From Enorma massiliensis phI (GTDB taxonomy: Bacteria > Actinomycetota > Coriobacteriia > Coriobacteriales > Coriobacteriaceae), in contig NZ_HE978574.1 in NCBI RefSeq assembly GCF_000311845.1, forward strand, positions 698,034 to 746,900: a DNA stretch of 48,867 bases, read 5' to 3'. Positions 1 to 48,867 of the stretch are shown piece after piece (position 1 is the stretch's first letter; each line of letters starts with the position of its first letter). The notes under the pieces are model-generated. The model saw only the letters and a program-made list of their open reading frames with translations, did not search any database and was not told where the DNA came from. Made by a program: the position numbers and the translations under genes.

Positions 1-324
1 CTATGCGGGTGGTTCTGATTGTTATGGAGCCGCGTTGCGCTTGCGCGATTGGCGAATTCTACCTGAGAAGGGCCAAATTGGCTAAAAATGTCGATTTCTG
101 GCGATTGAGGAAGAGAAGTTGGATGGGGCGAGCTCGCTCCATAGCACTATTTGTGGGGCTGCAAGACCGTTAGCAGGTAGAACATGCGTCTCCTATCCGC
201 CAAGAGGGTTTCATGAAGGCCGCGACGCCCCCTCGACGCACGCGCGGATTGCCATAAATCGACATTTTTAGCCAGAAAGAAAGGCCTCAATGAGCAAGCC
301 GCCCGTTTCGTGCCCGTTATCTTG
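1..324. other. Intergenic stretch without a gene
   Basis: No convincing coding frame is seen before the stop codon of the minus-strand pseudouridine synthase gene at 325. The only structure noticed is a pair of inverted 19-base arms (79-97 and 256-274). The upstream neighbour lies outside the window. Confidence 0.6.
79..274. repeat. Inverted repeat, 19-bp perfect arms
   Basis: Bases 79-97 are the exact reverse complement of 256-274, with about 158 bp between them. The arms are AT-rich (core CTAAAAATGTCGATT) in a GC-rich background. No gene lies between the arms. The wide spacing argues against a simple terminator. It could be the ends of a small non-autonomous element or two opposed copies of a dispersed repeat. 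Confidence 0.75.
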
Positions 325-1176
325 CTACATGTCGAAGAGGCGCGCGCACGAGCGGGGGAATAGATTGCGAAAACGCATGGGAATGGGCGCGTGGATGTCC
401 ACCAGCGAGCGAGAAACAGGGTCGGTAAAGGCGAATCGCCGTGCGTGGAGCATCAAGCCACGCGCATCGCCCGCGCCATATAAGGCATCGCCGACGAGCG
501 GGAAGCCCTCGTGTGCAAGATGAACGCGGATCTGATGTTTGCGACCGCTATATAGCCTAAGGTCGAGGAGGGTGTACCAGCGGCCGTCGATGCGCCTTCG
601 GTCGAGCACGGTCGCCTCCGTGTGAGCGTCTTTGCCTGTGCGGCTCGCTCGCATGCGCCGCGCATCGTGCCGGTCCCTGCCAATCGGTACGTGAATATCT
701 CGCTGATCCCAAGGTACGTGGCCCTCTGCGACGGCAAGGTAGTGCTTGCGCGCACCGTGTGCGGCGATCAGCGCATCGTAGGCACCTTGCGTGTGCTTGC
801 AAATCGAAAAGAGCACGATGCCGGTCGTGTCGCGGTCGAGCCGCTGGAGCGCCTGGATCTCTGGTGCACATGTGGGCGCAACGTGGTCTATGGCTCCTCG
901 TTCTACGGTGTTGCGCACCAAGTCGGTGAGCGTTTTTGTACCCGTCCCGTCCCCATGGACGATGATGCCGGCGGGCTTGTCGACCGCGAGCAGCGTTTCG
1001 CTGACGTAGAGCACGCGAGGGGAGAGATCGGCTGGTGCATCGCGCCTGCACGTGGCGCTTTCCTGCGCGGCATACGGTCCACTTCCGCGCATGGCATTTC
1101 TGGGTGCAGCGGGCGTGCTGCCTCCGTGTGCGCCATCTCCGCGTGAAGAACGATGGGCGAAAGTCTGGTTTCCCAT
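325..1176 (-). CDS. RluA-family RNA pseudouridine synthase
   Basis: The 283-residue product converts specific uridines in rRNA or tRNA to pseudouridine in the cytoplasm. The family signature LQRLDRDTTG near residue 115 carries the catalytic Asp. Further family blocks are AVDKPAGIIVHG before it and SGRKHQIRVHLAHEGFPLVGDALYG after it. There is no N-terminal S4 domain, and the first 50 residues are low-complexity, so a later start (for example Met29) is possible; no strong ribosome site precedes the annotated ATG. It begins 2 bp after the stop of the upstream U32 gene, so the two are probably co-transcribed. Which RNA position is modified cannot be told from sequence. Confidence 0.88.
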   Translation of the reverse strand: MGNQTFAHRSSRGDGAHGGSTPAAPRNAMRGSGPYAAQESATCRRDAPADLSPRVLYVSETLLAVDKPAGIIVHGDGTGTKTLTDLVRNTVERGAIDHVAPTCAPEIQALQRLDRDTTGIVLFSICKHTQGAYDALIAAHGARKHYLAVAEGHVPWDQRDIHVPIGRDRHDARRMRASRTGKDAHTEATVLDRRRIDGRWYTLLDLRLYSGRKHQIRVHLAHEGFPLVGDALYGAGDARGLMLHARRFAFTDPVSRSLVDIHAPIPMRFRNLFPRSCARLFDM

Positions 1177-1178
1177 GG

Positions 1179-3698
1179 CTAATCGACGCCCACAAACAGG
1201 CAGCCCGACGAAGAGCCCTTCTGCCGGGGCGCGGGCTTGCGTCCGGCGCGCGCGGCGTCAAGCGCCCGGCGGGCGCGTTCGGTCTGATCGGAGAGCTCCT
1301 CGGGCTCGAGCAAGGTTCCGTCGACGAGGAAGCGCCTCACGCCAGCGGAAAGGAGCGCGGGCATCTGGGGCGTAAGGTCCAGGGGATAGGCGTCGTACAA
1401 GCGAGAACGACCGTGGATGTCGGTGCGGACGGGCAGCATCTTGTCGTCGATGTTGTGGAGCGCGAGCTTGCGCATGCGTAGCGAACAGCGGGCGCAGTCG
1501 TGAATGCATGCGTTTGCGACCTGCAGGATGCAATGTTCGCTCGTCATGACGCGCGGCTTTCCGTATACGCAGATGCCGAGCGTAAGGGGACTCGCGGGGG
1601 CAATGCGCTCAATCTCGGCAAGCGAGAGCTCGGGGGAGAGCCAGGCGGCGCGGGCGCCTTCTCGGGCAAGGAGCTCAAGGCACGGCCGGTTGTGTGCGGG
1701 GATGCACGAACGCACTTCGGCGAGCGCCGAGCGCTCCGCGGCAAGGGCAAGTTCGGAGATATTGCCGACGGCGACGGCGGCGCCGGTTTCGACCCAGGAA
1801 TCGAGCCGTTCGCGGTCGCCTGCGCGGCAGACCTCGTCAAGCACGGGAATGAGGCCGAGCTCGCGGGCTTGGGCGGGGGAGATACCCGCCGCGTCGAGGT
1901 CGTCGGTGGCCATATAGACTCGGTCGGCGCCTGCGCGGCGCGCAGCATCTGCCGCCTCGAGCGAAGTGGCGAGCGCGCAAACCATCGCCTCCGCGCCCCG
2001 TGCGTCTTTGTGCTCGTTCGCAGAGTCCGCGACGCCGCGGTGCGAGGGGATGTCCAAGCGTTCGGCCAGCTCCGCGCGACGCTGGCTTGGAGCGAGAATG
2101 GCTTCCTCGAGCAAGTCGCATGCGGCGGCTCGCACCTTGTGGACGGCGGAAAAGCCCATGCCGCAGCCCTCATCGAGCTCGACGGAGCAGGTCCGCATCT
2201 CAAACGGGCTCGAGCCCATGCGGCCAACGTGTTCTACGAGGTCATCGGACGAGACGGGCCTAGTGCGCGCTTCCTCGACGATGAAGCCCTGGGCGCATGC
2301 GGTGAGCGAGGGGTTGTCGCAGCAAGAGAGCTCGACCTCGAACGGCTGGCCCCGGCGGGCGCGCACCCGCACATCGACGGGGCGCTTGCGGGGGTAGGCG
2401 CGCTTGAGCACGTCGTCGGCACGGTCGATTGCCGCCTGGCTACGAATGATGCGCACGCGGCACCGCTTCCCGGGCGGTCGTGGGAGCTCGACATCGAGTA
2501 TCTCGCCGGCGGCGGTATCACGGCGTGCGAGGGCCGTGAGGAACGTGTCCGGATCATCGTCGTCGCGCAGCTCAAGGAGATCGCCTGTCCCAACGGGCGC
2601 GTCGAGTGCGAGGTGGGCGGTGCCCGCAGGCCCCTTGATAGCCGCTCGCAGGCGCTCCCCCTTGGTTTGGGGCTCGCGCGCGGTGAACCCGGCGACGCGG
2701 CCCACGAGCTCGCCTCGATTGTTCGACCGCTCGTAGCTCATCATGTCGTCGTCGGAGGTGCCGTCTTGGTACGCGTGCGTGAAGTCGCGGTTAAAGCAGC
2801 GCTTGAGTTGGCGCTTACGAGCCGCCTGCTCCTTTTCGCCCGCATTCCGCCCTGCAAGAACGTCGTCGAGCTCGCGGCGGTATACATCCGTTACCGAGAA
2901 GACGTAGTCGGCGGCCTTCATGCGACCTTCGAGCTTGAGTGCCGAGGCGCCTGTGTCCACGAGCTGGGGGAGCAGGTCGGTCGTGCAGGTGTCGCGCGGG
3001 CAGAGCGGCCGACCGCGGCCGGGTGCCGAGATCTCGCGCCCCTGCTCGTCAATGAGCTCGTAGGGTAGGCGGCACGGCTGCGCGCACATGCCGCGGTTGG
3101 CGGAGCGCCCGGCCTGGCAGAAGCTCGAGAGCAGGCATACCCCGGAATAGCTGAAGCAGATGGAGCCGTGGGCGAACACCTCGAGGTCGATGCCGCACTG
3201 CTCGTGGATGGCGGCGATCTCGCCCAGGGAGAGCTCGCGCGAAAGCGTCACGCGGTCGGCGCCCAGGCGCTCGCACCATGCGGCTCCGCGTGCGTCATGG
3301 ATGTTTGCCTGGGTGGAGATGTGCGTCTCGATTTCGGGCATAAGCCGCTTTACTTCCGAGAAGAGGCCCCAGTCTTGAATGATGAAGGCGTCGGCGCCGA
3401 GCGCCGTGCACCGGCGGATGAGCTCGACCGCCTCGTCCATCTCGTCGTCTTTGATGACGATGTTGGTGGTTACATAGACGCGTGCGCCAGCAAGGTGCGC
3501 GGTCCGGCACGCGCGGGCGAATTCCTCGTCGGTGAAGTTCTCGGCCTTGCGTCGCGCGTTCATGGTTCCCATGCCGAGGTAGATGGCATCGGCACCCGCC
3601 GCAAGGGCCGCTGCGAACGGTTTGGGGCCGCCTGCGGGGGCGAGGAGCTCCACACGTCGCGCAAGGGACGGTGCTTGTTGAGTTGGGCGATCGGCCAT
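1179..3698 (-). CDS. U32-family protein, RlhA-like, with extended C-terminal module
   Basis: The 839-residue product starts LLAPAGGPKPFAAALAAGAD, typical of U32 proteins. It has the U32 signature EVFAHGSICFSYSGVC at about residues 173-188 and further Cys-containing segments (GMCAQPCRLPYEL). E. coli RlhA, a U32 protein, makes 5-hydroxycytidine in 23S rRNA, and some U32 proteins have been called collagenase-like peptidases. Pairing with a pseudouridine synthase favours an RNA-modification role (inference). The last 240 residues (from about 600) read like a second, degenerate U32-type barrel with its own Cys cluster (ACIHDCARCSLRMRK), making the protein longer than the roughly 650-residue E. coli RlhA. 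The ATG at 3698 is chosen because AGAGAGG lies 6-7 bases upstream; the open frame extends further to 3797 without a better site. Confidence 0.85.
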   Translation of the reverse strand: MADRPTQQAPSLARRVELLAPAGGPKPFAAALAAGADAIYLGMGTMNARRKAENFTDEEFARACRTAHLAGARVYVTTNIVIKDDEMDEAVELIRRCTALGADAFIIQDWGLFSEVKRLMPEIETHISTQANIHDARGAAWCERLGADRVTLSRELSLGEIAAIHEQCGIDLEVFAHGSICFSYSGVCLLSSFCQAGRSANRGMCAQPCRLPYELIDEQGREISAPGRGRPLCPRDTCTTDLLPQLVDTGASALKLEGRMKAADYVFSVTDVYRRELDDVLAGRNAGEKEQAARKRQLKRCFNRDFTHAYQDGTSDDDMMSYERSNNRGELVGRVAGFTAREPQTKGERLRAAIKGPAGTAHLALDAPVGTGDLLELRDDDDPDTFLTALARRDTAAGEILDVELPRPPGKRCRVRIIRSQAAIDRADDVLKRAYPRKRPVDVRVRARRGQPFEVELSCCDNPSLTACAQGFIVEEARTRPVSSDDLVEHVGRMGSSPFEMRTCSVELDEGCGMGFSAVHKVRAAACDLLEEAILAPSQRRAELAERLDIPSHRGVADSANEHKDARGAEAMVCALATSLEAADAARRAGADRVYMATDDLDAAGISPAQARELGLIPVLDEVCRAGDRERLDSWVETGAAVAVGNISELALAAERSALAEVRSCIPAHNRPCLELLAREGARAAWLSPELSLAEIERIAPASPLTLGICVYGKPRVMTSEHCILQVANACIHDCARCSLRMRKLALHNIDDKMLPVRTDIHGRSRLYDAYPLDLTPQMPALLSAGVRRFLVDGTLLEPEELSDQTERARRALDAARAGRKPAPRQKGSSSGCLFVGVD

Positions 3699-3769
3699 GG
3701 TTTCCTCTCTGAAACGGCAAAGATGCGCGCTTGTCTCGAAATGCCGTTGCGGTATCGTTGATGCCCGTG

Positions 3770-3852
3770 CCGTGGTTCGCAGACACCCGGTGCCCATGAT
3801 TCATGTTCGGGTGGTTTGTGAATCGTAGACACCGGGTGTCTGCGAACCACGG
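3770..3852. repeat. Inverted repeat, 23-bp perfect arms
   Basis: Bases 3770-3792 and 3830-3852 are exact reverse complements around a 37-base spacer. The arms include GGTTCGCAGACACCCGG. It lies between divergent genes, so it is not placed as a terminator for either. A dispersed palindromic element or a two-site operator both fit. Confidence 0.8.
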
Positions 3853-3906
3853 GCCACTCGAAGAGGTCCCAGGGCTTGGGCCTTGGCCTTATCTTGGCAG
3901 CGGGCA

Positions 3907-3934
3907 TTGCTGAATCGGCGAATGTTCCTATTAT
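3907..3934 (+). promoter_or_regulatory. Candidate promoter for the malY-MFS-dipeptidase cluster
   Basis: A -35-like TTGCTG (3907-3912) is followed after 16 bases by a -10-like TATTAT (3929-3934, five of six consensus bases). It lies 75 bases upstream of the chosen ATG at 4009. Called by eye only. Confidence 0.4.
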
Positions 3935-4008
3935 AGGGAATGCACGAGGCTCTAGCCCTGCGCTCGCAGCTCTTGTCTGGATACCATCATGCGTGCAAAG
4001 GAGCCGCT

Positions 4009-5214
4009 ATGACCTACGATTTCACAAGCATCATGGAGCGTCACGGGCAAGATGCGGTGGCCGTCGACGGTCTGGGCGCGCCCGGTGCCCCGGAGGCCCC
4101 GCAGGAGGGGTTCGACGCCATTCCCATGTGGGTGGCCGATATGAACTTTCCGGTGCTCCCCGCCATCCAAGACGCCATCGTCGCGCGCGTGAAGGAACCC
4201 CACTTCGGTTATTTCGATCCGCGGGACGAGTACTTCGAGCGCATCATTGCCTGGCAGCGCGACCGTAACGGCGTGACCGGGCTCGAGCCGCAGCATATCG
4301 GATACGAGAACGGCGTGCTCGGCGGTCTCGTCTCCACGCTCCAGGCCTTCGCGGCGCCGGGCGATGCAGTGCTCTTGCACAGCCCTACGTATATCGGATT
4401 TACCAAAAGCATCGAGAACGCTGGCTACAAGATTGTCTTATCGCCGCTCAAGCTCGACGAGTCGGGTATCTGGCGCATGGATTTCGACGATATGGAGCGA
4501 AAGCTTTCCGAGAACAAGATCCATGTTGCGGTGTTCTGCTCGCCCCATAACCCGTGCGGCCGCGTGTGGGAGCGCGCTGAGATCGAGCGGGCCATGGAGC
4601 TCTACCGCGCATATGATTGCGTGGTGGTCTCGGACGAGATCTGGTCCGACATCATCCTGCCCGGCCACAAGCACGTGCCCACGCAGTCCGTTTCCGCCGA
4701 TGCACGCGAGCGCACCGTGGCCCTCTATGCGCCGAGCAAAACCTTCAGCCTTGCGGGGCTTGTAGGGAGCTACCACATCATCTACGGCGACTATCTGCGC
4801 GACCGCGTGCTCGCGCAGGCGTCCAAGTGCCACTACAACAGCATGAACGTGCTCTCTATGCACGCCCTCATGGGTGCCTACAGCCCCGAGGGACGCGTGT
4901 GGGTGGACGAGCTTACCGAGGTGCTCGGCGACACCATCGATTGGGTGTGCGCGTATATCGCTGAGCATTTCGAGGGCGTGCGGGTCGTGAAGCCGCAGGG
5001 CACCTACATGCTCTTCCTCGACTGCACCGCGTGGTGCGAGCAGCACGGCTGCGATGTGGGAGAGCTCCTTCGCGCCGGGTGGCGCGTGGGCGTGGCCTGG
5101 CAAGACGGCCGCCCGTTCCATGGCCCGTGCCACATTCGCATGAACCTCGCCCTGCCGCGCGCCCGCGTCGAAGAGGCGTTCGACCGCCTGAGCCGCTACG
5201 TGTTCGGCGCGTAG
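4009..5214 (+). CDS. MalY/PatB-type pyridoxal-phosphate C-S lyase (aminotransferase class I/II fold)
   Basis: The 401-residue product begins MTYDFTSIMERHG, as MalY/PatB proteins do. It has the segment PMWVADMNFPVLPAI, the substrate/PLP region CSPHNPCGRVW, VVSDEIWSDI, and the PLP-lysine motif APSKTFSLAGL (about residues 244-254). MalY/PatB enzymes cleave cystathionine or cysteine to pyruvate, ammonia and a thiol, and some act as aminotransferases. The ATG at 4009 has AAAGGAG just upstream; an upstream in-frame start at 3940 is less like the family N-terminus. The MFS gene follows with almost no gap, so it is the first gene of a likely three-gene operon. The true substrate is not known. Confidence 0.9.
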   Translation: MTYDFTSIMERHGQDAVAVDGLGAPGAPEAPQEGFDAIPMWVADMNFPVLPAIQDAIVARVKEPHFGYFDPRDEYFERIIAWQRDRNGVTGLEPQHIGYENGVLGGLVSTLQAFAAPGDAVLLHSPTYIGFTKSIENAGYKIVLSPLKLDESGIWRMDFDDMERKLSENKIHVAVFCSPHNPCGRVWERAEIERAMELYRAYDCVVVSDEIWSDIILPGHKHVPTQSVSADARERTVALYAPSKTFSLAGLVGSYHIIYGDYLRDRVLAQASKCHYNSMNVLSMHALMGAYSPEGRVWVDELTEVLGDTIDWVCAYIAEHFEGVRVVKPQGTYMLFLDCTAWCEQHGCDVGELLRAGWRVGVAWQDGRPFHGPCHIRMNLALPRARVEEAFDRLSRYVFGA

Positions 5215-5223
5215 GTGAGCTTC

Positions 5224-6519
5224 ATGCCTGCAGGACTTCTACCCATCATCTACCTCGCGTTCATCAGCTTGGGCCTGCCCGATTCCGCCATCGGGTCTGC
5301 GTGGCCCACGATGGCCCCCAGCCTTGGTGCGGGCATCTCATGGGTGGGCGTGGTGACCATGATCATCTCGGCGGGAACCATCGTTTCGAGCCTTATGTCG
5401 GTGCGCGTGGTGGAGCGCTTCGGCACGGGGCGCGTCACGGTGGCGAGCGTGGCGCTCACGGCGGCGGCCCTCGTGGGCTTTTCCCAGTCCCAGGCGTTCT
5501 GGCAGCTTTGCCTCTGGGCGGTCCCCTATGGCCTTGGGGCGGGGGCCGTCGACGCGGCGCTCAACGCCTATGTCGCCGTGCATTACGAGTCGCAGCATAT
5601 GAGCTGGCTTCATTGCATGTGGGGAGTCGGTGCGAGCGGCGGTCCCATGATCATGGCACAGTGCCTCGAGCGAAGCGACTGGTCGACGGGGTTCTTCGTG
5701 CTCGGGGGCATCCAGGTCGCAATCGCCGTGGTGCTCACGCTCTCTCTGCCGCTCTGGCGCGACCGCAAGCTGCCTGCGCGGCGCTCCCCGGGTGACGGAG
5801 GCTCGTGCGTGGGCGAGGGGCAGGAGCGCGCCTTCGAGTGCGGAGGCGGGGAACCCCGGGCGAGCGGCGCGCGCGTGCAGCCCTCCGGGCGAGGCGGCGG
5901 GGAGTGCGGTGCGAGCGGGGAACGCCCTGTTCGGCGCACCCATGCCCAGTTGCTTCGCATTCCCGGTGTAAAGGCAGTGCTCGTCAGCTTCTTCTGCTAC
6001 AGCGCCTTCGAGACCACCTGCGGCAACTGGGCGGCGACCTTCTGCACGCTTGCACGTGGCATCGATGCGCAGACAGCGGCGAGCTGGGCCGCTCTCTTCT
6101 ATATGGGCATCACCGCAGGCCGAGCCGTGAGCGGCTTCATTTCGCTCAAGGTGAACGACCGCAATATGATCCGGCTCGGTCAGGCGCTCATCGCGGTTGC
6201 GTTCGTATGCGTGCTCATGCCGGACGACACGGCGCTCTTCGCGGGGCTTGTGCTCATGGGCTGCGGATGCGCTCCCATCTACCCCTCGACGATCCACGCT
6301 ACGCCGGCACGGTTCGGGGAGGAGCTCGCGCTCGAGCTCACGGGCATGCAGATGGCGTTCGCCTATATCGGGTCGCTCGCCATGTCGCCGCTCTTCGGCG
6401 TGCTCGCGCAGCTCGTCGGCGCATGGGTCTATCCGTGGTACCTCGTGCTCTTCCTGGTAGTCATGGTGGTGGCGGGCGAGCGCCTGAACGGCGTGGTGCG
6501 ATTGCGCGAGCGGGCGTAG
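5224..6519 (+). CDS. Major facilitator superfamily transporter
   Basis: The 431-residue membrane protein has about twelve hydrophobic segments in two halves. Between them is an unusually long hydrophilic, Gly/Arg-rich loop (about residues 184-240). The first helix region LPIIYLAFISLGLPDSAIGSAWP resembles fucose/sugar-type and FHS-like MFS proteins, but the substrate cannot be assigned. The ATG at 5224 has AGGTGAG four bases upstream; a GTG at 5215, directly after the malY stop, would add three residues but has a poor site. Position between a C-S lyase and a dipeptidase suggests import or export of a sulfur compound, amino acid or peptide (inference). Confidence 0.85.
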   Translation: MPAGLLPIIYLAFISLGLPDSAIGSAWPTMAPSLGAGISWVGVVTMIISAGTIVSSLMSVRVVERFGTGRVTVASVALTAAALVGFSQSQAFWQLCLWAVPYGLGAGAVDAALNAYVAVHYESQHMSWLHCMWGVGASGGPMIMAQCLERSDWSTGFFVLGGIQVAIAVVLTLSLPLWRDRKLPARRSPGDGGSCVGEGQERAFECGGGEPRASGARVQPSGRGGGECGASGERPVRRTHAQLLRIPGVKAVLVSFFCYSAFETTCGNWAATFCTLARGIDAQTAASWAALFYMGITAGRAVSGFISLKVNDRNMIRLGQALIAVAFVCVLMPDDTALFAGLVLMGCGCAPIYPSTIHATPARFGEELALELTGMQMAFAYIGSLAMSPLFGVLAQLVGAWVYPWYLVLFLVVMVVAGERLNGVVRLRERA

Positions 6520-6653
6520 CAAGCGGGCGTAGCGAGCGGCGCGGATGTGGCGTTCGGCTATGGACGTAGCAAGCGGCCGCAAGCGCAGCGCTCGGCCGCG
6601 GGCGCAGCGCACGCGCCGGTTCTGGAGTCGAACATCAACCTTTAGGAGGCATC

Positions 6654-7679
6654 ATGAGTTATCCCGTATTCGATCTTCATTGCGATACCGCGACCATGCT
6701 CGCGTTCCAGAACATGCCCGCAGAGCTCGCGGCTTCAGCTGGCATGTCGGGGCAGGGCGAGCCGCCCGCGTCTCCCGATCTTCCCAAGCCGCCTGCCGCC
6801 GTGGACCTTTCTGCCGGCGGTTTTCAGCTCACCGCGGAAAAGATCGGTGCCACGCCTTGGGCACAGTGCTTTGCCTGCTTCATCCCCGACGCCTTCGAGC
6901 CCGCCTCTGCCGCGGCGCTCTGGGAGCACGTATCCGGCTGCCTCGACCGCGAACTGATGCGGTACGGCAATCGCTTCTCGGGCGTGCGCTCGGCGGCCGG
7001 CATTCGACCAGCGCTTGCGGAAGGTCGTATCGCGGCGGTGCGCACCATCGAGAACGCTCGGCTGTTCGCGCACGATATCGAACTGGTGCACGCCTGCGCC
7101 GAGCGGGGCCTGCTCATGGCGTCCCTCAGCTGGAATGCCCCGGGTCCGCTTGCGAGCGGCCACGATGCTCCGGAGCGCGGGCTCACCGCAACTGGTCGCG
7201 AAGCCCTGCGCCGCATGGAGGAGGAGCGCGTCATCCTCGATGTCTCGCATCTCAACGATGTTTGCTTCGACGAGGTTGCCCGCCTGGCCGAGCGTCCTTT
7301 CGTAGCGAGTTACTCCAACGCGCGGGCCGTCTGCGGGCACAAGCGGAACCTCACCGATGCCCAGTTCGCCGAGATCCGCGATCGCGGTGGCATCGTGGGG
7401 CTCAACTATGCGGACCTGTTCGTCGTGGACGACCCTGCGGCCATGCCACCCACCTTCGACGACCTTTCTCGCCACATCGAGCATTGGCTCGACCTCGGCG
7501 GCGAGCGGGTGCTGGCGCTGGGAAGCGACTTCGACGGGTGCGACCCGGTGCCCGACATCGCGAGCGCGGATAAGATGCCCGCCTTCCAAGAGCACCTTGA
7601 GCAGCGCTTCGGCGCCGAGGTAACCGAGGCGCTCTGCGGCGGAAACGCGCTTGCGTTCTTTGAACGGTTCGGGCGGTAA
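6654..7679 (+). CDS. Membrane dipeptidase-like zinc peptidase, family M19
   Basis: The 341-residue product matches M19 (renal dipeptidase) enzymes, which hydrolyse dipeptides, including Cys-Gly and some D-amino-acid forms, using two zinc ions. Visible metal-site and family blocks are FDLHCDT (residues 6-12), DVSHLNDVCF, ASYSNARAV, HKRNLTDAQ, GGIVGLNY and LGSDFDGCD near the C-terminus. There is no signal peptide, so it is probably cytoplasmic. A strong AGGAGG lies 7 bases before the ATG. A 134-bp gap follows the MFS gene, so it could be in the same transcript. Together with the C-S lyase this suggests peptide or cysteine-conjugate breakdown (inference). Confidence 0.92.
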   Translation: MSYPVFDLHCDTATMLAFQNMPAELAASAGMSGQGEPPASPDLPKPPAAVDLSAGGFQLTAEKIGATPWAQCFACFIPDAFEPASAAALWEHVSGCLDRELMRYGNRFSGVRSAAGIRPALAEGRIAAVRTIENARLFAHDIELVHACAERGLLMASLSWNAPGPLASGHDAPERGLTATGREALRRMEEERVILDVSHLNDVCFDEVARLAERPFVASYSNARAVCGHKRNLTDAQFAEIRDRGGIVGLNYADLFVVDDPAAMPPTFDDLSRHIEHWLDLGGERVLALGSDFDGCDPVPDIASADKMPAFQEHLEQRFGAEVTEALCGGNALAFFERFGR

Positions 7680-7767
7680 GGAGGCGCTGCCGGCGCAGGC
7701 CCGTCGCTTGCCGGGCGCGGCGTCGTCGTTTTGCTCGTGTTGTCGAGCTTGTTCGTAGGCGCTTTTT

Positions 7768-8045
7768 CGGGCGAGATTTAAACGATTGATTCGCTTTCAG
7801 GCATATTTCGGACGCCCGCCCCGTTCTCGGGCGGGTTTCCGCCATCTGCGTGCTTCTCGGGCGACTTTCAGACACCCGCTCCGTTGCCGGGCGACTTTCG
7901 GACATCCATTCCGTTTTCGGGCGGCTTCCGTACGCTCGGAGGCTCGAAAACGTCCAGATATCGCCCGACAACCGAGGGAGTGTCCGGATTGCGCCCGGCA
8001 ACGGGACAAGTGTCAGGATTGCGCCCGAGAAGCCACGCGCTAGGG
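7768..8045. repeat. Palindromic array of 30-bp units, copy A
   Basis: Six left units start at 7768, 7798, 7828, 7858, 7888 and 7918, exactly 30 bp apart, each beginning CGGGCG (second unit CAGGCA) and mostly followed by a TTTCGGACA-like block. A centre (about 7930-7960) follows. The right units start at 7962, 7992 and 8022 and are the reverse complement of the left consensus (CGCCCGACAAC...GTCCGGATTG). The whole forms one large imperfect palindrome. Conserved and variable halves alternate within each unit. The same architecture occurs at 22292-22635. Confidence 0.85.
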
Positions 8046-8145
8046 GCGCATCGGGAGGCCCCGTCCGCGCGATGCGCCGGAATGAGCGCCGATGGATTCA
8101 TCTGACCCAGCAAGCTCCATGCTACGAGTATCTTGAAAACGTGCG
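7918..8145. repeat. Long direct repeat, left copy
   Basis: This segment is largely similar to 10901-11130 in the same orientation. A 31-base stretch (7929-7959) is identical to 10912-10942. Other shared blocks include GAGGGAGTGTCCGGATTGCG, CGCATCGGGAGGCCCCGT and a final TATCTTGAAAA/CATCTTGAAAA block. The two copies bracket the ABC transporter and peptide genes. Confidence 0.8.
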
Positions 8146-8402
8146 CCACCGCGGCCTTCTCGCCGAATACGTTGTCGAGGCTAAGATGTCCTTGGGTAAG
8201 TGTTGCCTCAGTGGCTCATTGTCGTTCTCGTTGACCCCGTCAATCTCACGGTCGGTGCGGTGGACGGAGGCAACGCTCGGTGACGGTTGTCTCCTGATGA
8301 AGCCGTGGCTGCAAGCTTCATCGTGTCAAGGTGCCGTGGACAGCCTCTGCTCAAGGACAACTGCGTTCGGAATGAATTGCCAAGCGCAAAGAAATGCTGC
8401 AT

Positions 8403-8420
8403 AGATATATACATATATCT
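8403..8420. promoter_or_regulatory. Palindromic candidate operator before the ABC/peptide genes
   Basis: AGATATAT-AC-ATATATCT has perfect 8-base arms, 52 bases upstream of the ABC gene start. A -10-like TATGAT lies just downstream (8426-8431), but no good -35 is seen at the right distance. A small palindrome in an AT-rich leader is typical of a repressor site; the regulator is not in this window. Confidence 0.4.
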
Positions 8421-8471
8421 GAATATATGATAGTCTAAAATGTAAGTTAGCGCATTGATGGGGGTCATCTT

Positions 8472-10337
8472 ATGGGACGTCAGATTGCGTTATTGATTCG
8501 TTGCTCGGGCAAACAGCTCGCGCTTTATGCGATGCTCTTGTTCGTCTCCCTGTCGTTTTCTATGTATATTCTGCTTGACTTCCAAACTGGTTTTGCAGGG
8601 CGGCGCATTGAGTTCGAATCCAACATTCAGTTTGTTGGCCAATCACGGGCAAGCCTGGACGATCCAACCATGCCAGATGACCTTAAACAACTTACACAGG
8701 AACGTATAGATGCACTCGAGCGGATGGCATCTGCTGAGTCGGATGCCAATTTGATTCGTTCTGCAAGCGCATGTTATGACGTTGAGCTACGCATGCTCGA
8801 TGCGGGGTATCTGGTGGCAGACGAGCCTGCGCTGCGCCAATCTGCAGAGCTTTTCGATGGGATGAGCCGGTTAGCGAGCCCGCAGGCGTACGATACCTCC
8901 TCGCAGTTGCCGGCTGTATTGGTTCTAAGCTTCATAAGCGCGCACGTTCCCTATATTGTCTGGTTGCTACCGGGCGTCTTTGTCGGCCTCATTACATTGC
9001 GGTTATTCGATGCGGGCCGTTTGCTTAGCAGGGCACCCGTATCCGGCGTGCAGCGTTTTGCGATCCTGCTCACGTTGCAGCTGGTGCTTGGTGCGGCGTG
9101 CGTCGCCATCACGCTGCTGGTGCCGCTTGTTTTCGCGTTGCTGAGGAATGGATTCGGCGATGTGTCGTATCCCGTCGTGTTCTACCAAGGCGGCGAGCTT
9201 ATGCATCTTACCGCGTTAGAGTCTTCGGCGCGCGTGGCTCTGCTCTACCTGCTTCTGACCATTGCTATATCTCTGTTTTGTCAGTTTGTTCATTGCATGG
9301 TGAACCACTCTACTGTGGCAGCTTTGACGGGTGCGGTAGTGTTCCTTTCCCCGATGCTCCTGCAGGCTTTGCTTGCTCAAGAGGGGGGCGATTGGATTCT
9401 CTGGTGTCCGTTTATCTATTTCTATATGCCATCGTCTGCGGGCTTCTTTAGCTACAATCCTTCATCGGATGTCTTTCCCGTCGAAGGCGCAAGCTTCGGG
9501 CGTGGCCTTATGCTGATAGTGGCTCTCATCGCGATTCTCTTGATAGCCGCCTTTATCGCTGACGTTTTCGTTCGAGGAGTGTCTATTCGTCGCGACAGGC
9601 TTGGGTCCCAGGCGACAGGTGCGGACGCTTCCCGCGGATTTGTCCGTGCGTCTCGGATAACGGTAGCGCGGGGTCGCCAAGCCGTTCTCAGCGATTCATC
9701 GTTCTCCCTCGACCCCGGGCATGTCGTTGGGCTGGTCGCTCCTAATGGATGCGGAAAAACGACGTTGCTCGAGGTTCTGGCTGGCAACGCGTCATTGTTG
9801 AAATCCGGAAGCATCAAAATAGCCGGTGTTCCCTGCTCGCGCAATCCCCAATACATGCAGTGTGTGTTTCTTGTCCCGGGGAATGCCGACTGGATGTACT
9901 CACACCTTTCGCCGGATGAGCATCTGGCGCTCGTCACAGCCTTTTGGGGGCAGGCGGCGGGTCGTGTTTACGATGATGCGTGCTCCGAACTTGCAGAGTT
10001 TGGACATAAAGCTGTTCGCAAGCTATCGCAGGGCATGAAACAGCAAGTTGCCTTGACCCTTGCATATGTTTCGGGCGCCCGCTGCCTTCTTTTGGACGAA
10101 AGCATGAACGCCCTTGACCCCACTCATGTAAAGTGGCATTCCCATACGCTTCGTCAGTATGCGAATGCAGGGGGAACGGTGCTCATTTCATCCCATATTC
10201 TCAGCACGCTCGAGGGCCTCTGCGACGATTACCTATTTATTGAAGATGGCGCCGTTTGCTCAAAGCGCCCTGATGGCACCGTGGCAGATTACTATGCGGA
10301 GACGTTTGAAAAGGCCTCTGGAAACGTGCTTCCGTAA
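8472..10337 (+). CDS. Fused ABC-2-like permease and ATPase (putative exporter)
   Basis: The 621-residue protein has one hydrophobic segment near residues 17-36, an extracytoplasmic-looking loop of about 110 residues, then roughly five membrane segments (about 148-370). The C-terminal ATPase domain starts near 390. It contains Walker A APNGCGKTT (about 419-427), the signature LSQGM (about 518) and Walker B CLLLDE (about 536-541), then an SSH switch histidine. A long loop between helix 1 and the other helices recalls ABC-2-type exporters rather than importers. Export of the peptide encoded 51 bp downstream is the simplest role, but self-protection is an alternative. A G-rich site precedes the ATG. 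The gene uses many more AT-rich codons than its neighbours, suggesting transfer. Confidence 0.8.
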   Translation: MGRQIALLIRCSGKQLALYAMLLFVSLSFSMYILLDFQTGFAGRRIEFESNIQFVGQSRASLDDPTMPDDLKQLTQERIDALERMASAESDANLIRSASACYDVELRMLDAGYLVADEPALRQSAELFDGMSRLASPQAYDTSSQLPAVLVLSFISAHVPYIVWLLPGVFVGLITLRLFDAGRLLSRAPVSGVQRFAILLTLQLVLGAACVAITLLVPLVFALLRNGFGDVSYPVVFYQGGELMHLTALESSARVALLYLLLTIAISLFCQFVHCMVNHSTVAALTGAVVFLSPMLLQALLAQEGGDWILWCPFIYFYMPSSAGFFSYNPSSDVFPVEGASFGRGLMLIVALIAILLIAAFIADVFVRGVSIRRDRLGSQATGADASRGFVRASRITVARGRQAVLSDSSFSLDPGHVVGLVAPNGCGKTTLLEVLAGNASLLKSGSIKIAGVPCSRNPQYMQCVFLVPGNADWMYSHLSPDEHLALVTAFWGQAAGRVYDDACSELAEFGHKAVRKLSQGMKQQVALTLAYVSGARCLLLDESMNALDPTHVKWHSHTLRQYANAGGTVLISSHILSTLEGLCDDYLFIEDGAVCSKRPDGTVADYYAETFEKASGNVLP

Positions 10338-10388
10338 AGTGAGGAGGGAGGGTTAGACACAAGAAAAAATGCGGAGGAAAAGGAAACG

Positions 10389-10772
10389 ATGGAAGGAACT
10401 ATAATGCGGATGTTGCTGTACTTGAAGAAGCAAGCCTTTGGGATTGTATCCGTGTTCTTGTTGGCCATCTGTTTCGGCTTCATGGTGCCGCAAGTTGCGG
10501 TAGGCTTGGATAGTGTGGCGGAGGATTCGGGAACCATTGAGCCCCGCGCATACATAGATACGGTGGAAGACACTTATCGTGTGTACTTATGCCACAACAA
10601 CGGAGCTCACAATGGGTCAAAGTACAACGTTAGCTATAAATCTCTTCGTTATAGCAACGGATATTCTTGCACCGGATCACGCTTGACAAACAGCTGGTCT
10701 GTGAGCGGTCAGTGCCAATACAATCACACGGGTACCGTCTATATCTATCAATATACGTATTCTGTATGGTAG
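10389..10772 (+). CDS. Small secreted Cys-containing peptide, unknown family
   Basis: The 127-residue product has a basic start and a hydrophobic stretch (about residues 17-33), consistent with a signal peptide ending near Val-Gly 38-39. The remaining 88 residues hold three cysteines (68, 94, 109). They are rich in Tyr, Ser, Asn and Gly and end in YTYSVW. I do not recognise the family: it does not match lantibiotic leaders or the lactococcin 972 pattern, although a secreted antimicrobial or signalling peptide next to a dedicated ABC protein would fit. Both the ATG at 10389 and one at 10404 have plausible ribosome sites. It uses rare codons such as TTA, like the ABC gene, and a weak terminator follows at 10873. 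Confidence 0.6.
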   Translation: MEGTIMRMLLYLKKQAFGIVSVFLLAICFGFMVPQVAVGLDSVAEDSGTIEPRAYIDTVEDTYRVYLCHNNGAHNGSKYNVSYKSLRYSNGYSCTGSRLTNSWSVSGQCQYNHTGTVYIYQYTYSVW

Positions 10773-10872
10773 GCGTACGGGGTGATATGAGGCGTAGTAC
10801 AGTCTATTGAGCGATACAGCGCTAATATTGGAGCAGCGTGCTGAAGTGAACCGTCTCCCATTTCTTGGACTA

Positions 10873-10900
10873 AAAAGCCCTGGAGATGGGAGGCTTTTCT
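10873..10900 (+). terminator. Weak terminator-like hairpin after the peptide gene
   Basis: AAAAGCC (10873-10879) pairs with GGCTTTT (10892-10898) around a 12-base loop, and the right arm supplies the T-run. The stem is short. It sits about 100 bp after the peptide gene, at the edge of the repeat copy. Confidence 0.4.
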
Positions 10901-11130
10901 TGGGCGACTTTCGTACGCTCGGAGGCTCGAAAACGTCCAGATGTCGCCCGGCAACGGAGGGAGTGTCCGGATTGCGCCCGACAACCGCGCGAGCGTCAAA
11001 TCTCGCCCGAGAAGCAGCGCGCTAGGGGGCGCATCGGGAGGCCCCGTTCGCGCCATGCACCGGGATGAGCACCGAGGGGCTGCCAGCTCAGCAACCTCCA
11101 CACTGCAAGCATCTTGAAAATGTGGATTTC
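10901..11130. repeat. Long direct repeat, right copy (shortened palindromic array)
   Basis: This copy aligns with 7918-8145. It keeps one left unit (10901), the centre shared with the other copy (10912-10942 identical to 7929-7959) and right units starting at 10945, 10975 and 11004, the second being 29 bp. It lies between the peptide gene and rplE. Confidence 0.8.
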
Positions 11131-11363
11131 CGCAGGTTGCCAAGGGGCTTCAGAAGTTCTTCTGGCAATTCGTCCCGCAGACGCGTATCATAGCGACCGT
11201 ATTGCCCGGCTCCTGTCGGTGATTCGTCGTGCCGCGACAGCCAGCGCGGTCCGATGACGGCAGGAGGCACGAGGACAACCCGACTGGATGCAAAATTTCC
11301 TCTGTCCTATTTTCGCATCTGGGAGTGGCCAAGCCCCGTGCTTAAAACCCCAAAGGAGTGAAC

Positions 11364-11921
11364 ATGGCTGAAGAGAAGTACGTGCCCCGTCTTAAGACCA
11401 AGTACCTCAACGAGGTGAAGGGCCAGCTTCAGGAGAAGTTCCAGTACAAGAACGTCATGATGATCCCGAAGATCGAGAAGATCGTCGTGAACATGGGCGT
11501 CGGCGAGGCGGCCACCGATTCCAAGGCCATCGACGGTGCCGTGCGCGACCTGCGTGCCATCACCGGCCAGCAGCCGATGGTTACCCGCGCCCGCAAGTCC
11601 ATCGCGTCCTTCCGCCTGCGCGCCGGCATGCCGATCGGTGCCAAGGTCACCCTGCGCGGCGACCGCATGTGGGAGTTCCTCGACCGTCTCACCGCTGTGG
11701 CGATCCCCCGTATCCGCGACTTCCGCGGTATCTCGCCCGATAGCTTCGACGGCCGCGGCAACTTCTCCATGGGCGTGACCGAGCAGCTCATCTTCCCCGA
11801 GATCGATTTCGACTCCATCGACCGCCAGCGCGGCATGGACATCACCATCGTCACCACCGCCAAGACCGACGAAGAGGGCCGTGCCCTTCTCGACGGCTTT
11901 GGATTCCCGTTCAAGAAGTAG
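11364..11921 (+). CDS. rplE: 50S ribosomal protein L5
   Basis: The 185-residue L5 binds 5S rRNA and helps form the central protuberance of the large subunit. Family blocks include [46 protein letters not shown] and RIRDFRGIS. The ATG at 11364 has AAAGGAG ending five bases upstream; a GTG two codons earlier overlaps that site and is less likely. It is the first gene of the ribosomal run here: rplN and rplX, normally just upstream in the spc operon, are missing from that position. Confidence 0.97.
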
Positions 11922-11939
11922 TTCATTCGCTCCGGCTCC

Positions 11940-11964
11940 GGGCCGCGCGGTTCGTGTGCGGCCC
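11940..11964 (+). other. Intergenic hairpin between rplE and rpsZ
   Basis: GGGCCGC (11940-11946) pairs with GCGGCCC (11958-11964). No T-run follows, so it is not a standard terminator; it may serve as an mRNA processing or attenuation structure. Confidence 0.45.
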
Positions 11965-12001
11965 GACCGGTGCATGATAATCCGTGATAGGAGGTAAGTA
12001 A

Positions 12002-12187
12002 GTGGCTAAGACATCGATGATCGTCAAACAGCAGCGCGAGCCGAAGTTCTCGACCCGCAAGTACACCCGCTGCCAGCGTTGCGGCCGTCCGCATTCGGTT
12101 TACCGCAAGTTCGGCCTGTGCCGTGTGTGCTTCCGCGAGCTGGCGCTCAAGGGCGAGCTTCCCGGCATCAAGAAGGCCAGCTGGTAA
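12002..12187 (+). CDS. rpsZ: 30S ribosomal protein S14, zinc-binding type Z
   Basis: The 61-residue protein is the short, zinc-binding form of S14 from the head of the small subunit. The four zinc cysteines are in CQRCG and CRVC. It starts with GTG, preceded by a full AGGAGGT seven bases upstream. The zinc form is the usual S14 in this operon position in Gram-positive bacteria. Confidence 0.97.
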
Positions 12188-12243
12188 GTCACTACCAGTG
12201 CACGGGGTGTGCAGCCCCGGCAGGGAAGATCGTGTACGGCAGG

Positions 12244-12266
12244 CTCGGTCGCTATGGGTGACCGAG
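12244..12266 (+). other. Intergenic hairpin between rpsZ and rpsH
   Basis: CTCGGTC (12244-12250) pairs with GACCGAG (12260-12266) around a 9-base loop in the 120-bp gap. No T-run follows. Confidence 0.4.
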
Positions 12267-12307
12267 GACCGGTTGCACGAGTTCATCTAGAACGAAGGAG
12301 AATCTGC

Positions 12308-12706
12308 ATGAACCTGACAGACCCGATTGCAGACATGCTTACGCGCATTCGCAACGGCAACTCTGCGAACAAGGCCGCCGTCTCCATGCCGAGCTCGAAG
12401 AAGCTCATCGAGATCGCGCGCGTCTTGCATGAGGAGGGCTACATCGAGGGCTACACGGTCGAGGATACCGTGCCCCAGAAGACCCTCACCATCACGCTTA
12501 AGTACGGCCCCAAGAAGCAGAAGGTCATCAACGGCATCCGCCGCATTTCCAAGCCCGGCCTTCGCAAGTATGCCGGCGTCGCCGACATCCCCCGCGTTCG
12601 CGGTGGTCTTGGTACCGCTATCGTTTCCACCAGCAAGGGCGTCATGACCGACCGCGACTGCCGCAAGGCGAACGTCGGCGGCGAGATCATCGCGTTCGTC
12701 TGGTAA
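12308..12706 (+). CDS. rpsH: 30S ribosomal protein S8
   Basis: The 132-residue S8 binds the central domain of 16S rRNA early in assembly. It begins [16 protein letters not shown] and has the C-terminal motif [20 protein letters not shown]. In E. coli S8 also represses the spc operon; whether that occurs here is not visible. GAAGGAG lies 8 bases before the ATG at 12308, which fits the family start better than the longer open frame upstream. Confidence 0.97.
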
Positions 12707-12738
12707 GACGACTGGCGAGTAGAAGGAAGGAGAACACC

Positions 12739-13275
12739 GTGTCCCGTATCGGTAAGAAGCCTGTCCAGATTCCCGCCGGAGTCGAGGTGGCAGTCGATGG
12801 TCAGCACGTGACCGTCAAGGGCCCCAAGGGCCAGCTCGAGCTTGATTTCTACGAGAAGCTCAGCATTTCCATCGAGGAGAACGAGCTCGTCGTGAGCCGT
12901 CCCGACGATGAGCGCGAGACCCGCGCCCGTCACGGCCTCACCCGCGCGCTCATCCAGAACATGGTGATCGGCGTGTCCGAGGGCTACACCAAGCAGCTCG
13001 AGCTCGCTGGCGTCGGCTACCGTGTGCAGCTCAAGGGCAAGAACCTCGAGATGTCGCTCGGTTATTCGCACCCCGTCCTGTACGATGCCCCCGAGGGCAT
13101 TACCTTCGAGGTGCCCGACAACACGCACATCAACGTGAAGGGCATCAACAAGCAGCAGGTCGGCCAGGTTGCCGCCGAGATCCGCGGCAAGCGTCCGCCC
13201 GAGCCGTACAAGGGCAAGGGTATCCACTACGTTGGCGAGCACATCCGTCGCAAGCTCGGTAAGGCCGCTAAGTAG
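12739..13275 (+). CDS. rplF: 50S ribosomal protein L6
   Basis: The 178-residue L6 lies near the factor-binding region of the large subunit. It starts with GTG ([15 protein letters not shown]) and ends with [19 protein letters not shown], the family signature. It follows rpsH by 32 bp. Confidence 0.97.
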
Positions 13276-13298
13276 TAGCAGACGCACACCGTGTAAGT

Positions 13299-13320
13299 CC
13301 CGTACCCCGTTAGGTACGGG
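13299..13320 (+). other. Intergenic hairpin between rplF and rplR
   Basis: CCCGTACC (13299-13306) pairs perfectly with GGTACGGG (13313-13320) over a 6-base loop. No T-run follows, so transcription probably continues into rplR. Confidence 0.5.
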
Positions 13321-13344
13321 CAAGATCCTCTAAGGAGTTATCAG

Positions 13345-13707
13345 ATGGATAAGAACAAAGCGAAGGCAGCCGGCCTCAAGCGCCGTCAGCGTCGCGTTCG
13401 CGGGAAGATCTTCGGCACGCCCGAGCGCCCGCGCCTGCGCGTGGTTCGCACGAACGCCAACATCTATGCCATGATCGTGGACGATACCCAGGGCAAGACC
13501 CTCGTGTCCGCTTCGACCCTCGAGGCCGAGTTCAAGGGCACCCACACCTCCAACAAGGAGGCTGCGGAGAAGGTCGGCGAGCTCGTGGGCAAGCGCGCCA
13601 TCGAGGCTGGCATCAAGGCGGTCCGTTTCGACCGTGGCGGCCGTATCTATCATGGGCGCGTCAAGGCCCTCGCCGACGGCGCTCGTGCCGCCGGTCTCGA
13701 GTTCTAG
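13345..13707 (+). CDS. rplR: 50S ribosomal protein L18
   Basis: The 120-residue L18 binds 5S rRNA with L5. It shows [20 protein letters not shown] and the C-terminal [22 protein letters not shown] block. TAAGGAG precedes the ATG. Confidence 0.97.
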
Positions 13708-13721
13708 GAGGTTAGAAGCAC

Positions 13722-14252
13722 ATGGCTCGTAATCGAGATAACAAGCAGCGCGAGGCCTCCGAGTTCGAGGAGCGCGTCGTCTTCATCAACCGCGTCGCCA
13801 AGACCGTCAAGGGTGGCCGTCGCATGTCCCTCGTCGCGCTCGTCGTCGTTGGCGACGGCAAGGGCAACGTCGGCATCGGCATGGGCAAGTCCGCTGAGGT
13901 GCCCCTGGCCATCTCCAAGGCGTCGCTCGATGCCAAGAAGCACATGTTCCACGTGCCGGTGACCGAAGAGGGCACCATTCCGCACGAGGTCGAGGGCCAC
14001 TTCGGCGCCGGCCGCATCATCATCAAGCCCGCTGTCGAGGGTACCGGCGTTATCGCCGGCGGCGCTGTGCGCCCCCTCTTCGAGCTTGCTGGCATCAAGA
14101 ACGTTCTCTCCAAGTCGCTCGGCACCGATAACGGCCTCAACATCATCAAGGCCGCTGCCGAGGGCCTCAAGGAGCTCGCAAGCCCCGAGGACGTCGCGGC
14201 TCGCCGCGGCCTCACGGTCAGCGAGATGTTCGTGGGCAAGAAGGAGCAGTAA
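13722..14252 (+). CDS. rpsE: 30S ribosomal protein S5
   Basis: The 176-residue S5 takes part in mRNA entry and decoding accuracy. It contains [18 protein letters not shown] and [18 protein letters not shown], the S5 double-stranded RNA-binding signature. It follows rplR by 14 bp. Confidence 0.97.
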
Positions 14253-14254
14253 GC

Positions 14255-14437
14255 ATGGCCGATACCATCACCGTCAAGCAGGTCCGCAGCACCAACGGTT
14301 GCAAGCAGGACCAGGTCAGGACCATCAAGGCCCTCGGCCTCGGGAAGATCAACCGCACCCGCGAGCTTCCCGACAACGAATCTGTCCGCGGAATGATCTT
14401 CAAGGTCAAGCACCTTGTTGAGATTGTAGAGGAGTAA
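14255..14437 (+). CDS. rpmD: 50S ribosomal protein L30
   Basis: The 60-residue L30 starts 2 bp after rpsE. It has the family features [25 protein letters not shown] and a C-terminal [10 protein letters not shown]. Confidence 0.95.
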
Positions 14438-14440
14438 GCA

Positions 14441-14890
14441 ATGCAGCTTCATGACCTCACCCCCGCAGAGGGGTCGACTCACCGCCGCAAGCGCATCGGC
14501 CGCGGCAACTCCTCTGGTCACGGCACCACGGCGGGTCGCGGCCAGAAGGGCCAGCTTTCCCGCTCCGGCGGCGGCAAGGGCTCGGGCTTCGAGGGCGGCC
14601 AGACCCCGCTCGCGATGCGCCTGCCCAAGCTCCCGGGCTTCCGTAACCCGCGTCGCATCGAGTTCGCTCCCGTGAACATCGCCCGCCTCGACGAGAAGTT
14701 CGAGGACGGCGCGGTGATCGACGGCGCAGCGCTCAAGGCTGCCGGCATCATCAAGAAGGAATTCCAGCCGGTGAAGATTCTTGCTGAGGGCGAGACCAGC
14801 AAGAAGTTCACGGTCCGCGTCGACAAGGTCTCCGCTGCCGCGCAGGCCAAGATCGAGGCGGCCGGCGGAAAGGTCGAGCTCCCGTGCTAA
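14441..14890 (+). CDS. rplO: 50S ribosomal protein L15
   Basis: The 149-residue L15 begins MQLHDLTPAEGSTHRRKRIG, followed by the Gly-rich stretch GHGTTAGRGQKGQ. Its last seven bases overlap the start of secY, which suggests translational coupling. Confidence 0.97.
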   Translation: MQLHDLTPAEGSTHRRKRIGRGNSSGHGTTAGRGQKGQLSRSGGGKGSGFEGGQTPLAMRLPKLPGFRNPRRIEFAPVNIARLDEKFEDGAVIDGAALKAAGIIKKEFQPVKILAEGETSKKFTVRVDKVSAAAQAKIEAAGGKVELPC

Positions 14891-16152
14891 CTGGCCTGAA
14901 GAACGCGTTCCGGATCAAAGATCTTCGGGACAAGATTCTCTTCACCATAGCGATGCTCATTGTGTACCGCATCGGTGCACATGTTCCTGTGCCCGGCGTC
15001 CCCTTCCAGGGGATGGCGGGCCTTTTGCCGACCGATGGCGCTATGGGGCTTCTTACGCTTTTCTCCGGTGGCGCGCTGAGCTACGTCTCGGTCTTCTCGC
15101 TTGGCATCATGCCCTACATCACGAGCTCCATCATCATGCAGCTCCTGCAGAGCGTGATTCCGAGCCTCCACGAGCTTGCCCGAGAGGGCGAGGTCGGCCA
15201 GACCAAGATCACGCAGTATTCTCGCTATCTCACGCTCGGCCTGTCCATCCTTAACTCGATCGGCTACCTGTTCCTGTTCAAGAGCTACGGCATCAGCTTC
15301 GCCGAGGCCAGCGCTCCCGAGGTCATCTTCGACATCATGGTCGTCGGCACGCTCACCGCGGGCTCGATGCTCATCATGTGGATCGGTGAGCTCATCACGC
15401 AGCGCGGCATCGGCAACGGCATGTCGCTCATCATCTTCGCGAACATCATGGCTGGCCTGCCGCAGTCCATCTTCTCCTCGCTTGGCGAGGGCACGATGGG
15501 CATCGTCGTCACCGTCGTGATCTTCGTCGTGATCCTGTGCGTGATCCCGTTCATCGTCTTCCTCGAGCGCGGCCAGCGCCGCATTCCGGTGCAGTACGCC
15601 AAGCGCGTTGTGGGCCGTCGCATGATGGGTGGTCAGTCGACCTACCTTCCCATCAAGGTCAACACCGCCGGCGTGGTGCCGATCATCTTCGCGAGTGCGC
15701 TTCTGTACTTCCCTGCGCAGATCGCGGTCTTCTTCCCCAACGTCGATTGGGTGCTGGCCGTGGCTAACGCGCTTGCCTCGGGCTGGATCAACTGGATCTT
15801 GAACGTCGTTCTGATCGTGTTCTTCGCGTACTTCTATACCTCGATGATTTTCAATCCCGAGGACACCGCGGAGAACCTCAAGCGTCAGGGTGGCTTTATC
15901 CCCGGCGTTCGCCCGGGCCGTGCCACCGCTGCCTATATCAAGAACGCGCTCAACAAGATCACGCTTCCGAGCGCCGTCTTCCTGGCGGTCATCGCGATCG
16001 TGCCGTCCATCATCTTCTCCTTCACGGGGAACCAGCTCATTCAGGCCTTCGGTGGCACCTCGGTGCTCATCATGGTGGGCGTGGTGCTCGATACGGTCGA
16101 TAAGGTCGAGAGCCAGCTCAAGATGTATAACTACGACGGCTTCTTCAAGTAG
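14884..16152 (+). CDS. secY: Protein translocase subunit SecY
   Basis: The 422-residue, ten-helix membrane protein forms the channel for protein secretion and membrane insertion with SecE and SecG. Family blocks are FRIKDLRDKILFTIAMLIVYR, GIMPYITSSIIMQLL, ISQRGIGNG-like TQRGIGNGMSLIIFANI and RGGFIPG-like RQGGFIPGVRPG. It starts with GTG overlapping the rplO stop, and the ribosome site (GGAAAGG) lies within rplO. The order rplO-secY-adk-map is typical of this operon. Confidence 0.97.
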   Translation: MLTGLKNAFRIKDLRDKILFTIAMLIVYRIGAHVPVPGVPFQGMAGLLPTDGAMGLLTLFSGGALSYVSVFSLGIMPYITSSIIMQLLQSVIPSLHELAREGEVGQTKITQYSRYLTLGLSILNSIGYLFLFKSYGISFAEASAPEVIFDIMVVGTLTAGSMLIMWIGELITQRGIGNGMSLIIFANIMAGLPQSIFSSLGEGTMGIVVTVVIFVVILCVIPFIVFLERGQRRIPVQYAKRVVGRRMMGGQSTYLPIKVNTAGVVPIIFASALLYFPAQIAVFFPNVDWVLAVANALASGWINWILNVVLIVFFAYFYTSMIFNPEDTAENLKRQGGFIPGVRPGRATAAYIKNALNKITLPSAVFLAVIAIVPSIIFSFTGNQLIQAFGGTSVLIMVGVVLDTVDKVESQLKMYNYDGFFK

Positions 16153-16170
16153 GGCGGAGAGGAGTCACCC

Positions 16171-16797
16171 ATGAATATCGTTCTGTTGGGCGCGCCCGGC
16201 GCCGGTAAGGGCACCGTGGCCCAGGAGCTCGTCGCCGATTACGGCGTCGCGCACATCTCGACCGGCGATCTTTTGCGTGCTGCCGTGAAGGGCGGCACCG
16301 AGCTCGGCCTCCAGGCGAAGCAGTACATGGATGCCGGCGAGCTTGTGCCCGATCAGCTCGTGATCGATCTGGTGAAGGAGCGCCTCGCTGCCGATGATGC
16401 CCAGAAGGGCTTCATCCTCGACGGCTTCCCGCGCAACACCATGCAGGCCGTGACGCTCGACTCCGAGCTTTCCGGGCTCGGTCGCACCATCGACTGCGCT
16501 CTGCTCATCGACGTCGAGCCCGCGATCATCATCGAGCGCCTCTCGTCGCGTCGCACCTGCCGCGCCTGCGGCCATACCGGTACCGCGACCGAGACCGTCT
16601 GCCCCGCCTGCGGTGGCGAGATGTACCAGCGCGATGACGATAAGCCCGAGACGATCCAGAACCGCCTCGATGTGTACGAGAAGAACACGAGCCCGCTCGT
16701 GGAGTACTATCGCGGCCAGGGTCTGCTCAAGAGCGTCAACGGCGCCCAGAGCATGGAAGCGGTCTACGCTGACGTAAAGGAAGCGCTCGGTCTATGA
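16171..16797 (+). CDS. adk: Adenylate kinase, zinc-containing lid
   Basis: The 208-residue enzyme interconverts ATP + AMP and two ADP. The P-loop GAPGAGKGT is at residues 7-15, the AMP-site block is HISTGDLLRAA, and LDGFPRN follows. The lid contains CRACGH and CPACGG, four cysteines that bind structural zinc, as in Gram-positive-type enzymes. It overlaps map by four bases (ATGA). Confidence 0.97.
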   Translation: MNIVLLGAPGAGKGTVAQELVADYGVAHISTGDLLRAAVKGGTELGLQAKQYMDAGELVPDQLVIDLVKERLAADDAQKGFILDGFPRNTMQAVTLDSELSGLGRTIDCALLIDVEPAIIIERLSSRRTCRACGHTGTATETVCPACGGEMYQRDDDKPETIQNRLDVYEKNTSPLVEYYRGQGLLKSVNGAQSMEAVYADVKEALGL

Positions 16798-17582
16798 TCA
16801 AGATCAAGACCCCTGAAGAGATCGAGCAGATGAAGAAGGCCGGAGCACTGTCCAAGATGGTGCTTCGGCACGTCGGTGCCATGGTGCGCCCTGGCGTTTC
16901 GACTTTTGAGCTCGATCAGCTTGCCGAGCAGATCATTCGCATGCACGGCGGCACGCCCGCGTTCAAGGGGTACGGCGGGTTCCCGGGCACCATCTGCGCA
17001 TCGCTGAACGATGCCGTGGTGCACGGTATCCCCAATCCCGATGTGATCCTGCGCGATGGTGATATCCTCTCCATCGACACCGGAGCCATCGTCGACGGTT
17101 GGGTGGGCGACAACGCCTGGACGTTCTACGTCGGAAACCCCGCACCCGAGGTCAAGGCGCTGTGCGAAGTCACCCTCGACTGCCTCAAGGCGGGCATCGA
17201 GCAGGCCGTGCCGGGGAACCGCATCGGCGACATCGGTCATGCCGTTCAAAGCCTTGCCGAGAGCCATGGTTACGGCGTGCTTCGCGAGTACGTGGGACAT
17301 GGCGTGGGCCGTGCGATGCACGAGGAGCCCAACGTTCCCAACTACGGCAAGAAGGGGAGGGGCATCACGCTCGAAGCCGGAATGGTCATCGCGATCGAGC
17401 CGATGATCACGCTCGGCACGCATCGCGTGAGCGTGGGGCCCGATGGCTGGATCGTGACCACGAACGACCATCTGCCCGCTGCCCACTACGAGAACACCAT
17501 CGCCATCACCAACGATGGACCGGTTGTTCTCACCCAAGATGCTCAGGGCCCGTGGTGTAGCCTGCAGGGCGGTGTGATGTAG
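16794..17582 (+). CDS. map: Type I methionine aminopeptidase
   Basis: The 262-residue enzyme removes the N-terminal Met from nascent proteins. The dinuclear metal ligands are visible: Asp in SIDTGAIVDGW and GDNAW, His in GHGVGRAMHEEP, and Glu in IAIEPM and ENTIAI. The start overlaps adk. A palindrome sits directly at its stop codon. Confidence 0.97.
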   Translation: MIKIKTPEEIEQMKKAGALSKMVLRHVGAMVRPGVSTFELDQLAEQIIRMHGGTPAFKGYGGFPGTICASLNDAVVHGIPNPDVILRDGDILSIDTGAIVDGWVGDNAWTFYVGNPAPEVKALCEVTLDCLKAGIEQAVPGNRIGDIGHAVQSLAESHGYGVLREYVGHGVGRAMHEEPNVPNYGKKGRGITLEAGMVIAIEPMITLGTHRVSVGPDGWIVTTNDHLPAAHYENTIAITNDGPVVLTQDAQGPWCSLQGGVM

Positions 17583-17613
17583 TGATAAAACGAACCCGGT
17601 TCGTTTTATCACT
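17581..17613. terminator. Perfect palindrome at the end of map (possible terminator)
   Basis: AGTGATAAAACGAAC (17581-17595) is the exact reverse complement of 17599-17613, with a three-base loop. The right arm includes TTTT, but no T-run follows the stem, so termination is plausible but not textbook. It separates the map operon from infA. Confidence 0.5.
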
Positions 17614-17751
17614 CTAGAACCTCCCCAGCATCTGTTTAGGGGAGTGCGAAAGGGCGCTCTGCAGGAAGAATGTGGAGCGTTGACGAAAAATACATGAGGT
17701 GGTACCGCTCTGCGGTATCATTAGTCGCTGCTGTCGTTTCGAGAGAAAGAT

Positions 17752-17976
17752 GTGCTTGTGAAGAAGGAAGACGCAATCGAACTCGAGGGTACGGTCACCG
17801 AGCCGCTTCCCAATGCGATGTTTCGTGTCGATTTGGGTAATGGTCACACGGTTCTCTGCTCCATCTCGGGCAAGATCCGTATGAACTATATCCGCATCCT
17901 TCCCGGTGACAAGGTCGTGGTGGAGCTTTCGCCCTACGATCTCACCCGTGGTCGCATCACCTATCGCTATAAATAG
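17752..17976 (+). CDS. infA: Translation initiation factor IF-1
   Basis: The 74-residue S1-fold protein binds the ribosomal A site during initiation. It reads [21 protein letters not shown], then [28 protein letters not shown]. Two GTG codons are possible starts (17752 and 17758); the first has better spacing from GAGAGA. It opens the second ribosomal cluster, 170 bp after map. A TTGACG at 17680 might be part of its promoter, but the matching -10 is poor. Confidence 0.95.
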
Positions 17977-17979
17977 GCA

Positions 17980-18018
17980 GCGCACGCGCGCGACAGACCG
18001 CTCAGCTGTCGTGTGCGC
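17980..18018 (+). other. Intergenic hairpin between infA and rpmJ
   Basis: GCGCAC (17980-17985) and GACAG (17992-17996) pair with CTGTC (18006-18010) and GTGCGC (18013-18018), giving a two-part stem. No T-run follows. Confidence 0.45.
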
Positions 18019-18099
18019 AACCAGCCAGGTAATTCACGTCTGCGGCTGGACGAGTACATAGTAGGTTTGTTGGTTTGAGCACAACCGAAAGGAAGAACG

Positions 18100-18213
18100 A
18101 TGAAGGTACGTCCTTCGGTCAAGAAGATGTGCGACAAGTGCAAGATTATCAGGCGCCATGGCAAGGTGCTCGTTATCTGCGAGAACCCGCGTCACAAGCA
18201 GCGTCAGGGTTAA
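18100..18213 (+). CDS. rpmJ: 50S ribosomal protein L36
   Basis: The 37-residue protein [20 protein letters not shown]... ends [10 protein letters not shown]. The Zn ligands Cys-x2-Cys, a later Cys and His are present, so this is the zinc-binding form. GAAAGGAAG lies upstream of the ATG. The infA-rpmJ-rpsM order is conserved. Confidence 0.96.
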
Positions 18214-18228
18214 GAGAGGAGATCCAAG

Positions 18229-18603
18229 TTGGCCCGTATTAGCGGTGTCGATCTGCCGCGTGAGAAGCGCGTCGAGATCGGTCTGACCTACATCTACGGC
18301 ATCGGCCGCACCACGGCGTCTAAGATTTGCGCCGACACGAACATCAACCCGGATACCCGCGTCAAGGACCTTACCGAAGAAGAGGTCGACGTCATCCGTA
18401 AGTACATCGACGAGAACCACATCATGGTGGAGGGCGACCTCCGTCGCGAGCGTAACCAGAACGTCAAGCGCCTCATGGACATCGGCTGCTATCGTGGCCT
18501 GCGTCACCGCAAGGGTCTTCCCGTCCGCGGCCAGCGCACCCACACCAACGCTCGTACCCGCAAGGGTCCGAAGCGCCAGATCGGTGCCAAGAAGAAGAAA
18601 TAA
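18229..18603 (+). CDS. rpsM: 30S ribosomal protein S13
   Basis: The 124-residue S13 in the head of the small subunit contacts the P-site tRNA and L5. It reads [20 protein letters not shown] and [20 protein letters not shown]. It starts with TTG, 15 bp after rpmJ, with GAGAGGAG upstream. Confidence 0.97.
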
Positions 18604-18617
18604 GGAGCGCTTAACTG

Positions 18618-19025
18618 ATGGCTACTGCTAAGAACAAGCGCGGCGCCGCTACTCGCGTCAAGCGCGCCGACCGCAAGAACATCTCCGTGGGACAGGCTCA
18701 CATCCGTTCCACCTTCAACAACACGATCATCTCGATCACCGATCCGCAGGGCAACGTCATTGCCTGGAAGTCGGCGGGCCAGGTGGGCTTCAAGGGCTCT
18801 CGTAAGAGCACTCCGTTTGCCGCCCAGATGGCTGCCGAGGCCTGCGCCAAGGCCGCTATGGAGCACGGCATGCACAAGGTCGCCGTGTTCGTGAAGGGCC
18901 CGGGCTCCGGTCGCGAGACCGCCATCCGTTCCCTCCAGGCCGCCGGCCTCGAGGTCACGAGCATCCAGGACAAGACCCCCATCCCGCACAACGGCTGCCG
19001 CCCCAAGAAGCGTCGCCGCGTGTAA
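18618..19025 (+). CDS. rpsK: 30S ribosomal protein S11
   Basis: The 135-residue S11 lines the mRNA exit region of the small subunit. It has the blocks [19 protein letters not shown] and [10 protein letters not shown] at the C-terminus. Confidence 0.97.
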
Positions 19026-19046
19026 CTCTGAAAGGATCGCATTACT

Positions 19047-19643
19047 ATGGCAATCGACAGGACTCCTGTTCTTAAGCGCTGCCGCCAGCTCGGGGTCGAT
19101 CCCATCGAGCTCGGTTACAGCAGCAAGAAGGAATCGAAGCGTCAGCCCAAGCGTCGCCGCAAGGAATCCGAGTACGGCATCCAGCTGCGCGAGAAGCAGA
19201 AGGCTAAGTTCATCTACGGTGTGCTCGAGAAGCAGTTCCACCGTTACTATGAGCGCGCCCGTCGCATGAACGGCGTCACCGGCGAGAACCTGATGGTTCT
19301 CCTCGAGACCCGTCTCGACAACGTGGTGTTCCGTCTTGGCTTCGCCCGCACCCGCCGCGAGGCCCGTCAGACGGTTTCCCACGGTCACTTCACCGTGAAC
19401 GGCCGCCGCGTCGACATCCCCTCCTATCTCGTCAAGCCCGGTGACGTCATCGCGGTGGGCGAGAAGTACCGTGACCTCCTCCCCATCAAGGAGGCTCTCA
19501 TCCAGTCCGAGCGCTTCGAGGTCCCCGGCTGGCTTGAGGTCGATATCGAGAAGCTCTCTGGTAACGTGCTCTCGCTGCCCACGCGTGAGCAGATCAGCAC
19601 CGATATCCAAGAGCAGCTCATCGTCGAGCTCTACTCTAAGTAG
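19047..19643 (+). CDS. rpsD: 30S ribosomal protein S4
   Basis: The 198-residue S4 nucleates 16S rRNA folding. It contains an S4 RNA-binding domain ([40 protein letters not shown]). Only one Cys is near the N-terminus, so it is the zinc-free form. Confidence 0.97.
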
Positions 19644-19676
19644 TCCATCAGGGCTGCTGAGGCTGGAGGTTAATAC

Positions 19677-20621
19677 ATGTCAGAATTCATTAGGCCTCAG
19701 GTTCAGGTCGAAGAGATCAACGAGACGTCCGCTCGTGTCTCCGTCGAGCCGCTCGAGCGTGGTTACGGCGACACCCTCGGCAACTCGCTCCGTCGCGTCC
19801 TGCTCTCCTCTCTCGAGGGTGCGGCAGTTGAGGCGATCAAGATCGATGGCGCCCAGCACGAGTTCATGACCATCCCCAACATGGTTGAGGATGTTACCGA
19901 TATCGTCCTCAACGTTAAGGGCTTGGTCTTCCGCGCCACGGGCACCTCGGTGTCCGAGGCCGAGGCCACCATCAACGTCGAGGGCCCGTGCGATGTCAAC
20001 GGCGGCGACTTCTTCATTCCGGCTGGTTTCGAGCTCGTCAACCCCGAGCAGCACATCGCCACCCTGAATGAGGGCGCGCACCTTACGATGTCCATGCGCA
20101 TCGGTCATGGTCGCGGCTATGTGTCGTACGAGGGCAACAAGCGCGATTCCGATCCCATCGGCATCATCCACGTCGACTCGCTCTTCTCGCCGGTGCGCCG
20201 CTGCGCCAAGCTCGTCGAGGCCTGCCGCGTGGGTCAGCACACCGACTACGACCGTCTGGTGCTTGAGATCGAGACCAACGGCGCCCTTTCCCCGCGCGAC
20301 GCGGTGGTTCAGGCTGCCAACATCATCAACCAGCACATGGCTGCGTTCATGAACCTTGCCGAGACCCCCGAGGTCGAGGAAGAGGTTTCGATCTTCGCCC
20401 CTGAGGCCGCGAGCGACAACGCCGAGCTCGATAAGCAGATCGAGGATCTCGACCTCTCGGTTCGCTCCTACAACTGCCTGAAGCGCGCGAGCATTCACTC
20501 TGTGCGCCAGCTCGTGGAGTTCTCCGAGAACGACCTGCTCAACATCCGCAACTTCGGCGTCAAGTCGATCGAGGAAGTCAAGGACAAGCTTGAGTCTATG
20601 GGCCTAAGCCTGAAGCAGTAG
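19677..20621 (+). CDS. rpoA: RNA polymerase alpha subunit
   Basis: The 314-residue subunit dimerises to start RNA polymerase assembly. The N-terminal domain includes PLERGYGDTLGNSLRRVLLSS, and the C-terminal domain (about residue 240 onward) has LDLSVRSYNCLKRASI and NIRNFGVKSIEEVKDKL, the promoter and activator contact region. Confidence 0.98.
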   Translation: MSEFIRPQVQVEEINETSARVSVEPLERGYGDTLGNSLRRVLLSSLEGAAVEAIKIDGAQHEFMTIPNMVEDVTDIVLNVKGLVFRATGTSVSEAEATINVEGPCDVNGGDFFIPAGFELVNPEQHIATLNEGAHLTMSMRIGHGRGYVSYEGNKRDSDPIGIIHVDSLFSPVRRCAKLVEACRVGQHTDYDRLVLEIETNGALSPRDAVVQAANIINQHMAAFMNLAETPEVEEEVSIFAPEAASDNAELDKQIEDLDLSVRSYNCLKRASIHSVRQLVEFSENDLLNIRNFGVKSIEEVKDKLESMGLSLKQ

Positions 20622-20653
20622 CTCGAGCTTTCATATAGAGGAGATACGAGACC

Positions 20654-21157
20654 ATGCGTCACAACAAGAAGAAGGGCCTGAAGCTCGGCACCGATGCGAG
20701 CCACACCAAGGCCATGAAGAAGAGCCTTGCCAAGGCGCTCTTTGAGAACGATCGCATCAAGACCACCGAGACCCGCGCAAAGGCGCTCCGCAGCTATGCT
20801 GAGCCCATCATCACCTGGGCCAAGAAGGGCGACCTGCACTCCCGTCGTCTCGCCATCGCCAAGCTCGGTGACAAGGACCTCGTCGCCGAGATCTTCGACA
20901 AGGCCGCTCAGGGCATGTGGGCCGACCGTAACGGCGGTTACACCCGCATCATGAAGCTCGGCCCCCGCAAGGGCGACAACGCTCCGATGGTCATCATCGA
21001 GATCGTGTCCGAGCCCTGCACCCCCAAGGTGAAGAAGGCTGCTCCCGCCCCGAAGCCCGTTGCCCCCAAGAAGGCCGAGGCTGTCGAGGAGGCTCCCGCC
21101 GCTGAGGCTGAGGTCGCCGAGACCGAGGCTCCCGCCGAGGAGAGCGCTGCCGAGTAG
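20654..21157 (+). CDS. rplQ: 50S ribosomal protein L17 with C-terminal extension
   Basis: The 167-residue protein has a standard L17 body ([52 protein letters not shown]) to about residue 122. An Ala/Glu/Pro/Lys-rich tail of about 45 residues follows, ending [10 protein letters not shown]. Such tails occur in actinobacterial L17 proteins and are likely disordered. It is the last gene before a strong terminator. Confidence 0.97.
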
Positions 21158-21182
21158 CGCCCAGGCTCATGTGAGCTTTTGC

Positions 21183-21209
21183 AAAGGCCCCGCTCTGCGG
21201 GGCCTTTTT
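21183..21209 (+). terminator. Rho-independent terminator after rplQ
   Basis: AAAGGCCCCGC (21183-21193) pairs perfectly with GCGGGGCCTTT (21197-21207) over a three-base loop, and the T-run of five ends at 21209. It closes the alpha operon. Confidence 0.92.
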
Positions 21210-21428
21210 CACATTAACGGTGGTGGCGTCTTGCTTCTGCGTTGGCGACGGTAACGGCGTTGGTGTTTTGTTGCTGTTGAGTTATTGCATGCCGAAGTTC
21301 AAACGCGGTCGCGCTTCATTTCATACTGTCGGCGTGTTCGATGCAATAGGTGATGGATGGGCGGGCGCGCGATTGCGCTCATGGCTCAAAAGATGAAAAG
21401 CTCGCTCGATGCTGGAGGGAGGCGTCGA

Positions 21429-24400
21429 ATGATTGAGGTAGTAGATGCCATTGTCGACGGCGCACTTCACGGCGTCTCGCTTTGCGTCGAGCGCGGCGAG
21501 GTCGTTGCGCTCATCGGACACAATGGTTCCGGCAAATCGACGCTCGGGCGACTTGTGTGTGGGGCCCAGTTGCCTCAATCCGGTACAGTTTGCGTCGATG
21601 GGGCGTCTACCGCCAATGTGCCGGGGCGTGCCCTTGTGCGCCGTCTGGTTGGGTATGTTGGCCAAAATGCTGCTGACCAGACCGTGTCGACCATCGTGAG
21701 TGACGAACTCGCTTTTGGTCTATGGAATATCGGTTGCGCGGAAGGGGAGATTGCAGAGCGAGTTGCGAGTTCGCTTGATGCTGTGGGGCTTGCGGGCTTC
21801 GAGGACCGTGAGGTGTCATCGCTTTCTGGCGGAGAGCTCCAACGCCTCGTGCTGGCTTCTGTGCTCGCAATGGAGCCTGGCTATCTCGTGCTCGATGAGG
21901 TGACTTCTCAGATCGATAGCACCTTCCGGTCCCAGTTCAGGAGCCTGGTGGCGCGTTTTGCTGGGCGTGGCGTTGGCGTGGTTCTCGTCACCCATGATCC
22001 GCTTGAGGTGCTTTCGTGCAACCGGGTGCTCGTGCTCGATGCTGGCAAGGTGATCTGGTCGGGGGCTCCGGGTTCGCTTCTGGTCAATTATCGTGATCTC
22101 TGGGATTGGGTTTTGCCCCCGAATGACTATGCCGACGCGTTGCGGTGTGCCGTTGCCGATGGTTTTGATCTTGCCGGTGGGTTTGCTCCGGCTCACCTTG
22201 CCACGTGGCTTCGCAGCGTTCGAGCAGATGTGCGCTCCGGTGCGGGGTCCCCTCTCGATGCCGACCTAGATTCTGGTATCGGTCGCGTTGCCGGGCGGCA
22301 TCTGGACGACCACATCGTTGTCGGGCGAAATCTGGACGATGTCATCGTTGCTGGGCGAGATTCGGACAGCGCCTCTGTTTTCGGGCACAATTCGGACGCT
22401 TGCGGCGTTTCCGGGCGAGATTCGGACACTCACAGCGTTTCCGGGCGTAAATCGGACACTCAGGTGTCTCAAAATGGCGATTTTTCGCCCGACAAGGGAG
22501 CCAATGTCCGAATTCAGTCCGACAACGGGGGCGGTGTCCGAATTCCGCCCGAAAACGGCGCCAATGTACGAATCTCGCCCGACAACGGAATCAATATCCG
22601 AATCATGCCCGAGTACGCTTCCAATTCCTCGATTCCGTCTGATGGCGCCGGGGCTTTCAGCGCGATATCCGGAAACGATCGTGGAACTGAAGGCGAGCCT
22701 GCGCGCGAAGCGAGCTCCCTGGCATTCAGCCACGTCTCCATTGCCTATGAAAACGCGGAAGTGCTGAACGATATCTCGCTTTCGATTCCATCCGGACGGG
22801 TGACGCTTATCGCAGGTCGTTCAGGTGCGGGCAAAACTACGCTCGCATGTCTGGCGGCCGGACTCACCAAGGCGCAGTCGGGCTCAGTACTGCTTGGCGG
22901 CACCGCACCTGTACCGGGCGAAGTTGCCCTAGCGTTCCAGAATCCCGAACAGCAGCTCTTTCTCGAGACGGTAGAGCACGAACTCGCCTTCGCACCGCGT
23001 AATCTTGGCTGCTCGGATGAGGAGGTTGCTCGGCGCGTGAGCGATGCGGCCTCACAGCTCGAGATTAAGGAACTGCTGCCAAGCGATCCGTTCTGCCTAT
23101 CGGGGGGCCAGGCTCGCCGGGTGGCGCTTGCAAGCATTCTCACGCTCAGCCCCCGCGCGGTTGTTCTCGACGAGCCCACAGCCGGTCTCGACGCTCCGGC
23201 TCGCGCGGCGCTCCACCGCTTGGTGCAAGATCTTGCCTGCAAGGGGCTTCCGGTTCTCGTGGTGAGTCATGATCTTGAAGAGTGGCTCGCTGCCGCAGAT
23301 CAGGTGGTTCTGCTTGCAGACGGCACGATTGCATGGCAAGGGACGCCAGGCGCACTCGCTTCGGATATGGATGCGTTTGCGCGGGCGGGGCTTGAGCCGC
23401 CAGAATCCTGGCAGCTTCGTGAGCTGCTCGCACAAGCGGAGAAGCGCGATTCTGCAGGCGTGAACGGGGCCACGTCAGCGAAAACAGCCACACGGGACCA
23501 AGAGGCCGGTGCCGCGCGCGGCCCGGAGGGCGTGGAGGCGCAAGAGCCGAGGGCAACGGCGGCGCGAGATTCGAAGAGCACGGCAGCGCAAGGACCGAAG
23601 GCCACAGTCGCGCGGACGCTGAAAGGCGCTGCCACACAAGAGCCATCCTCGCACGGATCGGATGTCGCGGCCAGGCCAAGCCGGAAGGACACGGCAGGGC
23701 GTGGGCTGGAAGGCGTCGACGCGCGCGTAAAAGTGACCCTTCTGCTTGTCGCGACGGCCGCGCTCTTTGCCGCGAGGGCTCCTTGGACACTTGTCATGTG
23801 GGCAATGCTCTGTCTGTTGGTACTGCGCGCATCCGGCATCGGGGGCAAGGCCGTTGCACACGCCCTGAAGCCGGTCGCCCTGCTCTTCGCGTTCATCGTC
23901 TGCGCAAATCTTGTCTCTTGCGACGGAAGCGCCGACGTTGCCATCGCGGGGAGTGTTGGTATCAGCACGGTGGGTGCCGCGCGCGCCGCCACCGCCGTGG
24001 CGAGGATCATCATGCTCGTATGTCTTGCGCTTTCGGTCGCGACATCTACAACGCCAACCAAGCTCGCACACGCCTGCACGAGTCTCATGAGGCCGCTCGG
24101 TCATATCGGGGTGCCGATCGAAGACGTCGGGCTTGTGCTATCGATGGCCCTGCGGTTCATTCCCGTTGTCTCCGAAGAGGCGGGGCGCATCAGGCTCGCG
24201 CAGCGGGCACGCGGTGTCAACTTCGACGAAGGGTCGGTGCTCAGGCGCGTGCGGGCATGGGCGGCGGTGCTCACGCCGCTCGTGGTCGGGCTCTTCAGGC
24301 GCGCCGATCGCGTGGCGGAGTCTATGGATGCCCGCTGCTACGGCCAGCGGAGCTCTGGGCAGCATAGACGCGTATCTTTGCAACCTGCGGACAAGCTCGT

Positions 24401-24458
24401 TCTTCTCGGCGGGCTCGTAGTCATGGCGGTGCTCACGGTGCTTTCGTATAGTATCTGA
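21429..24458 (+). CDS. Single-chain ECF transporter energy module: EcfA-EcfA-EcfT fusion
   Basis: The 1009-residue protein joins parts that are usually three proteins of the energy-coupling factor vitamin/metal importers. ATPase 1 has GHNGSGKST (30-38), LSGGELQR and YLVLDE. ATPase 2 has GRSGAGKTT (about 463-471), LSGGQARR (about 557) and VVLDEPT (about 580). The EcfT-like membrane domain runs from about 767, with coupling motifs QRARG and DARCYG (Cys where Gly is usual). Linker 1 (about 288-402) is a translated palindromic repeat array; linker 2 (about 690-765) is Ala/Thr/Glu/Lys-rich. The ATG at 21429 has GGAGGGAGG six bases upstream. The order rplQ-ecf-truA matches the conserved context of separate ecfA1/ecfA2/ecfT genes. 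Substrate-binding S subunits must be encoded elsewhere. Confidence 0.9.
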   Translation: MIEVVDAIVDGALHGVSLCVERGEVVALIGHNGSGKSTLGRLVCGAQLPQSGTVCVDGASTANVPGRALVRRLVGYVGQNAADQTVSTIVSDELAFGLWNIGCAEGEIAERVASSLDAVGLAGFEDREVSSLSGGELQRLVLASVLAMEPGYLVLDEVTSQIDSTFRSQFRSLVARFAGRGVGVVLVTHDPLEVLSCNRVLVLDAGKVIWSGAPGSLLVNYRDLWDWVLPPNDYADALRCAVADGFDLAGGFAPAHLATWLRSVRADVRSGAGSPLDADLDSGIGRVAGRHLDDHIVVGRNLDDVIVAGRDSDSASVFGHNSDACGVSGRDSDTHSVSGRKSDTQVSQNGDFSPDKGANVRIQSDNGGGVRIPPENGANVRISPDNGINIRIMPEYASNSSIPSDGAGAFSAISGNDRGTEGEPAREASSLAFSHVSIAYENAEVLNDISLSIPSGRVTLIAGRSGAGKTTLACLAAGLTKAQSGSVLLGGTAPVPGEVALAFQNPEQQLFLETVEHELAFAPRNLGCSDEEVARRVSDAASQLEIKELLPSDPFCLSGGQARRVALASILTLSPRAVVLDEPTAGLDAPARAALHRLVQDLACKGLPVLVVSHDLEEWLAAADQVVLLADGTIAWQGTPGALASDMDAFARAGLEPPESWQLRELLAQAEKRDSAGVNGATSAKTATRDQEAGAARGPEGVEAQEPRATAARDSKSTAAQGPKATVARTLKGAATQEPSSHGSDVAARPSRKDTAGRGLEGVDARVKVTLLLVATAALFAARAPWTLVMWAMLCLLVLRASGIGGKAVAHALKPVALLFAFIVCANLVSCDGSADVAIAGSVGISTVGAARAATAVARIIMLVCLALSVATSTTPTKLAHACTSLMRPLGHIGVPIEDVGLVLSMALRFIPVVSEEAGRIRLAQRARGVNFDEGSVLRRVRAWAAVLTPLVVGLFRRADRVAESMDARCYGQRSSGQHRRVSLQPADKLVLLGGLVVMAVLTVLSYSI
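22292..22635. repeat. Palindromic array of 30-bp units inside the ECF fusion gene
   Basis: Left units start at 22292, 22322, 22352, 22382, 22412 and 22442 (consensus CGGGCGAGATTCGGACA plus a variable part). The centre includes GGCGATTTTTCGCC (22476-22489). Inverted right units start at 22486, 22516, 22546, 22576 and 22606. The period is exactly 30 bp throughout, so the reading frame is kept. The translation alternates 'V-x-GRDSD' units, then 'PDNG-x-NVRI' units. It is the same family as the arrays at 7768-8045 and 10901-11020. Confidence 0.9.
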
Positions 24459-24476
24459 TAGGAAAGGCGTGCCGAT

Positions 24477-25355
24477 ATGCTGGCGCGCGAGACGATAGGG
24501 GGCGCGATGGAGGACAAGGCGAGGGCACAGGAGGCCATGGACCATGATGGGTTGCCCTCATGCGCGGGCGCCATTGTTTTGCGCCTGGGGTATTCAGGGG
24601 AAGCTTATAGCGGGTTTGCCGAGCAGACGCAGCCCGAGGTGCGCACGGTCGCGGGAGAGCTCAGGAAGGCGCTGGAAACCTTCCTGCGCCGTGAGGTGGA
24701 CCTTACCTGCGCCGGCCGTACAGACGCTGGTGTGCACGCGCTCAGCCAGTATGTGAGCTTCCCTGCCATCGATGGCGAGTTCTCGATTGCCCAGACGCGC
24801 TGGCTGCGCGCCATGGATGCGCTCTTGCCGCGCGATATCGCCGTTCAGGAGGTCTTTCAGGCGCATTCGGATTTCTCCGCTCGCTTTGATGCTTTGGCAC
24901 GCACCTACACGTATCGCATCGCCGATCGGCCGAATCGCCCGGTGCTCACGCGCGATCATGTGTGGTGGCAGCGCATGCCGCTCGATGAAGAGGCCATGGG
25001 TATTGCGGCGCAGCATCTCGTAGGGGAACATGATTTCAAGAGCTTTTGCAAGATGGCTTCTGCGGTGGGGAAACCGACCTGTCGAAATGTGATGAGCGTG
25101 GGTTTTGAGCGAACCGAGGAGCTTGGGGAAGAAGTGCTCGCGTTCACCATCACCGGCAATGCCTTCTTGCATTCCATGGTGCGCACCATCGTAGGGACGC
25201 TTGTGGAGGTGGGGCTCCATCGGCGCGAGCCCAGCTGGGTTTCTGAGGTGCTTGCAGCGTGTGACCGCCGAGCAGCGGGCCCAACGGCGCCGGCGTGCGG
25301 GCTCACGTTCGTGGACGTTGCCTACCCGCCGGGTATCCTCACGCCGCTCGCATAG
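24477..25355 (+). CDS. truA: tRNA pseudouridine(38-40) synthase
   Basis: The 292-residue enzyme modifies uridines 38-40 in the tRNA anticodon arm. The catalytic motif CAGRTDAGVHA is near residue 84, with further blocks ARTYTYRI, DFKSFCK and FLHSMVRTIVGTLVEVG. The N-terminal 30 residues are not conserved in the family, so a start at Met11 is possible, though GGAAAGG precedes the annotated ATG. It follows the ECF gene by 18 bp, as in many Gram-positive bacteria. Confidence 0.94.
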   Translation: MLARETIGGAMEDKARAQEAMDHDGLPSCAGAIVLRLGYSGEAYSGFAEQTQPEVRTVAGELRKALETFLRREVDLTCAGRTDAGVHALSQYVSFPAIDGEFSIAQTRWLRAMDALLPRDIAVQEVFQAHSDFSARFDALARTYTYRIADRPNRPVLTRDHVWWQRMPLDEEAMGIAAQHLVGEHDFKSFCKMASAVGKPTCRNVMSVGFERTEELGEEVLAFTITGNAFLHSMVRTIVGTLVEVGLHRREPSWVSEVLAACDRRAAGPTAPACGLTFVDVAYPPGILTPLA

Positions 25356-25575
25356 GGTGCGCTGTCCGGACGGGGCGCGCTGATTGCTTGGTGCCCCGTG
25401 CGCATGGTGCACACCAATTGCACGCCACACCGCTTTCATAGACCGTCGCGATGTGTTGTGTTGTTGCAGAACATTTGTACAGAACGTGCAGCCAAGCACT
25501 TCGAGTCCGGTGAAAACGCCCGGTGATACCATGTAATACGACTTGCAGTCCAGGACTCCCGGGGGAGGTTGAGCG

Positions 25576-26646
25576 GTGGCACGTCGTATGGTGAAGCGCC
25601 CGTTCATCTCGGTTATCGTGCTTGCCCACGATGCCGAGCGCCATGTGCCGCGCACCCTGGAGAGCGTGCTCGACCAGGACTTCGACGACGTTCAGCTCGT
25701 GGTGTGCGACTGCGCCTCCCATGATCGGACTGCTGCCATCTGCCGTCGCTGTGCGGAGCGCGAGATCAGGCTCGACGTCATCGAGCTCGAAGATACCGAC
25801 CGTTCCCTTGCTTTCGACCGTGCTCTTGGCGTGGCGCGTGGCCGCTATGTGCTCGTACTCGGACAGAACGATTGGCTGGCCCCGCGCGCTCTCGAGCACC
25901 TTCACGCATTGCTTACCGAGCATGATCTTGAGCTTGCCATCCTCGCGCTTTCGGTTGACGAAGATTCTGGCAACGGCGAGCTTAGCTCGCATCGCCTAAG
26001 CTTCGATGTTACGCCGACGCGCACGAAAGATGAGTTTCGCGATCAAGCGCCCTTGTTTTTGGCGGACGGCATCTTCAACGCGCTCAAGGGCAAGGTCTTG
26101 GACCGCGACCGTGCCGACGCGCTCGGTTTGCGTATGCAGCTTTGCGGTAACGAGGTCGCCTATCTTGCCGCCTACCTTGAGGACATCGAGCGCGTGGGCG
26201 TGGCGGGTCAAGCCGTCTGCCATGTGGCTCAACAAGAGATGCTAGATCATTTCAACATGGCCGCATATGCCTGCTGTGAGCGGAACCACGAGCGGTACCT
26301 GCAACTCATTTCGACATGGCACCGTGACCGCGACGAAGCGCTTCTGGCTGCGGTCCATCGCCTACATCTGCGCGGGATTATCTCTTGCATTGAAGGCGTC
26401 TGCTCGTCGCGCGAGATTTCTGCTATCGAGCGCAACGCGCGCGTTCGCGACATGATCGAGGCGCCGAGCACGCGGGCTTCGGTGGCAGTGCTCGGTGATA
26501 CGAGCCGTGAATTCGGCTTCATCTACGGTTCCATCGTCCGCAAAAACGTGACCGCTTGCTGTCTGAGCGCCCGACTTTCGATACTCGCGCGCATCTCGCA
26601 TCTTCCCTTCGCAGCGCGAACGGGCGTCATGCTTTCGTGTGCTTGA
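25576..26646 (+). CDS. Family 2 glycosyltransferase-like protein
   Basis: The 356-residue product opens with a GT-A type fold: PFISVIVLAHDAERHVPRTL, LESVLDQDF, VVCDCASHDRTAAIC, and GRYVLVLGQNDWLAP, where the usual metal-binding acidic pair is reduced to Asn-Asp. It should transfer a sugar from a nucleotide-sugar to a cell-surface polymer if active, but the altered motif leaves this uncertain. The C-terminal 200 residues have no recognised domain. It starts with GTG after GGGAGGTTGAG. It stands alone between truA and argR. Confidence 0.7.
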   Translation: MARRMVKRPFISVIVLAHDAERHVPRTLESVLDQDFDDVQLVVCDCASHDRTAAICRRCAEREIRLDVIELEDTDRSLAFDRALGVARGRYVLVLGQNDWLAPRALEHLHALLTEHDLELAILALSVDEDSGNGELSSHRLSFDVTPTRTKDEFRDQAPLFLADGIFNALKGKVLDRDRADALGLRMQLCGNEVAYLAAYLEDIERVGVAGQAVCHVAQQEMLDHFNMAAYACCERNHERYLQLISTWHRDRDEALLAAVHRLHLRGIISCIEGVCSSREISAIERNARVRDMIEAPSTRASVAVLGDTSREFGFIYGSIVRKNVTACCLSARLSILARISHLPFAARTGVMLSCA

Positions 26647-26790
26647 TCGCTCCGTCGTACGTCGCGTACGGGAAATCGTTGCCAAAGCGTCCCCTCAAAT
26701 GACCTTCAGCGCATGAAAAGAAGCATAAATCGTATAGGATATGCTTCAATTTGATTACACATCGCCATTCTCCTGCGTAATTGAGTACAC

Positions 26791-26809
26791 TATGCGTACT
26801 TCACGCATA
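26791..26809. promoter_or_regulatory. Candidate ARG box upstream of argR
   Basis: TATGCGT-ACTTC-ACGCATA is a perfect 7-base-arm palindrome, 35 bases before the argR ATG. The half-site/spacer layout resembles arginine-repressor operators, which would make argR autoregulated. The match to any consensus is by eye only. Confidence 0.4.
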
Positions 26810-26844
26810 TCTAGCAGGAACGTGGCAAAGGGGAGTGCAGCGAA

Positions 26845-27282
26845 ATGGCGAAGAAGCGCAACGGCCGGCAGGATGCCATCCGGGAAATAGTTCGCAACAA
26901 GAACGTTCGCACGCAACGCATGCTCGTCGACGAGTTGAAGACGTTTGGTTTTGACTGCACGCAAGCCACGGTCTCGCGCGATATCGCCGATATGGGGCTG
27001 CGCAAGCTTCCCGAGGGCGTATACGTGCTTGCCGAGGATCTGCATCTGCAGCGCATGGTCTCGGAGCTCGTCGTAGAGGTCGTGCGCACGGGCAATCTCG
27101 TGCTTGTGAAAGCGCAGCCGGGTACGGCGTCCGGTATCGCCGCCGCTATCGATGCCGCGGAACTTCCCGCCGTGCTCGGGTCGCTCGCGGGCAACGACAC
27201 CATTCTGGTGGTCGCGCGGACCGACGACGACGGCGAGCGGTTCGAGACCCTCATTTCGAAGCTCTGCAACCCTCATCGATGA
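26845..27282 (+). CDS. argR: Arginine repressor ArgR
   Basis: The 145-residue regulator has an N-terminal winged helix (RQDAIREIVRNKNVRTQRMLVDELKTFGF, then CTQATVSRDIADMGLRKLP). The C-terminal hexamer/arginine-binding domain contains GTASGIAAAIDA and GNDTILVVAR. It binds arginine and represses arginine biosynthesis genes; no arg genes are next to it here. GGGGAG precedes the ATG. The stop codon lies inside the left arm of the inverted repeat that begins at 27279. Confidence 0.94.
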   Translation: MAKKRNGRQDAIREIVRNKNVRTQRMLVDELKTFGFDCTQATVSRDIADMGLRKLPEGVYVLAEDLHLQRMVSELVVEVVRTGNLVLVKAQPGTASGIAAAIDAAELPAVLGSLAGNDTILVVARTDDDGERFETLISKLCNPHR

Positions 27283-27400
27283 GACAGTTGTGCCAGGTAC
27301 AAGTGTCTCATGTGTTTAGGACCCAAAAGCAACGGGGAGCCCCTGCGAGCTCCCCGTTTTGCTATCAATGAGACACTTGTACCTGGCACAACTGTCTCAT
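27279..27400. repeat. Paired 33-bp inverted repeats (REP-like doublet)
   Basis: Bases 27279-27311 are an exact reverse complement of 27368-27400. Each arm is itself a near-perfect hairpin (TGAGACAGTTGT ... ACAAGTGTCTCA, one mismatch in 12). The pair brackets the bidirectional terminator between the convergent argR and PBP genes. This resembles REP/BIME-type elements, but no transposase is nearby. Confidence 0.88.
27325..27362. terminator. Bidirectional terminator between argR and the PBP gene
   Basis: AACGGGGAGC (27331-27340) pairs with GCTCCCCGTT (27349-27358) over an 8-base loop. TTTT ends the right side and AAAA the left, so it works for both convergent genes. Confidence 0.88.
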
Positions 27401-27407
27401 TTTGGCT

Positions 27408-29594
27408 CTATTCTACGACGCTGCCGCCTTCTTCATTCCCGCCGCCGCTATCGGTCGTTGGCGGAGTGACCGACGTCGGTGGCGTAGGCGATTCCGGTTC
27501 GCCGGTGGAAGGGTTGGTTGGGGAGGTGGGGCTTTCGGTGCCCGTGTTCCCGCCGTCTCCACCGTCGCCCGTGCCGGAATCGGTCGAAGGATTCTCGTTT
27601 TCCACCACGGTCTCGGTCTCGGGCGTTATAGCCTCGGATCCGCCGCCGGAAAGCGGCTTGCCGTCAACCTCCCAAACCGAGTTGTCCTGATAGGTAATCT
27701 GGCCGTCGGCTGCCGGGAATTCCTCGCGTTCAACGCCGTCGAGCACGGTGTTGAAGAAGTTCCGCGCGATAGGGATGGGCAGGTCGGAGGTGCGCCCGCG
27801 CCGTCCGTTGACGGTGATGCGCTGGTTGCTGCCGCTATGGCCTGTCCAAACGGCCATGGTGTACTGCGGGGTGTATCCGCAGAACCACAAGTCGGACGGG
27901 GCCTCGGTGGTACCGGTCTTGCCGGCGAAGGGCTGGTTCACCGAGAGCTGAGCACCCGTGGCCGTACCGCTGGAGATGACTCCCTGCAAGATATCGTTGA
28001 TCTCGGCGGCAACGCTCGCATCGAGGACGCGCTCGGGGCTGTCCTCATGCTGGTAGATAACCTCGCCGTTGCGGTTTTGAATCTCGGTGATCGCCACGGC
28101 ATCGCGATGCTCGCCACCCATGGCGAAGGTGGAGTATGCCTCGGCCATCTGAAGCGTCGAGAGCTCCTTGGTGCCCAGCGTGAGCGACGAATACGCATTC
28201 ATCTCGTCGTCGATGCCCAGGTTATGGCACATATCGATCACGTTCTGTATACCCACGGCCTTCGCAACCTGCACGTAGCCCGTGTTCGCCGAAACCTCGG
28301 TCGCCCGCGCGAGCGAAATGTAACCATAGGAGTGGTTGTCGTAGTTGCTCACCTTGTACGAGCCGTCGTCGAAGGCCTGCGGTGAGTTGCAGTTGATGAT
28401 GATGTTGGGATTCATGCCCTGGTCAATGGCGGTGGCAAGGGTGAATGCCTTGAATGCGGAGCCCGTCTGGCGCTGCGTGATGGCATGGTTGGTGTGCTGA
28501 TTGTCGGCGTAGTAGTCCCGTCCGCCCACCATGGCCACGATGTAGCCGTTGTCGTTATCGATCACCGTCATGCCGGCTTCAAGGCCGTCCTCGTCGAACT
28601 TGTTGAGCTGGTCCTGCACCGATGCCTCGGCTGCTTGCTGCACGCTCGGCTTGATGGTGGTCTTAACGGTGAGGCCGCCAGAGAAAATCTGGTCGTAGTC
28701 GAACTCATCCGAGAGCAGGGAGCGCACGTAGTCGACGAAGTAGGGGTAGGCGTTGATATCCACGCCCGTGCCCGAGGTCTCGGATACGTTGAGCTGGAGT
28801 TCCTCGGCCTGCGCGGCGTCATGCTCCTCCTGCGAGATGTAGCCGTTGCGGAGCATGCGGTCGAGTACCGTATTGCGGCGCTGGACGGCGAGCTCGGGGT
28901 TGATGGTGGGATCGTACTGCGAAGGGGCATTCGGCAGGCCCACGAGCAGGGCCGCCTCGGCCAGGGTTAGGTCGCTCGCGCTCTTGGAGAAGTAGGTCTG
29001 CGCGGCGGCCTCGATGCCGTACGCTCCGTGACCGTAGTAGATCACGTTGAGGTACATGTTGAGGATCTCGTCTTTGGAATAGATCTCCTCCATCTTGACG
29101 GCGAGGTAGATCTCGCGCACCTTGCGCTCGAGGGTGATGTCGAACTGCTCGTCCAAGAGGATGGTGTTGCGCACGAGCTGCTGGGTGATGGTCGATGCGC
29201 CCTCGGAGCCGCCGGTGATCTGCGAGGCCGCAGCGCGCATGATGCCTACGAGGTCGAAGCCGCCGTGCTCGTAGAAGCGCTCGTCCTCGGTGGCGACAGT
29301 GCCGTTGATCACATAGTCGGAAATCTGGTCGAGCGAGACCGTGGTGCGGTTCTGCGTATAGAAGCTGGCGATCACGTTGCCGTCGGCGTCGAGGACCGTC
29401 GTGGGCTCGCTCATGAGGTAGAGGTCGGTGTCGGTGTAGTCGGGCAGGTCTTGGAGCCAGGTGTCCACGACGCCGATCATGCCGATGCCGAAAGCGGTAC
29501 CCGCAAGGAGCAGGAACCCGAAGAACGACGCGATGATGATGGGCAAAGCGTGCGTCTTCGCGCGCTTTCGACTATGGCGTTGACGAGGACCCAT
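27408..29594 (-). CDS. Class A penicillin-binding protein (PBP1a-like)
   Basis: The 728-residue bifunctional enzyme polymerises glycan strands and cross-links peptides of peptidoglycan at the outer face of the membrane. One membrane helix (about residues 18-40) is followed by a GT51 domain (EDERFYEHGGFDLVGIMRAA, STITQQLVRN, KEDEILNMYLN-like KDEILNMYLNVIYYGHGAYGIEAAA). The transpeptidase domain has GSAFKAFTLA (SxxK), SANTGY (SxN) and KTGTTE. The last 90 residues are Gly/Ser/Thr/Pro-rich and probably span the wall. AGGAGG precedes the ATG. Confidence 0.95.
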   Translation of the reverse strand: MGPRQRHSRKRAKTHALPIIIASFFGFLLLAGTAFGIGMIGVVDTWLQDLPDYTDTDLYLMSEPTTVLDADGNVIASFYTQNRTTVSLDQISDYVINGTVATEDERFYEHGGFDLVGIMRAAASQITGGSEGASTITQQLVRNTILLDEQFDITLERKVREIYLAVKMEEIYSKDEILNMYLNVIYYGHGAYGIEAAAQTYFSKSASDLTLAEAALLVGLPNAPSQYDPTINPELAVQRRNTVLDRMLRNGYISQEEHDAAQAEELQLNVSETSGTGVDINAYPYFVDYVRSLLSDEFDYDQIFSGGLTVKTTIKPSVQQAAEASVQDQLNKFDEDGLEAGMTVIDNDNGYIVAMVGGRDYYADNQHTNHAITQRQTGSAFKAFTLATAIDQGMNPNIIINCNSPQAFDDGSYKVSNYDNHSYGYISLARATEVSANTGYVQVAKAVGIQNVIDMCHNLGIDDEMNAYSSLTLGTKELSTLQMAEAYSTFAMGGEHRDAVAITEIQNRNGEVIYQHEDSPERVLDASVAAEINDILQGVISSGTATGAQLSVNQPFAGKTGTTEAPSDLWFCGYTPQYTMAVWTGHSGSNQRITVNGRRGRTSDLPIPIARNFFNTVLDGVEREEFPAADGQITYQDNSVWEVDGKPLSGGGSEAITPETETVVENENPSTDSGTGDGGDGGNTGTESPTSPTNPSTGEPESPTPPTSVTPPTTDSGGGNEEGGSVVE

Positions 29595-29655
29595 ATAGAC
29601 CTCCTGTTGCTGAAGCTTCGCGTGTGCTTGCGCGCAGATGCGGGCAAATCGTCAA

Positions 29656-29683
29656 ACATAGATAGAGCACACATTACCTCAAC
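29656..29683 (-). promoter_or_regulatory. Candidate promoter for the PBP gene
   Basis: Read on the minus strand, TTGAGG (29683-29678) and TATGTT (29661-29656) are separated by 16 bases, about 60 bases upstream of the PBP start. Called by eye. Confidence 0.3.
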
Positions 29684-29780
29684 ACGCTCGTTGATGGAAT
29701 TTGGGTATGCTTGTTCAAGCCAAATTCCAGACCGACTGCATACCTTGCGGCGTGTTCGCAAGGCTAGATGGGAGCGACCA

Positions 29781-31463
29781 ATGGGTTCGATCGAGGGCGC
29801 GCAGCCGGCGCACGGAGGCACGCGAAGCCCTGTCGGCGGTGAGGCGCAGCCGGCGCACATGGTGGCACCGCGGCAAGCGGCTGCCAGCCATGCAGCACGG
29901 CCCGCGATTGCTCACCGCCCAGGGCGGGGGAGCGGAGCCGAGCCCCATGCCCTCGTGGCCATAGCCGCCGTGCTCGCTTTTGCCCTTGTGGTCACGTTGG
30001 GCATCATGGTCGCCATCTCGTTTTTCGATCACAGCTATGCCGACGATTGGCATTACGGCGTCGATGCTCACCTTGCGCTCGAGGCCGGGCGCGGCGTGTT
30101 CGGAGCCGTTGCGGCGGCGGCCCAGGAGGTCGTCGATACCTATTTCTCCTGGCAGGGAACCTACTCAGCAATCTTTCTCATGGCGCTTCAGCCGGGCGTG
30201 TTCGCCGAGGAGCTCTACGGCCTGGGCGCGGTGTTCATCATCGTTGCGCTCGTGCTCGCCACGGCGTATGCCTCGAGTGTCGTCGTGTGCGATCTGCTCG
30301 GCGCGCCGCCCGCGGTGTGGGTCGCCCTCACCTGTCTCGTTCTTTTGCTGCAGACGCAGCTTTTACCGAGCCCCGTTGAAGGGTTCTGGTGGTACAACTC
30401 GGCTATCTACTACACCTTCTACCATGCGCTTATGCTTGTGGCTGCGGCGCTATCGGTGCGCATTGTTCGAGGGCGCACGCGCCGGGGGCCCATCGGGCGA
30501 GCTGGGCTGGTGGGCCGCGCGATGGGGCTCACGCTCCTCGCGGCGATACTGGCGGGCGGTAATTTCGTAACGGGGCTCGTCGCGGGCACGGCGCTCTTTG
30601 CCGCCACGGTGGCGTGCATCGCACGGGGCAACCGACGCGGCTTCGCCCTCGTTCCGGCGCTCGTGGTCTTCGCTGCCGGCTTCGCGCTCTCGATGGCGGC
30701 ACCGGGAAACGTGGAGCGTCAGGTGAGTCAGTTTCCCGGTGATAATCTCGGCGTCTTCATGACGCTTCTGCGGAGCGCCTTTGCGGGTATCGAGTACATC
30801 GTCTTGTGGACCAACGGCCTGTTCGTCTTGGCGCTTGCCCTCGCGGTGCCCGTGATGGTGTGGACGGCGCGGCGCTCGGCCTGTTCCTTCGCGCTGCCGG
30901 GCGTTCCGGCCGTGGCATCCGTGCTGCTCTTTATGGCGAGCTTCGCGCCAACGTTCTACTCCATGGGCACGGTGGGCCCGGGCCGCGTGCAGAACATTCG
31001 CTACGACCTTTTCGTGGTGCTCGCATTTCTCTGCATCGGCTGGTTTTGCGGATGGTGCGTTCGTCGTCTCGAGCGGTCGGGGCGCACGGCTGCGGTGCCC
31101 TGGAAGAGCTTGGGGCGGGTCTGGCCGGCATACGCCGCACTCATGTTCGCGGTGCTTGCGCTCATGGTCGGTGCGCTCGCCATCGACGAGAGGCACCGCG
31201 ACGACTTCGTCTCGATCTCTGCCGCGTCGTCGCTCATCTCGGGGGAGGCTCAGGAATACGACGACCAGGTGTGGGCACGCATTACCACGCTCACGGAGAG
31301 CCCATCGGCAGATATCCAGGTGCCGTTCTACACCGTGGGTCCCAAGGTGCTCTTCATGGGCGATATCCGCGACAACATGGATAACTACATCAACTTCCGC
31401 CTAGCTCAGTGGTATGGGCGCGACTCCGTGATCGGCTACACGCCTTCGAGCTCCAAGGAGTGA
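29781..31463 (+). CDS. Large multi-pass membrane protein, DUF6056-like
   Basis: The 560-residue product has a hydrophilic 55-residue N-terminus, then about ten to eleven hydrophobic segments and a polar C-terminal domain of about 80 residues. A short motif YADDWHYG directly after the first helix recalls acidic motifs of GT-C-type membrane glycosyltransferases and related DUF6056 proteins. A later conserved-looking block is GFWWYNSAIYYTFYHA. A role in cell-surface glycan assembly is inference. The ATG at 29781 has GGGAG eight bases upstream; the open frame extends much further back, but that part is antisense to the PBP gene. Confidence 0.7.
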   Translation: MGSIEGAQPAHGGTRSPVGGEAQPAHMVAPRQAAASHAARPAIAHRPGRGSGAEPHALVAIAAVLAFALVVTLGIMVAISFFDHSYADDWHYGVDAHLALEAGRGVFGAVAAAAQEVVDTYFSWQGTYSAIFLMALQPGVFAEELYGLGAVFIIVALVLATAYASSVVVCDLLGAPPAVWVALTCLVLLLQTQLLPSPVEGFWWYNSAIYYTFYHALMLVAAALSVRIVRGRTRRGPIGRAGLVGRAMGLTLLAAILAGGNFVTGLVAGTALFAATVACIARGNRRGFALVPALVVFAAGFALSMAAPGNVERQVSQFPGDNLGVFMTLLRSAFAGIEYIVLWTNGLFVLALALAVPVMVWTARRSACSFALPGVPAVASVLLFMASFAPTFYSMGTVGPGRVQNIRYDLFVVLAFLCIGWFCGWCVRRLERSGRTAAVPWKSLGRVWPAYAALMFAVLALMVGALAIDERHRDDFVSISAASSLISGEAQEYDDQVWARITTLTESPSADIQVPFYTVGPKVLFMGDIRDNMDNYINFRLAQWYGRDSVIGYTPSSSKE

Positions 31464-31682
31464 TGCTTCGGATCTCGCCCGCCGTCCTTTACGTGGCGCC
31501 ATACATCGAAATCCTGCCCGTAAACATGTTGTGGCGGGCTGTGCTCGGCGTGCGGAGTCATCGTGTCCCGTTGCCCGGTTTTCGGCTACACTAATACAGT
31601 TACCGAGAAAACAAGCACCGCCAGCGCGCAGAAGACCTATGGGATGCCGTCGGCGAGGGTGCTAGATATCAGGAGGACAGAA

Positions 31683-32897
31683 GTGCTGTCAGTCGAAGAG
31701 CAGATGCGGATCATCACCTCGGGAGCGGCGCAGATCGTGCCCGAGGCGGATCTTAAGAAGAAACTCGAGCGGGGTGTGCCGCTCAACATCAAGCTGGGCG
31801 TGGACCCCACGAGCCCCGACCTCCATCTGGGCCATGCAGTGCCCCTGCGCAAGATGCGCCAGTTCCAGGACCTGGGCCATACGGTCACGCTCATTATCGG
31901 CAACGGCACCGCGCTCATCGGCGATCCGTCCGGTAAGAATTCCACCCGTCCGCAGCTTTCGCAGGAGCAGGTCGAGGCAAACGCGCAGACCTACGTCAAC
32001 CAGGCCATGAAGATCCTCGACCCCGAGAAGACCACCATCGTGCACAACGCCGACTGGATCCTCTCGCTCGACCTCAAGGGCCTGCTCGAACTCTGCAGCA
32101 AGTTCACCGTGGCGCGCATCCTAGAGCGCGACGACTTTACCAAGCGTTACCAGTCGCAGACGCCCATCGCGCTCCACGAGTTCCTCTACCCCGTGATGCA
32201 GGCATACGACTCCACGGTCATCAAGGCCGACGTTGAGATGGGCGGTACCGACCAGCTCTTCAACCTGCTCGCCGGTCGCGAGCTCATGGAGAAGATGGGC
32301 ATGGAGCCGCAGGTCGCGCTCACCATGCCGCTGCTGGAGGGCACTGATGGCGTGCGCAAGATGTCCAAGAGCTACGGTAACTACATCGGCCTCACGGACG
32401 AGCCGGCCGATATGTTCGGCAAGACCATGTCCATTCCCGACGAGATGATCGCGAAGTACTACCGCCTGGCCAGCTCCAAGACTCCCGAGGAAGTCGATGC
32501 CATCGAGGCTGCGCTCGCCGACGGCTCCGCCGATCCGTACGAGCTCAAGCGCGCGCTCGGTCGCGACCTCTGCGATACCTACCATGGCGCAGGCGCGGGC
32601 GATGAGGCGCAGGCCGAGTTCGACCGGGTGTTCAAGGAGAGCCAGCTGCCCGAGGACATCGCCGTGGTCTCGGTCGACCTGACCCCCAACGATGAAGGCC
32701 TTATCTACCTTCCGGGCGTGCTCAAGGAGGCTGGGCTCGCCCCGTCTGCCGGCGAGGCGCGCCGGCTCATCGACGGCGGCGGCGTGAAGATCGACCAGAA
32801 GCCGGTCGCGCCCAAGACCTACAACATCGATCCGGCGCTTCTGCACTCCGGCTGCGTGCTCCAGGTGGGCAAGCGCAAGTACGCGCGTCTCGCTTAA
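31683..32897 (+). CDS. tyrS: Tyrosyl-tRNA synthetase
   Basis: The 404-residue class I enzyme charges tRNA-Tyr. The HIGH-type motif is PDLHLGHAV, and the KMSKS loop is RKMSKSYGNYI. The C-terminal S4-like domain is at the end (AGLAPSAGEARRLIDGGGVKI). An AGGAGG at 31671-31676 fixes the GTG at 31683 as start, despite open frame upstream. The 220-bp leader shows no T-box signature I could recognise. Confidence 0.95.
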   Translation: MLSVEEQMRIITSGAAQIVPEADLKKKLERGVPLNIKLGVDPTSPDLHLGHAVPLRKMRQFQDLGHTVTLIIGNGTALIGDPSGKNSTRPQLSQEQVEANAQTYVNQAMKILDPEKTTIVHNADWILSLDLKGLLELCSKFTVARILERDDFTKRYQSQTPIALHEFLYPVMQAYDSTVIKADVEMGGTDQLFNLLAGRELMEKMGMEPQVALTMPLLEGTDGVRKMSKSYGNYIGLTDEPADMFGKTMSIPDEMIAKYYRLASSKTPEEVDAIEAALADGSADPYELKRALGRDLCDTYHGAGAGDEAQAEFDRVFKESQLPEDIAVVSVDLTPNDEGLIYLPGVLKEAGLAPSAGEARRLIDGGGVKIDQKPVAPKTYNIDPALLHSGCVLQVGKRKYARLA

Positions 32898-32934
32898 CGC
32901 GTCTCGCCCAGCCTGCCTGCAACGAGCGGTTTCG

Positions 32935-32979
32935 AGCGGGCCCGGACCTGTCATCGCGACGGGTTCGGGCCCGCTTTTT
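32935..32979 (+). terminator. Rho-independent terminator after tyrS
   Basis: AGCGGGCCCG (32935-32944) pairs with CGGGCCCGCT (32966-32975), with partial pairing inside, followed by a run of T to 32979. Confidence 0.9.
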
Positions 32980-33035
32980 CATGCGAATGTACCGCCATGT
33001 TGCCACTCGGTTTCGAAACATGGTCGAAACGCCGG

Positions 33036-33068
33036 CGCAACGGTTGCGCAACGCGCGCGCCGTATGAT
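33036..33068 (+). promoter_or_regulatory. Palindrome and -10-like site before gltB
   Basis: GCGCAAC-G-GTTGCGC (33036-33050) is a perfect palindrome, and TATGAT (33063-33068) could be a -10 box 60 bases before gltB. No -35 is clear, which would suit an activator-dependent promoter. Confidence 0.3.
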
Positions 33069-33127
33069 GCCACGACGCGCCGGCTTGCCCTGCGCTTTTC
33101 GATCCATGCAGAACCGGGAGGGTCGCC

Positions 33128-37819
<4,692 letters not shown>

Positions 37820-37821
37820 CG

Positions 37822-37938
37822 CGGTCATTATGGGACGTGTTTGTTTTGACCGTTTTTGGTCGGTCATTATGGGACGGGTTTGTTTTGACCGTTTTTGGTC
37901 GGTCATTATGGGACGGGTTCATTTTGACCGTTTTCGGC
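37822..37938. repeat. 39-bp tandem repeat, three copies
   Basis: Units start at 37822, 37861 and 37900, each CGGTCATTATGGGACG followed by GTTTGTTTTGACCG and TTTTTGGT; the third has a few changes. GGTCA/TGACC and GACC/GGTC pairings make each unit able to fold. It lies between gltB and gltD. Confidence 0.92.
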
Positions 37939-38017
37939 CACAAGGGGACGTCACAAGGGGACGGATTTGATGCGGGGCGGATTGCCCGCAGTCGATAAGG
38001 TTTGAGAGGGGATATCG

Positions 38018-39523
38018 ATGGGGAAGCCCGGAGCATTTCTTGAGCGGGATCGCGAGGCGCATACGCTGCGCCCGGTGCGCGAGCGCGTTCACGACTACAA
38101 CGAGCTCTACGTGAACCTCGATGAAGATGCCCAGCGCCGACAGGCGAGCCGCTGCATGATGTGCGGGGTTGCGTTTTGTCAGATGGGCGGTGCATTTGGC
38201 GTCGCTCGCCCAAGCGGCTGCCCGCTCCACAACCTCATCCCGGAGTGGAACGAGCTCGTGTATCGCGGACGATGGGCCGAGGCCGCCGAGCGTCTCGCGC
38301 TTACCTCTCCGTTGCCGGAGTTCACGAGCCGTGTGTGCCCGGCCCTTTGCGAGGCTGCGTGCAACCTTGGCAGGGTGAGCGACGAGCCCACGACCATCCA
38401 CGACAACGAGCGCGCCATTTCCGATTGGGAATGGGCGCACGGTGGTCCGCGCCGGTTTGAGCCGGCTTCCAAGGATGCGCCGCGGGTTGCCGTGGTGGGC
38501 TCGGGGCCTGCGGGACTTGCTGCCGCATGGGAGCTCGCGCGGCGCGGGGCGCAGGTGACGGTCGTTGAGCGCGACGACCGCGCCGGCGGGCTGCTCATGT
38601 ACGGCATCCCCAACATGAAGCTTCCGAAAGACGTGGTCGAGCGCCGCGTGGCCCTTATGAACGAGCTTGGAATCGTGTTCCGCCTGGGAGTCGATGCCTC
38701 CGATCCGACGGTCGCCGCCGATCTGCGTTCCGAGTTCGATGCCGTGGTCGTGGCGGCGGGCGCTCGGGCTGCGCGCGGGCTTCCCGCCGAGCACATCGAT
38801 GCGCCGGGAGTCGTGTACGCCGTCGACTACCTGACCGCTGCAACGCGCGCCGTGCTCGAAGGCACCCCCGATGCGCCCGCTACACCTGCCATCTCGGCCG
38901 CTGGCTTGGATGTCGTGGTCATCGGCGGCGGCGATACGGGCAACGATTGCGTGGGCACCGCGGTGCGCCAGGGCGCCAAGAGCGTGCGCCAGCTCGAATT
39001 CATGCCCGCGCCGCCGGAGCGCCGTCTGCCGGGCAATCCTTGGCCTGAGTGGCCAAACGTCCGCAAGACGGATTACGGCCAGGAAGAGGCTATCGACCTC
39101 ATGGGCGAAGAGATGCGCTCGTGGGGTGTCGACACTCTTGAGGTGCTGCTTGACGATGCGGGTGCCGCGCGCGGCTTGCGGGTCGCAGATCTCGATTGGA
39201 CCGCAGGTAGGCCCGAGCGCCTTGCGGGGAGCGAGCGGGAGCTGCCCGCGCAGCTCGTCTTGATTGCCTGCGGCTTCACCGGTCCGGAGCGCGGCGTGTT
39301 CGATGCTTTCGGCGTGGCGATGCCCGCGCCGGGGAAGGGGCGCCCCTTGCCTCGGATGATGTCTGCCGAGAGCCATCGCTGCGAGCTTGTTGACGCCGTT
39401 TCGCCCGCCTCGGCTGCGGTCTATGCCGCCGGTGACGCTCGCAACGGCTCGTCTCTCGTCGTTTCTGCCATCGCGGATGCCCTCACATGCGTTGCCGAGG
39501 TTGTCGAGCATCTTGGCCTGTAA
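38018..39523 (+). CDS. gltD: Glutamate synthase small subunit
   Basis: The 501-residue partner passes electrons from NAD(P)H to GltB. N-terminal iron-sulfur cysteines are in CMMCGVAFCQ, GCPLHN and CPALCEAACN. The FAD site is VVGSGPAGLAAAWELARRG (about residues 162-180), and the NAD(P)H site is VVIGGGDTGNDC. The C-terminal FAD block reads YAAGDARNG. GAGAGGGG precedes the ATG. No T-rich terminator was seen after it. Confidence 0.96.
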   Translation: MGKPGAFLERDREAHTLRPVRERVHDYNELYVNLDEDAQRRQASRCMMCGVAFCQMGGAFGVARPSGCPLHNLIPEWNELVYRGRWAEAAERLALTSPLPEFTSRVCPALCEAACNLGRVSDEPTTIHDNERAISDWEWAHGGPRRFEPASKDAPRVAVVGSGPAGLAAAWELARRGAQVTVVERDDRAGGLLMYGIPNMKLPKDVVERRVALMNELGIVFRLGVDASDPTVAADLRSEFDAVVVAAGARAARGLPAEHIDAPGVVYAVDYLTAATRAVLEGTPDAPATPAISAAGLDVVVIGGGDTGNDCVGTAVRQGAKSVRQLEFMPAPPERRLPGNPWPEWPNVRKTDYGQEEAIDLMGEEMRSWGVDTLEVLLDDAGAARGLRVADLDWTAGRPERLAGSERELPAQLVLIACGFTGPERGVFDAFGVAMPAPGKGRPLPRMMSAESHRCELVDAVSPASAAVYAAGDARNGSSLVVSAIADALTCVAEVVEHLGL

Positions 39524-39573
39524 CAGAATCGGCCTGGAGACATCTCGAACAGGGCCCCGCCTTGGCCTGGCGT

Positions 39574-39682
39574 CGTATTTGGCTCTGGCACCGGCCTGGG
39601 CTTGGTGCTGCGTTTGACCCTAGTGCCGTGTCCGAGCCAGGTGACGCGTTTGGTCCTAGTGCCATGTCCGGGCCACATGCTG
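39574..39682. repeat. Degenerate 36-bp tandem repeat
   Basis: Two clearly related units (39611-39646 and 39647-39682) share CGTTTG..CCTAGTGCC.TGTCCG. A third, weaker unit precedes at 39574. Confidence 0.6.
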
Positions 39683-39761
39683 TGCCTTGGCCTGTCATCG
39701 TGCCAGATGCGCGCGGTGCGCAGCGCAGCCATTTTCACTCGGCGATATCCGCCTGACAAAA

Positions 39762-39845
39762 TGCAAGAAAAGACTGCAACGATTTGCAAGAAAAGGACTG
39801 GTTTTGAGCGCCCTGTCTTGCAGAATGTTGCAATCTTTTCTTGCA
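39762..39845. repeat. Imperfect 29-bp inverted repeat with TGCAAGAAAAG arms
   Basis: Bases 39762-39790 match the reverse complement of 39817-39845 at 25 of 29 positions, with a 26-base loop. The arms are AT-richer than the background. It could terminate the convergent transcripts, although T-runs sit inside the arms. Confidence 0.7.
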
Positions 39846-39969
39846 AAATGTACACGGCGGACGGCGCGGCGGGAGGCGCGGGCGAAAGCCCAGACGGAGG
39901 CGCAGCGGCAAACGCGACGAGAAAACGTGCGCCGACTAGGGCCGCCTCGATCCGGTGCCGTGTTCAGTG

Positions 39970-40974
39970 ACGCTTTACCTGATCCCAGGCATCGTGCCAG
40001 CGACGCGCCTCCACGTGGTCCCGGGGTATGCCAGCGCTTTCGAGCGCCCGACTTAGCCGGATGGGATGGAGAAGGTCCTGATAGGTGAACCGTAGGACCG
40101 GATGCCCCAACAAGGTCAGCCGGGATTCGCGCTGACGCTCGGCGACCAGCACCTCGATCGTGGTTCGACCGTTGAGCAGCTGAGGATCCCGGTACTTTCC
40201 CATGCCGTCGAACTCGCCGATGGTGCCACGCGGCCCGATCAGCCCCCAGAAAAAATCGACACGATAGGGATGCGCGGGATCGGTGGGGTTGGGGAACTCG
40301 ACTTGAAGCTCCGGTATTTGGTAACCCTGCGCGATCAGGTAGGCGCGCACGCGGGATTCCCCGCCGTTTTCCGCGCGCCCGTCCGCGCAGGAAGCGATGA
40401 GGCGCGCCTGGGCGATGCCGGCGCGATCGTCGGCGATGGAGAGCCGGTCGAGAAGCTCCTCGTTGGTCGTGCCGCGCATGTGGAGGGCGGAGTCCGCGAT
40501 GGCGAGCCCGTAGCTAAAGGGCGCCTCGCAGAGGCACTCGGCAACCGTTTGCCAAAAGGAGGTGACGTTCATGCCGTCGCGCAGCGCATAGTCGTCGCGG
40601 GAGGATGGCCTGCGTGCCCGGCAATGGGGCGCGTTCGGAGGACGGTCCGCGATGATGTGCAGCGCATCGACGAGCGCATGCGGAACATCGAGGCCCCATA
40701 CGAGCGCCGCGCTGTACGAACGGAAGCGCCAGGTGGGATGCCGTGAGGCCTCCGCTCGCATGAGGTGGAGGGCTCGCTCTGCAGGATCGAGGCCGCTCCA
40801 GTATGCATCTCGCGCGTACAGGTTCTTCGCTGGCGAGGCAAGCTGCCCGCGGCTCGCCCGTCGCTTGAGCGCATCAGCATCTCCGTGGCTCGCCACGACA
40901 ATCGTTCGCGAGGCTTCCGCGACGTCGAGCAGCGCGTCGATTCGTCGCTGAACCGAAGCATGCAGACCGCCCAT
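39970..40974 (-). CDS. AbiEi-like protein with C-terminal Vsr/DUF559-type nuclease fold
   Basis: The 336-residue product has an N-terminal region resembling AbiEi-type antitoxin/regulator proteins (RRASRGQLASPAKNLYARDAYW, then RSYSAALVWGLDVPHALVD). The C-terminal part (about 215-330) has a PD-(D/E)XK-like arrangement: GESRVRAYL, YRVDFFWGL, GEFDGMGKY. This suggests a DNA-interacting or nuclease-related protein; no AbiEii toxin gene is next to it. The ATG at 40974 has AGGGTGAG five bases upstream; a GTG at 40980 overlapping the upstream stop is an alternative. It is the second gene of a two-gene unit. Confidence 0.65.
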
Positions 40975-40976
40975 GG

Positions 40977-41747
40977 TCACTCACCCTGCGGTTGCGTGCC
41001 GACGTTCGCCGGCCTATCTCGTGTTTCATCTGGCGGAATGGTTGCGGTGTGCCGGTATCTTCCGTCGATGCCGATGATGTCGCGGACGAGGCGCAGGTAG
41101 AACGAAGCATGCTCCGCCTCGGGCTTGCGCACACGGTCTTCGGGATGGAAGAACCCGGGTCCATCGAGGGTGGTGTCTGCAGGTGCGGCGCGGTCGTAAA
41201 GCCTGGTGTTGGCTAGGGGAACCCAGAGCCCGTCGACGCAGGCAATTCTCTCGCCAATGGTTCCGCTCCTCCAGCGGGCTCGTTTGCAGAGCTCGGGGTC
41301 GTAGACGTCGTAGCGTCGAGCGGTCTGGATATCTTCGAGTGCGGCTATACCGCTGCATGTGTCCTTGTCGTGGATGATGAAGCGAGAGAAGATCTGCGTC
41401 TCGCAGATTTGCCGCACGTGGTCAAGGTGCAGGGCCTTCGCTCCCGCCGGGGGATGGGCTGCATATTCCTCAAGGGGCGTTCTGTCGTTACGGAAGGGAT
41501 ATTCGAAGAGCATCCATTCCGTAAACATGACGTTGAAGGAATCCGGTTCGATGAAGGGAGGCATGTCGTAGAGAAACGCGGGCTCCACGAACGAGATGAA
41601 CGCGCTGGCAGCGTCGGCCAGCAGTTCTTGCTTACGGATTGCCCAGTAGCGGGCCACGGCGTCGATATCACCCGCTACGCACGCCGCCTGCTTCTGCATG
41701 TCGCGTCGCCCTGCAGTGGCATTGCTTGCTGTTCGTTTTTCGTCCAT
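40977..41747 (-). CDS. Unknown 256-residue protein paired with the AbiEi-like gene
   Basis: The product is soluble, acidic and rich in aromatic residues, with no signal peptide or membrane segment. The segment FTEWMLFEYPF followed by TPLEEYAAHP resembles a region seen in some SEC-C-motif proteins, but the SEC-C cysteines themselves are absent. I do not assign a function. AAGGAG lies six bases before the ATG. It abuts the AbiEi-like gene, so they are probably co-expressed; a structured leader lies 86 bases upstream. Confidence 0.7.
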   Translation of the reverse strand: MDEKRTASNATAGRRDMQKQAACVAGDIDAVARYWAIRKQELLADAASAFISFVEPAFLYDMPPFIEPDSFNVMFTEWMLFEYPFRNDRTPLEEYAAHPPAGAKALHLDHVRQICETQIFSRFIIHDKDTCSGIAALEDIQTARRYDVYDPELCKRARWRSGTIGERIACVDGLWVPLANTRLYDRAAPADTTLDGPGFFHPEDRVRKPEAEHASFYLRLVRDIIGIDGRYRHTATIPPDETRDRPANVGTQPQGE

Positions 41748-41832
41748 GGTTTGCTCCTTGCACCACCTCGATGCCGGTCCCGCGCGCAGATTCGCGCGTG
41801 ATTGATCCCGCGTTGCAAAGGAATCGCATCAG

Positions 41833-41877
41833 GTTCACCGGCCTTGCATGCCCATAGCTTCTATGGGGCAGGTGAAC
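41833..41877 (-). other. Nested stem-loop leader upstream of the unknown/AbiEi pair
   Basis: Outer arms GTTCACC (41833-41839) and GGTGAAC (41871-41877) enclose inner arms CCCATAG (41851-41857) and CTATGGG (41861-41867), with TGC/GCA pairing between. An internal bulge lies on one side only. On the minus strand it precedes the start codon by 86 bases. It may be a regulatory RNA leader or an operator; no known riboswitch class matched. Confidence 0.55.
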
Positions 41878-42211
41878 AAATGGCGCGGATGCTTCCTGCA
41901 TTTTCTGAACACCGTCTGTGAAATAGCTGGTCCCGTGTGGCAAATCGCAAGGTTGAGCCACTGCGTCATGCGCAACAGTTGGTGTGTTGCCACTTCTCAT
42001 CCATAGAAAAAGCAACGGAATGCGGAAAGCGGGTAGGTGCGGAAGTACTGGCGTGCGCATCGTCGTTGGGAGTGCGAAAAACAGGCAGGCGAAGCAACGT
42101 GCATGGGTGCGGCAGCGCTGAGAAGAGCGAGATCAGGTGAATGTGGAGAACGGCCAAGCGCAGAGATGCTGGCGGGCGCGTCGTCACTGTGAGCGCGACG
42201 CCGGGGGCGGG

Positions 42212-42252
42212 CAAACGGAAAAAGCCGGCTCCGGTAGTTCCGGCGCCGGCTA
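42212..42252 (-). terminator. Terminator after the zinc-ribbon gene
   Basis: Read on the minus strand, AGCCGGC-GCCGG pairs with CCGG-AGCCGGCT, followed by TTTTTCCG. It lies about 40 bases beyond the stop at 42291. Confidence 0.8.
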
Positions 42253-42290
42253 TGCTCGCGTCTCTGTTCGCAAACGCTGTACTTCGAATA

Positions 42291-42764
42291 CTACGATTTG
42301 GTTTCCATGCGTGCGTGGCACTTAGGGCAGGTGACGATGATTTTCCCCTTGCCGCGGGGAACCGAGAGCATCGTCCCGCAGTTGGGGCACTTGAGGAAGG
42401 CCTTCGTCTTGCGTTCCTTCCACATCTTCTTGGCGGTGCGCGCCTGGCGCTTAAGCTGCTCGGCAGAACCCGCACCGCCGCGCGAAGAGCCTCCCCCACG
42501 GTATCCGCTGCCGGCGCCGCCGAAACGCTCCCCTACGATGGGAAGCTTGGCCATCATGCGGCGAAACGCTGCGTTCTCACCGCGCCGCGCAACGCGATTC
42601 TTGGAGAAGGAGCGCAGGAGGGCAACGATGAGGATAGCGAGTGCGACGATCGAGACGGCGCGCAGGTTGAATATGGTCCCAACAAGCGTAAGCACCACAC
42701 CAAGCGCGCCGAGGGCGCATGATAGGTCGTCGACGCCATAGCGATCCTTCATGAAATCTTGCAT
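42291..42764 (-). CDS. Membrane-anchored zinc-ribbon protein, unknown function
   Basis: The 157-residue product has two hydrophobic segments (about residues 15-50), a basic middle, a short Gly/Ser/Arg-rich stretch (GGAGSGYRGGGSSRGG), and a C-terminal zinc ribbon with CPNCG and CPKCH pairs. The cytoplasmic ribbon may bind nucleic acid or protein. The ATG at 42764 (MQDFMKDRYG) has GAGAGGAA upstream; an earlier start at 42803 adds 13 residues without a better site. Confidence 0.7.
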   Translation of the reverse strand: MQDFMKDRYGVDDLSCALGALGVVLTLVGTIFNLRAVSIVALAILIVALLRSFSKNRVARRGENAAFRRMMAKLPIVGERFGGAGSGYRGGGSSRGGAGSAEQLKRQARTAKKMWKERKTKAFLKCPNCGTMLSVPRGKGKIIVTCPKCHARMETKS

Positions 42765-43027
42765 GCCGAGGGTTCCTCTCCAGTCTTGCTTCGCGTGTGT
42801 CAAGCGCGCCCGCGCGTCGAGATGGGCGCGGGCGCGGCATGTCTTGCTCTGTTCTACCCACGAGGCGGCAGATGAACCAAATCTTAATAAAAAGGCGATG
42901 CCTTCTACTGCGGGCCTGCCGTCCGGGGAAACCTGTCATGCGCCAGCCTCTGAGCGTGGCGTCTTGCCGCGCGCTCGCCCCCGAGAGGGGCACTCTCCAG
43001 GGCACCCCTCGCGCTGCCGTCTCTCGG

Positions 43028-43300
43028 CTACCGATTGAGCTTATCGATGATGCGCGCGATCTCTTCGAGTTTCTCTTCCTTTTCCTCGGGCGTGCCGCTT
43101 TCTGCTGCCGTGCGCACGCAGTGCTCGATATGAGACTTGAGAACATCGGCGTTCACGCGTGCGAGCAGCGACTCGGTGGCCATGAGCTGGGTCGAGATGT
43201 CGATGCAATAGCGGTCTTGCTCGACCATGCGCATGATGCCGTCGATTTGCCCGCGCGCGGTTTTGAGCAGGCGGAGGGTTTTGTCGCGGTCGGCCTGCAT
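43028..43300 (-). CDS. csoR: CsoR-family copper-sensing repressor
   Basis: The 90-residue all-helical repressor has the CsoR copper ligands Cys32 (YCIDIS), His57 and Cys61 (SHIEHC). Cu(I) binding releases it from GC-rich palindromes in copper-efflux promoters. Its ATG directly follows the copZ stop, so the two are translationally coupled. The GC-rich palindrome before copA (46208-46220) is its probable target. Confidence 0.93.
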   Translation of the reverse strand: MQADRDKTLRLLKTARGQIDGIMRMVEQDRYCIDISTQLMATESLLARVNADVLKSHIEHCVRTAAESGTPEEKEEKLEEIARIIDKLNR

Positions 43301-43516
43301 CTAGGCGGCCTCGACGGAAAGAGCCTTGAACCCCGCCGCGACAACGGCACCGGCGAGCGCCTCGGCCGCTACCTCGCCCTCAGTCTCGACCTGCACAGTG
43401 TTCGTCTCGTGGTCTGCATCGGCGTCGGTGACGCCCGCGACCTTCATGAGCTCGGTCTCGACGCTTGCGTCGCAGTGGCCGCAGTGAAGGCCTTCGGTCT
43501 TGATGATGTACTGCAT
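43301..43516 (-). CDS. copZ: Copper chaperone, heavy-metal-associated domain
   Basis: The 71-residue ferredoxin-like protein has the metal motif GLHCGHC near residues 9-15 and ends FKALSVEAA. It should carry Cu(I) to CopA. AAAGGA lies seven bases before the ATG at 43516; a longer open frame upstream lacks the family start. Confidence 0.9.
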   Translation of the reverse strand: MQYIIKTEGLHCGHCDASVETELMKVAGVTDADADHETNTVQVETEGEVAAEALAGAVVAAGFKALSVEAA

Positions 43517-43564
43517 GGTAACGTCCTTTCTTTTCAGTACGACACGACGATGAATAGTTCGTTC

Positions 43565-43688
43565 CACTTTTGGGAACTTCGTTTTGGGCACGGCGCTGAT
43601 ACGAGCAGACCGCGTATCGGCGACCTGGGAAAACGCTTCTCTATCTGGCCGATATCGTCCCTCTCGAAAAAAGATATTCCCAAAAGTG
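43565..43688. repeat. 12-bp inverted repeat between copA and copZ
   Basis: CACTTTTGGGAA (43565-43576) is the exact reverse complement of 43677-43688. Related CTTCGTTTTGGG/ACGAAGGTACCC text lies beside each arm. It lies in the 269-bp gap between copA and copZ. Confidence 0.6.
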
Positions 43689-43785
43689 AAACGAAGGTAC
43701 CCAGAAGAGGCTTCTCGGGCGACGGGCTTCTCCCGCACGAGTCGCCAGCTCCCGTTCGAGACGGCAATCCGTGCAGCGGCGCTGC

Positions 43786-46152
43786 CTAGTGTCTCGCGAT
43801 TGGCGCGATGCGGTCGGTCGCGCTCGGCTTGAACCTGCGTAGGCGAAGCGCGTTCGCGCAGACGCAGAGGCTCGAGAGGCTCATGGCTGCCGCGCCGAAC
43901 ATGGGCGAGAGCTGCCAGCCCAGCAGCGGGAAGAACACGCCCGCCGCAAGCGGGATGCCGCAGGCATTGTAGAAGAGCGCCCAGAAGAGGTCCTGTTTGA
44001 TGTTGCGGATCACCGCGCGCGAGAGCTCGATCGCCCGCGCCACATCCATGAGATCGCTCCTCATGAGCACCACGTCGGCGCCCTCCTTGGCAATGTCCGC
44101 TCCCGTTCCAATCGCGAGGCCCACGTCGGCGCGGGCGAGTGCGGGGGAGTCGTTGATGCCATCTCCCACCATGGCCACGCTGCGCCCCTCGTCTTGCAGG
44201 GCGCGCACATGACGTTCCTTGTCGGCGGGCATGACGTCGGCCACCACATCTAAGACGCCCACGCTGCGCGCGATGGCGCCTGCCGTGAGGGCGTTGTCGC
44301 CGGTGAGCATGACCGTCTTGATGCCGAGGCTCTCGAGCGCGCGGACGGCAGCGGCACTTGTGGGTTTGACCTCGTCGGCGACGGCGATGGTCCCCGCGAG
44401 CCGCCCGTTGCGGGCGAAGAAGAGCGGCGTCTTTCCGGCTCGCGCGAACTGTTCGAGCTGTTCCGTCGGCACCTCGATACCCAGCTCCTCCATAAGGGCG
44501 GCGTTGCCGGCTGCGACGATGCTCGCCCCTTCACGCGCCGTCACGCCGCGCCCGGGAAGCGCGGTGAAGTCCTCGACCGTGCGCGCCGCGATGCCCATCT
44601 CGTCCGCGCGCGCCATGATGGCCTCGGCGAGGGGGTGCTCACTTTTCTTCTCGAGTGCCGCGGCGAGCTTCATGAGGGCCTTCTCGCTCATGGCGGGGGT
44701 GCCGTCTGGGCGCTCGGCGGGCAGGATGTCGGTTACCGCGGGCGCGCCCTTGGTGATAGTGCCCGTCTTATCGAGGACCACGGTGTCGACCTTTTGCAGC
44801 GTCTCGAGCGCCTCCGCGCTCTTGAATAGCACGCCCATCTCGGCGCCCTTGCCCGTGCCCACCATGATGGCGAGCGGCGTGGCAAGTCCGAGCGCGCATG
44901 GGCAGCTGATGACCACCACGGCAACGGCCGAGGTAAGCGCTTCATTGGGATTGCCCGTGAGGGCGAGCCACGCGACGAAGGTAACCGCCGCGATGCCGAG
45001 GACCACGGGTACGAACACACCGGCGACTTTGTCGGCCAGGCGCGCGATGGGCGCTTTGGTGGCGTTGGCGTCCTCGACGAGCCGGATGATGCGGGCTAGA
45101 GCCGTGTCTGCGCCCACGCGGGTGGCTCGGAAGGTGAACGAGCCCGTGCGGTTGATGGTCGCTGCGTTCACCGTGTCGCCCGGCGCCTTTTCCACGGGTA
45201 TCGATTCTCCCGTGAGCGCGCTCTCGTCTACCGCCGAGGACCCCTCGAGCACCACGCCGTCGACGGGCACCGCCTCGCCGGGACGCACGAGGATGGTCTG
45301 TCCGAGCTGGATCTCCTCAACGGCCACGGTGGCCTCGCCGCCCTCCTCGTCCACGATGGTGGCGGTCTTGGGTGCGAGGTCGATGAGCTTCTCGATCGCG
45401 CCGCCGGTCTTGGACTTGCTGCGCGTCTCCAGGTACTTGCCCACCGTGACGAGCGAGAGAATCGTGCCCGCACTCTCGAAGTAGAGGTTGTCCATCGCCG
45501 TCGCATGCGCTGCGTGGAGCCCCGCGGACGTGCCTGCGGCAAGCTGGTCGGCCATGAGGAACATTGCGTAGACCGACCAAGCGATGCTCGCCGCGGCGCC
45601 GATAGCGATGAGTGTGTCCATGGTGGGGCCGCCGTGTGCCAATGATCTAAAGCCGTTCTCGAAGTAGGAGCGGTTCATGAAGACGATGGGAATGGTGAGC
45701 ACGAGCTCGGTGAGGGCGAGCGTCATGCCGTGTGCGGGGTCGGTGAAGACCGCGGGCACCGGCCAGCCGAGCATGTGCCCCATACCGATGTAGAAGAGCG
45801 GGATCCAGAATGCGAGCGAGACGATGAGCCGCGTCTTCATGGCGCGCGCGGTGGCCTCGAGCTTCTTGGTGGGGGATTCGAGGCGCGCCGCGCGGGCGGG
45901 GGAGGTGCCGGCGGCTGCGCTACCGGGGCCGGCTGCCTCCGCGACGGGCGCAGCGGAGTAGCCGGCGCGATCCACGGCGGTGCAGATGTCGTCGTCGGTG
46001 AGTGCGCTCTCGTCGAAATCTACGGTCATCGAGCCAGATAGCAGGTTGACGGCGACATTCGTCACGCCTGGTAGCTTTGAGACGGCTTTTTCCACATGGG
46101 CTTGGCATGCCGCGCAGGTCATGCCTCCCACGTCAAATGCTTCATGTGCCAT
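43786..46152 (-). CDS. copA: Copper-exporting P1B-type ATPase
   Basis: The 788-residue pump exports Cu(I). It has one N-terminal metal domain with GMTCAAC (residues 10-16), eight membrane segments, and the transport motif [11 protein letters not shown] (CPC near residue 416). It also has DKTGT (about 460), [10 protein letters not shown], and the Cu(I)-type YN (ALFYNACG) and MSLSS residues in the last helices. The ATG at 46152 has GAAGGGA upstream; earlier in-frame starts lie closer to the promoter. It is upstream of copZ-csoR on the same strand. Confidence 0.95.
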
Positions 46153-46521
46153 GGGGCGTCCCTTCAATTGAGGCATGTTATCCATGTCATACTCTTTATA
46201 CACCTATACCCCCTGGGGGTGTCAAGCACTAGGGGACAATAGCTTTCTCATTTGCCGGCACAACGCCCGCCCCGCCATGCTGCTATGGTCTTCACATGTG
46301 GCAATCTGGTTTTCGCGCCGCGCGGCCGTCTCGCCCCCTATACTTGCCTGCGGCGAACCTGCTCCATCGCAGATTACGGCGCGACCGCATCCACGCGCCC
46401 TGCGATTCGCCCGATTGATACAACATCTGCTACCGACGCGCCCATGCGCCGTTGCCCGTTCGGCGCTCTGCCCGCGTCGTCCATGCGGCGTCGCGCATGG
46501 CGCATAGAATGGACATACAAC
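46153..46521. other. 369-bp divergent intergenic region, copA and helicase
   Basis: The region holds the copA promoter with a GC palindrome (46195-46225). The remaining 300 bp before the DEAD-box helicase start hold open frame without family similarity; they could include a longer N-terminus of the helicase, but no ribosome site supports it. Confidence 0.55.
46195..46225 (-). promoter_or_regulatory. copA promoter with CsoR-type operator
   Basis: On the minus strand TTGACA (46225-46220) and TATAAA (46200-46195) are 19 bases apart. The palindrome ACCCCCAGGGGGT (46220-46208) fills the spacer beside the -35 box. GC-rich palindromes of this kind are CsoR targets, and the long spacer also resembles MerR/CueR-type promoters. 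Confidence 0.7.
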
Positions 46522-48345
46522 ATGGATTCAAGTAACGCAGCCGAGCTCCTCGGCTTCGATGGCCTCGGCCTTTCGGACGAGGTGCTCGCCGCCGTGCACG
46601 ACCTCGGCTACACCGAGCCCACCCCGGTGCAGGCAGCGGCAATTCCCGAGGTGCTCGCTGGCCGCGATCTCCTTGCCGCTGCGCAGACGGGCACGGGTAA
46701 AACTGCGGCGTTCCTGCTTCCGACCATGTGCCGCCTGGGCCATGTGGCTCCGCGCGGCGAGCGCCGTCGGCGTGCTCGCGGTCGCGGGCCGCTCATGCTC
46801 GTGGTGACGCCGACGCGCGAGCTTGCCCAGCAGATTGAAGATGTTTGCGCGCGCGTGGCCGAGCATACGGGGCATATCGCGGTAACCGTCGTGGGAGGCG
46901 TTGGCTACAACCCTCAGAGGAGCGCCCTCAAAAACGGTTGCGATATCCTCGTGGCCACGCCGGGGCGTCTCGTCGACCTTCTTGGCGAAGGGAGCTGCAG
47001 CCTGAGCGAGGTGCAGGTGCTCGTGCTTGACGAGGCCGATCGCATGCTCGACATGGGGTTCCTTCCCGATATGCGCAAGATCGTGGGGGCCACGCCGGAC
47101 GATCGCCAAACCCTGCTCTTCTCTGCCACGTTGGACGAGAAGGCCGTGGGTGCGGTAACCGACCTCGTGCGCGACCCTGCGCGTGTGGAGATCGCACCGC
47201 CGCGCAGCACTGCCGACACGGTGGATCAGTACGTGCTGCCCGTATCCTCCGAAGCGAAAAACGCCCTGCTTGCGAACGTTCTCAAGCGCGAGGGGCCGGA
47301 GCGCGTGATCGTGTTCATGCGCACCAAGCATCGCGCGGACGGCTGCTGCCGGCGCCTCGCCCGTGCAAGCATCAAGGCGGCGCCCATCCATGGCAACCGT
47401 ACCCAGGCGCAGCGCGAGCGCGCACTCAAGGCGTTCCGCGATGGCGAGGTCGACGTGCTCGTGGCGACCGACGTGCTCGCGCGCGGTATCGACATCACCG
47501 ACGTTCGCTATGTGATGAATTTTGACGTGCCGAGCGAGCCGACCGACTACATCCACCGTATCGGCAGGACCGGTCGCGCCGGCGAGGTTGGTTGGGCGCT
47601 TACGTTCGTGACGGAGCTCGATGTAGAGGAGTTCTTCGACATCGAAGCGCTCATGGGAAAGACGGCAGACCTCTACGACGCCGATGGGCTCGAGCTGGGC
47701 GCTCATCCGCCCATCATCGATCCCGGTCGCGTGCCGGCTTCGCGCGCCAAGAAGAAGACGAAGCGCGGCAAGTCGACGTCCAAGAAGAAGCGCTCCAGCA
47801 CGGGTTCGCACGGTTCCGCTCGGCGCGGCGCGCACGGCCGCACTGCCCCGGGCAGTTCGGATGCGAGCGGCGAGGGCGTGCAGCGGGATGGCTCTAGGTC
47901 AAAGGTTGCCGCCCCCGCCGCGGGTGCGGGCGAGAAGGCGCCGCGTCCAGCCCGTCCCAAACGCCCTGGTAGAGCGCGCGTTCGCTCGAACGATGCAGAT
48001 TCCGAACGGCGCGGGCACGATGAAAAGCTCGTCCATGACGAGCCGCGCAGCGCCCGGGCGAATCGTTCGGGCCGGGGCGCTCGCACCAACCGACAAAGCG
48101 GCGCCGGGGCTGGCGAGGCGATGACCAAGAAGAGTCGCGGCGGCAGGGCCCGCGGCGCGCAGCGAGGCGCCTCGTCGCGCGATGCGCTCTCCCACGATTG
48201 GCGTAACAGCGATTTTCCCGATGAGCGTCGGGGTCGCGGCGGCAGGGGTGGCCATGCGGCGGGTACCGTCTCTCGTTCGGGCCGCATGGGTAAGCCCGCG
48301 GGCCATTCGCGCCGTCCCGGCGATTTTGGCGGCCGACGGAAGTAG
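46522..48345 (+). CDS. DEAD-box ATP-dependent RNA helicase with long basic tail
   Basis: The 607-residue protein unwinds RNA duplexes, probably in ribosome assembly, mRNA decay or cold response. The Q motif precedes AQTGTGKT (54-61), PTRELAQQ, LDEADRMLDMGF (about 170), SAT (about 200), and RGIDI and HRIGRTGRAG in the second RecA domain. The C-terminal 200 residues are Arg/Lys/Gly/Ser-rich and probably bind RNA without fixed structure. The ATG at 46522 fits the RhlE-type N-terminus, but its ribosome site is weak, so a start 10-15 codons earlier is possible. Confidence 0.92.
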   Translation: MDSSNAAELLGFDGLGLSDEVLAAVHDLGYTEPTPVQAAAIPEVLAGRDLLAAAQTGTGKTAAFLLPTMCRLGHVAPRGERRRRARGRGPLMLVVTPTRELAQQIEDVCARVAEHTGHIAVTVVGGVGYNPQRSALKNGCDILVATPGRLVDLLGEGSCSLSEVQVLVLDEADRMLDMGFLPDMRKIVGATPDDRQTLLFSATLDEKAVGAVTDLVRDPARVEIAPPRSTADTVDQYVLPVSSEAKNALLANVLKREGPERVIVFMRTKHRADGCCRRLARASIKAAPIHGNRTQAQRERALKAFRDGEVDVLVATDVLARGIDITDVRYVMNFDVPSEPTDYIHRIGRTGRAGEVGWALTFVTELDVEEFFDIEALMGKTADLYDADGLELGAHPPIIDPGRVPASRAKKKTKRGKSTSKKKRSSTGSHGSARRGAHGRTAPGSSDASGEGVQRDGSRSKVAAPAAGAGEKAPRPARPKRPGRARVRSNDADSERRGHDEKLVHDEPRSARANRSGRGARTNRQSGAGAGEAMTKKSRGGRARGAQRGASSRDALSHDWRNSDFPDERRGRGGRGGHAAGTVSRSGRMGKPAGHSRRPGDFGGRRK

Positions 48346-48471
48346 GGACGGCCCGGAAGCAGCGACGGAGAACGGCTAGTCTATGATGCCGCGACAAAGT
48401 GCGGGCGGCCTGCATACCGTGACGATGTGCGAATACCTTGGTTGCGGCGATTGGATGGTCCGGAAGCAGCG

Positions 48472-48499
48472 ACGGGGTGCAGGAAAGTTTGCACCCCGT
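48472..48499. terminator. Hairpin between convergent helicase and amidotransferase genes
   Basis: ACGGGGTGCA (48472-48481) pairs perfectly with TGCACCCCGT (48490-48499) over an 8-base loop. No T-run is present on either side, so it is a weak terminator call. Confidence 0.45.
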
Positions 48500-48560
48500 G
48501 GACTCATGCCACGTGATTGCCCCGCGGACTGCGGGTCCTAGGGCCGGTTTCCGCTGCGAA

Positions 48561-48867
48561 TCATCTTGCTTGGGCGCACGCTTCGACAAACCGGTTGAAG
48601 AGGCGCGCCATGGGCTCTTTGCTCGCATAGTATTCAGGGTGCCATTGCACGCCCAACATAAAGGGGGCATCGGGGCGCTCGATGGCCTCGATTACGCCGT
48701 CGGGCGCGATGGCGCTCGCGGTGTAGCCCGCGCCGAGGTCTCGAATCGCCTGATGGTGGAGAGAATTCACGGCGAGCTCGCTCTCGCCGAGGATACCTCC
48801 CAACACGCTTTCGCCTTTGATCCTCGACCATGTGCGAAATTCGCCCATCCATATATTCGTTATGGAC
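48561..48867 (-). CDS. Gamma-glutamyl hydrolase-type class I glutamine amidotransferase, partial
   Basis: Only the C-terminal part (about 100 residues) is in the window; the frame is open to the right edge, so the start lies outside. The catalytic His region reads GVQWHPEY, preceded by VNSLHHQAI, as in PuuD-like enzymes that hydrolyse gamma-glutamyl-GABA or related compounds. The nucleophile Cys is beyond the window. It is convergent with the helicase. Confidence 0.85.
   Translation of the reverse strand, partial: SITNIWMGEFRTWSRIKGESVLGGILGESELAVNSLHHQAIRDLGAGYTASAIAPDGVIEAIERPDAPFMLGVQWHPEYYASKEPMARLFNRFVEACAQAR

Follow-up and report, generated by a model that had tools for sequence, protein, structure and literature searches.

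The arrays described here share features with several known systems. Each Rickettsia palindromic element (RPE) stands alone, measures around 150 bp and encodes a conserved peptide, and nearly half of these elements lie in genes (Ogata 2000, 2002, as relayed in PMC10969869); like our arrays, they are dispersed palindromic repeats of which some stand in frame in genes and are translated (PMC10969869). The REP, BIME and REPIN-RAYT systems also comprise species-specific dispersed palindromic repeats, and their partner gene is flanked on both sides by its own repeat, with repeat and protein differing together (PMC2817692, PMC3116915). MITEs are small non-coding inverted repeats able to fuse in frame with open reading frames. 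In type IV toxin-antitoxin systems, the antitoxin AbiEi binds to inverted repeats located at its own promoter.

The ECF gene and its in-frame array

We analysed a stretch of 48,867 nucleotides from Enorma massiliensis phI (the window), which contains the gene for an ECF fusion, a vitamin/metal transporter, between rplQ upstream and truA downstream, both named by sequence inspection (Table 1). The product has two ABC_tran stretches and a CbiQ stretch, all above the Pfam cut-offs, and thus meets the A-A-T criterion for an ECF transporter; the ORF opens at 21357, and the start of the gene possibly lies further upstream than listed. A palindromic array of short repeats is placed between the two ABC_tran matches, ahead of CbiQ, and can be read through without a stop as part of the 1009-aa ORF. 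It spans 22286-22623, with plus-strand units starting at 22286, 22316, 22346, 22376, 22406 and 22436, a 14-nt junction, and inverted units starting at 22474, 22504, 22534, 22564 and 22594. The junction measures 38 nt from start to start, each of the nine within-arm steps is exactly 30, and the arms are around 70-80% complementary. Six matches to the 23-mer consensus (at most three mismatches) were found, against none in 100 shuffles. These unit starts and steps, together with the Pfam matches, bear out a preliminary description of an in-frame array between the ATPase domains, composed of six left units, a centre and five inverted right units; the array it located is real, and its start had been set about 6 nt too late. 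The same protein has a second disordered linker, between A2 and T (23460-23720), which is longer than those of its relatives and contains an imperfect 24-bp repeat. Elsewhere in the window, two large genes are separated by a stretch (37822-37963) with a 13-bp repeat and a 39-bp tandem repeat of 2.9 copies at 95%.

Table 1. Features of the window discussed in the text (positions are those of the window).
Feature	Position	Strand	Basis
ECF transporter A1-linker-A2-T fusion gene, 1009 aa	21429..24458	+	ABC_tran x2, CbiQ x1; ORF
Codons of predicted disordered linker, residues 271-426, array included	22239..22706	+	AlphaFold model; ortholog alignment gap
Left arm, six 30-bp units, consensus CGTTNTCGGGCGANATTYGGACAC-N6	22286..22465	+	
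Centre: innermost left unit, 14-nt junction (22460-22473), innermost right unit	22436..22497	.	
Right arm, five inverted units	22474..22617	-	
Intergenic GGGC/GGAC array, 6 left + 3 right units	7762..8033	.	
Short intergenic GGGC/GGAC array, 1 left + 2 right units	10895..10986	.	
AbiEi-like family member, 336 aa, one of five in genome	39964..40974	-	Family profile E 5e-139; alignment
Palindrome, different motif (TTGCAAGAAAAG), just 3' of the family member	39762..39845	.	35-nt arms, 83% complementary

The GGGC/GGAC array family

Scanning stretches of the genome (a draft of 2,280,503 bases in three contigs) with a position weight matrix built from the ECF array gave about 200 units in about 36 arrays, and a profile search over the whole genome gave a consistent picture. 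In every array the arms point to the centre, and a junction of 38 nt is shared by all but one of the 32 two-armed arrays (31), the remaining one having 37. With genes called by a simple codon-usage script, 33 of the 36 called arrays are clear of genes; the other three overlap the ECF gene, a thymidylate kinase gene at its 3' end, and an EttA-like gene whose stop codon falls inside the first unit of its array. Arrays occur in tandem, convergent and divergent gene gaps, with no preference for convergent gaps seen among those called.

Two intergenic arrays in the window confirm that the family of the ECF array recurs there between genes, as had been noticed beforehand. The shorter of them nearly copies the centre of the longer (7912-8003), downstream flank included. 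The surrounding segments, 7905-8060 and 10890-11050, are near-duplicates, and the gene that follows looks like rplE without rplX or rplN before it; this duplication and gene context make a rearrangement breakpoint possible. Apart from that one local duplication, neither a recent array copy nor a target-site duplication could be demonstrated, and the empty orthologous sites are too diverged to resolve the array boundaries.

The exact core motif is absent from the 99 relatives (present in 1 of 100 genomes), and outside this genome profile matches fell only on one contig of genome G026 and two of G001. These contigs align to our genome at 91-99% over kilobases, with lower parts (one flank at 87%, one segment at 71%), whereas G026 and G001 are elsewhere only around 70-86% alike to it; we therefore regard the array-bearing contigs as DNA from a close relative that was either transferred or misbinned. 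One contig pair carries the same array in versions differing by one 30-bp unit. At three other array sites, congeners have no array. On the G001 contigs two orthologous arrays lack the centre (L135 at 4947, L136 at 4976), in one case along with about 1.2 kb that includes most of an MFS-like gene, through either a palindrome deletion or an assembly effect. A phage or plasmid origin was set aside, there being no match in phages or plasmids; 45 viral contigs each held one motif match and no array.

Palindromes are hard to assemble and the genome is a draft in three contigs, which leaves room for an assembly artefact or chimera at the ECF palindrome. We find this barely credible: the ECF array is not copied from any other array, members of the family stand at the same loci in independent assemblies (L134 and L085), and the array lies in frame within an uninterrupted gene.

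To see what the units conserve, we compared 62 units picked by register only. The GGGC block is intact in 58 and the GGAC block, 11 bp away, in 53, while the 6-nt spacers are near random (32-38% identity). Units are 63% identical within an arm and 60% between arrays; since the resemblance between units is barely higher within an array than across arrays, block copying is not visible. The units of the ECF array likewise share a common motif at around 60% identity and not a near-identical sequence. A CRISPR array was excluded, as such arrays hold near-identical repeats in one orientation, parted by unique spacers, in contrast to units about 60% alike in two opposed arms.

The complementarity of the inverted arms in the ECF copy and the mostly intergenic position of the family would suit an array that acts as an RNA or single-stranded DNA hairpin, be it a terminator, an mRNA stabiliser or a REPIN-like transposition intermediate. 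However, the arms do not covary (1137 pairs observed against 1150 expected, p=0.79, by arm swap between 31 arrays, a comparison of limited power), single units fold no better than shuffles (-6.6 against -6.8), Rfam gave no match for the array, and arrays stand in all three kinds of gene gap and within a gene. We thus ruled out intra-unit hairpins on their folding energy and hairpin selection on the lack of covariation, and consider a hairpin role as a whole unlikely. Retention of the blocks without arm covariation makes duplex DNA recognised by a protein likelier than a selected hairpin; we infer that the unit is a sequence recognised on duplex DNA.

The same observations weigh on mobilisation of a REP/REPIN family by a Y1 transposase (RAYT). 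The genome does encode three Y1_Tnp proteins of 256-316 aa, and the dispersal of the arrays is REP-like. Nevertheless, the 3.3-kb loci around the three Y1_Tnp genes contain no array units, the units are not hairpins, and the compensatory changes common in REPINs (PMC3116915) have no counterpart in the GGGC/GGAC arrays. We judge a RAYT-driven family highly improbable.

The linker as a translated segment

The left arm encodes V-x-G-R-x-[LS]-D and the right arm P-[DE]-N-G-x-x-[IV]-R-I. Two peptide repeat types, one per arm, had been anticipated, and this holds; they do not alternate as supposed, being segregated by arm. AlphaFold gives the linker a pLDDT mostly below 50; within it, residues 281-426 fall below this value, at around 25-30 over most of their length, without secondary structure. 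The comparison of ECF orthologs that had been suggested, taken across the genus and the family in an alignment of nine rows (four of which seem to represent only two loci, each retrieved twice), returned a short A1-A2 linker and no array at this position. Conservation of the linker protein across genera with synonymous drift would have told against an invading array, and the opposite was seen: the linker is absent in relatives, and the differences between ECF units are not enriched at third codon positions, a result of weak power given the few units. The ECF units score like those of other arrays (27.3 against 26.4 bits).

Counted over every frame, the 32 arrays contain 142 stop triplets, compared with 387 in composition-matched shuffles, and the ECF reading phase is open in 17 of the 32. 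We attribute the survival of the reading frame to the period of 30, the stop-poor motif and this frequency of open phases; with so few stops in any frame and over half of the arrays readable in this phase, no special selection has to be invoked for the open frame. Together with the orthologs lacking the array and the empty sites in congeners, the period and the motif leave well supported the earlier suggestion that an array could invade a gene without disrupting it.

Alternatively, the linker could have been selected at the protein level as a functional repeat segment, its DNA likeness to intergenic repeats being incidental. The frame is indeed open over 338 nt, and the steps within its arms never depart from 30, whereas 22 of the 136 in other arrays do (two of these being multiples of 30). 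Against such selection, the DNA motif, orientation and 38-nt junction match some 35 mostly intergenic arrays, the arms yield different peptides from the same DNA, there is no third-position excess, and the segment is predicted to be disordered and is missing from all aligned relatives. Selection as protein is accordingly very unlikely in our estimation. The translated linker is most likely a tolerated passenger, and that the peptide is made at all remains an inference.

The thymidylate kinase has an array-encoded C-terminus, ending ...DVRALVLGQQLDTEGVFGRGLDIEGA where the G001 version ends ...DVRALVGLA, and is read in the same phase as the ECF linker. The gene lies at 2191-3048 of locus L094; its last codons are array-encoded, and it ends at the array centre.

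Taken together, we consider it probable that the ECF gene houses, as a passenger, a member of a lineage-specific family of dispersed palindromic arrays. We propose that each 30-bp unit would be a bipartite site for a DNA-binding protein, with two blocks one helical turn apart, and that such sites would stand head to head around a fixed centre. An array of this kind would have entered the short A1-A2 linker, where its multiple-of-three period and almost stop-free motif would let translation pass, and the protein would tolerate the resulting disordered segment.

AbiEi-like proteins and comparison with known systems

A second array family, of unrelated sequence and the same anatomy, was found in 320 kb sampled from the congener G004. 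Its 31-bp units (TCGTA-N7-TGCA, blocks around 11-12 bp apart) form inward-pointing arms with a junction of 36 in all seven arrays seen. One of these arrays is adjacent to a gene of 373 aa, on its 3' side; the gene encodes an AbiEi-like protein with a putative PD-(D/E)XK part and has a lone unit at its 5' end. The protein family is present in 24 of the 25 genomes searched of this taxonomic family and was not found in the viral contigs. PADLOC matched two members to AbiEi (E 2e-8 and 5e-8), and in some members the profile covers about residues 47-166. An invariant pattern in the alignment, E-S..R, D, E-x-D-G..K, suggests a PD-(D/E)XK nuclease fold, which is inferred from these conserved residues only and is not confirmed. 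The family has no Pfam match and no credible PDB match; a hit of its profile to 9d01, which looks like a repetitive helical protein, was discarded. The member in the window has no Pfam, NCBIfam or PADLOC match, and its single-sequence model (pLDDT 40) is unusable.

A repeat common to both flanks was found at 32 of 56 family loci and at 3 of 151 control genes (Fisher p=5e-19), while 2% of mispaired flanks share one; sharing was defined as a local score of at least 22, all controls were drawn from this one genome, and the gene limits are approximate. The shared segments are clearly palindromic in 22 of the 32. Two further genera have family genes bordered by phased arrays of around 31 bp (L327, L312), and gene-flanking palindromes with dispersed copies occur in G004 (L287) and in this genome (L293). 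At a further locus, L288, palindromes lie on either side of the family gene (1309-1382 and 2533-2608), and their motif recurs beside family genes in two genomes from another genus (L299, L300). The GGGC/GGAC arrays look like a single instance of a broader, apparently undescribed group of palindromic repeats, each specific to its species, that is linked to this family of AbiEi-like, nuclease-type proteins.

No family gene in this genome adjoins a GGGC/GGAC array. The flanks of L295 (C1:329575-330549) score highest of the 56 loci with our matrix; they hold divergent units only and a junction of 48 nt, and their best score is 16.7, against at least 16.5 in 2% of control flanks. As a candidate partner of the arrays, L295 is suggestive only. 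By analogy with REP/RAYT, arrays of this type may be spread or maintained with AbiEi-like, putative PD-(D/E)XK proteins flanked by matching repeats, an unrelated protein taking the RAYT part; we see the case for this as about evenly balanced. More tentatively, and leaning slightly against it ourselves, we raise the possibility that the Coriobacteriaceae harbour a genetic parasite or regulon of a class not yet described, in which fast-diversifying AbiEi-like or nuclease-type proteins would each have their own bipartite motif of around 20-31 bp; head-to-head palindromic arrays of that motif would flank the gene and spread, sometimes into genes, and the ECF array would be a domesticated or tolerated product. 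The association of repeat and protein is more surprising than the linker result, and it is where experiments are most needed. Among the titles and abstracts listed, those on iTHR included, none mentioned an association of AbiEi with palindromes or inverted repeats.

The known systems differ from these loci in distinct ways. The AbiEi-profile part of some family members recalls the antitoxins, whereas the family has an extra C-terminal nuclease-like region, and its repeats lie on both sides of the gene and in dispersed copies. Unlike the repeats of MITEs, the arrays vary in unit number, and no defined terminal inverted repeats or target duplication were found. In contrast to REP/RAYT, the protein is AbiEi-like with a putative PD-(D/E)XK part and not Y1, the units are not hairpins and the arms do not covary, and each arm has several phased units around a fixed centre. 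Repeats on both flanks, with paralog- and species-specific motifs, nevertheless offer a testable second pairing of the REP/RAYT kind in which the protein is unrelated; they also suggest a possible function for a protein family unnamed in the annotation libraries searched.

Compared with RPEs as described in PMC10969869, the GGGC/GGAC arrays are of variable length, built of phased 30-bp units, nearly all intergenic and without a conserved peptide. The likeness is limited to the idea of in-frame palindromic insertion, with no sequence relation shown; insertion of this type is seen in both the ECF linker and the thymidylate kinase C-terminus. A dispersed DNA element can thus be intrinsically readable through a multiple-of-three period and a stop-poor motif, and the arrays offer an actinobacterial counterpart, of different architecture, of the 'protein-coding palindromes' of Rickettsia.
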